Shown: piece after piece, positions 1 through 64,000 of the stretch | Layout of the letters: each line of letters opens with the position of its first letter | Position numbering within the stretch: position 1 is the first letter of the stretch | Assembly: GCF_016757735.1 (NCBI RefSeq) | Contig: NZ_CP068439.1 | Span: 2,418,001-2,482,000 of the forward strand | Direction: 5' to 3' | Source: Aequorivita iocasae | Lineage (GTDB): Bacteria > Bacteroidota > Bacteroidia > Flavobacteriales > Flavobacteriaceae | Length of the DNA: 64,000 bases | Program-made: the position numbers and the translations under genes | The notes under the pieces: model-generated | What the model saw: the letters and a program-made list of their open reading frames with translations, nothing else | The model's database searches: none | Told to the model about the DNA's origin: nothing

Positions 1-2030
1 TCAACATATGCAATCTGTTTATTGCCCAAAATTTGATTGCGCAGCAAGTAATTGTGCAAATCCAAACATCCCAAAAGCCCGCTGTTGTCAATAGCTCCCG
101 CATCTATAAAGTGGCCGTGGCCCTTTATCTTTGCAGCGGGGCTAAAAATAGGAAATCGGTTTGTGGTTGAAACAGCTTGGTAATATGGGATGGTTTTATT
201 ACCTGCCAAATCGGCAAGGTTTTCTGCATAAGGAAAAATAGCGTTAAAATCTTTTTGCTTCACTGACCAGAGAATGCCACGATTTCCCTTTTGGCCCGCA
301 GTATTCATAATTAATGATGGAAAGTAACCATCTTTCAAAAAGGCTTCTTTCCAGAAATCGCGAAAGGAAATTTCAGAAAGGTGTTTTGAAGGCGTGTTTT
401 GGATGGTGTTTTGATATTTCACCATTGCGTAGTATGGACGGTCGCGAAGGCCTATACGTTGGCTGAATGGCCACAGTTTGCGGTAGGTGTCCAGTCCAAA
501 AGTTAAGGTTAAATCCAAAGAAGTGTAATTTTGTTTTGCAAGGGAATCTATTTTCTTTTTAATTCGAAGGGTATCCAGGCCATTTTCTTTAAAAAGCCCC
601 GTATATAGTGCCAGGCCTAACGAACCGCCGGATGCACCTGAAAAAGCAATACTTTGCTTCAAAAGTTTTCCCTCAGTATTTGTTTGTAATTTGTTCAGCA
701 CATTAAGTGTCCAAACGTTTGCTTTTAAGCCGCCGCCGTGTGAAGCTATAAAGAAAAGTGTGTTGTCCTTTTTTGCTTTTAGACTATCCAGAAATACAGC
801 TTCGGGTATTTCGGTCTTTGTATTTTCAACCAGATCCAGTTCGTGGGTGGTTACTTCGGTATTGGTGCAGTTTGTAATAATTACCAGCGCGAAAAATATT
901 AAGCTAATTGCCAAAAAGGCACGATAACTTTTGGTGGTCAGCAATTGCTTTTTTCTGGCAACAAAAAAGTACTTGCCCAAACTAGCCATTATAAAATAAT
1001 AAAAGTAGAAGAAAGCGAGTAAAATGGGAACGCCATTCATCAGGGGCCAACCAAGAATGCTGGCCAATGTGAGAACGAAAAGAAAAATTGCAGCCACTAA
1101 AAAGTTCAAATAAAACATTAACAGATAGTTCTCTGATTTTTCCAGAAAGTGGATTTTTTCAAAAAATATCCGTACGGGAAGATATTTGGCGCTAGTTAAG
1201 GTATTTAAAATCAAACTGAATTTGGAACGCAACAATCTGAAAAAAATATAATTGAACATGCACGCATAGCTCGTCAACAATAACAGTATAAAACCCCCGG
1301 GACTGAAATTTCCCCATGTGAGTGTGTTGAGCAGCAAGACCACACATAAAATTGCTATGATTAAATACCAAAGGGCTAATTTTCTGTATAATTTTATAAG
1401 TATTTCAGGAAGTTCTTCGGTAGTTTTTTCACTTTCATATTTGCTAATTTTTTCTTTCAAATAGATATAAAGTATAAAGGGAACAAGAAGGAGCACGTAG
1501 ATAATGATCTTAACCTTATCAAAAGGAAAATCCTCAAAAATAAAGTTTGGCTTAAAACTGCTTATAATGAAGTGGATCCAAACAATGTGTATCAAAATGC
1601 CCGTAGAATAGCGGAAATAATTGGCCCAGTTATCCGGTTTGTAGCCAGAATTTTTATCTGTGGTAAAAGTATAAATCGTGAATTTTTTAAAAATCCACCA
1701 GTTTAGGGGGTGCTTTGCGTGCCAGTAGGTATAATCGCCACTGTTATTGAGATCAGCAGCATAATAGGTATAAATAGGGTAGTGGGAAAGCGCAACAGCC
1801 AGCCCGTTGATAAAAAAGAATGCCAAAAACAAGGAAACCCATTTGGTCTCTATCAAATCAACCATCATAGTGAAGGCCTGATCCATTTGGGTCAACAATA
1901 AAAGAATGATCAAAATGACCAAAAGACTTAAAATAGAAGACTTAAAGAAGTTTTTGAAAGATTTGAAAAGATGATGCACAACATCAATCAACTTTGTTAT
2001 CCAAGATTTTTTTTCTTCAGTTTCTTTCAT
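1..2030 (-). CDS. Patatin-like phospholipase with N-terminal membrane domain, 3' end cut by window edge
   Basis: The frame opens at an ATG at 2028-2030 and stays open to the left edge, giving at least 676 residues. The first ~330 residues hold five or six hydrophobic segments, so the protein is integral to the membrane. After them comes a soluble part with the patatin nucleophile elbow FSGASGG (about residue 465) and a later IDAG segment (about residue 640) that fits the catalytic Asp of the Ser-Asp dyad. Patatins are acyl hydrolases acting on membrane lipids; the true substrate is unknown. The stop codon lies outside the window. The family call rests on the two motifs and their order, and is good; the fusion to a membrane domain is seen directly. 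Confidence 0.75.
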   Translation of the reverse strand, partial: MKETEEKKSWITKLIDVVHHLFKSFKNFFKSSILSLLVILIILLLLTQMDQAFTMMVDLIETKWVSLFLAFFFINGLAVALSHYPIYTYYAADLNNSGDYTYWHAKHPLNWWIFKKFTIYTFTTDKNSGYKPDNWANYFRYSTGILIHIVWIHFIISSFKPNFIFEDFPFDKVKIIIYVLLLVPFILYIYLKEKISKYESEKTTEELPEILIKLYRKLALWYLIIAILCVVLLLNTLTWGNFSPGGFILLLLTSYACMFNYIFFRLLRSKFSLILNTLTSAKYLPVRIFFEKIHFLEKSENYLLMFYLNFLVAAIFLFVLTLASILGWPLMNGVPILLAFFYFYYFIMASLGKYFFVARKKQLLTTKSYRAFLAISLIFFALVIITNCTNTEVTTHELDLVENTKTEIPEAVFLDSLKAKKDNTLFFIASHGGGLKANVWTLNVLNKLQTNTEGKLLKQSIAFSGASGGSLGLALYTGLFKENGLDTLRIKKKIDSLAKQNYTSLDLTLTFGLDTYRKLWPFSQRIGLRDRPYYAMVKYQNTIQNTPSKHLSEISFRDFWKEAFLKDGYFPSLIMNTAGQKGNRGILWSVKQKDFNAIFPYAENLADLAGNKTIPYYQAVSTTNRFPIFSPAAKIKGHGHFIDAGAIDNSGLLGCLDLHNYLLRNQILGNKQIAYV

Positions 2031-2097
2031 GAAAAAAATATAAGCTTCTAATTTAAAGATAATTATCTAGAAAATTTTTTTTTGAAATAACAATAAA

Positions 2098-2913
2098 TTA
2101 TACCAATGGCTCGATTGAGAAGACATCCAGTTTCGATTTTCTGAAATTACGGGTTCTTTTTAAAACGGCAATTCCGTTACGGGAGCCCGCTTGGTTAGTG
2201 TTTCCTTCAATGGTTTCAATCACGTCGTTACCCACGGAAATGATAATACCTGTATGCGTCCAATCATATCTCGATTTTTGCAATAGAAAAAAATCGCCCG
2301 GTTTCATCACCGAAGGATTGTTGCGGACAGATTGGTAACGAGTTAACAACCCTTTGCTTAAACCTGTAGTCCCAACGGTATCGCAACTGTAAGTAAGAGG
2401 CATTAAGCTGCGGAAATCCTTCCCGAGCGCACTGGCGGCTTGGTCTAAAATTGTTTGCGCAAACCCCATGCACCAATACCAGAGCGAACCGTCGTGACCG
2501 TCCATATACGCCCGCACCCAAGGGCCACTGTTTTGCTGTCCTTTTATTTCCAATTCAAAAGGTGTATTTTTTAAATGATTTTCGGCCGCTTCCACAACAG
2601 CATTTCTCAACGAACTTGATTGCAATGGTTTCTCAAAAGCATCTTTCATCCCTTGAGAGAGTTTTTCAAAAAGTTGTGGAGTAACAACCCCATTTTGCTC
2701 TACTTGAATGGATTTTTGAAAATTCTTGACTGCTTTTTCGGTTGCCGGTCCAAAATCACCATCGATACCCGTGACCGTTCCGCTTGCGGGATGCTGAATT
2801 GCATAAAGGGACAGCCACGACTGAATTTTCATAACATCCTTTTTATTATTGTCACCGTCTTTTTTTTGGGTTTTGGTAATGGTGAGTTCGTCTAAATATT
2901 TGTTTTTTTTCAT
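2098..2913 (-). CDS. Peptidoglycan-binding domain plus CHAP/NlpC-like cysteine amidase
   Basis: The 271-residue protein has an N-terminal PG_binding_1 repeat (about 25-90, with the GIDGDFGPATEKAV signature) and a C-terminal papain-like amidase region. Candidate catalytic residues are Cys148 (in WYWCMGF), His220 (in DWTHTGI) and the Glu/Asn segment near 236-240 (IEGNTN). That arrangement matches CHAP-type enzymes that cut peptidoglycan cross-bridges or stem peptides. There is no clear signal peptide, so export would need another route, or the protein acts after lysis. It is a single gene on the minus strand and is divergent from the 3.2-kb gene across a 264-bp spacer that holds three palindromes. 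Function as a murein hydrolase is inferred from domains. Confidence 0.8.
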   Translation of the reverse strand: MKKNKYLDELTITKTQKKDGDNNKKDVMKIQSWLSLYAIQHPASGTVTGIDGDFGPATEKAVKNFQKSIQVEQNGVVTPQLFEKLSQGMKDAFEKPLQSSSLRNAVVEAAENHLKNTPFELEIKGQQNSGPWVRAYMDGHDGSLWYWCMGFAQTILDQAASALGKDFRSLMPLTYSCDTVGTTGLSKGLLTRYQSVRNNPSVMKPGDFFLLQKSRYDWTHTGIIISVGNDVIETIEGNTNQAGSRNGIAVLKRTRNFRKSKLDVFSIEPLV

Positions 2914-3042
2914 ATTATTTTCTTTGCTTCCCCAATGCTAAAAATCTATGCTTCTTAAGCATCATTAAATATACTTACTATTAACTCTTTATACAACAGT
3001 GTTTTAACTATTTTTTTAGAAGTGTTTTACCCATTGTGTTGA

Positions 3043-3098
3043 AGGAAAAACCCTTATTTTTTATAGGAAAATTCCTCTATTTATATAGGATTTTTCCT
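3043..3098. promoter_or_regulatory. Three tandem 12-bp palindromes with exact 22-bp spacing (candidate operator)
   Basis: Three copies of an AGGAA-NN-TTCCT element begin at 3043 (AGGAAAAACCCT), 3065 (AGGAAAATTCCT) and 3087 (AGGATTTTTCCT). The middle copy has perfect 5-bp arms and the outer two are degenerate. Start-to-start distance is 22 bp both times, i.e. about two helical turns, so bound dimers would sit on one face of the DNA. The block lies 80 bp before the ATG at 3178 and 130 bp before the divergent CHAP gene. A similar arm sequence occurs in front of umuD at 9401-9432. The regulator is unknown. Confidence 0.55.
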
Positions 3099-3177
3099 GT
3101 TTATTTAGACGTGAGTGCGCTTTTTTGAATGTTTTTGCTACATTCGTTTCTTCTATAACCAAAAAATAATCTCAATT

Positions 3178-3528
3178 ATGTCAAAACCATCAAATTGTAT
3201 TACCGTAGCCGAAGCAAGACAATTACAAAATAACTGGGTAGCAACCCGTGCCGTAGATATTGAACGGGCACAGGGCTCGCCGGATGCACGTGAGTTTTTA
3301 TTCAGCGTTGCTGAACTTCAACAGTTTTTAGATTATATAAATGCAGGTTCGGGGATGGGGGCGCAGCCTGGCGTCCGGATTTATTTTGCTGCTTATGATA
3401 ATGCTACTAATGACAAAGCAACTGTATTTTTAGCACCAACTAATGGTATAACTCCGGGATCACCGAACAATTATAATTTGGAGCCTTTGAATCAAGGAAT
3501 ATCTGGTTTTCCTCCGAAGAATTATTAA
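3178..3528 (+). CDS. Small conserved hypothetical protein, 116 aa
   Basis: The start is placed at ATG 3178; an in-frame GTG at 3115 would add 21 residues that read like untranslated leader. The protein is soluble, has no signal peptide or membrane segment, and ends in a Gly/Pro/Asn-rich tail. I recognise no domain. It is the first gene of a same-strand group continuing with a membrane protein, a histidine kinase and a response regulator, although a 150-bp gap separates it from the next gene, so it may be the output or a partner of that system. Its upstream region carries the three phased palindromes at 3043-3098, which suggests tight control. Real gene: likely; function: unknown. Confidence 0.65.
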   Translation: MSKPSNCITVAEARQLQNNWVATRAVDIERAQGSPDAREFLFSVAELQQFLDYINAGSGMGAQPGVRIYFAAYDNATNDKATVFLAPTNGITPGSPNNYNLEPLNQGISGFPPKNY

Positions 3529-3680
3529 GTTTTCTAAATATTATTTTTCCTGTTTTTTTAATTTAGTAATAACTAAAATGAATGTTTCCTTTACATTTAT
3601 TCTTTTCAATTATTTAAAAGTAATTTTAGAAATATCTCTTTTCAAAATGATAAATCATAATACTCAAATTTTTTCAACAA

Positions 3681-4385
3681 GTGCTAGCAGCCATATTTGT
3701 TAACATATTTGAGCTTCTTGCTTTTATTTTTGGTGTTTATTACTACACAAAAAATAAATCCACACCTACTTATTATTTTGTTTCTTTCTTAGGATTTACA
3801 ATATTTTCAGAAATATTAAGATGGTACGTGGTTTTCATTGAAGATGGGATCTTAAATTTTTTGGAAGGAACAGGTTTTGAAAGTAATTATTGGCTGGCAA
3901 ATATTTATGCGATCGTTAGCTATCTCTTTTACATAAATTATTTTAAATGGTACTTAGCGGCCAAAAGATCAATAAAGATTTTAAATCTGGTATCGGTTGT
4001 GTTTTTGGCCGTGAGCATTTTGGAGATTATCGTATCGAAAGGGTTTTTCGTGGGGTTCATGCCAATTTGCAATATTGTGGGCACCCTTCTTGTATTCTTG
4101 AGCATAGCATTTTACTATTTGGAGTTGCTGAAAAGCGACCAAATTCTGATGGTGCAAAAGAGCTTGCCTTTTTATGTTTCGGTGGGAGCTTTGATTTTCC
4201 ACCTTTGTACCACACCTTTATTCCTTTATAGCTCTTATTATAGTAATTCTATAGACCCTGACTTTGTCATATTGTATAGACGGGTTATCTTTGGGACTAA
4301 CTACTTACTGTATTCCATCTATATAGCTGGATTTTTGATATGCTTACCGAAAAAGGACCCTTACTTCCCCAAGAAAAACTTTTAA
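3681..4385 (+). CDS. Multi-pass membrane protein next to a two-component system
   Basis: This 234-residue protein starts at GTG 3681 and is hydrophobic throughout, with about seven predicted membrane helices and short polar loops ending in a Lys/Pro-rich tail. No catalytic motif is visible. Its last 46 bases overlap the start of the histidine kinase in another frame, so translation is probably coupled. The kinase has only one membrane segment and no sensing domain, so this protein is a good candidate for the separate sensing module. That role is inferred from gene order and overlap only. Confidence 0.7.
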   Translation: MLAAIFVNIFELLAFIFGVYYYTKNKSTPTYYFVSFLGFTIFSEILRWYVVFIEDGILNFLEGTGFESNYWLANIYAIVSYLFYINYFKWYLAAKRSIKILNLVSVVFLAVSILEIIVSKGFFVGFMPICNIVGTLLVFLSIAFYYLELLKSDQILMVQKSLPFYVSVGALIFHLCTTPLFLYSSYYSNSIDPDFVILYRRVIFGTNYLLYSIYIAGFLICLPKKDPYFPKKNF

Positions 4386-5137
4386 TAGTTTATTTTATTG
4401 CCGTATTGTTGTTTTTTGCGGTATTTGCAATTGTGTTTTTTGTTGCTTTTCAGCGTCGAAAAAATAAATTTTTAAAGGAACGGTATGAAGCAGAGAAGCG
4501 ATACCAGCGCGAATTGGCAGATTCACAAATAGAGATACAAGAACAAACCTTAAAAAACATCGCTTGGGAATTGCATGATAACGTGGGCCAATTGCTTTCT
4601 GTTGCAAATATTCAATTGAATGTTTTGATGAATTCCATCCCTGCTACTTATCACGAACAAATTCAGGAAACAAAGGGCATAGTGCAAGAATCTGTTCAAG
4701 AAATACGCTCTCTCTCCAAAGTGCTCAACAACGATGTAGTCCTAAAAAACGGCCTGCTTGCATCCCTAAAGGTAGAACTTGACCGATTTAAGCGACTTGG
4801 CTACCTAGATGCCTCACTAAAAATAACAGGCGACATAATTCCTATAAATAGCGCGAACGAAATTATCCTTTTCCGTATTCTGCAGGAATTTCTTTCTAAC
4901 GTGCTAAAACACGCACGAGCTTCAAAATTATTTGTACATTTAGAATATAAAGAAAAAACCTTGGATATTTCAGCAATGGATGATGGTATTGGCTTCGACA
5001 CTTTGGCGAAAAGTGACAATTCAGGAATAGAAACAATGAAGAGCCGCGCAGCACTTATAAGTGCTGAATACACCATAACCTCAAAAAAAGGAGAAGGTAC
5101 TCAACTATATTTAAGTTATCCCTACAAAAATATCTAA
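4340..5137 (+). CDS. Sensor histidine kinase, HisKA_3 (NarL/DesK) type
   Basis: The 265-residue protein has one N-terminal membrane helix (about 14-37), a charged coiled linker (40-70), a HisKA_3 dimerisation domain with phosphoacceptor His79 in WELHDNVGQ, and a HATPase_c domain with N-box Asn186 (EFLSNVLKH) and G1 box DDGIGF (213-218). It should autophosphorylate and pass the phosphate to the regulator encoded next, whose ATG overlaps the kinase stop (TAATG at 5135-5139). There is no extracellular sensor domain; the membrane protein overlapping its 5' end may supply it. ATG 4340 is the only start ahead of the membrane helix. Confidence 0.88.
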   Translation: MLTEKGPLLPQEKLLIVYFIAVLLFFAVFAIVFFVAFQRRKNKFLKERYEAEKRYQRELADSQIEIQEQTLKNIAWELHDNVGQLLSVANIQLNVLMNSIPATYHEQIQETKGIVQESVQEIRSLSKVLNNDVVLKNGLLASLKVELDRFKRLGYLDASLKITGDIIPINSANEIILFRILQEFLSNVLKHARASKLFVHLEYKEKTLDISAMDDGIGFDTLAKSDNSGIETMKSRAALISAEYTITSKKGEGTQLYLSYPYKNI

Positions 5138-5790
5138 TGAGCGAAAACACAAAACATACAGTTGCCATTGTTGATGATCACTCGCTCTTTGCCACCTCTT
5201 TGGGAAAACTTATCAATTCGTTTTCAGATTTCAAAGTGCTTTTTTATGCTAAAAATGGACAACAACTTCAAAAAATAATGGAAGGAAGTTCTGAAAAGCC
5301 TGAAATCATACTGCTGGACATCAATATGCCCGTCATGGATGGTTTTGAAACAGCTGAATGGTTAATGCAACATCACCCCAGTATAGGTGTGCTAATACTC
5401 TCTATGGAAGATGAAGAGCAGGCCATTCTAAGAATGTTGCGCAGAGGAGCGAAGGGATATCTGTTAAAGGATATAAATCCAAATACACTGCACACAGCCC
5501 TTTGTGAATTGATAGAAAAAGGGTATTACCATTCTGAAAAAGTATCTGAAACATTACTGCATTCCCTAACGCCCGATGAGGAAGGAAGAATTCTTGATCT
5601 TAAAGAAAACGAGCTTACTTTTATAAAATTGGCCTGTTCTGAAATGACTTATAAGGAAATAGCCAATATAATGGATTTAAGTCCAAAAACTATTGATGGA
5701 TACCGTCAAGAATTATTTAAGCGGTTTAAAATAAAAAACAGGGTAGGGTTGGTAATATTTGCTCTTAAAAAAAATCTAATTCATCTTTAA
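5137..5790 (+). CDS. LuxR/NarL-family response regulator
   Basis: A 217-residue regulator with a receiver domain (about 8-125; acidic pair Asp13-Asp14, phosphoacceptor Asp61 in LLDINMPVMDG, conserved Lys in GYLLKD) and a C-terminal LuxR-type helix-turn-helix (about 150-207, containing MTYKEIANIMDLSPKTIDGY). It is translationally coupled to the kinase by a 1-nt stop/start overlap and is the expected phosphotransfer partner. Its targets are not evident; the palindromes at 3043-3098 ahead of the first gene are candidates. The last 4 nt overlap the 3' end of the convergent rluA-like gene. Confidence 0.9.
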   Translation: MSENTKHTVAIVDDHSLFATSLGKLINSFSDFKVLFYAKNGQQLQKIMEGSSEKPEIILLDINMPVMDGFETAEWLMQHHPSIGVLILSMEDEEQAILRMLRRGAKGYLLKDINPNTLHTALCELIEKGYYHSEKVSETLLHSLTPDEEGRILDLKENELTFIKLACSEMTYKEIANIMDLSPKTIDGYRQELFKRFKIKNRVGLVIFALKKNLIHL

Positions 5791-6392
5791 TTACAAGCAT
5801 TCCAGACGGCATCATTTGGAAGGGGCGCATCAATACAAATTTCTTCTTTTTGCACAGGATGGGTTAATCTAAGCGTTTTTGCATGAAGGTGAATGCTTCC
5901 ATCTGTATTACTTCTGTCAAACCCATATTTCAAATCTCCTTTAATGGTACACCCAATAGCCGATAGCTGTGCCCGAATTTGATGATGCCTGCCAGTTTCC
6001 AGTATAATTTCCAGTAAATAATAATTGTCAAGTTTTTTCAGAAGTTTATAATGGAGGATCGCTTTTTTGCTGCCCGGAACTTCGTTGATGTGAGGGTATG
6101 ATTTGTTCTGTTTTGGATTTCTTTTTAAGAAATGTGTAAGCGTATCCGCCATTTTTGGGGGAGAATTCTTCACTATTGCCCAATATATTTTTTCGGTTTC
6201 TCTTTCTGAAAACATTTTATTCAATCGCGCCAATGCCTTTGAAGTTCTTGCAAAAACCACAATCCCGCTTGTAGGTCGGTCTAATCTGTGAACTACCCCA
6301 AGAAATACTGCGCCGGGCTTGTTGTATTTTTCGGCAATGTATTCCTTCACAACCTCGGAAAGAGGCGCATCGCCCGTTTTGTCGCCCTGCAC
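5787..6392 (-). CDS. RluA-family pseudouridine synthase, start codon unresolved
   Basis: The sequence carries the RluA catalytic block HRLDRPTSGIVVFA with its conserved Asp, the YWAIV segment and the ETGRHHQIRAQL motif, so it isomerises uridines in rRNA or tRNA. No S4 domain is seen. GTG 6390-6392 is the only standard start, giving 201 residues, but the conserved N-terminus (LFEDNHLIVVNKRPGD) continues in frame upstream to about 6452, with no ATG, GTG or TTG before the stop at 6522-6524. That upstream stretch runs into a period-8 repeat (6484-6523), which may have replaced the original start. The gene follows panB on the same strand. Either a non-standard start is used or the product is truncated. 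Confidence 0.75.
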   Translation of the reverse strand: MQGDKTGDAPLSEVVKEYIAEKYNKPGAVFLGVVHRLDRPTSGIVVFARTSKALARLNKMFSERETEKIYWAIVKNSPPKMADTLTHFLKRNPKQNKSYPHINEVPGSKKAILHYKLLKKLDNYYLLEIILETGRHHQIRAQLSAIGCTIKGDLKYGFDRSNTDGSIHLHAKTLRLTHPVQKEEICIDAPLPNDAVWNACN

Positions 6393-6483
6393 AATATCGC
6401 CCGGGCGCTTGTTTACGACAATTAAATGGTTGTCTTCAAATAGAACCTGAAGATTATCTTTAGTGCTATGTGGGCTAGATTTC

Positions 6484-6523
6484 TGGATTGTTGGATTGTT
6501 GGATTGCTCGATTTTTGGATTCT
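6484..6523. repeat. Five-unit degenerate octanucleotide array (TGGATTGT)
   Basis: Units at 6484, 6492, 6500, 6508 and 6516 read TGGATTGT, TGGATTGT, TGGATTGC, TCGATTTT and TGGATTCT. The array sits in the short space between panB and the rluA-like gene, within the region where the rluA start codon should be. Confidence 0.7.
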
Positions 6524-6540
6524 AAAAATCTAATCACCTA

Positions 6541-7359
6541 TTAATATTGTTCACTGTCATTTGGAAAATCACCGCTCTTCACATCTTCGCTGTATTTACT
6601 GAAAGCACTTTTCATTTCAGTATATAAATCGAGATACCTTCTTAAAAAACGTGGATTGAATTCGTGTGTCATACCAAGCATATCGTGGGTTACCAAAACC
6701 TGTCCGTCAACACCATTTCCGGCACCAATACCGATTACGGGAATGCTTATTTTTTCTGCAACTTCCTGTGCCAATTTAGCGGGAACCTTTTCCAACACCA
6801 CTGCGAAACAACCTGCTTTTTCAAGCAATAATGCGTCAGAGATTAGTTTTTCCGCTTCCTCTTCTTCCTTTGCGCGCACGGTATAAGTTCCAAATTTATA
6901 GATGGATTGGGGGGTTAAACCCAAATGGCCCATCACGGGAATTCCCGCATTCAAAATTCGTTTTATGGATTCCTTTATTTCCTTTCCGCCTTCAAGCTTC
7001 ACAGCGTGACCGCCACTTTCTTTCATGATTCTTATTGCTGAGCGCAATGCCTCTTTTGGATCACTTTGGTAACTTCCAAAAGGTAAATCAACCACAACCA
7101 AACTGCGTTCGATAGCGCGAACCACAGAAGCCGCATGATAAATCATTTGGTCCAGCGTAATCGGCAGCGTAGTTTCATGGCCAGCCATTACATTGGATGC
7201 CGAATCGCCCACCAAAATTACATCTATACCGGCGCTGTCCACAATCTTGGCCATTGTAAAATCATATGCCGTGAGCATCGAGATTTTTTCGCCTTTCCTT
7301 TTCATGTCCACCAAAGTTTTGGTGGTAATACGTTTGTACTCTTTTTTGGCTGTTGACAT
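6541..7359 (-). CDS. panB: 3-methyl-2-oxobutanoate hydroxymethyltransferase
   Basis: This 272-residue protein is full length for PanB, which adds a hydroxymethyl group from methylene-tetrahydrofolate to 2-oxoisovalerate to make ketopantoate for pantothenate and CoA. Seen directly: [13 protein letters not shown] start ([15 protein letters not shown]), the metal-binding [11 protein letters not shown] segment, GHLGLTPQS and the [16 protein letters not shown] block with the catalytic region. It is a cytosolic TIM-barrel enzyme. The rluA-like gene follows closely on the same strand, so they probably share a transcript. panC and panD are not in the window. Confidence 0.97.
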
Positions 7360-7396
7360 ATTTCTAAAATATCTATATATTAGAGTGTAAAAGTAC

Positions 7397-7404
7397 TATT
7401 TTTG
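7397..7404 (+). promoter_or_regulatory. Bacteroidetes -7 box for the NTF2-like gene
   Basis: TATTTTTG matches TAnnTTTG exactly and lies 25 nt before the ATG at 7430. No clear -33 TTG at normal spacing. Confidence 0.45.
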
Positions 7405-7429
7405 ATAAGTAACCAATTATTTTTTGAAT

Positions 7430-7894
7430 ATGAAATCTGTATTCTTTCTTTTTTCCATTTTACTGGCAGTTCAAAGTTTTGGACAGGAGTCCCTTTCCTC
7501 AGAAAATGCAAAAATAATCATTAATATTTTTATGGATGGGTACCGAGCCGGCGACACCCTAAAAATGAAATCGGTCATGCATCCCAATATGACTATGAAT
7601 CGCGCATACGTGAATACCGAACAGGAAAATATTCTAATGTTCATTCGGGCGTCGGAATTGCTTACTTATGCTGCCACAACGGGAAAAGAGCAAGTATGGG
7701 ATGAAAAATTGACCGATTACATTGTGAATAGTGATGGAAATATTGCCCATGTGTGGAGTCCCTATGAATACTATCTTAATGGCAAGTTCAGTCATTGTGG
7801 GGCCAACTCTTTCACTCTTGTTTATACCGATGAAAGCTGGAAAATATTGCGCCTTATAGATTCCTTGCGCATTGGGAGCTGTAAAATTGAATGA
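7430..7894 (+). CDS. Secreted NTF2-like (SnoaL/lumazine-binding fold) protein
   Basis: The start is taken at ATG 7430, which begins a clean signal peptide (MKSVFFLFSILLAVQSFGQ); the in-frame TTG at 7424 is less likely. The mature part of about 135 residues fits the NTF2-like cone fold: an N-terminal helix (NIFMDGYRAGDTLKMKSVMHPN), then beta strands ending in WSPYEYYLNGKFSHCGANSFTLV and WKILRLIDS. Members of this group are often substrate-binding or of unknown function; no catalytic set is obvious. It is monocistronic and convergent with sdaA, with 2 nt between stop codons. Function unknown, fold moderately sure. Confidence 0.75.
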   Translation: MKSVFFLFSILLAVQSFGQESLSSENAKIIINIFMDGYRAGDTLKMKSVMHPNMTMNRAYVNTEQENILMFIRASELLTYAATTGKEQVWDEKLTDYIVNSDGNIAHVWSPYEYYLNGKFSHCGANSFTLVYTDESWKILRLIDSLRIGSCKIE

Positions 7895-7896
7895 TA

Positions 7897-9321
7897 TTAG
7901 CAATCGCTAATATTTACCTGCACAGCTAAGCCACCCTCACTGGTTTCCTTGTATTTTGAAGTCATATCCTTTGCGGTTTCCCACATCGTTGAGATTACTT
8001 TATCGAGGGGTACTTTTGCTTTTGAAGGATCGCTATCCAGAGCCATTTCACAAGCATTGATGGCTTTGATGGCGCCCATCGCATTGCGCTCTATACAAGG
8101 AATTTGCACCAAACCAGCAATGGGGTCGCAGGTCATACCTAGATGATGTTCCATTGCAATTTCACTGGCCATCAAGCATTGTTCTGGTGTCCCGCCCATT
8201 AATTCGCATAGCGCGCCCGCAGCCATTGAGGATGAAACGCCAATCTCTGCTTGGCAACCACCCATTGCGGCCGAAATGGTAGAACCTTTTTTGAAAATGC
8301 TACCGATTTCACCTGCTGTGAGCAAAAATTTTCGAACATCCTCAAAATTGGCATCGTGGTTTTCAATCACCATATAATACATCATCACTGCAGGAATCAC
8401 ACCCGCACTTCCGTTAGTGGGTGCAGTAACCACGCGGCCCAAGGAAGCATTTACTTCATTTACGGCGAGGGCAAAGCACGAAACCCATTTCAGGATTTGC
8501 CGAAATTTAACTTCTGTATTCCTAATGGCTGCAATCCATTCCTCGGCATTTGTGTATTTATGGTTGCCAATTAGGTTTTTATTCATCTCAAAAGCTCTGC
8601 GCGTAACGTTCAGTCCGCCAGGCAACGTGCCTTCCGTATGGGCGCCAACGTACATGGAATCTAGCATTACATTCCAGATTTTCTTTAAGCCGTCATTTAT
8701 TTCGGCTTCGCTTCGCAGTGATTTTTCGTTTTCCAGAACTATTTCAGAAATGCTTTTTCCTTCGGCTTTGCAATATGCTAATAGTTCCGTTCCTTTTTCA
8801 ATAGGGAAAGGGAATTGCGCAAATTTTGCTAATTTTATCTTTTTGCGTTTTCGCTCTTTTTTTACTGTAAAACCGCCCCCGATAGAATAGAAGGAAGAAG
8901 ATTTTTTGGAACCATCATTCAGCGTAGCCCGAAAAGTCATGCCGTTGGGATGAAATTCCAAAAACTTGCGATTGAAGATTATGTTTTGTTTCGGAAAGAA
9001 AGGTACTTCCTTTTCGCCGTTAAGCTTCAACTTATTTTCAGAATTGATAAAATCAATTTCCTTTTCAATATTTTCAATAGGAAAAGTTACCGGATCAAAG
9101 CCTGAAAGTCCTAGCATTACCGCAAGATCCGTCGCGTGGCCTTTTCCTGTGAGTGAAAGCGAACCGTAGAGGTCCACTGAAATTTGGGCTACTCCATCAA
9201 ACTGGTTTTTTTCTTTCAGTTCGCCAATCCATCGTAGGGCGGCACGCCACGGGCCCAAAGTGTGGGAGCTGGACGGGCCAACTCCTATCTTCAACATGTC
9301 AAAAACGCTGATACTTTCCAT
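7897..9321 (-). CDS. sdaA: L-serine ammonia-lyase, iron-sulfur type, single-chain
   Basis: The 474-residue protein joins the beta domain (MESISVFDMLKIGVGPSSSHTLG start) and the alpha domain of L-serine dehydratase. The alpha part shows APTNGSAGVIPA and the cysteines expected to hold the 4Fe-4S cluster (in GGCQAEIG, MTCDPIAGL and IPCIERNA). It converts serine to pyruvate and ammonia in the cytosol. Full length for the family. The gene stands alone on the minus strand and is divergent from umuDC. Confidence 0.96.
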   Translation of the reverse strand: MESISVFDMLKIGVGPSSSHTLGPWRAALRWIGELKEKNQFDGVAQISVDLYGSLSLTGKGHATDLAVMLGLSGFDPVTFPIENIEKEIDFINSENKLKLNGEKEVPFFPKQNIIFNRKFLEFHPNGMTFRATLNDGSKKSSSFYSIGGGFTVKKERKRKKIKLAKFAQFPFPIEKGTELLAYCKAEGKSISEIVLENEKSLRSEAEINDGLKKIWNVMLDSMYVGAHTEGTLPGGLNVTRRAFEMNKNLIGNHKYTNAEEWIAAIRNTEVKFRQILKWVSCFALAVNEVNASLGRVVTAPTNGSAGVIPAVMMYYMVIENHDANFEDVRKFLLTAGEIGSIFKKGSTISAAMGGCQAEIGVSSSMAAGALCELMGGTPEQCLMASEIAMEHHLGMTCDPIAGLVQIPCIERNAMGAIKAINACEMALDSDPSKAKVPLDKVISTMWETAKDMTSKYKETSEGGLAVQVNISDC

Positions 9322-9400
9322 AAATTTATTCTTAATTCAAACCTAAGAAATTTTAAGGGATCTTGCTAAAGGGAAGTAAGGAATTGTTTATAATTTATAA

Positions 9401-9432
9401 TGGAAATATTCCATAAAAAAGGAAATATTCCT
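9401..9432. promoter_or_regulatory. Two near-identical inverted repeats overlapping the umuD promoter
   Basis: TGGAAATATTCCA (9401-9413) and AGGAAATATTCCT (9420-9432) are both 5-bp arms around ATA, with start-to-start spacing of 19 bp. A half-site AGGAATT lies 22 bp further upstream at 9379. The second repeat ends on the first base of the -7 box, so a bound repressor would block transcription of umuDC. The bound protein is not known; umuDC genes are typically damage-induced. Confidence 0.6.
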
Positions 9433-9439
9433 ATTTTTG
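9432..9439 (+). promoter_or_regulatory. -7 promoter box of umuDC, leaderless arrangement
   Basis: TATTTTTG matches TAnnTTTG exactly and ends 4 nt before the umuD ATG at 9444. Transcription would begin at or next to the start codon. Confidence 0.55.
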
Positions 9440-9443
9440 AACT

Positions 9444-9815
9444 ATGGAAATTATCACTTCAGGAAAGCTTACAAAAGTAAAAAGCAGGCACGAGCCGGGC
9501 GTGTCAAAACAAACTGGTTTTACAAGCCCCGCTACACATTATTTGGAACCGACAATTGATTTGAACCAAGAACTGGTAGTGAATCGCGATGCTACTTTTT
9601 TCGTACGGATTGACGGAAATGCTTTTAAGGAATACAATATTCTTGATAGGGATGTGTTGATTATCGATAGATCACTATCCAGGAATTTTGATGATTTGGC
9701 GCTAATAATTCAGGAAGGGGAATTTAAAATACAGCGTATTCCCTTTGGTTTTTCTGAAGAAGGGGAGTTCATTGTGTGGGGAATTATTACTTACATAATC
9801 CACTCCGCCCGATGA
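9444..9815 (+). CDS. umuD: UmuD-like protein with both catalytic residues replaced
   Basis: The 123 residues align without gaps to E. coli UmuD over the C-terminal (S24) fold, from GFTSPA at 25-30 through IDLNQ and the GEF strand. In E. coli UmuD the self-cleavage dyad is Ser60 and Lys97 and cleavage occurs at Cys24-Gly25. Here position 60 is Ala (DGNAFKEY, codon GCT), position 97 is Gln (EFKIQRI, codon CAG) and the bond is Thr24-Gly25. The fold is intact, but autocleavage is not expected. Its ATGA overlap with umuC says it still serves as the polymerase partner. Either it acts uncleaved or it replaces UmuD' constitutively. The residue changes are seen; the functional meaning is inference. 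Confidence 0.85.
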
Positions 9816-11083
9816 TTGCCCTGGTTGACTGTAATAGTTTTTACGCTTGTTGCGAACAGGTTTTCCGGCCCGATCTCTTGGGAAAGCCCGTTGTGGTTTT
9901 GAGCAATAACGATGGATGCGTGATTGCTGCAAACAAGGAGGCGAAAGCCCTCACAGACATCCCGATGTTCGAGCCTGTCTTTAAAATAAAGGATCAATTG
10001 CTGGCGCATAAAGTGAACTTTTTCTCCTCCAACTATACACTTTATGGCGAAATGTCGCAGCGCGTTATGAACATTCTGGGAACATTTTCGCCCAATGTGG
10101 AAGTTTATAGCATTGACGAAGCTTTTGCGGATCTTTCAGGAATGAAAAAGGCTTCTCTAAATAAATACGGACACGAAATTAAAGATACTATTTTCAAGAA
10201 TACGGGTTTACCGGTTGGCGTTGGAATTGCTCCCACAAAGGGCTTGGCGAAACTGGCCAATAAAATGGCAAAAAAGATTGTAGAAAACAACCACGTTTTT
10301 GTGATCGATTCCGAAGAGAAAAGAATTGAAGCCTTAAGGTGGTGCAAGATTGGCGATGTGTGGGGTATTGGCAGAAAGCACGCCGAACGGTTGAAGAATA
10401 TAGGAGTCTTTAATGCTTTTCAATTCACTGAAACCCCGCTGCAATGGGTGCGAAAGGAAATGACAGTGGTAGGCGAGCGTACCTGGCGCGAGCTAAAAGG
10501 CGAACTTTGCAATGAGTTTGTAACGCAGCCACCTCCCAAAAAGGGAATTGGCACTGCAAAATCCTTTGGCATAAAGTTGCCCGATCTGGAACGTATTGAG
10601 GAAGCCTGCGCCTATTACATAAGCGAAGTGAGTGAAGTTTTGCGCGCCCAAAAATCCTGTGCTACATATCTCCAGGTTTTCGTGATCACAAATTACCATA
10701 GCAACGTGGATGAGCAATATTCAAATAGCCGTACTGTCACTTTAGAGATTCCCACCAACGATACCTTCAAACTTATTTCAGCTGCGCGGAAGGCATTGGT
10801 AGAAATTTACAAGCCTGGCTATCGCTACAAAAAATTGGGGGTGAACCTTACGGGCATCATTCCGCAGGATTATGTGCAGGGCAATCTGTTTCACCAGCCT
10901 TCAAAACTGAACCACCCAAAGCTGATAGAAACTTTTGATGCCATCAACCGCAAATTTGGAAAAGCAACCATTTCTTCAGGTTTGGTGGGAACACGCTTGC
11001 ATGAATGGGAACTCATAAAAAAGGAAAGGAGTCCGCGCTATACTACACAGTGGGGAGAGTTATTGTCTATAAATTCCAAATAA
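9812..11083 (+). CDS. umuC: Y-family translesion DNA polymerase V catalytic subunit
   Basis: The start is ATG 9812, overlapping the umuD stop by 4 nt (ATGA); this gives 423 residues, the normal UmuC length. Seen: first catalytic Asp in [15 protein letters not shown], the YSIDEAF motif with the second Asp/Glu pair, the helix-hairpin-helix [16 protein letters not shown] and the C-terminal little-finger region. All polymerase acidic residues are present, so the enzyme should copy across lesions. It is in a two-gene operon with umuD, under the tandem repeats at 9401-9432. A weak hairpin with a T-run near 11074-11118 may end the transcript. Confidence 0.95.
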
Positions 11084-11137
11084 AAAATCCTAAATTTCAA
11101 AAAAAACTTTTGGAATTTTTTATATGATGCTTTCGGT

Positions 11138-11896
11138 TTAAATAGCGGTACTTGTTATTCCGCCATCTACAACCAAATTTTGTCCAGTTACAAAAGAAGA
11201 TTTATCCATTGCGAAAAAAGCAATGACGCTGGCCATTTCGTCTGCTTGGGCAATTCGGCCCATGGGCGTGTGTTTTAGCACAGGTTCGATGCGTTCTTTC
11301 AATTTTAAAAGGTCGCTCGTTAACGGTGTTTCGGTAAACCATGGCGATATTGCATTTACGCGGATGCCGTCTCGTGCCCATTCGGTAGCGAGATTTTTTG
11401 TTTGCATGATCAATCCGGCTTTGGACATTCCGTACGGCGAACCGGTTTGGGTGTCCATCACCCCGGAAACCGAGGAAACATTTATAATAGAAGCATTACC
11501 AGATTTTTTCAAAAAGGGATACAATTTTCGGCTTAAAAGAAATGGAGCGGTCAGGTTGATGCCAATTATTTTTTGGTATTCCTCTTCGGAATATTCTACT
11601 GCAGCTTTTCTGATGTTGATTCCGGCATTGTTCACTAAAATATTCAATATTCCCCAACGTTTTTCAACATCTGAAAAAAGAGCTTCGATATCTTCCTTTT
11701 CTGAAACATCACCCACAACCCCAAATGCTTTAAAACCGTCATTCTGAAGTTGTTTTTCAAAAGTGTTTACTTCCTCTTTATTTCGTGCGGTGAAAACAAC
11801 TTCCGCGCCAAGCGAAAGAAATTCCAAAACGGTTGCTCTTCCTATTCCTTTGGTGCCACCGGTAATGACGGCTTTTTTATTGTTTAGATTCCACAT
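11138..11896 (-). CDS. Short-chain dehydrogenase/reductase (SDR), tropinone-reductase-like
   Basis: A classical SDR of 252 residues: cofactor motif GGTKGIG (13-19), NNAG in ILVNNAGI, catalytic Ser in NVSSVSG, and YxxxK in SPYGMSKAG. The Arg/Lys-containing turn after strand 2 (TARNKEE) suggests NADP(H). It ends with the usual FVTGQNLVVDGG. The substrate cannot be read from sequence; plant tropinone reductases are the nearest named relatives by motif pattern. It lies 21 bp downstream of the DUF1206 gene on the same strand, so the two are probably cotranscribed. Confidence 0.9.
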   Translation of the reverse strand: MWNLNNKKAVITGGTKGIGRATVLEFLSLGAEVVFTARNKEEVNTFEKQLQNDGFKAFGVVGDVSEKEDIEALFSDVEKRWGILNILVNNAGINIRKAAVEYSEEEYQKIIGINLTAPFLLSRKLYPFLKKSGNASIINVSSVSGVMDTQTGSPYGMSKAGLIMQTKNLATEWARDGIRVNAISPWFTETPLTSDLLKLKERIEPVLKHTPMGRIAQADEMASVIAFFAMDKSSFVTGQNLVVDGGITSTAI

Positions 11897-11917
11897 ATTA
11901 TAAATTTAAGCGGGTGG

Positions 11918-12688
11918 TTATTTAACACTTAAACTGCTGTACTTGGCCTTAATTATCATAAACACGCCATATGCCACTACCCCCAATGCAATGAGGCCCA
12001 TAACTATGTTTCCGAATTCATTTTCTATAAACCCAAAGGCATCAGTTTTGCTCAATTTATTGGCGTTACCTGCAAATCCTGTTTTTAAAAATAGAAACCC
12101 CAATATACCTGCTACGATACCTCGTGAGGTATGTCCAACTTTTCCGGCTGGCAATATAAGGTTTTCGGCTTTTTGTGGAATTCCGGCACTTTCAACATCT
12201 TTTTTAAATTTTCCGGAATATGCATTATATAATTCATACAATGCCTTTCCGGCTAAACCAAGTCCTATAATTAGAGCAACTGCGGTGGCATACTCAGATT
12301 CAAATACTTTTGTGGTAAAAGATTTCCCGCCGTTATTGGAGCCTATTACGGTACTAATGGCTTTAATTGCCAAGACGCAGTATAAAACACCACTAATAAA
12401 ATAAGCGATTCGCTTTACAGTACCCTTCGTATTGTTTTCCATCTCCTTGGGATTGGTAAATGCTTGATACCAGCGCCAAAATACATATCCCAATAGCCCT
12501 ATGGCCAATAGAATCAATAATACTTGACCGAAGGTTTGTTTGGCTATAAAATCTATAACGGCTCCTGAGCCTGATTTTTTTCCGCCATAGCCAAAAGCAG
12601 CCATTGCGGTAAGTGCTCCAGTAATGAAATAAACGATGCCTTTTGTTGCGATACCGAAACTGGCAAATTTTTCTTTCTTACTACTCAT
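11918..12688 (-). CDS. DUF1206 membrane protein
   Basis: The 256-residue protein shows three repeated two-helix hairpins typical of DUF1206 (ATKGIVYFITGALTAMAAFG, then TVKRIAYFISGVLYCVLAIK, then TSRGIVAGILGFLFLKTGF), six helices in all, in the inner membrane. The repeats start with a short amphipathic stretch followed by R/K-G/R-I-V/A. No biochemical function is established for the family. Upstream neighbour is dnaK, divergent across 235 bp in which I find no clear promoter box. Confidence 0.85.
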   Translation of the reverse strand: MSSKKEKFASFGIATKGIVYFITGALTAMAAFGYGGKKSGSGAVIDFIAKQTFGQVLLILLAIGLLGYVFWRWYQAFTNPKEMENNTKGTVKRIAYFISGVLYCVLAIKAISTVIGSNNGGKSFTTKVFESEYATAVALIIGLGLAGKALYELYNAYSGKFKKDVESAGIPQKAENLILPAGKVGHTSRGIVAGILGFLFLKTGFAGNANKLSKTDAFGFIENEFGNIVMGLIALGVVAYGVFMIIKAKYSSLSVK

Positions 12689-12923
12689 CTTTTAATTTTT
12701 TTTCTTAAAGTTACCTTTTATAGAGTTGATATTCAAAAATTTAATTTTATTTCTAAATTTCTATTAATTCTTAAGCTTCCTTTTTCGTCCCTTTTGTGGA
12801 TTCCTTTTTTTTACGAAAATTCTCATAAAACTGACAGCTTGGCATAAACTTTCCCTTGGCACATTCCTTGACTTATAGAAATCGTAATTAAAAATCGAAG
12901 TTTTAATATATAACACTAATAAT

Positions 12924-14840
12924 ATGAGTAAAATAATTGGAATCGACTTAGGTACAACCAACTCCTGCGTTGCCGTAATGGAAGGTAGCGAGCCAACGGT
13001 TATTCCTAACGCCGAAGGAAAAAGAACAACGCCCTCCGTAATTGCATTTGTGGAAGGTGGCGAAATTAAAGTAGGTGATCCTGCAAAACGTCAGGCGGTT
13101 ACAAACCCTACAAAAACCATAAGCTCCATAAAACGATTTATGGGGAACAAATATTCCGAATCTAAATCTGAAGCGGAACACGCAGCTTACAAAGTGGTAA
13201 AAGGTGACAACGACACCGCCCGTGTAGATATTGACGGACGTATGTACACCCCACAGGAATTGAGCGCGATGATTCTTCAAAAAATGAAGAAAACCGCTGA
13301 AGATTATTTAGGACAGGACGTTACCCGCGCGGTAATTACAGTTCCTGCATATTTTAATGACAGCCAGCGCCACGCAACCAAGGAAGCGGGCGAGATTGCT
13401 GGACTTAAAGTAGAACGTATTATAAACGAGCCAACGGCTGCGGCACTTGCGTACGGACTTGATAAAAAAGGAACCGACCAAAAGATCGTGGTTTTTGACT
13501 TTGGTGGTGGTACACACGACGTAAGTATCCTTGAATTGGGTGACGGTGTTTTTGAAGTATTGGCTACAGATGGTGATACCCACTTGGGTGGTGATGATGT
13601 TGACCAAAAAATCATTAATTGGTTGGCAGATGAATTCAAAAAAGAAGAAGATTTTGATTTGAAGAAAGACCCAATGGCCCTTCAACGTTTGAAAGAAGCT
13701 GCTGAAAAGGCAAAAATTGAGTTGTCTTCCTCAACGCAAACCGAAATCAACTTGCCTTATATTACAGCTACTGCCAGCGGACCAAAACACTTGGTAAAAA
13801 CGTTGACACGTGCAAAGTTTGAGCAATTGATTGAAGATCTTGTAAAAAGAACCATCGCGCCTTGCGAAAAAGCACTAAAAGCTGCCGGATTGAGCAAAAG
13901 CGATATTGACGAAGTAATATTAGTAGGTGGTTCCACCCGTATTCCTGCAGTTCAGGAAGCCGTGGAAAAATTCTTTGGAAAAAAACCTAGTAAAGGTGTA
14001 AACCCAGACGAGGTTGTGGCCGTAGGTGCCGCAATCCAAGGTGGTGTATTGACCGGAGATGTGAAAGATGTACTTCTTTTGGACGTAACCCCACTTTCAC
14101 TGGGTATTGAAACAATGGGCGGTGTGATGACCAAATTGATTGAGGCCAACACTACCATTCCTACCAAGAAAAGTCAGGTATTCTCTACTGCGGCCGATAA
14201 CCAGCCAAGTGTTGAAATCCACGTATTGCAAGGGGAGCGCCCAATGGCGAACGACAATAAAACTATCGGTCGTTTCCATTTGGACGGTATTCCACCAGCA
14301 CAACGCGGCGTGCCACAAATTGAAGTAACGTTTGATATTGATGCCAACGGTATCATTAAAGTAAGCGCTACCGATAAGGCTACCAATAAATCGCAGGACA
14401 TTCGTATTGAGGCTTCTTCCGGACTTACCGAAGAGGAAATCAAAAAGATGAAAGCGGATGCCGAGGCAAATGCCGAAAGCGATAAGGCTGCAAAGGAAAA
14501 AGTTGAAAAACTGAACGAAGCAGACGCAATGATCTTCCAGACTGAAAAGCAACTGAAAGAGTTTGGCGATAAATTATCTGACGATAAGAAAAAGCCAATT
14601 GAGGAAGCTTTGGAAGAACTGAAAAAAGCGTACGAGACCAAAGAAGTAAGCAACATTCAGCCTGCTTTAGATAAGATTAACGAAGCTTGGAAAGTTGCTT
14701 CAGAAGAAATGTACAAAGCCCAAGCAGAGCAGCAAGGCGCCCCAACCGGTGATGCCGGAGCTGGAGCCGAGCAGGGAAGCACAGGCGGCGGCGCTGAAAA
14801 CAGCGACGTTGAGGACGTAGATTTTGAAGAAGTAAAATAA
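12924..14840 (+). CDS. dnaK: Hsp70 chaperone DnaK
   Basis: Full-length DnaK, 638 residues. The ATPase domain opens with [16 protein letters not shown] and contains [19 protein letters not shown] and [10 protein letters not shown]; the linker [13 protein letters not shown] leads into the substrate-binding domain, then a lid and a Gly/Ala-rich tail ending in DVDFEEVK. It folds and refolds cytosolic proteins with DnaJ and GrpE, whose genes are not in this window. A strong intrinsic terminator follows at 14863-14898. No CIRCE element is visible upstream. Confidence 0.99.
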
Positions 14841-14862
14841 GTTTCTAGAAATAGCTTAATGC

Positions 14863-14898
14863 AAAAACCGCAACCTGAAAGGGTTGCGGTTTTTTTTT
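14863..14898 (+). terminator. Intrinsic terminator after dnaK
   Basis: A 13-bp stem (14863-14875 with 14882-14894, core ACCGCAACC/GGTTGCGGT) and a 6-nt loop, continuing into a run of nine T. Confidence 0.9.
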
Positions 14899-14914
14899 AA
14901 TTAAAGGAAAGTTT

Positions 14915-15430
14915 TTATTTAATCTCTTTTTGAACATAAACCTTCAATTCGCTTTCATCCATTTTTAGCAGTTTTTCGAGTTTTTTATTTTTCTGGATTC
15001 CCTTGCCAACATTTTTGGAATATAGGTTTAGCACACTTTTTACTCCCGCTAGGTTGCACAGTAACTTATTTTCCTTTTCGGTAGGATTTTCTATGGCAAA
15101 TTTGCTCCAACCTGCCAAATACATTACCAATAAATCCGAATTATCAGCCGTAAGCCCTGTTTGGAAATCTCCCAACTCTATGGATATTGTTGGGGTTCCT
15201 GTCATCCATTGCAATAAAAATGAGTTTACATCTTTCCGTTGCGCGGGATTTTGATTTATGGGGGTATTTTTCAGCCAGGTTATTGCATTTACCACTTCAG
15301 TTTCATAATTTTTGAAATCCGTTTCACTTTCCAAAGTGATGTTTTGCGGTACCTGATATTCTTGGGCTGACAAAACATTACTGGCCATTGCGATAAAGAG
15401 GAAAAGGAAAATACTTTTAATGATTCTCAA
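14915..15430 (-). CDS. Secreted hypothetical protein, 171 aa
   Basis: A signal peptide (MRIIKSIFLFLFIAMASNVLSAQ) precedes about 150 mainly helical residues. I recognise no domain; similar small exported proteins are frequent in flavobacteria. It is convergent with dnaK, whose terminator may serve both directions. Upstream, between 15431 and 15800, lie a minus-strand terminator and a structured RNA candidate rather than a gene. Confidence 0.7.
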   Translation of the reverse strand: MRIIKSIFLFLFIAMASNVLSAQEYQVPQNITLESETDFKNYETEVVNAITWLKNTPINQNPAQRKDVNSFLLQWMTGTPTISIELGDFQTGLTADNSDLLVMYLAGWSKFAIENPTEKENKLLCNLAGVKSVLNLYSKNVGKGIQKNKKLEKLLKMDESELKVYVQKEIK

Positions 15431-15562
15431 AATTGAAATTTTAAGATTAGTGTTTTATTTTAGAAATATAGTAATTAAATTTATAAGTCTTCATCTTTAC
15501 TAGATATGACATTTAATTTTCTCCCCATACTTTTGATATTATCCAAAATGTCACGCTATATT

Positions 15563-15593
15563 AAAAAAAGAGCGACCTCAAAAAAGGCCGCTC
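15563..15593 (-). terminator. Intrinsic terminator on the minus strand
   Basis: A 9-bp stem with one G-U pair (15585-15593 with 15570-15578), a 6-nt loop and a 7-nt U-run on the minus strand. No coding gene ends here; it would terminate the structured RNA at 15620-15695. Confidence 0.75.
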
Positions 15594-15695
15594 CAATTTA
15601 AAAGCTCTTTTTTTTAACCAAATATTAAGCTTTAGGGTCTTTGGAGTGGGTGGGGGCCACTTGGTTCAAAGACCGAGCGCAATCTACTAATATTT
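15563..15695 (-). ncRNA. Candidate structured small RNA ending at an intrinsic terminator
   Basis: The gap 15431-15800 has no ORF but shows nested pairing: an outer perfect 8-bp stem (AAATATTA 15620-15627 with TAATATTT 15688-15695), an asymmetric internal loop, a perfect 8-bp stem (GGTCTTTG 15636-15643 with CAAAGACC 15667-15674) and an inner 5-bp stem (AGTGG 15645-15649 with CCACT 15657-15661). On the minus strand it is followed within about 30 nt by a terminator. The long hairpin with a large internal loop resembles 6S-like RNAs, including the 6S-Flavo class, but I cannot test that. The 5' end is unknown, and no exact TAnnTTTG box is present just upstream. Confidence 0.45.
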
Positions 15696-15747
15696 TTCAA
15701 TTATGCAATGCTTTTTATCGATAAAATATGTTTATTACCGTGGTTAT

Positions 15748-15777
15748 AAAAAATAAGCGGCCCGTTACAGACCGCTT
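15748..15777 (-). terminator. Probable terminator of the LRR-protein gene
   Basis: AAGCGG (15755-15760) pairs with CCGCTT (15772-15777) with an extra internal pair, followed on the minus strand by a T-rich run (15748-15753). It lies just downstream of the gene at 15801-16514. Confidence 0.65.
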
Positions 15778-15800
15778 GGAAATGAGGAAATAGAATAGTG

Positions 15801-16514
15801 TTAATCTTCATTTTCGTCCCGCTCTACAGCTATTATGGACTGGGCGGGCTCAATTTGTGGGGAATTATTGAGTAAGTCTAATTTTGCTCCGGAATTTGAC
15901 AGCAATATCACTGAAAAATCACTCGGATTGTTAAAATTATTTTCTGCTACCATAAGCTGTTTCAGATTTGGGCAACTTGCCAACTCTTGTGGTAATGCAC
16001 CGGATAAATCGTTATCAAATACATTAAAGACCTCAATCTGCCTAAGATTTCCTAAGCTTTCGGGCACAGTTCCAATTAGTTGATTACTGCTTAAATGCAA
16101 CTGCTTCAAATTTGAAAGTTTGCCCAAGGACTCCGGAATTTTGCCGCTAATGGCAGTACCGTTTATTGCTAAAATTTCTAATTGTAACAGATTGCCCAAT
16201 TCCGCAGGGATGGTTCCTGAAATTGGATTGAATGACAATTCCAACTTTTTTAAATTTTTTAGCTGTCCCAAAGATACAGGCAACGTCCCGTTTAAATTAT
16301 TGAACAATAAATTGATGCCAATTACCTTATTGTTTTCAACCGTGACTCCATACCAGGATTCTACGGGTTGCTCTACGTTCCATTGTTTGTTCCATTCCAA
16401 ACCATTGGTAGCGGTATAAAGATCTAAAAGAACTTGTTTTTCTTCCTTGCTTACTTGCGCTAAAACTATAGACGCTATAAAGATACATACGAAGGTTAGT
16501 AATGCCTTTTTCAT
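15801..16514 (-). CDS. Secreted leucine-rich-repeat protein
   Basis: The signal peptide (MKKALLTFVCIFIASIVLAQ) is followed by an LRR cap (about 22-70) carrying the WNKQWNVEQPVESWYGVTVEN segment common before plant-type repeats. Five or more 24-residue repeats follow, of the form LGNLxxLxxLxLxxNxLxGxIPxx (about 70-215). The end is acidic, with no type IX sorting domain and no anchor, so the protein is probably periplasmic or released. LRR proteins bind other proteins or glycans; the partner is unknown. It is monocistronic, with its own terminator at 15748-15777. Confidence 0.85.
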   Translation of the reverse strand: MKKALLTFVCIFIASIVLAQVSKEEKQVLLDLYTATNGLEWNKQWNVEQPVESWYGVTVENNKVIGINLLFNNLNGTLPVSLGQLKNLKKLELSFNPISGTIPAELGNLLQLEILAINGTAISGKIPESLGKLSNLKQLHLSSNQLIGTVPESLGNLRQIEVFNVFDNDLSGALPQELASCPNLKQLMVAENNFNNPSDFSVILLSNSGAKLDLLNNSPQIEPAQSIIAVERDENED

Positions 16515-16610
16515 AGTTTGGGGCTATTTGAGTGTTAAAGCGTAGTAAAAGAAAATCAAAAGAAGTTAAAACACAAAATTATTCGATGAAATACACAAAA
16601 AAAACAGAAA

Positions 16611-17252
16611 TTATTGGGACAGCTTTAGCAAAAATTCCCTGTTCACTTCATGTGTTCCATTAAAAACCTCAATTTTCAATCGGTTTTGAAAGAGCTTGCT
16701 TCCCTTAAGCTTTTCTTCTGTTTCGCGTGCTTCAGTAATGTATTGGTCTTTATTGCCATAAAGATAGATCACTTCTGTTTGGGTGCTTAAAAACTCAAAA
16801 TCTGCAGGTTCTAGTTCATTTGGAATACCGCCCGAATGCAGAATCAATTTATTGCATTGGATTTTTCGGCTTGCCACCCATCGTGCTGCTATGGAAACCC
16901 CTTGGGAATAACCTAGGACAATTAGATTAGTTGTTTTTCCAACCCTTTCTTTGCTATAAACTTCATCAATATAGTTCAGAATATTTTGGGTTTCCATCTG
17001 TGTGTTCTCGCGCGTAAGCCAAGAGGCTCCCACATGTTTAAAATCTTTTCCCTGGTAATATTTTGACGGGGCTTGCGGGGCGATGATGTAATTTTCATCA
17101 GCGTTCAGTTCTGAAAAATAATTAATAAAATATTTGCTCAGATAGCCCATTCCATGAAAAACAACCCATATATATTTGGTTTTTTCCGTGAAATTGTTGA
17201 GTGTATGATAGGTATTCGTAGTTTTGTAGGTAGCTTCTTTTTGGGTACTCAT
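16611..17252 (-). CDS. Alpha/beta hydrolase, phospholipase/carboxylesterase family
   Basis: A cytosolic 213-residue hydrolase with oxyanion segment FHGMGY (33-38), nucleophile elbow GYSQG (Ser116), an Asp in YLYGNKDQYI and the catalytic His in GTHEVN near the C-terminus. This is the size and order of the esterase/YtpA-like carboxylesterase group. It is divergent from the menI-like gene with overlapping promoters in 46 bp. Its link to menaquinone synthesis, if any, is positional: menH is also an alpha/beta hydrolase, but the motif set here is more like esterases. Confidence 0.8.
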   Translation of the reverse strand: MSTQKEATYKTTNTYHTLNNFTEKTKYIWVVFHGMGYLSKYFINYFSELNADENYIIAPQAPSKYYQGKDFKHVGASWLTRENTQMETQNILNYIDEVYSKERVGKTTNLIVLGYSQGVSIAARWVASRKIQCNKLILHSGGIPNELEPADFEFLSTQTEVIYLYGNKDQYITEARETEEKLKGSKLFQNRLKIEVFNGTHEVNREFLLKLSQ

Positions 17253-17279
17253 ATGGTTAACTTCAATTTTGTATTTTTA

Positions 17280-17287
17280 CAAATGTA
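17280..17287 (-). promoter_or_regulatory. -7 box of the esterase gene
   Basis: On the minus strand this reads TACATTTG, an exact TAnnTTTG, 27 nt before the ATG at 17252. A near match on the plus strand, TATTTTTA at 17272-17279, would serve the divergent menI-like gene. Confidence 0.5.
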
Positions 17288-17297
17288 AACCAATACG

Positions 17298-17723
17298 ATG
17301 AAGTACACCAACGATGAAATTTTGGCAGCTTGTAACAAAATGTGCCAGAATACCCTAATGGAAACCTTGGGGATAGAATTCACCGAAGTAGGCGATAATT
17401 TTTTAGTAGCCAGAATGCCTGTTACCACACGGGTACATCAACCAGATGGTGTTTTGCACGGCGGTGCCTCTGTGGCTTTGGCGGAAAGCGTGGGCAGTGC
17501 TGCAGCTTTTATGTTTTTAAATGCAAAAGATGTGGTAATCCGAGGAATTGAAATTGCCGCCAACCACGTAAAAAGCGTCAGCGATGGTTATGTATATGCC
17601 CACGCGAGTATTGTACACAAAGGGAGAACCACACAGCTTTGGCAGATTAAGATAAAGAATGAAAACGGTGCCCTTGTCTCACTGGTAAAACTCACAACCC
17701 TTACCTTACCAAAAAAACCATAA
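17298..17723 (+). CDS. Hotdog thioesterase, probable 1,4-dihydroxy-2-naphthoyl-CoA hydrolase
   Basis: A 141-residue PaaI/EntH-type hotdog protein. The helix motif VLHGGASVALAESVGSAA carries the HGG and the catalytic Glu. In other bacteria the closest named relatives include MenI, which releases 1,4-dihydroxy-2-naphthoate from its CoA ester in menaquinone synthesis. That function fits well here because the stop overlaps the menF start (TAATG at 17721-17725) and menD follows. The specific MenI assignment is inferred from context. Confidence 0.8.
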   Translation: MKYTNDEILAACNKMCQNTLMETLGIEFTEVGDNFLVARMPVTTRVHQPDGVLHGGASVALAESVGSAAAFMFLNAKDVVIRGIEIAANHVKSVSDGYVYAHASIVHKGRTTQLWQIKIKNENGALVSLVKLTTLTLPKKP

Positions 17724-18790
17724 TGGACTTTCACCTACTGACCGAAAAAATTTCAAAACAATTAAACCATAATTTGCCCTTCGTGGTGTACTCCTTACCA
17801 CAAGAAGATGAGGTTTCCGTTTTGCTCCAAAAAAACCAAGAGCTTTTTACACTTACTGAGATGACCCAAAATGGCTTTGTTTTTTCCCCTTTTGAATACA
17901 TTGGCAATGCGCTATTTATTCCTGAAAATGCTTCTGAAAAAATTAGTGCAGAATTGGCAAAAACCGAAGTGGAATTGACAAAGTTAGCAATTGCGGAAAA
18001 CTCCGCGGGACAAAAAGAATATACAGAAACGGTAAGAAAAACAATTGAAAACATTAAAAGAAGAAAAGCCAATAAAATAGTTCTTTCACGCTTTAGGGAA
18101 TTTCAATTAAATAACTTTTCTGTAGAATTGCTTTTAAACCGTTTATTTTCAACATACCCTACCGCCTTTCGATACATTTGGTACCATCCCCAAACTGGGA
18201 TGTGGTGTGGCGCTACACCGGAAATCTTGGTACAGGTGAAAAAGGATTCCTTTAAAACGATGGCATTGGCGGGCACACAGCCTTTTACAAACAAAGTACC
18301 GGTGGTTTGGGGGCCAAAGGAGCTTGACGAACAGCAATTGGTAACGGATGCTATAACCAATAGCTTGCAACGTGTAACTTCGGTTTTAAAAGTTTCAAAT
18401 CCACATACCCATAGAGCTGGCTCATTATTGCATTTGCGAACAGATATAACTGGAATTCTAAAAAACGGAAAAGCTACATTGACTACAATAGCTGCTGCCC
18501 TTCATCCTACACCCGCCGTTTGCGGTACACCACAAAAGTTTGCTAAGGAATTTATCAAAGAAAATGAAGGCTACGACCGTGAATTTTATACTGGATTTTT
18601 AGGACCTATACAAGAAAATGGAGCAACAGCCTCATTAATGGTAAATCTGCGTTGTATGAAAATTGTAAATAATACTGCCCGTATATTTGTGGGTGGCGGC
18701 ATTACCATTGGCTCACAACCAAGTGACGAATGGCAGGAGACACAAAATAAAATGCAGACCATGCTTCAAGTATTGCAGCCTATGCTGTAA
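17723..18790 (+). CDS. menF: Isochorismate synthase
   Basis: The 355-residue protein is a chorismate-binding enzyme: RRKANKIVLSRFRE near 110-125, the FRYIWYHPQTGMWCGATPEIL block with the lysine-centred active site region, MALAGTQPF and the C-terminal ENGYDREFYTGFLGP and VGGGITIGSQPSDEW segments. It isomerises chorismate to isochorismate, the first step towards menaquinone. EntC-type enzymes are similar, but the neighbours (menI-like, menD, menB) point to menaquinone rather than a siderophore. Cotranscribed with the thioesterase gene. Confidence 0.93.
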   Translation: MDFHLLTEKISKQLNHNLPFVVYSLPQEDEVSVLLQKNQELFTLTEMTQNGFVFSPFEYIGNALFIPENASEKISAELAKTEVELTKLAIAENSAGQKEYTETVRKTIENIKRRKANKIVLSRFREFQLNNFSVELLLNRLFSTYPTAFRYIWYHPQTGMWCGATPEILVQVKKDSFKTMALAGTQPFTNKVPVVWGPKELDEQQLVTDAITNSLQRVTSVLKVSNPHTHRAGSLLHLRTDITGILKNGKATLTTIAAALHPTPAVCGTPQKFAKEFIKENEGYDREFYTGFLGPIQENGATASLMVNLRCMKIVNNTARIFVGGGITIGSQPSDEWQETQNKMQTMLQVLQPML

Positions 18791-18808
18791 TAATTTTCAG
18801 CGTCTTTG

Positions 18809-18816
18809 TACCTTTG
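18809..18816 (+). promoter_or_regulatory. -7 box directly before menD
   Basis: TACCTTTG, an exact TAnnTTTG, ends 6 nt before ATG 18823. This supports an extra promoter for menD within the operon, giving an almost leaderless mRNA. Confidence 0.55.
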
Positions 18817-18822
18817 CGAAGC

Positions 18823-20487
18823 ATGAAATTCTCAAATAAGATTCTCTCACAAACGCTTGTTCAATTATGTTTGGACAAGGGTATAGACCATATAGTTATT
18901 TCTCCCGGATCGCGCAATGCCCCACTTACCCTTAGTTTTGGGGAACATCCAGATTTCAAATGTTTTAGCATAGTAGATGAGCGATGCGCCGCCTTTTTCG
19001 CATTGGGAATTGCGCAACAGCTACAAAAACCTGTTGCAGTTGTTTGTACCTCTGGCTCGGCTTTGCTCAATTATTATCCCGCCGTCGCTGAAGCGTTTTA
19101 CAGCGATATTCCATTAGTTGTCATTTCGGCAGATAGGCCTACAAATTATATAGATATTGGCGATGGGCAGACCATCAGGCAGGAAAACGTTTTTGAAAAC
19201 CACATTCTTTACAGCGCCAATTGCAAAGAAGGTGACGACTTTCAGATTAAAAATGAAACCGAAATAAATGTTGCCTTAAATACCGCCATCGAGCTGAACG
19301 GCCCCGTCCATATAAATATTCCCTTTTCTGAACCTTTATACCACACTTCGGAAAACCAAATGGTCTGGCCGCAAAATGTAGCGGCACGTTTGGATAAAGA
19401 AACTTTTGAAGAAAATTTGGAACCTTTTTTATCCAAATGGAATTCAAGCAGACGAAAAATGATTTTGGTGGGCGTTTTACCTCCAAATAGTGTGGAACGT
19501 AGTTTTGTGGAACAACTGGCCAAAGATGAAAGTGTTTTGGTGCTGACCGAGACCACTTCCAACCTTCATAATGAAAATTTCATCACGGCCATAGACCAAC
19601 TTATCGCGCCCTTAACGGACGAAGGCTTTAAAAAATTGCAGCCAGATATTCTGCTCACCTTCGGTGGAATGGTGGTGTCAAAAAAGATCAAAGCATTTCT
19701 GCGTAGTTTTCCGCCAGAACAGCACTGGCACGTAGATGCCAAAAAAGCCTTTGATACTTATTTTGTGTTGACGCACCATTTTAAAGCAACAGTTAATAAT
19801 TTCTTTCTGAAATTTCTTCCGAAGACAATCTCGGTTGAAAGTGATTACCAAAAACATTGGCTTTCCACAAAGCAATACAGATTGCAACGGCACGAAGCAT
19901 ATGAAAACGAAATTCCATATTCTGACTTTATGGTTTTTTGTGAAATATTCCACAGCCTTCCAGAGCATATTCAGTTGCAATTGAGCAACAGCGCAACGAT
20001 TCGTTATGCCCAACTTTTTGAGCTTCCACCTTCTGCCGAAGTTTTCTGCAATAGAGGCACCAGCGGAATAGACGGAAGCACGAGTACCGCAGTTGGTGCG
20101 GCATACGCTTCAAAACTGCCTACTGTTTTCATAACGGGCGATCTTGGTTTTTTCTATGACAGCAATGCGCTTTGGAATAATTATATCCCAAAAAATTTTA
20201 AAATAATAGTTGTGAATAATAATGGCGGGGGTATTTTCAGAATCCTACCTGGCGAAAAGAATACACAGCTTTTTGACACCTATTTTGAAACGAAACATGA
20301 TTTAAGCGCAAAACAGCTTTCGGAAATGTATGGTTTTAAATACGAAAGAATTCATTCAAAAGAAGACATAAAGATAACGCTGAAAAATTTTTTCAGTATA
20401 AAGGAAAAACCTGCTTTGCTGGAAATTTTCACACCTTCGACTGTGAATGATAAAGTGCTTTTGGAATATTTCAAGTTTATTTCATAA
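18823..20487 (+). CDS. menD: SEPHCHC synthase (MenD)
   Basis: A thiamine-diphosphate enzyme of 554 residues joining isochorismate and 2-oxoglutarate to SEPHCHC in menaquinone synthesis. Seen: HIVISPGSRNAPL and the conserved Glu of VDERCAAFFALG in the pyrimidine domain, GTSGIDGSTSTAVGAA, and the TPP motif GDLGFFYDSNALWNN...IIVVNNNGG in the C-terminal domain. ATG 18823 is preferred over TTG 18814 because the latter lies inside the promoter box. The end overlaps the convergent small gene by 6 nt. Confidence 0.96.
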   Translation: MKFSNKILSQTLVQLCLDKGIDHIVISPGSRNAPLTLSFGEHPDFKCFSIVDERCAAFFALGIAQQLQKPVAVVCTSGSALLNYYPAVAEAFYSDIPLVVISADRPTNYIDIGDGQTIRQENVFENHILYSANCKEGDDFQIKNETEINVALNTAIELNGPVHINIPFSEPLYHTSENQMVWPQNVAARLDKETFEENLEPFLSKWNSSRRKMILVGVLPPNSVERSFVEQLAKDESVLVLTETTSNLHNENFITAIDQLIAPLTDEGFKKLQPDILLTFGGMVVSKKIKAFLRSFPPEQHWHVDAKKAFDTYFVLTHHFKATVNNFFLKFLPKTISVESDYQKHWLSTKQYRLQRHEAYENEIPYSDFMVFCEIFHSLPEHIQLQLSNSATIRYAQLFELPPSAEVFCNRGTSGIDGSTSTAVGAAYASKLPTVFITGDLGFFYDSNALWNNYIPKNFKIIVVNNNGGGIFRILPGEKNTQLFDTYFETKHDLSAKQLSEMYGFKYERIHSKEDIKITLKNFFSIKEKPALLEIFTPSTVNDKVLLEYFKFIS

Positions 20488-20886
20488 ATATCCTTTTCCC
20501 CAAATAGCAGCTTCTAAAAGGTTATCAAACATCTGAAAAGGTTTTTTACAGAACTTAGCCTCCAGTTCGGCATTGGTGTGTCCCACTTCATTATAATTTA
20601 CCACTCCCACGGCACGCAATGTGGGTACTTTATTCAAATATTTGTAATCCATAGGCTTAATGGAATAAGAGTGTACGCGATTGGAAATATAGACCCAAGG
20701 CTTCGTTCCTAAATAGTTAAGGCCTTTTAGCAAAATGGAAAAACCAGTCTTATAGGAAAGAATTACACCTTCTTTTGCTTCAAAAATAACAATGCCGTTA
20801 TAGAAATAAACCATGCCGATATCTGTTTCCAGTTTTTTCTTTAACTGCAAACCAGGCGGAAGATTATGTGGAGCAATTTTTTCCAT
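20482..20886 (-). CDS. Small conserved cytosolic protein, paralogue of the 24.4-kb gene
   Basis: The start is ATG 20886; the TTG two codons earlier is less likely. The 134 residues have no signal or membrane segment. The middle resembles the protein at 24364-24759: both have KPWVYISNRVHSYSIKPMDY / KKMVYISNRVFNYAVDPLTY, then hydrophobic VGVVNYN / MAIVAKT strands, an NAELEAKFCKKPFQMF / NAKLESMFYKKKFEIF helix and a terminal LLEAAIW / LSEAMAW helix. The alpha/beta order fits a STAS/SpoIIAA-like fold. Function unknown. It is convergent with menD, and its sister is convergent with menB. Confidence 0.75.
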   Translation of the reverse strand: MEKIAPHNLPPGLQLKKKLETDIGMVYFYNGIVIFEAKEGVILSYKTGFSILLKGLNYLGTKPWVYISNRVHSYSIKPMDYKYLNKVPTLRAVGVVNYNEVGHTNAELEAKFCKKPFQMFDNLLEAAIWGKGYL

Positions 20887-20958
20887 TTTCAACGTGAATT
20901 TACATTTTAAGTTTGATTTGTATATACGTGGTGAGCACTTTTTTTGTCAAGAATACAG

Positions 20959-20966
20959 TACCTTTG
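20959..20966 (+). promoter_or_regulatory. -7 box of the cvfB-like gene
   Basis: TACCTTTG is an exact TAnnTTTG ending 5 nt before ATG 20972, again implying a leaderless transcript and fixing the start. Confidence 0.6.
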
Positions 20967-20971
20967 CAGCT

Positions 20972-21802
20972 ATGATAAAATTAGGTGAATACAATACTTT
21001 GGAGATTCTTCGGGAAACCGAACCGGGTCTATATTTGGGTGATGGTGAGGAGAATGTGGTACTCTTGCCACATAAGTATAAGCCCGAGGAATATGAAATA
21101 GGAGATGAGATATCAGTTTTTATATATCTCGATAATGAAGAGCGCCCCATTGCCACTACGCTGGATCCTTTTCTGCAACTAAATACGTTTGGTTATTTGC
21201 ATTGCAGCGATGTTACCGAGTATGGCGCCTTTATGGATTGGGGCTTAGAAAAGCAGCTCTTTGTTCCGTTTAAGGAGCAGGCTCGCCCAATGAAAAAGGG
21301 CAATTGGTACATTGTCTATTTATATATTGATGAAAAGACCAACCGCTTAGTAGGAAGCAGCAAAACGAACCATTTTCTTCAGAACGAAAACCTGACCGTA
21401 GAACCTTTTCAGGAAGTGGATATTTTGGTAACTCACTTGACGGAAAAAGGAGCAAATGTTATCGTTAACGGATTACACAAAGGATTGATTTATATTGAAG
21501 ATATCTTTGAAGATATTCGCACTGGGGATAAAATGAAGGCTTTCATAAAAAAAATTCGTCCCGACAATAAAATTGATATCGTTCTGCAAACCCCAGGATA
21601 TAAAAGCATTGAACCAAACGCAAACTTTATAAGGGAAGAGCTGGAAGCTGCTGGCGGTTTTTTGCCGCTTCACGACAAATCAGACCCGGGCACTATTAAA
21701 AATATGTTGGGGATGAGCAAGAAAAGCTTCAAAAAGGCAATTGGCACACTTTACAAAGACAAGCAGATTATAATTAAAGAAGACGGAATAGAGCTCTTGT
21801 AA
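20972..21802 (+). CDS. CvfB-family S1-like RNA-binding protein
   Basis: The start is ATG 20972, just after the promoter box; the frame is open further upstream but that would run through the promoter. The 276-residue protein has successive S1-like OB domains (for example GYLHCSDVTEYGAFMDWGLEKQLFVPF near 65-90) and a C-terminal winged-helix segment (SKKSFKKAIGTLYKDKQIIIKEDGIELL). This is the architecture of CvfB/YitL proteins, which bind RNA and influence virulence-factor expression in Firmicutes. The role in flavobacteria is not established. It is monocistronic and convergent with the next gene. Confidence 0.88.
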   Translation: MIKLGEYNTLEILRETEPGLYLGDGEENVVLLPHKYKPEEYEIGDEISVFIYLDNEERPIATTLDPFLQLNTFGYLHCSDVTEYGAFMDWGLEKQLFVPFKEQARPMKKGNWYIVYLYIDEKTNRLVGSSKTNHFLQNENLTVEPFQEVDILVTHLTEKGANVIVNGLHKGLIYIEDIFEDIRTGDKMKAFIKKIRPDNKIDIVLQTPGYKSIEPNANFIREELEAAGGFLPLHDKSDPGTIKNMLGMSKKSFKKAIGTLYKDKQIIIKEDGIELL

Positions 21803-21805
21803 ATT

Positions 21806-22258
21806 TTAATAACCGTTTATGCGATAAGGAGCGCAACGTGGACAAACACCGTAAGGAGGACAGGAGTCTGCAAAAAGGAAACCACGGGAAGCGTCTTTAT
21901 AGGCAATGTTCTTAACTTTGGTTGAACCGTCGGCGCTGTAACTGCTGTTGCCAAATACGCCATATTCTTTAGGATCCAAAGAAATCTGAATGTCAGATTT
22001 CACATAGTTTTCACTAGCTGCCATCGCATCATACATACTTACCGGTTCCCGATAATTGTTTTTATTCATTTTAAATGAAGGAAGCTTGTTTGAAATCTTT
22101 TTCGAAAAATCTGAATTTGAAGATAATAGTGAAGCGCTCATTAAACTCTCAACTTCTGGCAAGCTCACAAAATCCAATTTATACTTATTGGACTCAAAAT
22201 CCAACTGTGCCGAGGCAAGCAGCGGAAACAGAAAAAGAAGAAGTAACAATTTTTTCAT
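21806..22258 (-). CDS. Secreted hypothetical protein with a Cys-rich C-terminus
   Basis: Two ATGs occur in a row (22261 and 22258); the second is favoured because the -7 box at 22264-22271 then sits 5 nt upstream, as in other leaderless genes here. A signal peptide (MKKLLLLLFLFPLLASAQ) precedes about 130 residues without a known domain. The last 20 residues hold three cysteines (SCPPYGVCPRCAPY), a possible metal site or disulfide knot. It is convergent with cvfB with 3 nt between the stops. Confidence 0.7.
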   Translation of the reverse strand: MKKLLLLLFLFPLLASAQLDFESNKYKLDFVSLPEVESLMSASLLSSNSDFSKKISNKLPSFKMNKNNYREPVSMYDAMAASENYVKSDIQISLDPKEYGVFGNSSYSADGSTKVKNIAYKDASRGFLFADSCPPYGVCPRCAPYRINGY

Positions 22259-22263
22259 CATTA

Positions 22264-22271
22264 CAAAGGTA
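22264..22271 (-). promoter_or_regulatory. -7 box of the 21.8-kb secreted protein gene
   Basis: It reads TACCTTTG on the minus strand, an exact TAnnTTTG, 5 nt before the ATG at 22258. Confidence 0.55.
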
Positions 22272-22332
22272 ACAAAAGTTAGGCCAAGTTTAAGCTTGAA
22301 TCTAAATTCAAAACGTTGTGAAAGAATTGTTA

Positions 22333-23451
22333 TTATAAACTCAAGTTTTTGGCGGTATTTTTAGGTACTGCATCTTGGTGAACCGTAATGCTTATTGCCT
22401 TTAAACGCATATAGGCCTCGCTAAAATATACATATCCGCCGTTGGCTACGCGTGTTTCGTCTGTTCCCCAACTGTTTTTTACTTTGTAATATTTTGTTCC
22501 GTTTTGATCCCGGAGCATGCCTGTTATGTGCATTAAATGATCATCGGTGGTATCATAGTTTTCAAACTCTTGCTGGCGGTATTCTTGTGTAATTTTCTTT
22601 TCGGGATAAATGCCTTGCAAGGCTTTAATATTATTTTCAACTGTTTCGGGAATTACCGCAACACCATCTTTTGAAGAAAAGGTCTTTTCGCTTACATCGC
22701 AATCCAATTCTACGGTAAAACCGTTTTCCAAAGCGTTGTCAATAGTCGCCATCATTTCATCCAATGGTACATTGTAAAAGCTGCCATTGCTCCAATTGTC
22801 TGGTATATTCAAGATAAATTTTGAATAGAAAGGAGCATGGGTAAAACTGGTAATGTTCACGTAATCTGCAGGCTGGATTTTGGTCATTGCCAAAAAGGTT
22901 TGTGGCGTGTATTGTTTCCCTTCATAAGTGAAGTTGGATACGTTTTTTCCCAAATAAACATCGAGTACACTTTCTATTGCGGTGCGCCATTTTGGGCTGA
23001 GCTTTCGTCCGGGATTGTCAACATAGGTTTTCAACATTGCTTCCAGCACGGCAACCATTTCAGCGTGGTTGTGGGTGGTTTCCCCATTATCCAGACCATT
23101 AAATGCCGCTTCGGGAACCAAACCATTTCTTTCAACAGCATTCATCACATCGTGCGCCAAGCCACCTTCACTGAATTGCGCTTTTCCTTGTCGCATAATA
23201 AAGTTTTCAGCTTTTAAGGGGTAGGTGTTTCGCACTTGGTACATTTCACTCAAATCAATTTTTTCTCCCGTAAGGCGAATTATTTCACTTTCCAAAAACG
23301 AAGTGCTGCTAAAGCTCCAGCAGGTTCCGGTAATTCCCTGGCTTATGACTGGAGTTGCTTCTAAATCTACAATTGTAGTGAATTTGTAAGCTTCTTGTGC
23401 GGTTAGGGTTACAGTAAAAAGAATTGCAATTAGAAAAAATACGTTGCGCAT
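22333..23451 (-). CDS. Exported C1 (papain-like) peptidase, PepC/bleomycin-hydrolase type
   Basis: The signal peptide (MRNVFFLIAILFTVTLTAQ) is followed by a complete papain catalytic set: Gln and Cys in QGITGTCWSFSSTSFLE, His in DDHLMHITGM and Asn in KVKNSWGTDE. The long insert between Cys and His and the LESEIIRL segment match the aminopeptidase C/bleomycin hydrolase branch. Unlike cytosolic PepC, it is exported, so it probably trims peptides in the periplasm. Divergent from menB. Length of 372 residues is typical for the exported Bacteroidetes form. Confidence 0.88.
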   Translation of the reverse strand: MRNVFFLIAILFTVTLTAQEAYKFTTIVDLEATPVISQGITGTCWSFSSTSFLESEIIRLTGEKIDLSEMYQVRNTYPLKAENFIMRQGKAQFSEGGLAHDVMNAVERNGLVPEAAFNGLDNGETTHNHAEMVAVLEAMLKTYVDNPGRKLSPKWRTAIESVLDVYLGKNVSNFTYEGKQYTPQTFLAMTKIQPADYVNITSFTHAPFYSKFILNIPDNWSNGSFYNVPLDEMMATIDNALENGFTVELDCDVSEKTFSSKDGVAVIPETVENNIKALQGIYPEKKITQEYRQQEFENYDTTDDHLMHITGMLRDQNGTKYYKVKNSWGTDETRVANGGYVYFSEAYMRLKAISITVHQDAVPKNTAKNLSL

Positions 23452-23497
23452 AATGTTTGAAGTTGTATTAATGATATTCCTCCTTCGCGGGAATTAT

Positions 23498-23505
23498 TAT
23501 CTTTG
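23498..23505 (+). promoter_or_regulatory. -7 box of menB
   Basis: TATCTTTG is an exact TAnnTTTG, 18 nt before ATG 23524. Confidence 0.5.
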
Positions 23506-23523
23506 AAAACAAAAATAATAATT

Positions 23524-24363
23524 ATGTCTTCACCCAACTGGAAAACAGCCAAAGAATATACCGATATTACCTATAAAAAAGCTAACGGCGTTGCCCGAAT
23601 TGCCTTTAACCGTCCTGATGTGCGTAATGCCTTTCGTCCTAAAACCACGGCGGAATTGCTTGATGCTTTTCACGATGCACAGGAAGACACCTCCATTGGC
23701 GTGGTTTTGCTTTCTGCGGAAGGACCTTCCAGTAAAGATGGTGTTTATAGTTTTTGTAGCGGTGGCGATCAAAAAGCGCGTGGCCATCAAGGCTATGTAG
23801 GGGAAGATGGCTACCATCGTTTAAATATTCTCGATGTACAACGTTTGATTCGCTTTATGCCGAAGGCTGTTATCTGTGTGGTACCGGGATGGGCCGTAGG
23901 GGGCGGGCACAGCCTGCACGTGGTTTGTGATTTAACCTTGGCAAGTAAAGAACATGCTATTTTCAAACAGACCGATGCCGATGTTACCAGTTTTGACGGC
24001 GGCTATGGAAGTGCCTATTTGGCAAAGATGGTAGGGCAGAAGCGGGCGCGTGAAATCTTTTTCCTCGGAAGAAATTACTCTGCGCAGGAAGCTTTTGAGA
24101 TGGGAATGGTGAACGCCGTGGTTCCGCACGAGAAACTGGAGGCTACTGCTTATGAATGGGCGCAGGAAATTCTTGCAAAGAGCCCTACCTCTATTAAAAT
24201 GCTAAAGTTTGCAATGAATTTAACTGACGACGGAATGGTAGGCCAACAAGTTTTTGCGGGGGAAGCTACGCGGCTTGCCTATATGACGGACGAAGCTAAA
24301 GAGGGCCGTGATGCTTTTCTTGAAAAAAGGAAGCCTAATTTTGACAAAAAGTGGTTGCCGTAA
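23524..24363 (+). CDS. menB: 1,4-dihydroxy-2-naphthoyl-CoA synthase (MenB)
   Basis: A crotonase-fold enzyme of 279 residues that cyclises succinylbenzoyl-CoA in menaquinone synthesis. Seen: NRPDVRNAFRP, the oxyanion-loop region with SGGDQKARG (typical of MenB rather than general enoyl-CoA hydratases), CVVPGWAVGGGHSLHVVCDLTLAS, DADVTSFDGGYGSAYLAKMVGQKRAREIFFLGR, and the C-terminal AYMTDEAKEGRDAFLEKRKPNF. ATG 23524 is preferred to the upstream in-frame start at 23503 because the -7 box overlaps the latter. The stop abuts the stop of the convergent small gene. Confidence 0.97.
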   Translation: MSSPNWKTAKEYTDITYKKANGVARIAFNRPDVRNAFRPKTTAELLDAFHDAQEDTSIGVVLLSAEGPSSKDGVYSFCSGGDQKARGHQGYVGEDGYHRLNILDVQRLIRFMPKAVICVVPGWAVGGGHSLHVVCDLTLASKEHAIFKQTDADVTSFDGGYGSAYLAKMVGQKRAREIFFLGRNYSAQEAFEMGMVNAVVPHEKLEATAYEWAQEILAKSPTSIKMLKFAMNLTDDGMVGQQVFAGEATRLAYMTDEAKEGRDAFLEKRKPNFDKKWLP

Positions 24364-24759
24364 TCAATTTTCCTGGGTGAGTTCGCTGTTTGCCAATTCT
24401 TTTTGTACCCAGGCCATGGCTTCGCTTAGGGTTTCAAAGATTTCAAATTTCTTTTTGTAGAACATGCTTTCCAGTTTGGCATTTGATTTTGCCAAATCAG
24501 TTTTCGCTACTATGGCCATGGCCACACGGTTGTGGATTTTTGAGGTATCTAGATAGGTGAGGGGGTCAACGGCGTAGTTAAAGACTCGGTTTGAGATGTA
24601 GACCATTTTTTTGTTTGCAAAATGTTTGTCTATCACTTTGCGCAGTTTGTCATTGTGGGCCGGGATTACAGTAACCCCTTCCTTAACCTGGTTGACGAGG
24701 AAGTTATCAAAGATGAAAACTTCTGACTCCTTGAAATCGTAATAGTGGAACATGCCCAT
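24364..24759 (-). CDS. Small conserved cytosolic protein, paralogue of the 20.5-kb gene
   Basis: 131 residues without signal or membrane segments, alternating strands and helices in the order expected for a STAS/SpoIIAA-like fold. The block MVYISNRVFNYAVDPLTYLD and the helix NAKLESMFYKKKFEIFETL match the 20482-20886 product. No catalytic motif. Its stop codon abuts the menB stop, so both family members sit convergently against menaquinone genes. The function is unknown, and the link to quinone metabolism is only positional. Confidence 0.75.
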   Translation of the reverse strand: MGMFHYYDFKESEVFIFDNFLVNQVKEGVTVIPAHNDKLRKVIDKHFANKKMVYISNRVFNYAVDPLTYLDTSKIHNRVAMAIVAKTDLAKSNAKLESMFYKKKFEIFETLSEAMAWVQKELANSELTQEN

Positions 24760-25228
24760 AGTGCTTTGTATTGGTTGGTTTTTTAAAGATAAGGAAGTTT
24801 TGATTATTATTTTAAGTCTGTTTTTTTAATATTCTTGTGACTGTCTCGTCTCGAGATATGGCTATGGCTTAAAATTGATTTACGGAGTTTTTATATTTCG
24901 TTTTCAATTTGCTCATAGGTCAAAATTCTGAAAGAGAGTCCGTTTGGTTAGAATAAGTGATTACAATAAAATTCAGAAATATAATTAAATTTCATTGTGT
25001 CCAAATGTTTGCCAAGATGTAAATTAAATTAAAATAATATAGTTTTTATTCCCAGCGTATATTTTATAGTTTCCCTTCAAATATACCCCAAAACCCAAGT
25101 TGTTATAACATAGTTTTATGCATCTTATTAACGAGAGGTTATGGGTAAGTACACGTAAAACCTGCAAAGGGTTTTATGGAGTAGGCGGGGAGAGGGGATT
25201 GGTTAGAGGTGTTGTTAAAGCCAGTTTT
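24760..25228. other. 469-bp gap without a gene, containing a copy of an 83-bp direct repeat
   Basis: No ORF with coding character on either strand and no tRNA or clear terminator. The only structure found is direct-repeat copy A at 25062-25144. Confidence 0.5.
25062..25144 (+). repeat. Direct repeat copy A flanking the ABM gene
   Basis: It aligns without gaps to 25736-25818 at a constant offset of 674 bp; my hand count gives 62 of 83 positions identical. The best-kept blocks are TTTTATAGT, TCAAATATA, TAGTTTT and CTTATTAACGA. Confidence 0.65.
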
Positions 25229-25639
25229 TTATTTTTTAATAAATTCCTTTTCAATCTTCCATTGTGAAATGGTCGGTGGGCCGGCTAAAAATACTCTGGA
25301 ATCTTCTATAAATTTTTGTAAATGTTTTGTTTGCATATGCGCTGTATTGTAGTAATTATCATCGCTCCATACTTCGTAAAGTAAAATTTTTGATGTATCC
25401 TTTAAATCAGTATGCAGTTTAATACTTACAAAGTGAGGCTCCTTTGTAACATTTTCTATTAGTTCGGTTAAACCAGCTATGGCATCATTACTTTTTGTGG
25501 GTTGAATATTATATTCAACAAGCACAATTAAATTCTTCTGATTGTTTTCTGCTTTCATCGGTTCATTTGTTTTATTACAAGAGACAGAACTAAAGATGAA
25601 GAGAAGCAATACTTTTGATACCGTCATTTTTGTTTTCAT
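25229..25639 (-). CDS. Lipoprotein with antibiotic-biosynthesis-monooxygenase (ABM) domain
   Basis: The start is ATG 25639, which begins a lipoprotein signal (MKTKMTVSKVLLLFIFSSVSC); the in-frame start at 25717 adds residues that do not resemble a signal. The mature 115 residues form one ABM ferredoxin-like domain: LIVLVEYNIQPTKSNDAIAGL, HFVSIKLHTDL, KILLYEVWSDDNYYNTAHMQTKHLQKF. ABM proteins are often heme or quinone oxygenases, or have no known activity; the conserved His in the H-M-x-T-K-H helix is present. It is isolated, with an 83-bp direct repeat on each side. Confidence 0.8.
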   Translation of the reverse strand: MKTKMTVSKVLLLFIFSSVSCNKTNEPMKAENNQKNLIVLVEYNIQPTKSNDAIAGLTELIENVTKEPHFVSIKLHTDLKDTSKILLYEVWSDDNYYNTAHMQTKHLQKFIEDSRVFLAGPPTISQWKIEKEFIKK

Positions 25640-25735
25640 ATCGATATATATTAGTGAATTTAGATTCTTTTTTGTAATACTGATTGCGTGCAGGTATCTT
25701 GTAGATAAAACTATCAATTTTTTATTGATTACATC

Positions 25736-25818
25736 TTTTATAGTTACTCATCAAATATAACTCAGAACCCAGTCAGTTAAAGTATAGTTTTCAGGAACTT
25801 ATTAACGAAAGGCTGTAG
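25736..25818 (+). repeat. Direct repeat copy B flanking the ABM gene
   Basis: Partner of 25062-25144 in the same orientation. It lies in the 338-bp gene-free stretch 25640-25977, which otherwise holds only the asnB terminator. Confidence 0.65.
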
Positions 25819-25831
25819 AAAGTGCAATAAA

Positions 25832-25862
25832 AAACGCCAGTGATTTCGTTTCATTGGCGTTT
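25832..25862 (-). terminator. Intrinsic terminator of asnB
   Basis: A 12-bp stem (25851-25862 with 25832-25843, one G-U) followed on the minus strand by a T-rich run. It is 116 bp downstream of the asnB stop. Confidence 0.75.
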
Positions 25863-25977
25863 GACCTATTAATAAATTGTTTAATTCTTCCTTAAAACCA
25901 TGGCAAATTTTAAGAATAACTTAAATGTACAAAAAATATAAATAGGCCGAGACAAAAAAAATATAGCTTACTTCTTA

Positions 25978-27645
25978 CTACTTGGCATACGCATCTGTAT
26001 GTACGTTTTTAACCGCCCGGCCACTTGGGTCGTTCATATTCTTAAAGCTGGCGTCCCACTCCAAAGCAATGGGGCTGCTGCACGCCACCGAGGGTACACT
26101 GGGCACGCTTAGCGCAGCGGTATCGCTTGGGAAATGTTCTGCAAAAATACTTCGGTAATAGAACTCTTCTTTGCTGGTAGGGGTTTGTATTGGGAACTTG
26201 TATTTGGCGTTTGCCAATTGCTCGTCGGTTACTTTTTCGTTTACCATTTCCTTTAGGGTGTCTATCCAACTGTAGCCTACGCCGTCACTAAACTGTTCTT
26301 TCTGGCGCCAAGCAACGCTTTCGGGGAGCATGTCTGCAAAGGCTTTTCGCAATACCCACTTTTCCATACGTTCGCCGTTTATCATTTTGTCCTGTGGGTT
26401 TATGCGCATGGCGACGTCCATAAATTCCTTATCGAGGAAAGGCACACGTCCTTCAATGCCCCAACTAGCTAAACTCTTGTTGGCGCGCAGGCAGTCGTAC
26501 ATATGTAGTTTGTCTAGTTTGCGGACTGTTTCTTTGTGCAGTTCTTCTGCATTTGGTGCTTTGTGAAAATAGAGATAGCCACCAAAGATTTCATCTGAAC
26601 CTTCACCGCTCAATACCATTTTTATACCCATTGCCTTGATGGCGCGTGCCATAAGGTACATGGGCGTGCTGGCACGGATGGTGGTAATATCATAGGTTTC
26701 CAGATGATAAATTACATCGCGGATGGCGTCTATGCCTTCCTGGATTGTAAACTTTATTTCGTGGTGCACGGTTTTTAAATGATCTGCCACTTTTTGTGCG
26801 GCGGCAAGATCGGGACTGCCTTCAAGACCTATTGCAAAGCTATGTAGCTGTGGATACCAAGCGCCTTCGGTATCTTCGCTTTCAATACGCTTGTCGGCAT
26901 ATTTTTTTGCAATTGCGGAAGTAATGCTGCTGTCCAGACCACCGGAAAGCAAAACACCGTAAGGTACATCGCTCATCAATTGACGGTGCACGGCGGCCTC
27001 CAATGCTTTACGGAGTTCTGCAATTTCGGTAGCGTTGTTTTTTACGTTTTCATATTCCATCCAATCGCGGGAGTACCAGCGCTTCAGTTCGCCTTCGCGG
27101 CTGTCTAAGTAATGACCGGGAGGGAAGAGCTCAATTTTGGTACAAACGCCTTCCAAAGCTTTTAATTCAGAAGCCACATAGAAAGTTCCATTTTGGTCCC
27201 AGCCCATATATAGGGGAATGATGCCCATGTGGTCGCGGGCAATAAAATAGTTATCGTTTTCAATATCATAGAGCGCAAAGCCAAAGATGCCGTTCATTTC
27301 ATCGAGGAAGCTGGCGCCTTTCTCTTTATATAGAGGAAGAATTACCTCGCAGTCGCTTTTAGTTTTAAACTCGTAATTTTTGAATTGCTTGCGGAGCGCC
27401 ATATGGTTATAGATTTCGCCATTGGCGGCCAAAACAAGATTGCCGTCACTGCTGAAAAGCGGTTGCTTTCCAGAAGTAGGGTCAACAATAGCAAGGCGCT
27501 CGTGCGCCATTATAGCTTTGTCGTTACTAAAAATTCCGCTCCAGTCTGGCCCGCGGTGACGGATACATTTTGCCATTGACAATACCTGGAGTCTGAGAGC
27601 CTCTGCGGGCTCTTTTAGTTTGAATGCACATACAATTCCACACAT
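25978..27645 (-). CDS. asnB: Asparagine synthase B, glutamine-hydrolysing
   Basis: The 555-residue protein starts MCGIVCAF, so Cys2 is the N-terminal nucleophile of the glutaminase domain (with RHRGPDWSG and NGEIYNH). The synthetase domain has the ATP-pyrophosphatase loop LLSGGLDSSI, then VLSGEGSDEIFGGY and the helix region REEFYYRSIF-like near the end. It makes asparagine from aspartate, glutamine and ATP in the cytosol. Length matches E. coli AsnB (554). The mRNA leader carries a hexa-Asn leader peptide and a terminator (27678-27782), so expression is probably controlled by tRNA-Asn charging through attenuation. Confidence 0.98.
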   Translation of the reverse strand: MCGIVCAFKLKEPAEALRLQVLSMAKCIRHRGPDWSGIFSNDKAIMAHERLAIVDPTSGKQPLFSSDGNLVLAANGEIYNHMALRKQFKNYEFKTKSDCEVILPLYKEKGASFLDEMNGIFGFALYDIENDNYFIARDHMGIIPLYMGWDQNGTFYVASELKALEGVCTKIELFPPGHYLDSREGELKRWYSRDWMEYENVKNNATEIAELRKALEAAVHRQLMSDVPYGVLLSGGLDSSITSAIAKKYADKRIESEDTEGAWYPQLHSFAIGLEGSPDLAAAQKVADHLKTVHHEIKFTIQEGIDAIRDVIYHLETYDITTIRASTPMYLMARAIKAMGIKMVLSGEGSDEIFGGYLYFHKAPNAEELHKETVRKLDKLHMYDCLRANKSLASWGIEGRVPFLDKEFMDVAMRINPQDKMINGERMEKWVLRKAFADMLPESVAWRQKEQFSDGVGYSWIDTLKEMVNEKVTDEQLANAKYKFPIQTPTSKEEFYYRSIFAEHFPSDTAALSVPSVPSVACSSPIALEWDASFKNMNDPSGRAVKNVHTDAYAK

Positions 27646-27677
27646 AATTTCTATTTTTTAATGGTTAGTTTTAAGTC

Positions 27678-27713
27678 AAAAAAAAGCCCGCCAGGTAAAA
27701 AACCTGACGGGCT
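27678..27713 (-). terminator. Attenuator terminator in the asnB leader
   Basis: A 12-bp stem with one U-G pair (27702-27713 with 27685-27696), a 5-nt U loop and a U8 run on the minus strand. It lies between the leader peptide and asnB, 33 nt before the asnB ATG, where a simple terminator would silence the gene unless it is conditionally disrupted. Confidence 0.9.
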
Positions 27714-27734
27714 ATATATCGCGACAAGTTTTTG

Positions 27735-27782
27735 TTACGGCAGCTCGTTATTATTATTGTTATTTAAACTGATGAAATACAT
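27735..27782 (-). CDS. Asn-rich leader peptide of asnB (15 aa)
   Basis: The minus-strand ORF starts at ATG 27780-27782 and ends at TAA 27735-27737. It encodes MYFISLNNNNNNELP with six consecutive Asn codons (AAT AAC AAT AAT AAT AAC) at 27747-27764. Only 21 nt separate its stop from the attenuator stem. The arrangement is that of classical amino-acid attenuation: ribosomes stalled at Asn codons when charged tRNA-Asn is short would leave downstream RNA free for an antiterminator (for instance CUGCCG of the peptide end with CGUCAG of the stem). A run of six Asn directly before an asparagine synthetase is hard to explain by chance. The antiterminator is a proposal only. Confidence 0.88.
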   Translation of the reverse strand: MYFISLNNNNNNELP

Positions 27783-27866
27783 AAACTTGATTTTGTTTGC
27801 AATTGAATTGCTAATTTAAAGTAATTAATTTTATACTTCCAAATATTTATTGAATAAAACGCAAAT

Positions 27867-27882
27867 AATAGTTTAAACTATT
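27867..27882. promoter_or_regulatory. Perfect 16-bp palindrome upstream of the asnB leader
   Basis: AATAGTTTAAACTATT is a perfect inverted repeat 85 bp before the leader peptide. It overlaps a near-match -7 box on the minus strand (TATTATTTG, 27862-27870, one extra spacer base). A repressor site is possible. Confidence 0.4.
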
Positions 27883-27966
27883 GAATATTCGATAAAGTGC
27901 AATTTTCTATAGTGTCACAGTGAATTGTAATAAATCTATTCATAATATATAATGATTAAATAGTTT

Positions 27967-28488
27967 TCAATTCATCAATAATACAATCTCCTGAGGAAGG
28001 GAATCTTTAGGAATTTTATTGCCTGCGGTGTTATAAAACGCATACCTAACGTTGATGTCATCTAAGAGTTTTATCATATAAATCTCCCGTTTTGGGTTGT
28101 AAAAGGTAATAAAGTCTGCATGGCGAATAGTATAATCTTTATAATCACCTTCTACTTTTAGCCTAACCTTTGCGGGAATAATTTCGCTGGGCATAAATTC
28201 GGAATTGAAAATCAGGATACCATTGGGAAGATAGGAAGCCGAAAAGCCCGGGCGGCCATCCTCTTCAAATTTGGCAATGTAGCGTATGTTTTGCGCATCC
28301 TGCATTCCATCCATTTCTTGCACTTGCCATTCGGAAACGAAGTTGGTAGGAAATAATTCTCCTTGACGGTCCAATACGGGTGGGGGGACTTGTGATTCTG
28401 GTATGTAGCGAACATTATCATTAACATCCTGTGCATAGATACCAATACTAATTAAGATACTTATCAATAGCGAAAAAATGTTTCTCAT
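27967..28488 (-). CDS. Secreted hypothetical protein, 173 aa
   Basis: A signal peptide (MRNIFSLLISILISIGIYAQ) is followed by about 150 residues rich in beta-strand patterns (FVSEWQVQEM, NIRYIAKFEED, KVRLKVEGDYKDYTI). No recognised domain and no sorting tail. It lies between asnB and the E1 dehydrogenase gene on the same strand, with 65 bp to the latter. Function unknown. Confidence 0.7.
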   Translation of the reverse strand: MRNIFSLLISILISIGIYAQDVNDNVRYIPESQVPPPVLDRQGELFPTNFVSEWQVQEMDGMQDAQNIRYIAKFEEDGRPGFSASYLPNGILIFNSEFMPSEIIPAKVRLKVEGDYKDYTIRHADFITFYNPKREIYMIKLLDDINVRYAFYNTAGNKIPKDSLPQEIVLLMN

Positions 28489-28553
28489 AGCGGTATGTTT
28501 TATAATACGCTATAAGATACGGACCTTAGCTGAAGAATAACAGGACTTTAGCG

Positions 28554-30968
28554 TTATCTTAACTTCGGAAAAGAAGAAGGGTTGGCCTCATGCATAATTT
28601 CATACACCTTTTCATAAATATCCTCTACCGAAGGCTTGCTGAAATAATCACCATCAGTGCCATAAGGTGGACGGTGGTCTTTTGCAGAAAGCGTTTGTGG
28701 CTTGCTGTCCATATATTTATACCCGCCCTGTACTTCCATTATATGGTTCAAAATGTAAGCTGAAGCACCGCCTGGCACATCTTCGTCAATAACTAGTAGG
28801 CGATTGGTTTTTGATACACTTTTTACTATGTCGTGGTTGATGTCTAGGGGAAGTAGTGACTGAACGTCAATAATTTCGGCATTTATTCCTGCCTGTTGCA
28901 GTTCCTTTGCGGCTTCTTCTACAAGTCGTAATGTACTTCCGTAGGAAACCAATGTAATGTCGGTTCCTTCCTTAATTGTTTCCACAACGCCTATTGGGGT
29001 CTTGAACTCCCCAAGGTTGTTTGGCATTTTTTCCTTCAAACGGTAACCGTTTAAGCATTCTATTAGCAAAGCGGGTTCGTCGGTTTCCAATAAGGTATTG
29101 TAAAAACCTGCTGCTTTGGTCATATTGCGAGGTACGAGAATATACATTCCGCGAAGTAAATGTATCAAGCCGCCCATTTGTGAACCACTGTGCCAAATAC
29201 CTTCCAGCCTGTGGCCACGGGTACGTACTATTAATGGAGCTTTTTGGGTGCCATTTGTTCTATATCGGACGGTAACCAAATCGTCACTCATAATTTGAAG
29301 GCAATATAGAATGTAATCCAAATACTGTATCTCTGCTATAGGACGAAGCCCTCGCATAGCCATACCGATTCCCTGACCGAGAATGGTGGCTTCGCGAATT
29401 CCTGCATCGGCTACCCGTAGCTTACCATATTTTTCCTGCATTCCTTCGAGGCCTTGGTTTACATCGCCAATTTCGCCACTGTCTTCACCAAAGATCAATA
29501 CCTCCGGATGTTTGCTGAAAATAGCGTCAAAGTTATCGCGAATGATTACTCTTCCGTCCACTTCCTCGGCATCAGAGGCGTAGGAGGGAAGTACTTCTTT
29601 TATGGTCTTGGCATTTTCTTTAGCCTCGCTATAAAGGTGTGCGCTGTATTTGGGCTGGATTATTTCATAATAATTCCCGATCCAATCCTGTAGTTGTTTC
29701 TTTTCGGAAGAATCTTCTCCAACCACATAACGAAGTGCTTTTCGTGCGGAAGCAAGAATATTTCTACGTAACGGCTCTTTTTCGGAAGCCAGTTCGTTCT
29801 TTATTTTTTCAATGAAATTTTTATTTGCGCTATTCTCAGCTAGATTTCCCAATAATAGAACGGCTTCTTCCTGCTCCTTTTTTTGAGGTGAAATGAATGC
29901 TTCCCAAGCAGCTTTTTTGCCATCGCGCACTTTTTTCTTGATTTCCTTTTCAATTTCAGAAAGTTGCTCTTCAGTGGCAATATCACTGGAGATAATCCAT
30001 TCACGCATTTTTACATTACAATCATACTTCGCCTCCCACTCCAGACGTTCCTTGCTTTTGTAGCGTTCATGTGAACCGCTTGTGCTGTGGCCTTGCGGCT
30101 GCGTAAGCTGTTGTACGTGGATTAAAATAGGAACGTGCTCTTCACGGGCAATTTTTGAGGCACGGTTGTAAACCTCGATAAGTTCTGGATAATCCCAACC
30201 TTTTACGCGGATAATTTCATAGCCATCTTCTTCTTCGCTGCGTTGGAATCCTTTTAAAATTTCTGAAATATTTTCTTTCGTTGTTTGGTATTTTGCGTGG
30301 ACAGAAATACCGTATTCGTCATCCCAAACACTCATGACCATGGGTACTTGCAATACCCCGGCAGCATTTATGGTTTCCCAGAAAAGACCTTCACTGGTGC
30401 TGGCATTCCCGATGGTTCCCCAGGCAACTTCATTTCCATTAATAGAAAAATTGGTTTTGTTTTCAATACCCTTTACATTTCTGAAGATTTTTGAAGCTTG
30501 TGCCAAACCCAATAAACGGGGCATTTGGCCTGCCGTGGGAGAAATATCTGCACTGCTGTTTTTTTGTTGGGTAAGGTTTTTCCAACTACCGTCCTCGTTT
30601 AAACTATGGGTTGCAAAGTGGCCGCCCATTTGCCTTCCGGCGCTCATTGGGTCAGCATTTATATCGGTGTGGGCATAAAGTCCTGCAAAAAACTGTTCGA
30701 TGGTAAGTTTACCGATGGCCATCATAAAAGTTTGATCGCGGTAATAACCACTGCGCCAATCTCCATTTTGAAATGCTTTTGCCCATGCCAGTTGCGGTAC
30801 TTCTTTTCCATCGCCAAAGATTCCAAACTTCGCTTTTCCGGTAAGTACTTCACGGCGCCCAAGCAGACTACATTCCCGGCTGGTAACAGCTATTTTGTAA
30901 TCGTTTATAACTGTTTCTTTGAAATCGTCAAAGGAAATCTCGCCGTTGGTCTTTGGGTCTGTCTGCAT
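28554..30968 (-). CDS. Fused E1 alpha/beta subunit of a 2-oxoacid dehydrogenase
   Basis: The start is ATG 30968: a -7 box (TATTTTTG, 30989-30996, minus strand) lies 20 nt upstream, ruling out the TTG at 31019. The 804-residue chain joins an E1-alpha region (residues ~30-440, with the TPP-binding segment GTIGNASTSEGLFWE and the LTQPQGHSTSGSHERY loop) and an E1-beta region (~470-804, with FGEDSGEIGDVNQGLEGMQEKYG and LLVIDEDVPGGASAYI). It would decarboxylate pyruvate or branched-chain 2-oxoacids as part of a dehydrogenase complex; E2 and E3 are not in the window. Such fusions are common in Bacteroidetes, and the exact substrate is open. Confidence 0.92.
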   Translation of the reverse strand: MQTDPKTNGEISFDDFKETVINDYKIAVTSRECSLLGRREVLTGKAKFGIFGDGKEVPQLAWAKAFQNGDWRSGYYRDQTFMMAIGKLTIEQFFAGLYAHTDINADPMSAGRQMGGHFATHSLNEDGSWKNLTQQKNSSADISPTAGQMPRLLGLAQASKIFRNVKGIENKTNFSINGNEVAWGTIGNASTSEGLFWETINAAGVLQVPMVMSVWDDEYGISVHAKYQTTKENISEILKGFQRSEEEDGYEIIRVKGWDYPELIEVYNRASKIAREEHVPILIHVQQLTQPQGHSTSGSHERYKSKERLEWEAKYDCNVKMREWIISSDIATEEQLSEIEKEIKKKVRDGKKAAWEAFISPQKKEQEEAVLLLGNLAENSANKNFIEKIKNELASEKEPLRRNILASARKALRYVVGEDSSEKKQLQDWIGNYYEIIQPKYSAHLYSEAKENAKTIKEVLPSYASDAEEVDGRVIIRDNFDAIFSKHPEVLIFGEDSGEIGDVNQGLEGMQEKYGKLRVADAGIREATILGQGIGMAMRGLRPIAEIQYLDYILYCLQIMSDDLVTVRYRTNGTQKAPLIVRTRGHRLEGIWHSGSQMGGLIHLLRGMYILVPRNMTKAAGFYNTLLETDEPALLIECLNGYRLKEKMPNNLGEFKTPIGVVETIKEGTDITLVSYGSTLRLVEEAAKELQQAGINAEIIDVQSLLPLDINHDIVKSVSKTNRLLVIDEDVPGGASAYILNHIMEVQGGYKYMDSKPQTLSAKDHRPPYGTDGDYFSKPSVEDIYEKVYEIMHEANPSSFPKLR

Positions 30969-31067
30969 TTCAATGGGTTTTAGTTTTGCAAAAATAGCGA
31001 AATTGGGGGTGTTTCGCAACGCTTAGTTATCCACAGGCCGTTTTTGGAGCCCCATAGATTATTTTGA

Positions 31068-31322
31068 TTAATCCATTTTGGAAGGAATTATCCTAATTAT
31101 CAACAATCTAAGCAATAAAATAAATGGAAAACCGTGCAGCAAGACATCAAACCAATCGGCCCCCTGCATTCCTTCGGCACCGCCTGCAATCCATTTCAGT
31201 TTTCCCCAAATGTGTGGTTCGGGAAAGAAAGGTGCCAAACCAAGGGTTAGGCAGAGTAAAAAAATGATTCGCCAATTGTTTAACAGTTGCATTTTTGGAG
31301 ATTGTTTTTTAAAATTAAACAT
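31068..31322 (-). CDS. Small two-helix membrane protein, 84 aa
   Basis: The start is ATG 31322, which shares a base with the stop of the upstream gene (TAATG), so translation is coupled. The protein has two membrane helices (about 16-33 and 60-76) separated by a loop with FFPEPHIWGKLKWIAGG. Related small proteins of this form are widespread in Bacteroidetes, without a known function. The coupling suggests a role with the large outer-membrane protein encoded just upstream, but that is inference. Confidence 0.75.
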   Translation of the reverse strand: MFNFKKQSPKMQLLNNWRIIFLLCLTLGLAPFFPEPHIWGKLKWIAGGAEGMQGADWFDVLLHGFPFILLLRLLIIRIIPSKMD

Positions 31323-34135
31323 TAATACCACCTTCTGGTAAACAACCCAAGTAAGGTTTTAGGGCTTAAAGTAATAATAAACCTTACTTTTTCGTCATAA
31401 TGCGGCAGATTTGGCTCAAAACCTAGGTTTGAATAGATTGGAAAATAAATTTCAAAATAATCTGCTACCAAACTTACGCGAATTCCGCTGTCGAAAACCG
31501 CATTCACGCCCCGGTCCTTATTCCCTACTAGCCCCACATCGCCATAGGCGTAGATCCACCTCCAAATATTAGTGCTGGCATTGACCGTAGTTATCCAGCT
31601 ATTAGCATAGGCCGGCTCCAATTGTGATTTAAAACCGCCTTCTGCTATGATGAGCTGCTGGCTGAAAAGACCAGAATCTTCACTTCTCCCGTAATAATTG
31701 TAATCAAAAAGATAATCATTGGGACGATCGAGTGCAAAGCTGAAAAAGTCTTCATTTTCTCGTGTGTCATTAAAGAGGAATACGCCCGCAAAAAAACGGA
31801 GGTTCAATTGGCGATTGCTCAAGAAGAGCTTACGATATTCCAAATCAACGGAAAGTTTGCTGAATTTTGAAGAAATTTCATAATCTGCAACTCCTCTAAA
31901 GTAATTGATAAGGTTGGGATTTGAATATACATACTGCATATTGAAAACGCTGTAATTGGGCTCTTGGTCTGGATCATTGGGGTTTTCATCTCTGTAAACG
32001 TTCACATTCCGAAGGTTAATAAACTGTTTTTCATTGTCTCTTAAATCTTCATTTCTGAAAGCGAAAGTGATGTAGGGGGTAAAGCGTTTGTAAAAAAGAC
32101 CGCGATCATACGAGTAATAATTTCCAGAGAAACCATAGCGCATTGCGTACAGATTTTCTTGGTCCAAAGTTTGTGTATAACTGATGGAGGCACTTCCCAC
32201 AAGGGTTTTTGAACGGAACCCAAATTGTGGCTCCAAACTATAAATAACCGCCTTGGGAAGTACAGTTTTGTTGTAAAGCCGTAACCCCGCAGAAACGCCA
32301 TCATACAAATTATATTCAAAGATGGGCATAAAGAAAAACTGGGTGTAATTTGGATCTTCCACATCTTGAAAAAGCCGGAATTGTAACGGTTTGTTCAAAA
32401 GACCATCGACTGTTTTAAAGTTGTTTCTTCTGTTGTATTCTGGAATTCTGCCTTCATAGTTGAGGGCTAATTTTCGAATGTTTTGTGCAGGAATGGTTAC
32501 CGTGCTTATGCTGTCTACAGGTTTTGTCCAGGTTTTATAGACAATTTCATCTTTGTTAAGACCGTAAAGCGATATGGGCAATTCATTTTTTCTATTATTT
32601 TTTATGAATACCTTTAAGGAATCGCCTTGCTTTTCTACCCTTTTTATTTTGAAATCAATCGTAGTTCGGGTATCGGCAAAATCATCAAAGAACCAATTTA
32701 TGGGAAGTTCGGTTTTTTCTGAAAGAAAGTTTTCAAAATCAGCTGATTTAATGGGATTCAATTTTTCTTTAGCATAAAACTCTTTTATACTGCTGTTCAA
32801 AATATCGTCGCCCAAATAATCTTTTAAATAACTCAAACCTGTAGCGCCATAATAGCCATTGGCAATGTTCATATTGAATTTTAAAAGGGAATCCTTTGGT
32901 GTGGTCAGCGCTTGGTGAATATTGTTTCGAGCCATATTCAAATACAGAATAGGGTATTGGTCATTAAATTCCAGCTCTGCCGCATGCGCCCAACGGATGA
33001 TCCACCAATTGCTAAGATTACCTATTATCTTCATTTTAGGATAGTAAGTATCTACATATTCCATCATCAAATAAATCTGCAATGCATCCTGAAGCCAATA
33101 ATCATCGCGGGAATCCATTATTAAAGTATTATCAATATAGCGTCTTGTAATGGTTTTAAGCTGTTCCATATCATACTCAAAGCCATCGGGAAAAGGACTT
33201 ATGAAACGTGGCAGTTGGTTTAGGCCGTATACAGGGTTGGTTTTATAATCGGTTTCGCTGACAACCATTTTTTCGAAAGGATAAGCCCCAAGCCTTTCGT
33301 CCAAAAAATGCACGATACGGTCAATCATCAAAGCTTGTACAGGTGGATTAACCTTACTGTTTTGAAGATTGGTTACAATCTGTAGTTTGTCGGTTTCAAT
33401 AGTTTCGAAGGTTGAACTTTTTTCCAGGTACAAAGTTGCACTCGTCCTATTTTCACCAAAAAGAGTAGTTGATTTTATATTTTGAGAAACCTTTTCCTCC
33501 ACCACATTTAAGTCTGAAGTAACCAAATAATTTTTAGGAAGATGAAGTGCTACTGAAAACTCCGATGGCGTCAAAAATAGGTCGTCCGTATTTTTATTGC
33601 TATACACCTGCCATCCTCCGTCATAAACCGCAGGAGAAAGATACCAATACCGAAGCCTGTAATTACCTTGCTTATCTATGCCGTACCGCGTAAACTTGCT
33701 GTCCGGCGCTTTTATGGTATATATTATACTGAAGGTATAACTACCACCCGGCAGTAAGGGCTCGCCTGGGATAATTCTTACTATATCTACTTCTTCAGCA
33801 CGTTGCCACTGTAAGGAAATACCACGGGCATCGTATAATTTTCCAATAGTAGTTTTTCCACGATCTTCATTTCTTTCAAAATGAAAAGAGCTGTCGTAAT
33901 TCTCTGCAAAGCGTTTTCCCAAGGGACTGGTTTTGGTAGAGAAACTATTGGCCCAATCAAATAAATATATTTCTCTTAATGTATCTGCTGAAGTGTTTTT
34001 ATAGGTTATTTGTTGTTGGATAGATAGTGTTTTGTGGGAAGGGTTGAGCGTGGCGTCAATATTTATAACATGCTGCGCCCGTGTTTGGATTGCCAAACAA
34101 AGTAAAAGAAGATATAGGATGCTTTTTGGTATCAA
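31322..34135 (-). CDS. M1-peptidase-like protein with lost zinc motif fused to a beta-barrel
   Basis: The 937 residues begin with a signal peptide (to about 20). A region with the order of M1 aminopeptidases follows: an N-terminal beta domain, then a helical domain containing WLQDALQIYLM at 347-357 in the place of the family's WLNEGFA. The zinc motif HExxH expected about 18 residues earlier is absent (residues 328-334 are TITRRYI). After about residue 600 the chain turns into alternating strands ending in RFIITLSPKTLLGLFTRRWY, typical of an outer-membrane barrel. So it is probably a non-enzymatic binding or scaffold protein in the outer membrane. Overlaps the upstream gene by 4 nt. Confidence 0.75.
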   Translation of the reverse strand: MIPKSILYLLLLCLAIQTRAQHVINIDATLNPSHKTLSIQQQITYKNTSADTLREIYLFDWANSFSTKTSPLGKRFAENYDSSFHFERNEDRGKTTIGKLYDARGISLQWQRAEEVDIVRIIPGEPLLPGGSYTFSIIYTIKAPDSKFTRYGIDKQGNYRLRYWYLSPAVYDGGWQVYSNKNTDDLFLTPSEFSVALHLPKNYLVTSDLNVVEEKVSQNIKSTTLFGENRTSATLYLEKSSTFETIETDKLQIVTNLQNSKVNPPVQALMIDRIVHFLDERLGAYPFEKMVVSETDYKTNPVYGLNQLPRFISPFPDGFEYDMEQLKTITRRYIDNTLIMDSRDDYWLQDALQIYLMMEYVDTYYPKMKIIGNLSNWWIIRWAHAAELEFNDQYPILYLNMARNNIHQALTTPKDSLLKFNMNIANGYYGATGLSYLKDYLGDDILNSSIKEFYAKEKLNPIKSADFENFLSEKTELPINWFFDDFADTRTTIDFKIKRVEKQGDSLKVFIKNNRKNELPISLYGLNKDEIVYKTWTKPVDSISTVTIPAQNIRKLALNYEGRIPEYNRRNNFKTVDGLLNKPLQFRLFQDVEDPNYTQFFFMPIFEYNLYDGVSAGLRLYNKTVLPKAVIYSLEPQFGFRSKTLVGSASISYTQTLDQENLYAMRYGFSGNYYSYDRGLFYKRFTPYITFAFRNEDLRDNEKQFINLRNVNVYRDENPNDPDQEPNYSVFNMQYVYSNPNLINYFRGVADYEISSKFSKLSVDLEYRKLFLSNRQLNLRFFAGVFLFNDTRENEDFFSFALDRPNDYLFDYNYYGRSEDSGLFSQQLIIAEGGFKSQLEPAYANSWITTVNASTNIWRWIYAYGDVGLVGNKDRGVNAVFDSGIRVSLVADYFEIYFPIYSNLGFEPNLPHYDEKVRFIITLSPKTLLGLFTRRWY

Positions 34136-35376
34136 AAAGATTTTAGAAATTTAAAGGTGCGGGAGGCTGGAAGGTTGCATTTTAAATAGTAAATACCATT
34201 GGAAAACTTACTTACATCTACAGAAAGATAGGTGGAATTTTCTGATGTAAATTCTAAAAGTTTTTGTCCAAGGATATTGTAGATTTCAAACGAAATATTT
34301 TCAGAAAAATTGGAGTTTAAGCGAATATTAAGATTTTCTGATACAAGGGTGTTTTCTAAAGCAATAAAATTTTCAATCAAATAATCATTCGTGTTTAATA
34401 CGATTTCTTTATTTGTTTCCAGATTCATGACAATAGGCAGGTGGTCACTCATATTATAAAGATTTTCACGCAGTTCTTGACTAAAATCTCCGGTGCAGTC
34501 TGTACTATTTATACTGTTGTCATAACAATTGCCGTTGTTTCCAAATGACTTATAAGTATCATCTATGTATTTTAGTTTCGGGTCGCTGCGCATGTTTTCT
34601 GATATAGTAATAAAATCAAATCTATCATCAAGTCCACCGCCCGCTCCTGCGCCAAAGGGACCGGAACTTATTCGCGTGCTTTGCGAATGTATATCCTGAA
34701 AATTAATGTTATTGTTCCAAGAGCCCGGACGGTCAATGGGATCAACCATCACGATAGCGTTCGTGGGGTCCAATAGCTCTTGGTATCCAGGTTCGCTTGC
34801 TGTATAAAAGTTGAAATCCCCGCTGAAAATCACAAATGAGTTAGGGTCCAAGGTTTCCAATCTATTGGTAAACTGGTTCACCATATCTAACCGCAATGTT
34901 TGGTTACCGCTTCCTTGGCTCGATTTAAGGTGCGTCACAAAAACTTCAATTACCACAGGGTCTGATTGTTGATCTGCAGTACTGAGCTTAAGGGTATAAT
35001 GGTTTATATCGCGCACTTGCGTGGGAATAACTTCGGCTGCTTCCAAAGAAAACATACCTTTTCTGTAAAACAAAATTTGTTGGTGGTCTGGATCGCCAGA
35101 TTGGCTGGGTTCAAAAGGAGCCCTTACATAATTAATACCTTCATCGTTTAGGGAAGTATTCAAAATTAAATCGGCGCCATATTCACTTTCAAGCTCACAA
35201 ATCATAAAAAGATCTGGTTCATATTCGTCAAGTATTTCCATTAAAATCTGTTCACGATTGTTGGGCTGTGCAGAGGGAAATTCAAGTAAGTTGTAAAACA
35301 TTGTCTTAATGGTTCCTTGCGCACTAACGCAGAGCGAAACAATTAAAAAAGCCAATGTCACTATATTTTTAAGCAT
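34132..35376 (-). CDS. Secreted endonuclease/exonuclease/phosphatase-fold protein with T9SS tail
   Basis: A signal peptide (to about 20) is followed by an EEP-fold domain (about 24-325): MFYNLLEFPS, the acidic CELESEYGADLI motif, VFVTHLKSSQG, IFSGDFNFYTASEP and YNMSDHLPIVM, which supply the Asn, Glu, Asp-x-Asn and Asp-His catalytic positions. The last 80 residues form a type IX sorting domain (FEIYNILGQKLLEF ... GIYYLKCNL ... RTFKFLKSF). It is thus exported and possibly surface-attached; nuclease, phosphatase and sphingomyelinase activity are all possible. The ATGA overlap with the downstream gene implies an operon. Confidence 0.88.
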   Translation of the reverse strand: MLKNIVTLAFLIVSLCVSAQGTIKTMFYNLLEFPSAQPNNREQILMEILDEYEPDLFMICELESEYGADLILNTSLNDEGINYVRAPFEPSQSGDPDHQQILFYRKGMFSLEAAEVIPTQVRDINHYTLKLSTADQQSDPVVIEVFVTHLKSSQGSGNQTLRLDMVNQFTNRLETLDPNSFVIFSGDFNFYTASEPGYQELLDPTNAIVMVDPIDRPGSWNNNINFQDIHSQSTRISSGPFGAGAGGGLDDRFDFITISENMRSDPKLKYIDDTYKSFGNNGNCYDNSINSTDCTGDFSQELRENLYNMSDHLPIVMNLETNKEIVLNTNDYLIENFIALENTLVSENLNIRLNSNFSENISFEIYNILGQKLLEFTSENSTYLSVDVSKFSNGIYYLKCNLPASRTFKFLKSF

Positions 35377-35393
35377 TCAGTAATTTTAAAAAA

Positions 35394-36083
35394 TTAGAAG
35401 TTCGGACTTAAGTTGTACTCGTTGTAAAAATCATTTAATATTTGAAGCACTTCATCTTCCGAATCAACTAAATGTACCAGATCCAAATCTTCTGCACTTA
35501 CGTTGTTATTGGCTTCCAGAAGGGTTGTTTTTATCCATTCAAAAAGACCTCCCCAAAATTCCGTTCCAACAAGTATTAGAGGGAATTTATCAATTTTATG
35601 TGTTTGTATGAGGGTTAAGGCTTCAAAAAATTCATCCAAGGTTCCAAAGCCGCCGGGCATTACAACAAAACCTTGGGAGTATTTTACAAACATAACCTTT
35701 CTTACGAAGAAGTAGTCAAAATCGATACTTTTATCGCTGTCAATATAAGGGTTGTCGTGCTGCTCAAAGGGAAGGGTAATGTTTAGACCAACGGAAGTTC
35801 CTCCGGCCAAATGTGCTCCTTTGTTTCCAGCTTCCATGATTCCTGGTCCACCGCCGGTTATGACGCCGTAACCATTTTCAGTAATTTTTTTGGCAATGTT
35901 TTCGGCCAGTTTATAATATTTGTGGTCTGGTTTTGTGCGGGCAGATCCAAAAATAGAAACACAAGGCCCAATACGACTCATTTTTTCATATCCGCCCACA
36001 AATTCTCCCATGATTTTAAAGATGGCCCAAGAGTCGTTTGTTTTTACTTGATTCCAGTTTTTAGGTATTTGTTCGTCTCTCAT
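35394..36083 (-). CDS. LOG family protein (TIGR00730), Rossmann-fold nucleotide hydrolase
   Basis: Cytosolic, 229 residues. The nucleotide-binding GVITGGGPGIMEAGNKGAH and the PGGFGTLDEFFEALT motif identify the LOG/lysine-decarboxylase-like family. Characterised members cleave ribosyl groups from nucleoside monophosphates (cytokinin-activating or PpnN-like). The PGGxGTxxE signature is complete, so activity is expected; the substrate is unknown. It is near the T9SS gene (17 bp) on the same strand. Confidence 0.9.
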   Translation of the reverse strand: MRDEQIPKNWNQVKTNDSWAIFKIMGEFVGGYEKMSRIGPCVSIFGSARTKPDHKYYKLAENIAKKITENGYGVITGGGPGIMEAGNKGAHLAGGTSVGLNITLPFEQHDNPYIDSDKSIDFDYFFVRKVMFVKYSQGFVVMPGGFGTLDEFFEALTLIQTHKIDKFPLILVGTEFWGGLFEWIKTTLLEANNNVSAEDLDLVHLVDSEDEVLQILNDFYNEYNLSPNF

Positions 36084-36153
36084 TTATTTAGTATTCAGGA
36101 TTTCTTGCAGTTTTATTTTTATATACTGTAAATTTCAAATTTCTTTTTAGGGC

Positions 36154-38985
36154 TCAATGTAATTCTTTTTTAAGAAATTGTGCGGTATAGCTTTTTTTGT
36201 CCTTTGCAACTTCTTCGGGGGTTCCCAAGGCCATTACCTTTCCACCTTGTTTTCCGCCTTCAGGGCCTATATCAATAATATAGTCAACGGTTTTGATTAC
36301 GTCTAGATTGTGCTCAATTATCAAAACGGTATTTCCTTTGCCAACTAATTTATTCAACACAACCATCAAAACACGAATGTCCTCAAAATGAAGCCCGGTT
36401 GTGGGTTCATCTAAAATATAGAACGTATTTCCCGTGTCGCGTTTGGAAAGTTCAGTTGCCAATTTAATTCGTTGTGCTTCTCCTCCCGAAAGCGTGGTAG
36501 ATTGTTGTCCCAAGGTTATATATCCCAAACCAACATCCTTTATGGTTTTTATTTTTCGATGGATTTTCGGAATATTTTCAAAGAAACCATCAGCTTCGTT
36601 AATTGTCATTTCCAAGACGTCATAAATGGATTTTCCTTTGTAGCGAATTTCCAACGTTTCGCGGTTGAAACGTTTGCCCTGGCAAGTTTCACATTCCACG
36701 TAAACATCGGGTAGAAAATTCATTTCAATAACGCGTAAACCAGCACCTTTGCAGGTCTCGCAACGCCCCCCTGCAACGTTAAAACTGAAACGTCCGGGTT
36801 TATAACCACGAATCATTGCTTCGGGAGTTTTTGCAAACAGATTGCGTATTTCAGAAAAAACGCCTGTGTAAGTAGCTGGATTGCTTCGTGGCGTCCTGCC
36901 AATCGGTGATTGGTTTATATCGATAACCTTATCAATATTTTCGAGCCCTTCAATTTTTTTATAAGGCATCGGTTTTTTTACCCCGTTGAAAAAATGTGCG
37001 TTTAGAATAGGGTAGAGGGTCTCGTTGATGAGCGTACTCTTTCCACTGCCGGAAACGCCCGTTATTCCAATCATTTTTCCCAATGGAAATTCAACGGTAA
37101 TGTTTTTAAGATTGTTGCCTGTTGCACCTTTTAAAATCAGTTTCTTTCCGTTTCCTTTTCGGCGTTTTTTAGGTATTTCAATTTCTTTTTTTCCGTTTAA
37201 ATAATCTGCCGTTAGGGTATTGTGTTTTTCTATTTCCTCGGGCGTGCCTTGCGATACTATTTCGCCGCCGTGCCTTCCCGCTGCTGGGCCAATGTCTATC
37301 ACATAATCGGCACTTTCAATCATATCTTTGTCGTGCTCCACAACAATAACGGAATTGCCAATATCTTTTAATTGCTTTAATGAATAGATCAGTCGTTCGT
37401 TATCGCGCTGGTGAAGGCCAATACTGGGCTCATCCAAAATATAGAGCACCCCCACCAATTGCGAGCCTATTTGCGTTGCCAAACGGATTCGTTGCGCCTC
37501 GCCCCCTGAAAGCGATTTTGAACTGCGGTCCAAAGCCAAATAGGTCAAGCCCACATCAACCAAAAACTGAAGCCTAGAGCGTACTTCCTTTATAATTTCC
37601 GACGCGATTTTAAGCTGCGTTTCCGAAAGGTTTTTTTCCAGATTTGCAAACCATTCCGCAAGTTCAACTACGTCCATATTGGCGAGTTCGGCAATATTCT
37701 TTTCGTTTACCTTGAAATAAAGAGATTCTTTTCGGAGTCGGGTTCCGTTGCATTCCGGACAGGCGATTTTGTCCATATATTCCTTTGCCCAACGTTTAAG
37801 TGAAGTGGTTTCGTTTGCGTCAAAAGTATTTTGGATAAAAGTTGCAACCCCTTCAAAGTCTATTTTATAACTGCGGGTAATACCAAGCTCTTTTGAAGCA
37901 ACATCAAACTTTTCATTTCCACCGAAAAATATAACATCTTTAGCCTCTTGAGGAATACTTTCAAACGGATCGCTCAATTTAAATTTGAAACGTTCCGCAA
38001 TCAGTTCAAGTTGCTTAAAAACCCAATTGTTCTTTTGGGGGCCATGTGCAGCCAAAGCACCTTGCTTTATGGATAGTTTGGGATTTGGCACCAACTTGTT
38101 AAGGTTCACCTCATAAAGCTTCCCCAGCCCTTTGCAATTGGGGCACATTCCTTTTGGGGAATTGAAGGAAAAATTGTTCGGCTCGGGATTAGGATAGGAA
38201 ATTCCTGAAGACGGACACATCAATGAACGGCTGAAATAGCGGGCTTCGTTGGTGTCATTGTCCAAAACCATCAGTACATCATCGCCGTGGTACATCGCGG
38301 TATTAATGGTTTCGGAGAGGCGTTTGTCATTATCACTTTCTCCGGAAACCTTTAAGCGATCAATTACTATTTCAATATCATGGGTTTTGTAACGGTCAAC
38401 CTTCATACCCTTTACAATATCGCGCACTTCGCCGTCCACGCGTACTTTTAGAAAACCTTGTTTGGCGATCTGCTCAAAAAGCTCACGGTAATGCCCTTTA
38501 CGGGAACGGATTATGGGAGCCAAAATGCTTACCTTTTTATCGGTAAAATCTTCGAGTATAAGTTGTTTTATTTGTGCATCACTGTAGCTGACCATTTTTT
38601 CACCGGTGTTGTAGCTGTATGCATCACTTGCGCGCGCGTAAAACAGACGGAGGAAATCATAAATTTCAGTAATGGTGCCTACTGTGGAACGTGGGCTTTT
38701 ACTCGTGGTTTTTTGCTCAATGGCAATTACCGGGGAAAGGCCTTCAATTTTATCTACATCAGGTCTTTCTAAACTTCCTAAAAATTGACGGGCGTAGGCA
38801 GAAAATGTTTCTATATAACGGCGCTGGCCTTCGGCATAAATGGTATCAAAAGCCAAAGATGATTTTCCGCTGCCGGAAAGTCCCGTAATTACAACTAACT
38901 TTTCTCTTGGAATTCGAACGTCAATGTTCTTTAAATTGTGGACGCGGGCGCCCAAAACTTCAATAAAATCCTCATTTTTCGACAT
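36154..38985 (-). CDS. uvrA: Excinuclease ABC subunit A
   Basis: Full-length UvrA, 943 residues, the damage-recognition ATPase of nucleotide excision repair. Two ABC modules: Walker [10 protein letters not shown] and GVSGSGKST, signatures [13 protein letters not shown] and [13 protein letters not shown], Walker [13 protein letters not shown] and [12 protein letters not shown]. Zinc-binding cysteines occur in [21 protein letters not shown] and [19 protein letters not shown] 38985 is chosen over TTG 38994 because that TTG lies inside the -7 box. It is transcribed alone from a near-leaderless promoter; no LexA-type operator is obvious. Confidence 0.98.
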
Positions 38986-38991
38986 AGCTTG

Positions 38992-38999
38992 CAAAGGTA
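38992..38999 (-). promoter_or_regulatory. -7 box of uvrA
   Basis: It reads TACCTTTG on the minus strand and ends 6 nt before the ATG at 38985, implying a transcript starting within a few bases of the start codon. Confidence 0.6.
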
Positions 39000-39075
39000 C
39001 TCAATAGATTGGAAAATAAAGAATGCATGGTATCACCGAGGTGTTAATTTTTGATATGAAAATAGGGACGTTTTA

Positions 39076-40089
39076 TTAACGGTTTACTTCCTTGGAAAGA
39101 AAAATATGAAATGTAACTGCAACATAAAATATAGTGCTTAATACAATCGAAAAGCCAATTATAAGTGTAACTACTGAAAAACTAAGCATTAGATAGGTTA
39201 TTGGAAGCAAAACGCCAAAGATTGTGAGTAGCAAAAAGACAATGTATAAATAATAGATAAGCTGCGGAGTTTTTCTATCTATGTAACTTTGGAATTGGGA
39301 GAGCTTTGGCATTACATCTTTCGTTAAATGTTCCCATAGTTTCGAAAAGAAAACTTCGTTAAAGGAAGAATCTTCAAACATATCCGGATTTATGGTATTG
39401 GCAAGCGTTAAAATTTTTTCCCTATGACGTTCAAAAACCGCTTCCAAATTTAAAGACTCCTTATAATTTCCGAATTTATATCCAAAAACATACCACAGCC
39501 CTGAACCGCATTTATGTTCTAGCCATTTTTCGAGGATGCTATTGTCATAAAAGATAGGGTAATTAAGGGTTTCGGGAATGTGTTTTTCTTTTGGATTGGT
39601 CATTAACAGCGATTTCAACTCCAAATAAAGGTTTTCGGTCTCGCCGAAATGATGCGTTTCCTGTAAAAATTCAATAGCCAGTTTTGATTTTCCCTTGTAA
39701 AACTCCTTAACCTCAAAATAGGAAAGATCAGCATAATCTTTTTCCATATAATCCTTCAGTCCCGGAAGCCAAATATTTGAATGAAACAAAATTTCAGCAA
39801 TATTGCGGAAGTTGTGCATTTTTTGGGTTGTCTTGCTTATTTTATGGATTATCTTGGTTTTATATAACTTTTGCCTCATTGCAGAAGCAGCTAAAAAAAC
39901 CATTAAAATTGCCGATAAAAACCCGCTGATGCCAATGAATATAGTTGCTGTTTTTTTTAAAGTTTCTTCAAAACCCCTTGTGTCTTGATATTTGTTGTAG
40001 AGCAGAAAAATTAATACTATGCAGATTATACCACTTATCACAAACGCAATAGTAGAATACCAATCCTTAAGCAAAGATTTATTAATCAT
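39076..40089 (-). CDS. Membrane protein with a large cytosolic middle, unknown function
   Basis: The start is ATG 40089; the TTG at 40107 is less likely. The 337 residues have two membrane helices near the N-terminus (about 10-30 and 46-70), a soluble helical region (about 80-260) and two more helices at the end (about 275-330). I recognise no domain. The 4-helix plan with a charged middle is seen in signalling and channel-like proteins, but nothing more specific can be said. It is monocistronic; a 274-bp spacer without features separates it from ggt. Confidence 0.7.
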   Translation of the reverse strand: MINKSLLKDWYSTIAFVISGIICIVLIFLLYNKYQDTRGFEETLKKTATIFIGISGFLSAILMVFLAASAMRQKLYKTKIIHKISKTTQKMHNFRNIAEILFHSNIWLPGLKDYMEKDYADLSYFEVKEFYKGKSKLAIEFLQETHHFGETENLYLELKSLLMTNPKEKHIPETLNYPIFYDNSILEKWLEHKCGSGLWYVFGYKFGNYKESLNLEAVFERHREKILTLANTINPDMFEDSSFNEVFFSKLWEHLTKDVMPKLSQFQSYIDRKTPQLIYYLYIVFLLLTIFGVLLPITYLMLSFSVVTLIIGFSIVLSTIFYVAVTFHIFLSKEVNR

Positions 40090-40363
40090 ACATAAAAAAA
40101 GCCACAAATGAGGCTAAAACATTTAAGTGGATTTTTTGGAATAAGAAATTTATCTGTAAAAAGAATTTAATTCTTTATGGTGATTTTTTTTAAATGAAAA
40201 TATATGCCTCGCAGTAGTGTACATAGCATAGCTTAATAAAAAAATCAGTCTAAATTTCTAAAAAATCCATGTTAATTCCCTCAAATCTAACCTTTTTTAC
40301 TGCCCCAATATACACCATTCGATATAATGCACAAGATTTCGTTTAAAGGTGTAAATAAAATAG

Positions 40364-42076
40364 TTAGTAGCCAATAGCCGTATCGTCACCCCTTCTGTCT
40401 GCTCCACCTTCAAGTTTTCCATTGGGCAAGACCAATATTGCATCTATGTAACCTATTTGTGGGAGTATCTCTGTAGAAGAAGAATATCCTTTTGCTTCCA
40501 GATTATATATTGTTTCATTAGAAAATCCCTCTTCTTCAAATAAAATCACGTCTGGCAACCACTGGTGGTGAAAACGGGGAGCATCCACTGCTTGCTGCAT
40601 ATTCATATTAAATTTATGTACATTTAGAAATGTTTGTAGCACCGAAGTAATAATTGTAGAACCGCCCGGAGTGCCCAAAACCATTAATAATTTTCCGTCT
40701 TTTTCTACGATGGTTGGGGTCATTGAGCTTAACATTCTTTTTTGTGGAGCGATGGCATTAGCTTCTCCACCTATAAGCCCAAACATATTGGGAACACCGG
40801 GTTTGGCACTAAAGTCGTCCATTTCGTTATTCAAAAAAAAGCCGAGGTCCGAAATATAGAGCTTTGAGCCGTACGAAGCATTAAGTGTTGTGGTTACTGA
40901 CACGGCGTTTCCAAATTTATCTACTATTGAAAAATGGGTGGTTTCCATACTTTCGGCACCGCCTATTTTTCCTGGCTTAATTTCTTCTGAAGGAGTAGCT
41001 TTTTCTAATGAAAAATTTTCCATTCGTTTTAAAAGATAATTTTCTGACAACAGCGAATCCACAGGAATATCAACAAAATCGGGGTCGCCCAAGTATTCAC
41101 TCCTATCTGCATAAGCCCTTTTTTCGGCTTCGACCAAAAGCTGTATATATTTCGTGGAATTGTGCCCATATTCTGAAACGGGGTATGGCTCAACCATTTT
41201 TAAGATTTGCGCCAAACAAACGCCCCCGCTTGAGGGTGGTGCCATGGAAATGAGCTTAACATCTTTGTACTTAAAAACTATAGGTTCCCGCCAAATTGCC
41301 TCATATGCGTCTAAATCTTCCTGTGTAATGATAGCTCCTTTTTTCTTCAAAAAATCGATCATTTTTTTCCCAGTATCACCTGCGTAAAACTCTGAGCGAC
41401 CATTTTTCGCAATTCGTGAAAGTGTATTTGCGAGTGCTATATTTTTTAAAGTATCCCCTTGTTTATAAATTTCAGTAAATATTGAAGATTCATCGTTTGT
41501 TTTTTCAAATTCTTCTTTAAATTCCTCAAAACGTGCTTTTTGCTTTGCAGTTATTACATATCCATTATTTGCAAGGTCTATAACTGGTTTTAGTAAAATT
41601 TCCATTGGAAGGGTTCCAAACTTTTCGTGTACTGCAAATATCCCCGCTATACTTCCCGGAACGCCTACGGCAAGGGCACCATCCGTACTTTTTTCTGCAA
41701 TTACATTGCCCTCTTGGTCCAAATACATATCTCTAGTGGCCGCCAACGGGGCTTTCTCCCTAAAATCGAGGGAGCCAATTTCACCATATTGACTTCTGTA
41801 AACCATAAATCCACCACCACCAAGATTACCCGCATTGGGGTAGGTTAGGGCAAGTGCCATTTGTGTAGCAATCATTGCATCAAAGGCATTTCCGCCCATT
41901 TTAAGTATATCGGCTCCAATTTTTGAAGCTTCCGCGCGTGCAGAAACTACCATGGCGCTGTCTGCAATTACGGCTGCTTTTTCACTTTTTGGTTTTTCAA
42001 TACTTGCTTGAGCTTTCGGTTTTTCCTTGCAGGCAAAAGTCAAAAAAGCAAACAATAAAAGATGTGCTGGTTTCAT
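40364..42076 (-). CDS. ggt: Gamma-glutamyltransferase, lipoprotein form
   Basis: The 570-residue Ntn hydrolase is made as one chain and should self-cleave before the Thr of the TTHFS motif (379-383). Also seen: [45 protein letters not shown] and [15 protein letters not shown], which hold glutamate-binding residues. The N-terminus [16 protein letters not shown] is a lipoprotein signal, so it acts at the periplasmic face, cleaving gamma-glutamyl bonds of glutathione and similar peptides. It overlaps acpH by 4 nt and is probably cotranscribed. Confidence 0.95.
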
Positions 42077-42657
42077 AAGCTATCAAGTGTGTCTTGGGAA
42101 AAAACAATCAGTTCTTCAAAAAAGGAAGTGAATTCGGCTTCAAATTCCTCATAATATTCTTCAAGTTCTGCCACGGCGAGATTCATTTTTGAAACGCCTT
42201 TGGTACGCACGTTCATTTGTGCCAAAATTTTACTGATTCCCTCAACGGTGGCGTAGCTTAAAAGCCAATTGTCGGCAATCATATAAGGCATCATTTTTTG
42301 GATTCTCGCGGGAAGAATAGTGAAGTTTTTCCGAAGCAATCCATAAAAATTTTGCACATATTCATCCAAGGGTTCATTTGAATATTTATCCCAGTTTTTT
42401 GCCAAAAAATGGTCGTAAAGAATATCTACAATTACCCCGCTGTAATGGCTGTAATTTTTGTGGAGCCGAGCCGTGCTTTGGTGTACCGTGGGATGTGCAT
42501 CGGTAAAAGTGTCAATGGCGCGGTGCAGCAAAATGCCTTTTGCAATGGCAGGGGGAAACTTTAAATAACGTTTTCCTTTGATGCCATCGGCAATAAAATT
42601 ACCGATTATAACTTCTTCGTCATTGCCGGAAAGGTAGATGTGGGCCAAAAAATTCAT
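42073..42657 (-). CDS. acpH: Acyl carrier protein phosphodiesterase (AcpH, DUF479)
   Basis: A 194-residue HD-like helical protein opening [11 protein letters not shown], with [25 protein letters not shown] and [13 protein letters not shown]; the His and Asp positions of the DUF479/AcpH family are present. E. coli AcpH removes the phosphopantetheine arm from acyl carrier protein. Cytosolic. Upstream member of an acpH-ggt pair (ATGA overlap). Confidence 0.92.
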
Positions 42658-42671
42658 TCAATAAATATATG

Positions 42672-42679
42672 TATTTTTG
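42672..42679 (+). promoter_or_regulatory. -7 box of the acyltransferase gene
   Basis: TATTTTTG is an exact TAnnTTTG, 18 nt before TTG 42698. It supports the TTG start of that gene. Confidence 0.5.
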
Positions 42680-42697
42680 GGCTGTAAAAATTGAAAA

Positions 42698-43768
42698 TTG
42701 AACCGATTACCAAATTTGGACCCACTGCGGTTTTTTCTCGCATCGTTGGTGTTACTCTTTCACTTGCCCCAACTTTCCGCCAACCAGGGATTGCCTTATT
42801 TTGATAGCCTTCCTATCTTTCACCGCGGTTTGGAAGCGGTTTATATGTTTTTTGTGCTCAGTGGTTTTTTGATTATTCGCCTTATTTATCGTGCAAAAAT
42901 CAGGGATGCTTTCTCGATAAAGGATTTTTATATTCGAAGGATTCTGCGGATTTTTCCACTCTATTATCTCATTTTGGGCTTTGGGCTATTTTTTTACAAT
43001 GTGCTTTTGCCTTTTCTGAATATTCCTTTCGAAATAAATTACACTTGGAAAGAAGCTTTTTTTTATAACGTTTTCTTTCTTCCGAATGTATTTGCGAAAA
43101 TCTATGAACCCGGCGGCATACTTGAAATTTTGTGGTCCATTGGAATCGAGGAACAGTTTTATTTGGTAATTGCGCCTTTGCTATTCTTCATAAATGTTAA
43201 ATGGGTATTGCGGGTTTTGGGCATTTTGCTGCTTGGGTATTTCATACTTTATTGGTCCGATGTTTTTGAGGTACTCCGTAACTATACTTTTGTGTTTTTC
43301 TATCTGTTCTCGGGAGGGGTAATCGCAATTTTGGAAGAAAAGCAAATGCTGGATTTTTTAAAACGTTCGGCGATTTTTCCTTTGGTGATTTGCATTGCGA
43401 CATTGCTTTATTTTACAACGGATTGGTTTCTATTTGAACCGCTTTGGCTTCGGGCTGCCTTCACGTGTTTTCTCTTTGGATCTTTTATCCATTCGCTGGC
43501 ATTCAATAATCGGGGAGTAGAGGTAAATAGTAAAATTTTATACCATTTCGGTAGTATTTCCTACGGAATTTATATGTTTCACGCCATAGTTTTAAATGCT
43601 GTTGTATTTTTGTTTTTGAAACTGGAAATGCTCCAAAACCTTAATGAAACTTTAACCATATTTTTATTGCACCTGCTTACCTTCGCAGGTACACTTTTAA
43701 TCGCTCATTTATCTTACACCTACTTTGAGCTTTACTTTTTAAAATTGAAAAATAAATTCAGAAAATAA
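42698..43768 (+). CDS. Acyltransferase family 3 membrane protein
   Basis: 356 residues, about ten membrane helices, with the family-3 marks: NRLPNLDPLRFFLASLVLLFH (Arg and His near the start), FFVLSGFLI and RRILRIFPLYYLIL, plus SIGIEEQFYLVIAPLL. Such proteins move acetyl or longer acyl groups to surface glycans across the inner membrane (OafA-like). The start is TTG 42698, since a stop lies two codons upstream and no ATG is near. Substrate unknown. A heptamer array follows at 43771. Confidence 0.88.
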   Translation: MNRLPNLDPLRFFLASLVLLFHLPQLSANQGLPYFDSLPIFHRGLEAVYMFFVLSGFLIIRLIYRAKIRDAFSIKDFYIRRILRIFPLYYLILGFGLFFYNVLLPFLNIPFEINYTWKEAFFYNVFFLPNVFAKIYEPGGILEILWSIGIEEQFYLVIAPLLFFINVKWVLRVLGILLLGYFILYWSDVFEVLRNYTFVFFYLFSGGVIAILEEKQMLDFLKRSAIFPLVICIATLLYFTTDWFLFEPLWLRAAFTCFLFGSFIHSLAFNNRGVEVNSKILYHFGSISYGIYMFHAIVLNAVVFLFLKLEMLQNLNETLTIFLLHLLTFAGTLLIAHLSYTYFELYFLKLKNKFRK

Positions 43769-43770
43769 CT

Positions 43771-43822
43771 TTTGAAGTACGAGGTACGAAATACGAAATA
43801 CGAAGTGTGAAGTACGAAATAC
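43771..43822. repeat. Heptanucleotide array (TACGAAA type)
   Basis: Seven units from 43771: TTTGAAG, TACGAGG, TACGAAA, TACGAAA, TACGAAG, TGTGAAG, TACGAAA, then a partial TAC. It starts right after the acyltransferase stop and ends 25 bp before the glmM ATG. It shares the unit order TACGAAA-TACGAAG-TGTGAA with the array at 47433-47495 except for intervening units. Confidence 0.8.
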
Positions 43823-43846
43823 CTCAAATCAAAAAAACAGTAAAAA

Positions 43847-45235
43847 ATGACATTAATAAAATCTATATCAGGAATCCGTGGAACTATTGGCGGAACGCAG
43901 GGCGAAAACCTAACTCCAATTGATGCCGTAAAATATGCCGCAGCCTATGGAACTTGGGTAAAACAACAACGAAACAAGGAAAACTACAAAGTTGTCGTGG
44001 GCCGTGACGCACGTATTTCCGGCGAAATGATCCAGCAATTGGTGATGAATACCTTGGTAGGAATGGGCATTACCGTAATAGATTTAAATCTTTCCACAAC
44101 GCCAACGGTGGAAGTTGCGGTAGCTTTGGAACATGCCGATGGCGGAATCATTTTAACAGCAAGCCACAACCCAAAACAGTGGAACGCTTTAAAATTATTA
44201 AATAATAAAGGCGAATTTTTAAATGCGGAAGCCGGACAACAAATCCTTGACATTGCCGAAAATGGAACTATTGCATTTGCGGAAGTTGATAATTTGGGCG
44301 AAATTCATAAAAACGATGCCTATATCGATTTGCATATTGATGAAATATTGAATCTTCCTTTAGTGAAAGCCGATGCCATAAAACGTAGCAAATTTAAAGT
44401 AGTTGTTGATGCGGTGAATTCCACGGGAGGCATTGCAGTGCCGTTGCTTTTGGAAGCTTTGGGAGTTGAACCCGTAAAACTGCATTGCACGCCAAACGGA
44501 CAGTTTCCGCACAATCCCGAACCGTTGAAGGAACATTTGGGCGATTTGATGGAAAGTGTTGTAAAAAACCACGCCGACTTCGGAATTGTGGTTGATCCAG
44601 ATGTTGATAGACTTGCTTTTGTGGATGAAAAAGGCGAAATGTTTGGCGAGGAATATACGCTGGTTGCGGTTGCCGATTATGTTTTACAAAATACGCCCGG
44701 AAATACTGTTTCAAATATGTCATCTTCCCGAGCTTTGCGCGATGTTACCGAAAAACACGGCGGAACATATACTGCCAGCGCAGTTGGTGAAGTGAATGTA
44801 GTTGAATTGATGAAGGAAACAAATGCCGTGATAGGAGGAGAGGGCAATGGCGGAATTATTTATCCAGAGTTGCATTACGGTCGCGATAGTTTGGTTGGGA
44901 TTGCTTTGTTTTTAAGCTTTTTGGCAGAAGAAAAAATAGCCGTGAGCGAACTTCGGAAAAAATACACCGCTTATTTTATGAGCAAAAAGAAGATTGAATT
45001 AACCCCACAATTGGATGTTGACGCCATTTTAAAAGCGATGGAGACAAAATATGCTTCAGAGGAAATAAACACGATTGACGGCGTAAAAATAGACTTTGCG
45101 GAAAATTGGGTACATCTTCGAAAATCAAATACGGAGCCGATTATTAGGGTTTACACCGAAGCGAAAAGTCAGGAAGAGGCAGATGCTTTGGCGGATAGGA
45201 TTATTGGGGAGATTAAAAATGTTGCGGGGATATAA
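43847..45235 (+). CDS. glmM: Phosphoglucosamine mutase
   Basis: 462 residues of the alpha-D-phosphohexomutase superfamily: catalytic serine in ILTASHNPKQWNALK, metal-binding DPDVDRLAFV, sugar-binding GEGNGGIIYPELHYGRD and phosphate-binding RKSNTEPIIRVYTEA. It turns glucosamine 6-phosphate into the 1-phosphate for UDP-GlcNAc, feeding peptidoglycan and lipid A. Phosphomannomutase activity is an alternative in this superfamily. The promoter region is occupied by the heptamer array at 43771-43822. Confidence 0.92.
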   Translation: MTLIKSISGIRGTIGGTQGENLTPIDAVKYAAAYGTWVKQQRNKENYKVVVGRDARISGEMIQQLVMNTLVGMGITVIDLNLSTTPTVEVAVALEHADGGIILTASHNPKQWNALKLLNNKGEFLNAEAGQQILDIAENGTIAFAEVDNLGEIHKNDAYIDLHIDEILNLPLVKADAIKRSKFKVVVDAVNSTGGIAVPLLLEALGVEPVKLHCTPNGQFPHNPEPLKEHLGDLMESVVKNHADFGIVVDPDVDRLAFVDEKGEMFGEEYTLVAVADYVLQNTPGNTVSNMSSSRALRDVTEKHGGTYTASAVGEVNVVELMKETNAVIGGEGNGGIIYPELHYGRDSLVGIALFLSFLAEEKIAVSELRKKYTAYFMSKKKIELTPQLDVDAILKAMETKYASEEINTIDGVKIDFAENWVHLRKSNTEPIIRVYTEAKSQEEADALADRIIGEIKNVAGI

Positions 45236-45274
45236 AAGGTTGGTTTAGAAATGAAAATTTCAGACGCTGTAAAT

Positions 45275-45976
45275 TTACTTTTTAAAAAATTTCTTATTTA
45301 GTATTTCATTTTCATCGTTTTCTATTGATATAAAGTATATACCTGGCTTTAAATCCCCAACATTTATTTGAGATAGATTTTTTGTGTTATATGAAACCTG
45401 TCTTCCTTGGAAATCATAGATAATGATTCTATTTATGGAAATATTATGATTGAATTTTATATTGAGAATATCAGTAGAGGGATTAGGATAGATTGATAAG
45501 GATTGATTATTAAATTCACTTATCGATAAGTAACTATTACTATATATTGCCTGGTCTCCATTTGAAGCTGTTACAATAAGAGTTCTATCCTGACCGGTTT
45601 CAATAATTTCATATTGGAATGGATCGAATGGTGGTTTATTCCAGAAAGATTGATATAAATCGGAATACACATTATTCTCTTCAAGATTACAACTCCCCGC
45701 TAGCCAATAAATGCCAGCTGAAAAACTGAACTCGGTAGTTCCATTATATATAATAGTTCCTGCTCCGCCTGTACCACCACATACTCCTGTATAAAATTCA
45801 TTAGGCTCAATAAAATCTGCGGGAACGTGATTTTGTTCACTATTAATTGGAGGAATATAACTCTGTCCATCCAATATCAAATCATGTAAAATCCAAGTTT
45901 GCTCAAAAAGCCGAATGTCCTGTGATAAGCAAGAAAAGCCAATTAAACAAAACAAAAGAAGTGTAAAGTTTTTCAT
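45275..45976 (-). CDS. T9SS-exported protein with META/lipocalin-like region
   Basis: A signal peptide (MKNFTLLLFCLIGFSCLSQ) is followed by a beta-rich domain of about 130 residues opening FEQTWILHDLILDGQSYIPP, with two cysteines in VCGGTGG and AGSCNLEEN. A type IX sorting domain closes the chain (IYPNPSTDILNIKF ... GIYFISIENDENEILNKKFFKK). The first domain resembles the small proteins found before such tails in flavobacteria; its role is unknown. It should be secreted across the outer membrane. Convergent with glmM. Confidence 0.85.
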   Translation of the reverse strand: MKNFTLLLFCLIGFSCLSQDIRLFEQTWILHDLILDGQSYIPPINSEQNHVPADFIEPNEFYTGVCGGTGGAGTIIYNGTTEFSFSAGIYWLAGSCNLEENNVYSDLYQSFWNKPPFDPFQYEIIETGQDRTLIVTASNGDQAIYSNSYLSISEFNNQSLSIYPNPSTDILNIKFNHNISINRIIIYDFQGRQVSYNTKNLSQINVGDLKPGIYFISIENDENEILNKKFFKK

Positions 45977-46058
45977 CGGAAGATTGTTTAATTGATTTAC
46001 GATTAAATTTAATTCTATTAAAGATATTAAAAAATAAATTGTTTCAGATCAATTCATA

Positions 46059-46931
46059 TTAAGTATTCCGCAACTTCCACCGCTTGTGCGACCATAAATA
46101 GTACTCAGGCTTTTCACGAATCTGTGCTTCCAAAGCATCAAAAAACATTCGGGTAATTTGAAAATCTGGGTATTCCTTTGGATTGTCAACCAATGGGACA
46201 AAAGTAGTTTTATAGTATCCGCGCTTTACTTTTTCAACCTTTAAATACAATACCGCAAAATCAAGCTTTTTTGCCAGTTCCTCGGTTCCGGTAAACACGG
46301 GCACATCAATTCCCATAAACGTGTCACGGTGTTTAAAGGCGCCCTTTTTTGGGGTTTGGTCGGAAAGAATGTAGGTGAGCGTTTTTATTCCTTTTTTCCA
46401 CTTTCGGAAAAGGACAGCTACAATCTTTTTATTGCTCACAATGATGCCACCGAAGTGTTCCCGAGTTTTTTTTACAAGCGCATCAAATTGCTTGCTGCCC
46501 AAAGGCTTGTAAACTGCGTGGGCTTGGTGCTGCATCAATTTGTTGAGAATTCCGCTCCATTCCCAATTGCCGTAATGACCTGCCATTAGTAGAATGCTTC
46601 GGTCTTTTTGATAATAGGGATCAAGTATTTCAGCATTAGTTACCACAAAACGTTTTCGGATTTCTTTTTCAGAAATGGTAAAGGCTTTTATGGTTTCAAA
46701 AATAATATCACATAAATGCTTGAAGAATTGCTGGGCAATATGATCTCTTTCTTTCTGCGTCTTTTCGGGAAAAACCAACGCAAGATTGTCCTTCACAACC
46801 TTTTTGCGATAGCCAATAATATAATAGGCCAAAAAATAAAGTGCGGTTGATTTTATGTACAAAATGCGCATCGGCAGAATGGAAAGCAGCCAAAGAATTG
46901 GATAAGCCAGTATATAAAGCAATCTTTGCAT
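46059..46931 (-). CDS. LpxL/HtrB-family lipid A acyltransferase
   Basis: The start is ATG 46931 (MQRLLYILAYPILWLLS); the upstream in-frame start at 46979 would place coding sequence inside a heptamer array. The 290-residue protein has one N-terminal membrane helix, the H-x4-E/D-type motif GHYGNWEWSG with catalytic His, and the later SDQTPKKGAF and VPVFTGTEELAKKLDFAVLYL blocks. It adds a secondary acyl chain to lipid A at the inner membrane. Which chain is unknown. Confidence 0.92.
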   Translation of the reverse strand: MQRLLYILAYPILWLLSILPMRILYIKSTALYFLAYYIIGYRKKVVKDNLALVFPEKTQKERDHIAQQFFKHLCDIIFETIKAFTISEKEIRKRFVVTNAEILDPYYQKDRSILLMAGHYGNWEWSGILNKLMQHQAHAVYKPLGSKQFDALVKKTREHFGGIIVSNKKIVAVLFRKWKKGIKTLTYILSDQTPKKGAFKHRDTFMGIDVPVFTGTEELAKKLDFAVLYLKVEKVKRGYYKTTFVPLVDNPKEYPDFQITRMFFDALEAQIREKPEYYLWSHKRWKLRNT

Positions 46932-46959
46932 AGGAATTATTAGCGCAAAACTACTGTTT

Positions 46960-47015
46960 TTTGAAATAAGAAATACCAAATTCGAAATGGGAAGTTTGAA
47001 ACCGGAAATTTGAAA
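46960..47015. repeat. Heptanucleotide array upstream of the four-helix-bundle gene
   Basis: Eight units of 7 from 46960: TTTGAAA, TAAGAAA, TACCAAA, TTCGAAA, TGGGAAG, TTTGAAA, CCGGAAA, TTTGAAA. The purine-rich phase (NNNGAAR) is on the plus strand. Confidence 0.75.
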
Positions 47016-47078
47016 TTTTTAAATGCGAAGCTTTGTTTTCAAAACGTTTATTTAAAGTTGTAAATTTGAAATAAAAAA

Positions 47079-47432
47079 ATGAGTGTAGAGTTAAAACAAA
47101 GAACCCAAAAATTTGCTTTGGATTGCTGGCGTCTGTGTGCTGAAATACCCAATTCGCGTGAGTACAATGCCTACGTGCATCAATTGATTAAAAGCTCCAG
47201 TTCTGTTGGTGCGAATTATAGAGCAGCCTTGCGAGGAAAATCATCTCGTGATTTTATAAATAAACTGAAAATTGTTGAAGAAGAAGCTGATGAAAGTGCG
47301 TTTTGGTTAGAAATGTTTTCTGCAATTTTAAAAGATAATCAAAACACTTTACATAGATTAAACAAAGAGGCAAATGAAATTGTTGCTATAGTTGTAACTT
47401 CTATTAAAACTGCTAAGAAGAATCTAAAATGA
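47079..47432 (+). CDS. Four-helix-bundle protein (TIGR02436, 23S rRNA IVS-type; Avd-like fold)
   Basis: 117 residues, all alpha: KFALDCWRLCAEIP, then EYNAYVHQLIKSSSSVGANYRAALRGKS with the conserved RSS/ANYREA-type turn, KLKIVEEEADESAFWLEMF and the basic C-terminal helix. This family was first noticed as an ORF in intervening sequences of 23S rRNA genes and has the same fold as the accessory protein Avd of diversity-generating retroelements, which binds nucleic acid. There is no reverse transcriptase here. The gene is closely boxed by heptamer arrays: 46960-47015 before it, 47433-47495 directly at its stop, 47541-47609 beyond. Its function in this setting is unknown. Confidence 0.9.
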   Translation: MSVELKQRTQKFALDCWRLCAEIPNSREYNAYVHQLIKSSSSVGANYRAALRGKSSRDFINKLKIVEEEADESAFWLEMFSAILKDNQNTLHRLNKEANEIVAIVVTSIKTAKKNLK

Positions 47433-47495
47433 GAAATACGAAATACGAAATACGAAAGACAAAATACGAAAGACGAAATACGAAGTGTGAAATTA
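47433..47495. repeat. Heptanucleotide array starting at the stop codon of the four-helix-bundle gene
   Basis: Nine units of 7: GAAATAC three times, GAAAGAC, AAAATAC, GAAAGAC, GAAATAC, GAAGTGT, GAAATTA. The purine-rich phase is on the plus strand. The first unit follows the TGA without a single intervening base. Confidence 0.85.
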
Positions 47496-47540
47496 GATAT
47501 ACATTTTCTTTATTTCAAAATCATTTTTTCGATGTCTAGT

Positions 47541-47609
47541 TTTCTACTTCTTATTTTTTCACTTCCCATTTCTAACTTCCCATTTCTAACTTCTAATTTC
47601 TAACTTCAA
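47541..47609. repeat. Heptanucleotide array ending at the rhomboid start codon (opposite orientation)
   Basis: Units of 7 read on the plus strand as TTTCTAC, TTCTTAT, TTTTTCA, CTTCCCA, TTTCTAA, CTTCCCA, TTTCTAA, CTTCTAA, TTTCTAA, CTTCAA. The GAAR-containing strand is therefore the minus strand, inverted relative to 47433-47495. Confidence 0.8.
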
Positions 47610-48260
47610 ATGCAAAACTTACACATCGCAACAATCGTAATCATCGCTGCCAATGTAATCATCTCGATGAAAGGTTTCAATGATTTTTCCTTTTTTGAAA
47701 AATATAAATTCAACATTGCCGGAATACGCCGCGGCGAGCAGATACGTATGTTTAGCTCTGCTTTTTTGCACGCAGATTTTTCGCACTTGCTGTTTAATAT
47801 GCTTACGCTTTACTTTTTTGCGCCTGTGGTTATAATGAGTGTGGGCGTTACGTATTTTGTGATAATCTATGTGGCAAGTCTGCTGATTGGAAATCTACTT
47901 TCGTTCTATTTCCACAAAGACGAATATCATTACAGCGCAATAGGAGCGAGTGGTGCGGTAATGGGCATATTATATTCAGCTATTTTGTTTTTCCCCGATA
48001 TGGGACTTTATCTTTTCTTTATCCCTATCCCAATCCCAGCTTGGCTTTTTGGGATGGCATATTTGTTGTACTCTATCTACGGAATGAAAAAAAGATTGGG
48101 AAACATTGGCCACGACGCCCACATTGGTGGGGCCATTGGCGGTTATATACTAACACTTGTTTTTGCACCTTATTTGTTTCAAACAAGTTTATGGATCGTG
48201 GTTTTACTCGCCATTCCATTAATTCTTTTATTCGTTCTTCATAAACTAGGAAAAATTTAA
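47610..48260 (+). CDS. Rhomboid-family intramembrane serine protease
   Basis: 216 residues with six membrane helices. Catalytic Ser lies in GASGAVMG (helix 4) and His in DAHIGGAIGGYIL (helix 6); the L1 loop has the usual FLHADFSHLLFNMLTLYFF. It cuts membrane proteins within or next to their helices. ATG 47610 comes immediately after a heptamer array, so the array itself must serve as 5' leader. SIMPL follows 14 bp later, probably in the same transcript. Confidence 0.93.
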   Translation: MQNLHIATIVIIAANVIISMKGFNDFSFFEKYKFNIAGIRRGEQIRMFSSAFLHADFSHLLFNMLTLYFFAPVVIMSVGVTYFVIIYVASLLIGNLLSFYFHKDEYHYSAIGASGAVMGILYSAILFFPDMGLYLFFIPIPIPAWLFGMAYLLYSIYGMKKRLGNIGHDAHIGGAIGGYILTLVFAPYLFQTSLWIVVLLAIPLILLFVLHKLGKI

Positions 48261-48274
48261 AAAAAAAGAAAACT

Positions 48275-48961
48275 ATGAAAACCTTACAAACACTTTTAAT
48301 CTTAGCAATAACTACAACTACCGCGATGGCTCAAAACACACTTCCACCAAACACCATAGACGTTACAGGCGAAGGTATTGTTCGTGTAGTTCCAGATGAA
48401 GTTACTATTAACATTCGTGTGGAAAACACCGGAGAAAACACCAAAACACTCAAAGAGCAAAACGATGCTACCATCAGCGAAGTTTTGAAATTTCTAAAAA
48501 AAATGGACATAGCCGAAAAGGATGTGCGCACTGAATATATGAACCTCAGCAAAAACTACGACCATAATAGTAAGACATACACCTTTGCTGCCAATCAATC
48601 ACTTTCGGTAAAAATTCGCGATTTAAAAAAGTACGAACCTGTCATGAAGGGTTTATTAGATACGGGAATCAATAGAATTGACGGAGTAAATTTTTCCTCA
48701 TCAAAAGAAGATGCCTTAAAAAGCGAAGCCCGTAAAAAGGCTGTCGAGAATGCCCAGATGAAGGCAAAGGAATATGCTTCTGCTCTCAACCAAACTGTTG
48801 GAAAAGCCGTTTCTATAAGTGAGTATAATAATTCAAGCGGACCACAGCCTATGTATAAAATGGCAATGATGGATTCTTCCTCTAACGGTGGTGACCAAAC
48901 CATCGCACTAGGAGAAATAGAAATTAGAACAACCGTAAACGTTAGCTTTTTACTGAATTAG
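48275..48961 (+). CDS. SIMPL domain (DUF541) exported protein
   Basis: A signal peptide (MKTLQTLLILAITTTTAMAQ) is followed by a single SIMPL domain: IDVTGEGIVRVVPDEVTINIRVENTGE at the start, VRTEYMNLSKNYD, then the helix AARKKAVENAQMKAKEYASALNQ-like segment and a final beta strand GEIEIRTTVNVSFLL. Periplasmic. Members (for example BP26 of Brucella) form ring or channel-like oligomers, and oxidative-stress roles are reported. A bidirectional terminator follows. Confidence 0.92.
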   Translation: MKTLQTLLILAITTTTAMAQNTLPPNTIDVTGEGIVRVVPDEVTINIRVENTGENTKTLKEQNDATISEVLKFLKKMDIAEKDVRTEYMNLSKNYDHNSKTYTFAANQSLSVKIRDLKKYEPVMKGLLDTGINRIDGVNFSSSKEDALKSEARKKAVENAQMKAKEYASALNQTVGKAVSISEYNNSSGPQPMYKMAMMDSSSNGGDQTIALGEIEIRTTVNVSFLLN

Positions 48962-48980
48962 AAAGTAATACTTCAATAAA

Positions 48981-49015
48981 AAAAGCCTCGTTTCCTTTTA
49001 GGAAGCGAGGCTTTT
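48981..49015. terminator. Bidirectional intrinsic terminator
   Basis: A 15-bp stem (48981-48995 with 49001-49015, core AAGCCTCG/CGAGGCTT) with one G-T type mismatch and a 5-nt loop. It is flanked by A-run and T-run and so ends both SIMPL and the convergent TlpA-like gene. Confidence 0.9.
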
Positions 49016-49036
49016 TATTTTTTTAAATTTTAATTG

Positions 49037-50149
49037 CTATTCCTCAAAAAGGGTAGCCATTTTTGCTTCCAAAGCTTCACCGCGAAGATCTTTGTCAATA
49101 ATAACTCCGTTTTCATCCAGCAAAAAGGTTGCGGGTATGGATCGGACACTGTATTGTTGGGCAATTGGATCCTGCCAAAACTGTAGGTTGGAAACATGGT
49201 ACCAATCCATATTGTCATCTTTTATGGCTTGAATCCATCTGTCTTTCTGTTCAGCTTTGTCTAAGGAAACACTTATAATATTTAGGCCTTTATCGTGGTA
49301 TTTGTTATACACCTTTACAACATTAGGATTTTCAAGACGGCATGGTTTACACCACGATGCCCAAAAATCAATTATAGTGTATTTTCCCATGGCATCTTTT
49401 AAAGACATCATTTCACCACTTGGTGTAGGTGCACTGAAGTCTGGTGCTGGACTGCCCACTTCAGCTTTTTTTAGGGCTTCAAGACTGGCTTTTAAATCTT
49501 CTGTAAGTTCAGAAGATTTAATTTTATCGTTTAGGTTTTCAATATACTGCGAGGCTTCTTGGGGTGTGATCTCCTTCTTATTTACCATTTCTGATATGAG
49601 CATTATAGAAAAAAGGGAGTTGTTATTATCTTTTAAATATTGCTTTTTATATTCGGTTTCCTCACCAACCAAATTAAGGTTTTCACTCTGGAGTTTTGTA
49701 ATTGCAGCAGTGTCATTATTCTGTCTGGCTTCACGGAAACGATTCATGCTTTCTTGCTTTTGGTTATTGAAAACAATCATCCTGTCCACAAAATTTCCAT
49801 AAGATTCATTTTGTTTACCTCCTTTAATACGTGAGGCCTGCAGACTATCTGCATAGATGGTTGCAACCATATCTTCATTTTCTGGAAAATATAGCACGGA
49901 GCCATTAATATCATCGAATCTTAAGAAATTTAAGGTTGCGCCTTCAGTCTTTGGGTAGCTGGCTGAAAATTTACCCTCAGTAACCGTTAATGTATCTATG
50001 GCCTTGGGTTGTTTGTTTTCCAATCCATACACATATATTTTAGCTCCTTCAGGAAAGCCTACAGCTTCTCCTTCCAGTTTATAGGTATTGGTATCTTTAT
50101 TGCAGGATATTATAGAAAGTGCAAGTAGTGTAGCAATAATAAGTCTCAT
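49037..50149 (-). CDS. TlpA-like thiol-disulfide oxidoreductase lipoprotein with DUF4369
   Basis: 370 residues: a lipoprotein signal (LLALSIISC), an N-terminal DUF4369 beta domain (about 25-125), a helical linker (130-225) and a thioredoxin-fold AhpC/TSA domain with VGSPAPDFSAPTPSG, redox motif WASWCKPC and cis-Pro in RSIPATFLLDENG. It should reduce disulfides in the periplasm, possibly in cytochrome c maturation. This layout is very common in Bacteroidetes, often in several copies. Confidence 0.93.
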   Translation of the reverse strand: MRLIIATLLALSIISCNKDTNTYKLEGEAVGFPEGAKIYVYGLENKQPKAIDTLTVTEGKFSASYPKTEGATLNFLRFDDINGSVLYFPENEDMVATIYADSLQASRIKGGKQNESYGNFVDRMIVFNNQKQESMNRFREARQNNDTAAITKLQSENLNLVGEETEYKKQYLKDNNNSLFSIMLISEMVNKKEITPQEASQYIENLNDKIKSSELTEDLKASLEALKKAEVGSPAPDFSAPTPSGEMMSLKDAMGKYTIIDFWASWCKPCRLENPNVVKVYNKYHDKGLNIISVSLDKAEQKDRWIQAIKDDNMDWYHVSNLQFWQDPIAQQYSVRSIPATFLLDENGVIIDKDLRGEALEAKMATLFEE

Positions 50150-50175
50150 AAATACGTCTTTTTTTAAGATTTGGG

Positions 50176-50183
50176 CAAAAATA
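50176..50183 (-). promoter_or_regulatory. -7 box of the TlpA-like gene
   Basis: It reads TATTTTTG on the minus strand, an exact TAnnTTTG, 26 nt before ATG 50149. Confidence 0.5.
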
Positions 50184-50284
50184 GCTGTTTATTCTTTGAT
50201 TGTGTGAAATGTGCTAATTTTTTATTATTTATTAACATATTTGCGCATTTAGAAGCCGTATTTTTATCCCATAAATAACTTTTA

Positions 50285-52651
50285 ATGAATACTGTAAATA
50301 GGGATTTCCCGCTAAAAATAAAAATAGGTTTTAAAAAGGTTTTTGATGCCTATAGGGAAAGTACGCCCCAAACTGATGCCGAAAAAAAACTTGCTGAATC
50401 CATTCTTTCAATAGAAGAAAAGTTCCCAAAATTATCCTCTGGAATATGTGATTTTAAGTTGCTTCCTAAATATAAAGAACAAATAGATACTATTTTAAAC
50501 CCGTTGTTTCCGTCGGTTTTGGGAAGCAATGAAATAAAATTTGCTACCATTCCATTTCAGGATGTAGCCTTTAAGAGCAGTCAGCGTTATAAAAATATCA
50601 TTGCAGCTGCGGGGCCGGATTTTTCTCTGGATATCATCAATTTTGATGAAGACCAATTTTACATTATGGGATGCAGTATTATACTGAGTACTTATTATGG
50701 TAAAAAGGTTGATTTCAGGCGCTCTTATTATTATAACATTCCCGATGAAAGGGGAATGATGAAGCATTATAGATTGCTATATAATGCAGATTTTGTGGAA
50801 ATTAAGAAAACCGAGCAGGCAAAAGAAATTACGGAAGAAGATATTAATGAGCTTTTGGAAAGCTTTGAGGATATTTCTGTGTGGAAAGAAAAGTTTCCGC
50901 CTAAAAGTTGGATTTTCAATGGCTTTGTCATTGCTACGCTGACCGATGTATCATTAAGTGTTTCAATTTCCGACTTTAAGTCAAACCTTTTGCGTTTGGA
51001 AAAAAACGGAGGATTTGAGAATACAGAATTCAGCCGTATTTTTCGTTCTATCTTCGACTTGAAGGATTTGATGATAGGCTTTACTGATTACAACGAGGAA
51101 TCAGAAACTTTTGAAAGAATTTTATTTAAAGAGATTCCCAGTTTTATTCTTAATAATAAAAAATCACAGCTAAGCAAAGATGCACTCTGCAGTGCTTCTT
51201 ATTACAAGCTTTTCAAACAAAAAGAGTTTTATTGCGTAACTGACGCTGAGCGCTACCATGCAATGTATCCTGAAAATCTGCTTTATAAAAAGATGCTAGA
51301 TCAGGGGATGAAAAGCGCCATATTCGCTTCCATTGTTTCCGACGATAAGATTTTGGGCGTTTTGGAACTTGTTTCACCCAACGCGAACGAATTAAATACG
51401 ATAAACGCAAATAAACTGCGTGATATCATGCCTTTCTTAATTGACTCTGTAGTGCGTTCCAAAGAAAATCTTGATAATGAATTGGAACTCATAATCCAGG
51501 AGGAATGTACGGCAATTCACAGTAGCGTGCACTGGAAATTCCGACAAGAGGCAAGTAGATATTTACACTCAATCAATGAAGGCAGTCCCACTTTTTTCAG
51601 GGAAATTATTTTTGAAGACATCTATCCGTTATATGGACAAACCGATATCAAAGGTTCATCCGAAGCAAGAAATGAAGCAACCAAGCAGGATTTGATCCTT
51701 CAACTGACCTATATTGATGAGCTTTTAAGAAAATTATCAAATCAAAGTTCCCTGCCTATTTTTGAACAGATGAAGTTCGCCATAGCAAGTTTTTCACAAG
51801 AAATCAAAGAGAACCTGCAAGTAGATACCGAACGGAAGATCATGAATTTTATATCTTCTGAGATCATTCCGCTATTCAAGCACATCAGACAAAGAAATGA
51901 CACGCACAGAGCTTGGGTAGACGAATATTATAAGATGATTGATATGAATACGGGGTTTGTGTATAAATTCCGAAAGGATTATGATGAATCTGTAATGCAA
52001 ACCAATAAAAGGCTCGCAGCGCTTTTGGACAAGAAGCAACAAGAAGCCCAAAGAATGTATCCACATTATTTTGAGCGGTTTAAAACTGATGGGGTAGAGC
52101 ATAACTTATATATAGGGGAAGCTATTACCAAGGAAAAATCTTTCAATAAAATATATCTGAAAAACCTAAAACTATGGCAGTTACAGGTTACTTGCGAGAT
52201 GGAGAACAGTTTTTATCGCTTCAAGGATTCCTTGCCCATTAGTTTAGATGTAGCGTCCATGATTCTAGTTTTCAACGGGTCTTTGTCATTGCGTTTCCGT
52301 ATGGATGAAAAACGTTTTGATGTAGATGGCACCTACAACGCGCGCTATGAAGTAGTTAAAAAGCGGGTCGATAAGGCAAATATAAAGGGCACGGAAGAGC
52401 GCGTCACCCAACCCGGTAAAATAGCTATAATCTATTCCCAAAAAGAAGATGAAGAAGAATATCTAAAATACATTTACTTTCTGCAAAATCAAAAGATGCT
52501 CGATGAGCAAATTGAGATATTGGAACTTGAAGATCTACAGGGCGTAACGGGCTTGAAAGCTTTACGCGTAAAAGTACTTTACAGCAAAAACAATGATAAG
52601 ATCAAGGAATATTATACCTACGAGGATCTCATATCACACATTGAAGAATAG
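50285..52651 (+). CDS. Large GAF-domain protein of unknown function
   Basis: 788 cytosolic residues. An N-terminal region (1-280) without recognised motif is followed by a GAF-like domain (about 285-400; ALCSASYYKLFKQKEFYCVTDAE and SAIFASIVSDDKILGVLELVSPN), then a long, mainly helical C-terminal part (400-788). No kinase, cyclase or phosphodiesterase catalytic motif is seen. GAF domains bind small ligands, often cyclic nucleotides. The gene is convergent with the HD-PycTM gene and their stop codons abut (TAG then TTA), which may point to a shared small-molecule signal; this is inference. Confidence 0.8.
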   Translation: MNTVNRDFPLKIKIGFKKVFDAYRESTPQTDAEKKLAESILSIEEKFPKLSSGICDFKLLPKYKEQIDTILNPLFPSVLGSNEIKFATIPFQDVAFKSSQRYKNIIAAAGPDFSLDIINFDEDQFYIMGCSIILSTYYGKKVDFRRSYYYNIPDERGMMKHYRLLYNADFVEIKKTEQAKEITEEDINELLESFEDISVWKEKFPPKSWIFNGFVIATLTDVSLSVSISDFKSNLLRLEKNGGFENTEFSRIFRSIFDLKDLMIGFTDYNEESETFERILFKEIPSFILNNKKSQLSKDALCSASYYKLFKQKEFYCVTDAERYHAMYPENLLYKKMLDQGMKSAIFASIVSDDKILGVLELVSPNANELNTINANKLRDIMPFLIDSVVRSKENLDNELELIIQEECTAIHSSVHWKFRQEASRYLHSINEGSPTFFREIIFEDIYPLYGQTDIKGSSEARNEATKQDLILQLTYIDELLRKLSNQSSLPIFEQMKFAIASFSQEIKENLQVDTERKIMNFISSEIIPLFKHIRQRNDTHRAWVDEYYKMIDMNTGFVYKFRKDYDESVMQTNKRLAALLDKKQQEAQRMYPHYFERFKTDGVEHNLYIGEAITKEKSFNKIYLKNLKLWQLQVTCEMENSFYRFKDSLPISLDVASMILVFNGSLSLRFRMDEKRFDVDGTYNARYEVVKKRVDKANIKGTEERVTQPGKIAIIYSQKEDEEEYLKYIYFLQNQKMLDEQIEILELEDLQGVTGLKALRVKVLYSKNNDKIKEYYTYEDLISHIEE

Positions 52652-53836
52652 TTACATTTCCAAATAAAAGAAAACCGCAAAGGCAATCAAGGAAATGATG
52701 GTTCCTGCCACAAAAATAGTATAGGTAAGTCTTAAAATTCTGTATTTTCTGTCAAGAACCTTTCCTAAGAAATATAAATCTTTTGTAAGTGATTTATATA
52801 CGTAGTTTCTGTCTTTCAAAAGTTCTTCAATTGCCCATTCGTATTGGTCTAGCTCCATTTTGTGGAAATTTCCAAAAAAGGTAAGGTTTACACTTTTATT
52901 GGCCACGTCTTCTTTTGTAAATTCCCCTCGCGTCACGTTGGGTCGGGTTGCAATTACCGCTAAAATCATTGTAATGGCGCTAAAAAGAATAAAAATAGCA
53001 GTAGGGATTATTAAGTAATTGTTGTTGTCTAATTTTGAAATGAGATTTGAAAGCACCAATGAAATAATAATCGCATTTACCGAAAGCATAATATTTGCCT
53101 TGGTATCTGCAATATCGCTCAATTTCATATGGTTTCTGAGGGAAGTTCTGTAAAAAGTCTGAATGCCGCGTTCAGGGCTATCATTTTTGTATTTTGCCTT
53201 CAGCTTTGCCTTAACACGTTCTTTCTGAATTTTAGCTTTTTGTTTTTTCCGGTCTTTCAGAAGGTCTGCGAGGTTTTCTTCCTTAACGGGCTGCCACTTT
53301 TTTAAAGCATATTCGGTATAGAATTGATGGTCTTCTACCAACACTTTAATATTCTCATCCAACCATTCCTTGGACGTATAATTGTGAATATTTTGAAATA
53401 GATATTCTTGTCTTAAAAATTCGCTGGCTTCCTCAAAATAGTCTTTGCCAAAATGTGAAGAATCCGCATCGCGGATTGCTTTTTCAAGATCATCATTTGG
53501 AACGGTATCTTTAAACTTGGTGGCTAATATGCACTTTTCAACCCCTTCAATTATAGCATCCTCAACGTCGTTTTCCTTAAGAAATTTTTTTGCGATTTTC
53601 ACACTTTCCTCTTCGTGGTTTTCGCGCCCCACAATATATCCCGTGTCATGAAGCAAAGCCGCCAATCGCAGTATTGTAGCATCTTTAACATCAATTTGGG
53701 AGTTTTCAATAATTTCATTTATACTTTTATAAACACGTTTTGAGTGGGTATAATTATGATAAACATAAGTACTCGGAAGCTTGTCTTTAAATAGTTTGAA
53801 GATAAAATTATCTGCGGCTTCAACAATATTGCTCAT
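52652..53836 (-). CDS. HD-domain protein fused to a Pycsar-effector transmembrane (PycTM, DUF5706) domain
   Basis: Start ATG 53836 is used; ATG 53845 adds three residues. The N-terminal HD phosphohydrolase domain (about 20-170) has the metal-binding set YHNYTHSKRV, ALLHDTGY, the His of ENHEEESV and the Asp of IRDADSSHFG. After a Lys-rich linker comes the PycTM block with FYRTSLRNHMKLSDIADTKA followed by two helices, then a paired C-terminal part with a last membrane helix. In Pycsar anti-phage systems a PycTM effector is activated by cUMP or cCMP made by a PycC cyclase. No cyclase gene is in the window. The protein may instead be a housekeeping enzyme clearing nucleotides. Confidence 0.85.
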   Translation of the reverse strand: MSNIVEAADNFIFKLFKDKLPSTYVYHNYTHSKRVYKSINEIIENSQIDVKDATILRLAALLHDTGYIVGRENHEEESVKIAKKFLKENDVEDAIIEGVEKCILATKFKDTVPNDDLEKAIRDADSSHFGKDYFEEASEFLRQEYLFQNIHNYTSKEWLDENIKVLVEDHQFYTEYALKKWQPVKEENLADLLKDRKKQKAKIQKERVKAKLKAKYKNDSPERGIQTFYRTSLRNHMKLSDIADTKANIMLSVNAIIISLVLSNLISKLDNNNYLIIPTAIFILFSAITMILAVIATRPNVTRGEFTKEDVANKSVNLTFFGNFHKMELDQYEWAIEELLKDRNYVYKSLTKDLYFLGKVLDRKYRILRLTYTIFVAGTIISLIAFAVFFYLEM

Positions 53837-53888
53837 AAGAAACATTTAGGTATCCAAAGTAACAAAAAATCAACGCACGGAAATATAT

Positions 53889-56800
53889 ATGATTAAAATT
53901 AACATCTTTATAACTTTTGTTGCCACCGCGCTCCTTTCTGCTTGTGCAACCTACGAACCACAATTTAGAAACTCAACAAACAATCCATCCCCAAATCTTT
54001 CGGAAGATAAGGTAGATAAAACCTTTTACCTTATCGGGAATGCCGGAAATTCTGGGAACGAGCTTTCAAAATCACTTCAATCCCTGAAAAAACATATTGC
54101 CGAAAACAATACGGAAGACAGCTATGTCTTGTTTTTGGGAAATAGTTTCTATCCCTCAGGAATGCCACCGAAGGATGAAGAAGCAAAAAGGCAAGCCGAA
54201 AATTCCATGCAATTGCAGATTGACGCGCTGAAAGGCTTTAAGGGAAAGGTAATTGTGCTTCCCGGAAATCGTGACTGGAAGTCGGGGGTGGACGGCCTAG
54301 AGCTGGAAGAAGATTTTTTAAAAGCACGTTTTAACGATGCCGACGTGTTGCAGCCCAATAACGGTTGCCCCTTGGAAAGTATTGATATTAATGAAAATGT
54401 ACATCTTATTGCCCTGGATACACAATGGTTTCTGGAAGATTGGGACAATAATTCTAAAATGAACGATAAGTGTGATATCAAAACCCGCGAAAAATTGTTT
54501 ATTGAAATAGAAGGCGAATTAAAGAAGAACGCTACAAAAACAATTGTTTTTGCAATGTACCACCCTATGATTACCTATGGCGAGCACGGTGGTAAATATC
54601 CCGCAATCCACAAAGACTTTTTCAGCACCTTGATCAAACAGGTGAAAATCCAAGGCGCAATCTCTAAGCAAGACCGATATAATAAGCGATATAACGCTTT
54701 GATGAGCCGTCTGAAAGTGCTCACCAAAGATTTGGATCGTCTTGTATTTGTTTCGGGTCATGATGAGTCGCTACAATACAATGATGACGGCACGGTAAAA
54801 CAAATTGTATCTGGTGCCGGTTCTGGCGCTACTGCCGCCGCCCTTGGTCAGTATGGACAATTTGTATATGGACACGAAGGTTTCGCAAAGCTAGAGGTGG
54901 GGAAAGACGGGGCTTCACAAGTGGAATTTTTTAAATCTGAAGACAATGGTAATTATGAAATGATGTTTCAAAAGGAAATCTTTCCGCCGATTGAAATGTA
55001 CGATTTTTCAACCCTGCACGAAAACTTCCCCCCAACTGTAAAATCACAGGTATATACAGATGAAATGGTAGATAAAACTGGTTTTTACAAAGCTTTGTGG
55101 GGCGAACACTACCGGGAATTATACGGAACAGAAGTAACTGCTAAAACTGTGCTGCTCGATACGCTGTACGGTGGCCTAAAGGTAATCCGTGCCGGGGGAG
55201 GGCACCAAACCCGTTCTTTGCGTTTGGAAGATAAAGATGGCAGAACCTATAACATGAGAGCTTTGAAAAAGAGCGCCGTACAATTTCTACAAACAGTTAT
55301 TATTAAGGATAAGGAAATAGAAAATGATTTTTTAAATACCATTCCTGAAGACTTAATTCTCGATTTCTATACGGCTGCACATCCTTATGGAGCCTTTACG
55401 ATACCTAAGCTGGCTGAAGCCGCAAATATATTGCATACCAAACCAAAGCTTTTTTATGTTCCCAAGCAAAAGGCTCTAGGAAATTTCAATGCCGAATATG
55501 GCGACGCCCTTTATATGATCGTGGAAAGACCCGATGAAACTTTCACCGGACCCATTTTCAATTTTCCAGATGATATGGAAAGTACCGACGATTTATTGGC
55601 AAAACTGCGCGAGGATGAAAAATACAAACTAAACGAAAAAGCTTACATACGTGCACGGGTTTTTGACATGCTGGTGGGTGATTGGGATCGTCATAACGAT
55701 CAGTGGCGGTTTACACAACACGACAATGAAGACGGCACGGTGACTTTTGAACCCATTCCTCGCGATCGCGATCAAGTCTATTCCTATTTTGACGGTGGGC
55801 TGTTTGATTTGGCACGGACTGTTTTTAATACCTCACGCCAATTTCAGGTTTACGGCGAGGAGTTGAAACATCCTAAATGGTTCAATGCTGCCGGAATAAA
55901 ACTTGACCATGCCTTAATTCAAAACAATGGAAGGCAAGCGTGGCTTGAAGAAGCAGCTATAGTGCAGCAAAGTATTACAGATGAAGTAATTGAGGCGGCA
56001 TTTAAAGATCTTCCAAAAGAAGTACAGGATGAAACTGCTTCCCAAATAATAAAAAAACTGAAAGGAAGACGCAACAGTCTAGTTGAAATTGCGGAAGAGT
56101 ATTATGAATATCTTGCAAAGCTGCAAACAATTACAGGAACCGATAAGGATGATTATTTTGAGATAACCCGTCTGCCAGAGGGAAAAACCAATATCAAGAC
56201 TTACCGTATTAAAGACGGAAAAAAGGATGGTTTAATGGTTGATAGAACTTTTGATGCAGACGAAACCAATTCGATTTGGGTATATGGACTGGATGATGAT
56301 GATGTTTTTGAAATAAAGGGAAAAGGCGATCGCCCTATCTTTTTAAGAATCATAGGAGGGCAAAATAATGACACCTATAAAATCGCCAATGGCCGAAAAG
56401 TGAAAATTTACGACCAGAAAAGCAAGAAAAATACAATAGAAGAAAAAGGTGGCGCAACCTTTAAGTTTACGGATAATTATGATTATAATACCTACAACTA
56501 CAAAAAGCAAAAGCAAAGCATTAGCCTTTTTCTTCCCACGGTAGGGTACAATCCTGACGATGGTTTTAAAATTGGCCCATCATATGTGTTAACCTTTAAC
56601 GGATTCCAAAGAAATCCCTTCTCACAACAGCACCGCATAAGTGCAGGTTATTATTTTGCCACAAATAGCTTTAATATCAATTACGAAGGCGAGTTTGCAA
56701 ACATCTTCGGAAGTTGGAATTTTTTAGTGGGAGGTTACTTTAAAAACCCCAATTTTTCCGAAAACTTTTTCGGCTTTGGAAATGAAACCATAAACCCTAA

Positions 56801-57566
56801 TTATGAATTTGATCTTGGTATGGATTACAATCGTGTTCGCATTGGTGGCTATGGAGGTTCTATTGGTGTAACCAAAAATTCCCCTTACGGAAGTACATTT
56901 CAATTCAAGGCCCTATTTGAAGGTATTGAAGTAGAAGGCACCAATGATAGGTATATAACAGAAGTTGTTCCCCCTCCCACCGAACTTGACGAAACCAAGT
57001 ATTTCGTTTCCGCAGAAGGAAGTTATCAATACGAAAGTTATGACAATAGGGTAAATCCCACCCGCGGAATGAATTTTTCCTTAGTGGCCGGAGGAACCCA
57101 AAATATTGATGATAGCGAAAAAATATTTGGTTATGTAAAACCACAAATAGTGTTTTACAATGCCTTGACGCGCAACAGAAAACTGGTACTAAAAACAGAC
57201 GTGCGCGGACACTTCAATATTGGCAACAACTTTGAGTTCTATCAAGGTGCCCAATTAGGAAGTGATATGGGGCTGAGGGCATATCGAAATGAACGTTTTA
57301 CAGGACGAAGTGCCGCGGTGGCAGGAGCAGACCTTAGATATAGTTTCAATAAATTCAAGACTGCACTTTTGCCCATTCAGATTGGAGTCTTTGGAGGTTA
57401 TGATGTGGGAAGGGTTTGGGTGCCCAATGATACCTCAGAGGTATTGCATAGCTCCTATGGTGGAGGCTTTTGGGTTAATACCGCTGACCTCTTAAGTGGT
57501 ACTTTCAATCTTTTTGCAGGTGAGGAAGGATTGCGCTTTACCTTCGGTATTGCTTTTTCAATGTAA
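53889..57566 (+). CDS. Calcineurin-like phosphoesterase / outer-membrane barrel lipoprotein with dead active site
   Basis: 1225 residues: a lipobox (LLSACATY), a metallophosphoesterase-like domain (45-310), a central domain and a C-terminal BamA-type surface-antigen barrel (about 890-1225, ending in FTFGIAFSM). Compared with its neighbour at 57573, metal-binding positions are replaced: Asp50 is Asn51 (LIGNAG), Asp85 is Asn85 (LGNSFY), His128 is Arg128 (GNRDW), His225 is Tyr224 (AMYHP), His304 is Glu293 (GHDESL). So all five ligand motifs are lost while the fold is kept. It is the first gene of a tandem pair (6-bp gap) and is probably a non-enzymatic partner. Confidence 0.88.
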   Translation: MIKINIFITFVATALLSACATYEPQFRNSTNNPSPNLSEDKVDKTFYLIGNAGNSGNELSKSLQSLKKHIAENNTEDSYVLFLGNSFYPSGMPPKDEEAKRQAENSMQLQIDALKGFKGKVIVLPGNRDWKSGVDGLELEEDFLKARFNDADVLQPNNGCPLESIDINENVHLIALDTQWFLEDWDNNSKMNDKCDIKTREKLFIEIEGELKKNATKTIVFAMYHPMITYGEHGGKYPAIHKDFFSTLIKQVKIQGAISKQDRYNKRYNALMSRLKVLTKDLDRLVFVSGHDESLQYNDDGTVKQIVSGAGSGATAAALGQYGQFVYGHEGFAKLEVGKDGASQVEFFKSEDNGNYEMMFQKEIFPPIEMYDFSTLHENFPPTVKSQVYTDEMVDKTGFYKALWGEHYRELYGTEVTAKTVLLDTLYGGLKVIRAGGGHQTRSLRLEDKDGRTYNMRALKKSAVQFLQTVIIKDKEIENDFLNTIPEDLILDFYTAAHPYGAFTIPKLAEAANILHTKPKLFYVPKQKALGNFNAEYGDALYMIVERPDETFTGPIFNFPDDMESTDDLLAKLREDEKYKLNEKAYIRARVFDMLVGDWDRHNDQWRFTQHDNEDGTVTFEPIPRDRDQVYSYFDGGLFDLARTVFNTSRQFQVYGEELKHPKWFNAAGIKLDHALIQNNGRQAWLEEAAIVQQSITDEVIEAAFKDLPKEVQDETASQIIKKLKGRRNSLVEIAEEYYEYLAKLQTITGTDKDDYFEITRLPEGKTNIKTYRIKDGKKDGLMVDRTFDADETNSIWVYGLDDDDVFEIKGKGDRPIFLRIIGGQNNDTYKIANGRKVKIYDQKSKKNTIEEKGGATFKFTDNYDYNTYNYKKQKQSISLFLPTVGYNPDDGFKIGPSYVLTFNGFQRNPFSQQHRISAGYYFATNSFNINYEGEFANIFGSWNFLVGGYFKNPNFSENFFGFGNETINPNYEFDLGMDYNRVRIGGYGGSIGVTKNSPYGSTFQFKALFEGIEVEGTNDRYITEVVPPPTELDETKYFVSAEGSYQYESYDNRVNPTRGMNFSLVAGGTQNIDDSEKIFGYVKPQIVFYNALTRNRKLVLKTDVRGHFNIGNNFEFYQGAQLGSDMGLRAYRNERFTGRSAAVAGADLRYSFNKFKTALLPIQIGVFGGYDVGRVWVPNDTSEVLHSSYGGGFWVNTADLLSGTFNLFAGEEGLRFTFGIAFSM

Positions 57567-57572
57567 CAATTT

Positions 57573-60500
57573 ATGATTTTTAAAAAGTTCTATTTTTTAT
57601 TTTTTACGGTGTTTTTCATTTCCTCCTGTGCTACGTATGCACCGCAGTTTAAGGATAAGGATGCAGCACCATTATATCCTTCCCAAAAAAAAATAGAAAA
57701 AACTTTTTACTTGGTTGGCGATGCCGGCCTTTCACCAATGGGCGGAATGAGTGATGCGCTGGCTACCTTCAATAATTATCTTAAAAAAGAAAAAACGGAA
57801 GGCAACTATACCATTTACTTGGGGGATAATATTTATCCCATAGGAATGTTTCCTGAAGGACACCCAAGGCGCGAGGAATCAGAAAATATGATTGACGCCC
57901 AATACAAAGCAGTTAGCGATTTCAAAGGGCAAACCATATTTATTCCCGGTAATCACGAGTGGTACAATAATGGAGTAATGGGTGTTGCCCGTGAAGAAAA
58001 CTATGTGGAAGCACTATTTCCGGAACAGGATGCCTTTAGGCCCAGCAATGGGTGTCCGTTGGAAAGTGTAGCGGTTTCTAAAAACATTCAGTTGCTCATT
58101 ATAGATACGCAATGGTATCTGGAAGATTGGAACGCACACCCCACCATCAATGAAAACTGCGACATAAAAACCCGTGAAAAGTTTTTTATTGAGCTAGCCT
58201 TGGAATTAGAAAAAAACCAAAATAAAACAATTGTCTTCGCCATGCACCACCCGATGTTTACCAATGGCAATCACGGTGGTTATTTTGCGCTCGAAAAACA
58301 TTTATATCCTTTTCAAAAAAAAATCCCTATGCCCCTTCTTTCCTCTTTGGTAGTGCAGGTACGTTCTCAGGGAGGGGTTTCGGTTCAGGATAGGTACAAT
58401 GAACTTTATAATAGCTTAATGAACAGGCTTCAGGAACTGGTAAAAAATAATCAGCGATTGGTTTTTGTATCGGGCCACGACCATAATTTACAGTATATAG
58501 AAAAAGATGGTTTAAAACAGATTGTTTCTGGGGGTGGCGCAAAAGAATCATATGCAGCCCTAGGGAAAGATGGTTTCTTTAGCACTGGCATGCAAGGTTT
58601 TGCCGTGCTGGATGTGTTTGAAGATGGTTCCTCTTGGGTGCGTTATTTTGTAAAAGGTGAAAACTTTCAGCCGAAAATGATCTTCCAAAAAGAAGTTGTT
58701 CCCGCTCCGGTAAAAAAAGATATTTCTGAATTACCAGAGATATTTCCGCAACAATATACAGTCCCCATCTATAAGCAAGACAGTATTAATGATGCATTAT
58801 TTTTTAAAACGGTTTGGGGCGCAAAATACAAAGAAGCATACTCAACGCCAGTTACCGCTCAAGTTGCTTCTTTAGATACTTTGTATGGAGGTTTAAAAGT
58901 GATTCAGGAAAATAAGGGAATGGATTACAATTCACTTTTAATGGAAGACAAAAATGGCAACCAATATCGCATGCGCGCAATGGGCAAAAACGCCTTGCAG
59001 GTTTCAAGAAAACTCATTTTTGAAGATACTGAAGACAAACCTACAGATACTGAAAAGTCTGATGCCCCTTCCGTAAAAGGACAAAATACAAATTTTTATA
59101 CCGCTTCGCATCCATATGCTATCATGGCAATTCCGGATATGGCGCGGGCCATAAATATTTTTTATACAACCCCTCAATTGTATTACGTTCCCAAGCAAAA
59201 AAGTTTGGAGGGTTACAACGATAGCTTCGGAAATGATCTGTACCTAATTTCTATTGAACCTTCCGAAAAAATTGAAGGGGAAGGACTCTTTAAGTATCCC
59301 GATGATGTAGAAACAACCGATGATATACTGATCAAACTTCGAAAGACAGGAAACGTTCAAGTTGATGAGGAAAATTATATAAAATCCCGATTGTTTGATA
59401 TGCTAATTGGCGATTGGGACCGTGAGCCAAACCACTGGCAATGGGCAGAATTCTACAACCGATATAAAAAAAATGTTTACGTTCCCATACCTAACAACCG
59501 GGACAACGCATTTTCCAGTTTTGAAGGAAATATTTTTGATTATACCCGCTCAATTTTTAATGGGTCGCTGCAAACCCATGTATATGGCGGAAATTTGAGT
59601 GATCTGGTTTGGTTTAATAAAGAAGGGGTAATTCTGGACCGGGCACTATTAAAAAATTCGGGTCGCGAACAATGGAAATATTTGGCCAAATCAATTCAAG
59701 ACAGCATAACCGATGCTATCATTGAGAAAGCTTTCAATAATATTCCGCCAGAGGTACAGAATGAATCTTTGGAAGATATAAAACAAAAATTAAAGGAACG
59801 CAAACAAAATCTGGTTGCCATTGCCGATAAGTATTATACCTATCTCTCCACCTTACAGACCATTGTTGGGACAGATTATGACGATTTATTTGAAGTTACA
59901 AGACTTGCTGATGGCAGAACAAATGTGAGAAGTTTTACTACAATTAACGGTATAAAATCAGATACTTTAATTGATAGAACATTTTCAAGAAATGATACTA
60001 AAGAAATATGGATATACGGCCTCAACGGCAATGATAAATTTATTGTCGATGGAGAGGATGATGATTTAATTTTTCTAAGGTTAATTGGCGGAAGGGATGA
60101 AGACATTTTTAGTTTAAAACAAGGTAGAAGGTTAAAAGTTTACGATTCTGAAAGTATGCCTAATACCATTGAAGAAAAAAATGGCGGAAGTCTTCGTTTT
60201 ACTGATGTGTATAATTTAAATACCTACAATTATCGCAAACAGATAGATCGTTCACAGGGGTTGGTTTCAGCAATTGGGTACAATCCCGATGACGGATTTC
60301 GAGCAGCCCTACAGTATGCGTACAGGGTCGATAATTTTCAACGGAATCCCTTTTCACAAAAACATATAATTAATGCAGCTTACTTTACCGATATAAACAG
60401 TTATGAAATATCTTATTCTGGAGAATTTGCAAATATTAAGGACGATTTAAACCTTAGCTTTGGCGCCCGGTATACAAGCCCCAATTATAGAATGAATTTC

Positions 60501-61286
60501 TTCGGCTTTGGAAACGAGACTGAAAATTTACAAGATGATAAAGGGTATGATTACAATAGAATAGAAGTACAGCAAATATCTGCCAATGTGGGTTTACTTC
60601 GCAATAGTAATTTTGGTAGCTTCTTCAAGCTGCAAACTACTTTTGATGCTTATGAAGTAGGCAATTCCCCCACCAATTTTATTTCCGAAGCAACAGTTCA
60701 AAATAAAGGAGAGACAAGCTATTTCGGAACGGTGGAAGGAATCTATAATTACCGCAGTTTTGATGATCCACTCAATCCAACCATAGGGATGATGTTTGAC
60801 CTTAACGTGGGTGTTACCGATAATTTGGAAGATATGGACGATGTATTTGGCTTTTTAAAAACACGTTTAGGCTTTTACAATACCTTGGTAAAAAAAAGAA
60901 CCTTAGTGCTTAAAACCAATGTAAATTATCAAATAAACATTGGAGAAAATTATTTATTCTATCAAGCTGCAAGTTTGGGGGGCGACAATGGCTTACGGGG
61001 TTATAGAGAACATCGTTTTACCGGCAAGTCATTTTTGGTAGGGAGCGCAGATTTGCGGTATAGTTTTCCGAAATTTAAAATTGGGCTATTGCCTTTTCAA
61101 ATTGGAATATATGGCGGTGCAGACCTAGGAAGGGTTTGGCTGCCCGATACCGATTCAGAAAAATGGCACAATTCGCGAGGCGGTGGCTTTTGGATTAACG
61201 GTTCCGGTGGTTTGAATGCAAACCTCAGTCTATTTAATTCTACGGAAGGCACCCGACTTACTTTTGGGCTCGGCTTTGATTTTTAG
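57573..61286 (+). CDS. Calcineurin-like phosphoesterase / outer-membrane barrel lipoprotein, active-site intact
   Basis: 1237 residues with the same plan as the upstream paralogue: lipobox FISSCATY, phosphoesterase domain with Asp50 (VGDAG), Asp85 (LGDNIY), Asn127-His128 (GNHEW), His225-His226 (AMHHP) and His302/His304 (GHDHNL), a middle domain with TPVTAQVASLDTLYGGLKV, and a C-terminal BamA-like barrel (GLGFDF end). It would be a lipid-anchored outer-membrane protein with a phosphatase domain. Substrate unknown; purple-acid or PhoD-like activities are possible. It ends at the 61305-61342 hairpin. Confidence 0.9.
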   Translation: MIFKKFYFLFFTVFFISSCATYAPQFKDKDAAPLYPSQKKIEKTFYLVGDAGLSPMGGMSDALATFNNYLKKEKTEGNYTIYLGDNIYPIGMFPEGHPRREESENMIDAQYKAVSDFKGQTIFIPGNHEWYNNGVMGVAREENYVEALFPEQDAFRPSNGCPLESVAVSKNIQLLIIDTQWYLEDWNAHPTINENCDIKTREKFFIELALELEKNQNKTIVFAMHHPMFTNGNHGGYFALEKHLYPFQKKIPMPLLSSLVVQVRSQGGVSVQDRYNELYNSLMNRLQELVKNNQRLVFVSGHDHNLQYIEKDGLKQIVSGGGAKESYAALGKDGFFSTGMQGFAVLDVFEDGSSWVRYFVKGENFQPKMIFQKEVVPAPVKKDISELPEIFPQQYTVPIYKQDSINDALFFKTVWGAKYKEAYSTPVTAQVASLDTLYGGLKVIQENKGMDYNSLLMEDKNGNQYRMRAMGKNALQVSRKLIFEDTEDKPTDTEKSDAPSVKGQNTNFYTASHPYAIMAIPDMARAINIFYTTPQLYYVPKQKSLEGYNDSFGNDLYLISIEPSEKIEGEGLFKYPDDVETTDDILIKLRKTGNVQVDEENYIKSRLFDMLIGDWDREPNHWQWAEFYNRYKKNVYVPIPNNRDNAFSSFEGNIFDYTRSIFNGSLQTHVYGGNLSDLVWFNKEGVILDRALLKNSGREQWKYLAKSIQDSITDAIIEKAFNNIPPEVQNESLEDIKQKLKERKQNLVAIADKYYTYLSTLQTIVGTDYDDLFEVTRLADGRTNVRSFTTINGIKSDTLIDRTFSRNDTKEIWIYGLNGNDKFIVDGEDDDLIFLRLIGGRDEDIFSLKQGRRLKVYDSESMPNTIEEKNGGSLRFTDVYNLNTYNYRKQIDRSQGLVSAIGYNPDDGFRAALQYAYRVDNFQRNPFSQKHIINAAYFTDINSYEISYSGEFANIKDDLNLSFGARYTSPNYRMNFFGFGNETENLQDDKGYDYNRIEVQQISANVGLLRNSNFGSFFKLQTTFDAYEVGNSPTNFISEATVQNKGETSYFGTVEGIYNYRSFDDPLNPTIGMMFDLNVGVTDNLEDMDDVFGFLKTRLGFYNTLVKKRTLVLKTNVNYQINIGENYLFYQAASLGGDNGLRGYREHRFTGKSFLVGSADLRYSFPKFKIGLLPFQIGIYGGADLGRVWLPDTDSEKWHNSRGGGFWINGSGGLNANLSLFNSTEGTRLTFGLGFDF

Positions 61287-61297
61287 AAACCATATTA

Positions 61298-61342
61298 AAA
61301 AAAATGTGGGAAACACAGATGAATCTTTCTATGTTTCCCACA
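61298..61342 (-). terminator. Terminator of dps, probably shared
   Basis: A perfect 11-bp inverted repeat (TGTGGGAAACA 61305-61315 with TGTTTCCCACA 61332-61342) around a 16-nt loop. It is followed on the minus strand by an 8-nt T-run. It lies between the convergent dps and the phosphoesterase gene. Confidence 0.85.
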
Positions 61343-61360
61343 CTTAGTTTTATGATTAGT

Positions 61361-61852
61361 TTATGCTCCTGGGTGGGTTTCGCCAGTTTTCATTGTCCAA
61401 GCGTCTAGCATCCAACTTACTTTTTCAATGTGGCCTATAAAGCCACCAATCAAATCAATAGTACCTTCATCGCCAGCGGCATCAGCTTTTTCAACAACGG
61501 TACGCATTTGCTTTAGTAATTTTCCGTGATCATCCAGAAGTATTTCAACCATCTTTATATCTTTTGTGTCAGAAGGAGATTCTTTAATGTTACTCATTTT
61601 CAAATAGTCGGTAAAGTTGCTGGTAGGTTGAAAACGTAGTGTCAATATTCTTTCTGCAATTTCATCAATTTTCAACTTTGCATCGTCGTACATTTCTTCA
61701 AACTTGATGTGAAGATCAAAGAAATTATGCCCAATTACATTCCAGTGAAAATTTCTGAGTTTTTGGTAGTACAAATGGTAATCTGCGAGTAGTACATTTA
61801 GTTCTTTGGCAGTTGCGGTAGTTTTCTTTTTATCGAGGTTTAAGTAGCTCAT
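61361..61852 (-). CDS. dps: Dps family DNA-binding ferritin-like protein
   Basis: Start ATG 61852 (MSYLNLDKKK); the frame opens further upstream, but the -7 box at 61877-61884 suits this ATG. 163 residues of the Dps four-helix fold: LRNFHWNVIGHNFFDLHIKFEEMYDDAKLKIDEIAERI contains the ferroxidase His, Asp and Glu. The N-terminal Lys-rich tail may bind DNA. It stores iron and protects DNA under starvation and peroxide stress. Confidence 0.95.
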   Translation of the reverse strand: MSYLNLDKKKTTATAKELNVLLADYHLYYQKLRNFHWNVIGHNFFDLHIKFEEMYDDAKLKIDEIAERILTLRFQPTSNFTDYLKMSNIKESPSDTKDIKMVEILLDDHGKLLKQMRTVVEKADAAGDEGTIDLIGGFIGHIEKVSWMLDAWTMKTGETHPGA

Positions 61853-61876
61853 TATATTGTTTTTTAAGGTTCCCCT

Positions 61877-61884
61877 CAAAGATA
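61877..61884 (-). promoter_or_regulatory. -7 box of dps
   Basis: It reads TATCTTTG on the minus strand, an exact TAnnTTTG, 24 nt before the ATG. Confidence 0.5.
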
Positions 61885-61968
61885 ATTAACCTTAGAATAG
61901 CAATCAATTTTAAGAAATAGTTTAGCCTTTTTTTAACTCATATAAGTGTCTAGTCACATCTTGTTTTA

Positions 61969-62073
61969 GTCGTGAGTCGTGAGTCGTGGGTCGTGAGTTG
62001 TGAGGCGTGGGTCGTGAGGCGTGAGTGGTGGGTCGTGGGTCGTGAGAGGTGAGACGTGAGTCGTGGGTCGTGT
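61969..62073. repeat. Fifteen-unit heptanucleotide array (GTCGTGA)
   Basis: Exactly 15 consecutive 7-bp units, mostly GTCGTGA or GTCGTGG with single-base variants (GTTGTGA, GGCGTGG, GTGGTGG, GAGGTGA, GACGTGA). It is GC-rich compared with its surroundings and has no coding frame of note. It lies in the gap between dps and the small gene at 62112. Confidence 0.9.
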
Positions 62074-62111
62074 ACGTCCCTGATATAGGTTGACCACTTT
62101 AAAAGTGACGG

Positions 62112-62270
62112 TTATTTTGAAGACTTTTTATTTTCAGTATTACCCTTCTCGGCTCGGTTAGGCGGTTTTGGCAATTTGGTATCTTTTTTAATGTCGTCCT
62201 TATCCTTTTCCACCTCTCCATATTGGTTGTGGTCACGCTTTTTTCCGAATCCGTCAGTTGTATTTCCCAT
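62112..62270 (-). CDS. Small charged protein, 52 aa
   Basis: An ATG at 62268-62270 opens a frame to TAA at 62112-62114. The product is very hydrophilic (MGNTTDGFGKKRDHNQYG start; many Lys, Asp, Asn and Pro), with no membrane segment or motif, and is probably disordered. Similar short Lys/Asp-rich proteins occur in flavobacteria. It is divergent from cysQ across 127 bp. Real gene: plausible, not certain. Confidence 0.5.
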   Translation of the reverse strand: MGNTTDGFGKKRDHNQYGEVEKDKDDIKKDTKLPKPPNRAEKGNTENKKSSK

Positions 62271-62397
62271 GAGTATATTTTTCTTTAAAAATACAAAAGA
62301 TTTTGCGGTGGCAGCAAGTATTTTATAAGTATTTCAATCCTTCCAAACAACCTCATTAAATTCAAAATTGTACCTTTCTAGCCCAAAAAAACTAAAT

Positions 62398-63186
62398 ATG
62401 CAATCACTATTAGCTGTTGCGATAAAAGCCGCTTTAAAGGCTGGTATCGAAATCCTAAAAGTCTATAACACTAACTTTGATGTGGAACACAAAAGCGATG
62501 ATTCCCCGCTAACCCAGGCCGATAAAAATGCAAATGAAGTAATAAACAGCTTTTTAAAGCATACCCAAATACCCATTATAAGCGAAGAAAATAGGCAGTT
62601 GGATTATTCCGAAAGGAAAGAATGGAACCGTTGCTGGATTGTAGATCCATTAGACGGCACCAAGGAATTTATAAAGCGAAATGGTGAATTCACCGTAAAC
62701 ATTGCTTTGGTTGAAAACGGTAATCCCGTACTTGGGGTAATTTACGTTCCCGTTTCAAAAGAATTGTATTTTACTTCTGCGGATGGGAAGGCTTCAAAAA
62801 AAATAACTGTTGTTTCAGAAGAAGATTCGATTGATGAAATTTTTAAAAATGCCAAAACCATCCGTTCAAGCATAGCCTCTTCCGAAGTTAAAATTGTAGG
62901 CAGCCGTTCGCATCTAAATGAAGAAACTAAAAATTACATAGCGACAATAGAAAAAGAAAATAAAGTTGAAATAGTTTCCAAGGGAAGCTCCCTGAAATTC
63001 TGTTTGGTAGCTGAAGGGCTTGCGCAGCTTTATCCCCGGTTTGCCCCAACCATGGAATGGGATACGGCCGCGGGACAAGCAATCTGCAATGCTGTGGGAG
63101 TATCAGTGATTGACCAATCTACCCAAAAACCCATGAAGTACAATAAACCCAATTTGCTCAACAATTATTTTTTGGTAAAAGCATAG
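62398..63186 (+). CDS. cysQ: 3'(2'),5'-bisphosphate nucleotidase CysQ
   Basis: 262 residues of the inositol-monophosphatase superfamily. Metal-binding motifs: PIISEENRQ (Glu), WIVDPLDGTKEFIKRNGEFTVN (DPLDGT) and MEWDTAAGQAI (WDTAA). CysQ hydrolyses PAP, a by-product of sulfate assimilation. ATG 62398 is chosen over 62368, since the latter precedes the likely promoter (TACCTTTC, near match to TAnnTTTG, just before). First gene of an operon with DUF2061 and cysC, which confirms the sulfate role. Confidence 0.94.
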   Translation: MQSLLAVAIKAALKAGIEILKVYNTNFDVEHKSDDSPLTQADKNANEVINSFLKHTQIPIISEENRQLDYSERKEWNRCWIVDPLDGTKEFIKRNGEFTVNIALVENGNPVLGVIYVPVSKELYFTSADGKASKKITVVSEEDSIDEIFKNAKTIRSSIASSEVKIVGSRSHLNEETKNYIATIEKENKVEIVSKGSSLKFCLVAEGLAQLYPRFAPTMEWDTAAGQAICNAVGVSVIDQSTQKPMKYNKPNLLNNYFLVKA

Positions 63187-63187
63187 C

Positions 63188-63610
63188 ATGAAAGATCAAT
63201 CCCGAAAAAGGCACATAGCCAAAACCATCACATGGCGTATGGTTGGTACGCTGGACACCATATTTTTGTCTTGGCTCATTACCGGAAATCCGCTGACGGG
63301 GCTTAAAATTGGGTTTGCGGAAGTGATAACCAAAATGATACTCTACTATCTCCACGAACGGGTTTGGTTTAACATTAACCTTTCAGAAAAAGGCATTATC
63401 CGCGAAAGTCGCAAGCGCCATGCTTTAAAAACCTTTACGTGGCGAGGGGTTGGCACGCTGGATACGATGTTGCTTTCTTGGTTAATCACAGGCAACCCAT
63501 TAACAGGACTTAAGATTGGTCTTTCGGAACTTTTGACAAAAATGTTTTTATACTATCTTCACGAACGTGTTTGGTATCGCACCAATTATGGGCTGCCAAA
63601 TAGAAAATAG
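63188..63610 (+). CDS. DUF2061 tandem-repeat membrane protein in the sulfate operon
   Basis: 140 residues made of two almost identical DUF2061 units (residues ~7-63 and ~75-131). Each has RKRHxxKTxTWRxxGTLDTxxLSWLITGNPLTGLKIG and ends in YYLHERVW, with one or two membrane helices per unit. The gene starts 1 nt after the cysQ stop and precedes cysC by 6 nt, so it is cotranscribed. DUF2061 genes recur in flavobacterial sulfate-assimilation operons; the function is unknown. Confidence 0.9.
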   Translation: MKDQSRKRHIAKTITWRMVGTLDTIFLSWLITGNPLTGLKIGFAEVITKMILYYLHERVWFNINLSEKGIIRESRKRHALKTFTWRGVGTLDTMLLSWLITGNPLTGLKIGLSELLTKMFLYYLHERVWYRTNYGLPNRK

Positions 63611-63616
63611 ATTTTT

Positions 63617-64000
63617 ATGGAAGAAAACATAATTCCACATAATTTTAGTATTACGCAACAGCAACGGTGTGATTTAAACAAGCACAAGCCTTTATTGATT
63701 TGGTTTACCGGGCTTTCCGGTTCCGGAAAATCAACAATTGCAAACGCGCTTGAAAAAGCTTTATTTGAAAAAGGGGTTCACACCTATTTATTGGATGGCG
63801 ATAATGTGCGCAAGGGATTAAACAATAATCTTTCCTTTACCCCAGAAGACCGAAGTGAAAATATACGTCGTATTGGTGAAGTAGCCAATTTAATGATTGA
63901 TGCAGGTTTGGTAGTTTTGGCATCATTCGTTTCACCCTATAGGGATGACCGCGAAAATGTAAAGCGTATTGTGGGTTACGAAAATTTCGTGGAAGTTTTT
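63617..64000 (+). CDS. cysC: Adenylylsulfate kinase (APS kinase), 3' end cut by window edge
   Basis: The frame opens at ATG 63617 and runs to the window end (128 residues seen). Walker [10 protein letters not shown], then [15 protein letters not shown] and [20 protein letters not shown], with [13 protein letters not shown], match CysC, which phosphorylates APS to PAPS. It continues the cysQ-DUF2061 operon; cysD/cysN and other genes would be expected beyond the edge. Confidence 0.95.

Follow-up and report, generated by a model that had tools for sequence, protein, structure and literature searches.

A putative asparagine-specific transcription attenuator upstream of asnB in one flavobacterial clade

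The minus-strand leader of asnB in the window (the whole stretch of DNA analyzed, 64,000 nucleotides) most likely acts as a ribosome-mediated transcription attenuator that is specific for asparagine and senses charged tRNA-Asn, a reading to which, from sequence comparison, we give a probability of about 0.92. In the proposed mechanism, transcription would start a few tens of bases upstream of a short leader open reading frame (ORF), and a ribosome would follow. When asparaginyl-tRNA is scarce, the ribosome would stall on the Asn codons and leave region 2 ahead of it free; free region 2 (AAAAACUUG) would pair with the newly emerging region 3 (CARGUUUUU), the terminator would not form, and asnB would be transcribed. 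A ribosome at the stop codon would cover region 2, and region 3 would then pair with region 4 and transcription would end. In a leader that is not translated, region 1 (CAAGUUU) could hold region 2, likewise favoring the terminator. Sequence comparison provides parts of this scheme, namely, the ORF and its frame, the terminator, helices that compete and carry matched changes, the near-fixed distance from stop codon to region 2, and the link to asnB; the promoter, ribosome stalling, termination, and the response to asparagine are inferred.

The gene downstream of the leader was confirmed to be asnB, as had been proposed from the sequence alone. Its product scored 929.9 bits against the NCBIfam model PRK09431 for asparagine synthase B (cut-off, 499), contains the Pfam Asn_synthase and GATase (glutamine amidotransferase) domains, and has E. 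coli AsnB (1ct9; E, 1e-250) as its nearest solved chain by sequence. An AT-rich gap of 321 nt on the minus strand separates asnB from its upstream neighbor, a 173-amino-acid ORF (27967-28488) that lies on the same strand and has no Pfam match. Within this gap, direct reading bore out both the 15-codon ORF with Asn at residues 7 to 12 and the 12-bp terminator with its U run that the sequence-only reading had described (Table 1); the hairpin begins 21 nt past the stop codon, and the U run ends 32 nt before the asnB ATG (27645). A loose -7-like pattern (TA, 0 to 2 nt, TTTR) was present 25 to 50 nt upstream of the leader start in 47/58 leaders as a raw count.

Table 1. Coordinates of the asnB leader, its parts, and related features (window positions unless another sequence is named)
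Feature	Position	Strand	Basis
asnB, glutamine-hydrolysing asparagine synthetase, 555 aa	25978..27645	(-)	NCBIfam, Pfam, and solved-chain matches
Leader peptide ORF MYFISLNNNNNNELP, 15 codons, ATG 27782 to TAA 27735	27735..27782	(-)	Direct reading; frame bias
Six Asn control codons, residues 7-12 (AAT AAC AAT AAT AAT AAC)	27747..27764	(-)	Direct reading
Region 1, CAAGUUU adjoining the leader start codon, able to pair with region 2	27783..27789	(-)	Fold, permutations
Region 2, AAAAACUUG, 1 nt past the stop codon	27725..27733	(-)	Alignment, stop-to-CUUG distance
Region 3, CAGGUUUUU, pairing with region 2 in the antiterminator and overlapping the terminator 5' arm and loop	27698..27706	(-)	Pairing, swaps
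Intrinsic terminator, 12 bp, loop UUUUU, U run (arms 27713-27702 and 27696-27685; U run 27685-27678)	27678..27713	(-)	Pairing, fold; direct reading of arms and U run
Candidate promoter-like pair TTTG (27843-27840), 16 nt, TACTTTA (27823-27817)	27817..27843	(-)	Sequence
His leader MNKSVLHHHHIFLHALAR and terminator-like hairpin before hisG	L177, about 1342-1480, just upstream of G000:C1:2697140		

The Asn run and the folding of the leader were compared with chance. Dinucleotide shuffling of the 321-nt gap, repeated 20,000 times, gave a run of at least six Asn codons in a short ORF once, and (AAY)6 has a single match in the 3,353,883-base (3.35-Mb) genome, which is the leader ORF. The stretch ACTTGTCGCGATAT likewise has one exact match in its own genome, at the asnB leader; with two mismatches allowed, it matched 14 places there, fewer than the 25 matched by a reversed-pattern control. 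The 130-nt leader RNA folds 4 standard deviations better than its shuffles, with 1/200 as good. When the 3' arm of the terminator is left out, the fold is no better than chance (z = -0.08), and the isolated antiterminator stretch gave a z of -2.70 (1/200 shuffles as good).

The regions upstream of asnB were then compared among 110 loci: a search of 59 related genomes supplied 30, and genome contigs, among which the nearest named record was Aequorivita aurantiaca, supplied the other 80. The set consists of the query's closest relatives and is no random sample. An Asn-containing leader ORF followed by a terminator preceded asnB at 36/110 loci, or 35 without the duplicate of one genome (L031, a copy of the genome of L008). 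A script found 34 of these, and L038 and L039 were added by reading because their Asn codons make no run of three. This comparison, the check suggested along with the sequence-only reading, found an Asn-rich ORF, a terminator, and an antiterminator kept in relatives and so supports the amino-acid-attenuation layout proposed there. The leader was absent from the 72 remaining asnB loci whose upstream sequence reached 300 nt or more, where the longest Asn runs within ORFs were 0 to 3 codons, and among the eight loci titled Flavobacterium, it was absent from seven and present in one metagenome bin (L039). Therefore, the scope "in flavobacteria" first given to the element was too wide, and the leader is instead tied to one clade of AsnB. 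Two loci with short upstream sequence (L074, 7 nt; L086, 174 nt) were unscorable, yet they were entered as "no" in the AsnB tree. In that tree, a quick one of 132 AsnB proteins, a single branch (SH-aLRT, 89; mean of 43.2 changes when shuffled) sets the 58 leader-bearing proteins apart from all others, a pattern that fits a single origin of the leader.

A covariance model (R1) that spans the stop codon, region 2, the loop, and the terminator was built from 32 distinct stretches. Exactly one match at E <=1e-6 was found in 23/28 genomes of the genus, and these are the same 23 genomes that carry this asnB, so that leader and gene co-occur within the genus. The five genomes with no match (G002, G007, G008, G009, and G021; G007 is only 69% complete) are the five without this asnB; they are possible asparagine auxotrophs or may have another route to asparagine. 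Among 397 genomes of the family, 230 had some match at E <=0.01, many of them plain terminators. All of the 30 strongest matches lie before asnB together with an Asn-containing ORF, which at L139 starts with GTG. The same kind of leader was present at L150, at L151, and at 8 of 20 further weaker places inspected, and the other 12 had neither an asnB start nor an Asn ORF. The resulting count of at least 40/397 family genomes, in 25 genera, is a lower bound, given that the places inspected were the best 30, L150, L151, and the 20 weaker ones. In 395 genomes of the order and 395 of the class, samples that include the family itself, no leader was found outside the family at E <=1e-6; the sole out-of-family match (L152) was rejected as a terminator-like hairpin with neither Asn ORF nor asnB.

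Within the genus, the AsnB proteins of L014, L015, L017 to L020, L022, and L023 and those of L001 to L013 occupy separate places in the AsnB tree, and their leaders are very similar, as if the asnB coding sequence had been replaced behind a kept leader. The spacer from terminator to asnB, about 40 nt in the window, is 74 to 165 nt in L002, L003, L008, L012, L014, L015, L017 to L020, L022, and L023, and some of the long spacers contain a CCCCTTGCCCCC...GGGGG repeat. Inspection by eye of the region upstream of asnS revealed no Asn leader.

The leader peptides were examined in 58 distinct leaders drawn from 67 loci, with eight leaders from the later family search excluded. Within the ORFs, 364 of 377 AAY triplets are in frame, with 3 and 10 in the other two frames. 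Each leader has 3 to 10 Asn codons (AAT 258, AAC 106); the lowest number is seen at L134, where the three codons form no run. Asn makes up 364 of the 805 residues after the start (45%), followed by Leu (102) and Phe (64), and Lys occurs only 7 times, although Lys codons are equally A-rich. The last residue is Pro in 52/58 leaders and Thr in 6/58; apart from this residue and the Asn codons, the peptide varies between genera. The distance from the stop codon to CUUG is 6 nt in 55/58 leaders, which sets the stop codon 1 nt before the stretch that resembles AAAAACUUG. The leader is thus a short ORF rich in codons for the amino acid that the downstream enzyme makes, with its coding frame kept and an intrinsic terminator between it and the gene, and it is probably translated.

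The antiterminator suggested by the sequence-only reading (CUGCCG with CGUCAG) did not hold up, as CUGCCG is lost beyond the nearer relatives; the conserved helix is instead that of AAAAACUUG with CARGUUUUU (the 2:3 helix), which pairs in 97.4% of 350 cells over 32 distinct sequences. That share was reached by 0/500 shuffles. Five cells were changed on both sides, for example GAAACUUG:CAAGUUUC versus AAAACUUG:CAAGUUUU; such two-sided changes fall at 2/11 pairs, a value as high in 136/500 shuffles and so unremarkable alone. The terminator (3:4) pairs in 98.9% of 352 cells, with two-sided changes at 6/11 pairs and no shuffle as high. When each region 2 was combined with its own region 3, the mean energy was -7.53 kcal/mol versus -7.04 kcal/mol when swapped, and 0/20,000 permutations were as good; for regions 1 and 2, the corresponding values were -4.52 and -4.26 kcal/mol, with 1/20,000 as good. 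These permutation and shuffle statistics ignore relatedness. By comparison of the sequences, the 2:3 and 3:4 helices appear well supported, and the leader thus has an antiterminator whose formation is incompatible with the terminator and which draws on RNA that a ribosome at the stop codon would cover. The stretch UCGCGAUAUA between regions 2 and 3 (27724-27714) is nearly invariant in the genus and different elsewhere; its CG may lengthen the 2:3 helix beyond a U-U mismatch, which would account for only part of the stretch.

The whole-leader minimum-free-energy fold contains a third helix, in which CAAGUUU upstream of the start codon pairs with AAACUUG. Region 2 is unusual in 10 leaders, and three of these have a fitting region 1: L123 (GAACUUG with CAGGUUC) and L131 (AGCUUG with CAAGCU), for each of which 0/57 foreign region 1s are as good, and L141 (ACCUU with AAGGU), for which 4/57 are. 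In the remaining seven (L023, L036, L041, L125, L135, L139, and L148), the leader's own region 1 is unexceptional, with 14 to 57 of the 57 foreign ones as good. The 1:2 pairing is weak or absent in at least 6/58 leaders (L038, L039, L041, L134, L142, and L148). Judged by these sequences, most of the clade probably forms the 1:2 helix; we give it modest weight, since a fitting region 1 accompanies only three of the ten unusual region 2s, at least six leaders pair weakly or not at all, and relatedness is uncorrected.

To follow the choice between helices, the RNA made so far was folded with a 31-nt ribosome masked in all 58 leaders, and a threshold of 0.5 was applied. With the ribosome on the first, middle, or last Asn codon, the 2:3 helix exceeded the threshold in 50/58, 41/58, and 51/58 leaders, respectively, compared to 31/58 without a ribosome. 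When the mask was moved to the stop codon, the 2:3 helix exceeded it in 0/58 leaders, a result that follows partly from the assumed footprint, and the 3:4 helix did so in 57/58. Region 2 of the window's leader ends 10 nt past the stop codon, and passages in one source put ribosome cover past a stop codon at up to 12 nt (PMC4833913). In free full-length RNA, the terminator exceeded 0.5 in 57/58 leaders, and therefore the choice would have to be kinetic, made during RNA synthesis. For the window's untranslated leader, folded as the RNA made so far and with no ribosome, the 2:3 helix reached 0.71 and 1:2 was not dominant; this value and the 31/58 leaders that form 2:3 without a ribosome indicate that region 1 would guard against 2:3 pairing only modestly, if at all. 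It is conceivable, although we would sooner doubt it, that the leader has a double lock, in which the region 1 pairing that frees the terminator, being placed at the leader start site, also shuts off leader translation, while the Pro or Thr before the stop codon slows release and keeps the ribosome on region 2. If this were true, charged tRNA-Asn would be the direct regulator of asparagine synthesis in the clade.

Other explanations of the locus were weighed against attenuation. The hairpin could simply be the terminator of the upstream 173-amino-acid ORF, which is on the same strand, with the Asn run a chance stretch of low complexity in an AT-rich region; indeed, the inspected weaker model matches that do not precede asnB (12 of the 20 places, and L152) are terminator-like hairpins. 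Chance would not keep a frame across 58 leaders whose Asn codons number from 3 to 10, nor crowd the AAY triplets into it, and the element and asnB are jointly present or absent in 28/28 genomes of the genus. Because this explanation also leaves the antiterminator and region 1 unexplained, we consider it scarcely tenable. A different possibility is a switch that works without a ribosome, such as a T-box-like sensor of tRNA-Asn, an aptamer for a metabolite, or a leader that binds a protein, with at its core the conserved CUUGUCGCGAUAUA, which sits in the antiterminator loop and is nearly invariant among sequences of the genus. That loop varies in other genera (CUUGUACCCUAUA, CUUGUCAAGAACAUA, and CUUGUGCC), whereas the Asn codons and the distance from stop codon to region 2 persist, and an aptamer would have no need of an in-frame Asn run. 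A search of the 64-kb window against Rfam, whose families include the T-box, found no family at the gathering score and hence no conserved T-box leader structure. Such a switch is very unlikely.

It could also be argued that the leader acts mainly at the level of translation, with the short ORF or its peptide controlling asnB through reinitiation or as a small protein. Upstream short ORFs can raise translation by reinitiation, but according to passages in the same source, the effect in Bacteroidetes peaks at distances of 11 to 14 bp (PMC4833913), whereas here a terminator and a further 22 to 165 nt separate the leader ORF from asnB. A role for the peptide itself is at odds with its divergence between genera, outside the Asn codons and the final Pro or Thr. 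We regard control at translation as highly improbable, and transcription attenuation by the ribosome remains the preferred reading.

The gene content of the genome bears on how such an attenuator would be used. The genome encodes an asparaginyl-tRNA synthetase (591.4 bits; cut-off, 342.6) and has one AsnB match, and profile searches of the genome for GatB and AsnA gave no match. The charging of tRNA-Asn would thus appear to draw on free asparagine, whether made by AsnB or taken up. If the attenuator reading is correct, asparagine supply would be gauged by the speed of the ribosome over the Asn codons, and asnB would be on only when asparagine is scarce. In the same genome, hisG (G000:C1:2697140) is preceded by the leader ORF MNKSVLHHHHIFLHALAR, which contains HHHH, and then by a terminator-like hairpin; this is apparently a second attenuator, and the kind of switch thus seems at home in this genome.

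The amino acids for which ribosome-mediated attenuation is well characterized are few. An asparagine leader would add to them an amino acid that has only two codons (AAU and AAC) and needs a single enzyme and a single step for its synthesis, in a phylum where regulation by RNA has received little study. The prediction is that asnB is under the control of charged tRNA-Asn in at least 25 genera, and the switch is compact (about 110 nt) and easily testable. The kind of mechanism is known, and as far as our searches of the open literature go, asparagine is undescribed as the sensed amino acid: in the material covered, no description of an asparagine leader was found, and look-ups in PMC2965389 gave no mention of asparagine or of asnA or asnB.

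The ribosome-mediated attenuators of Proteobacteria include the trp, his, leu, ilv, thr, and phe leaders. The asnB leader shares with these a codon-rich leader ORF, mutually exclusive helices, and a terminator before a biosynthetic gene; it differs from them in the amino acid and gene (asparagine and asnB) and in its restriction, among the genomes searched, to one flavobacterial family. In the trp leader, region 1 lies within the coding part, unlike in the asnB leader, where it lies just upstream of the leader start codon. The step that would be common to all, in which a ribosome on the leader decides between mutually exclusive helices, is described in passages of PMC1183508. Closer to the organism studied here, a passage on Flavobacterium psychrophilum reports "strong clues" that attenuation by leader peptides operates ahead of operons for amino acids (PMC9723704); the bacterial family and the proposed mechanism are the same, and no leader for asparagine or asnB is named in that passage. 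ORFs resembling leader peptides are discussed in general terms for Bacteroides in part of PMC7366714. The hisG leader of the same genome has the layout of the asnB leader (a short ORF, a terminator, and a biosynthetic gene) with another amino acid and another sequence. T-box switches are known at asparagine genes of Firmicutes; they bind tRNA directly and without translation. The asnB attenuator would likewise gauge the charging of tRNA-Asn to control asparagine synthesis.
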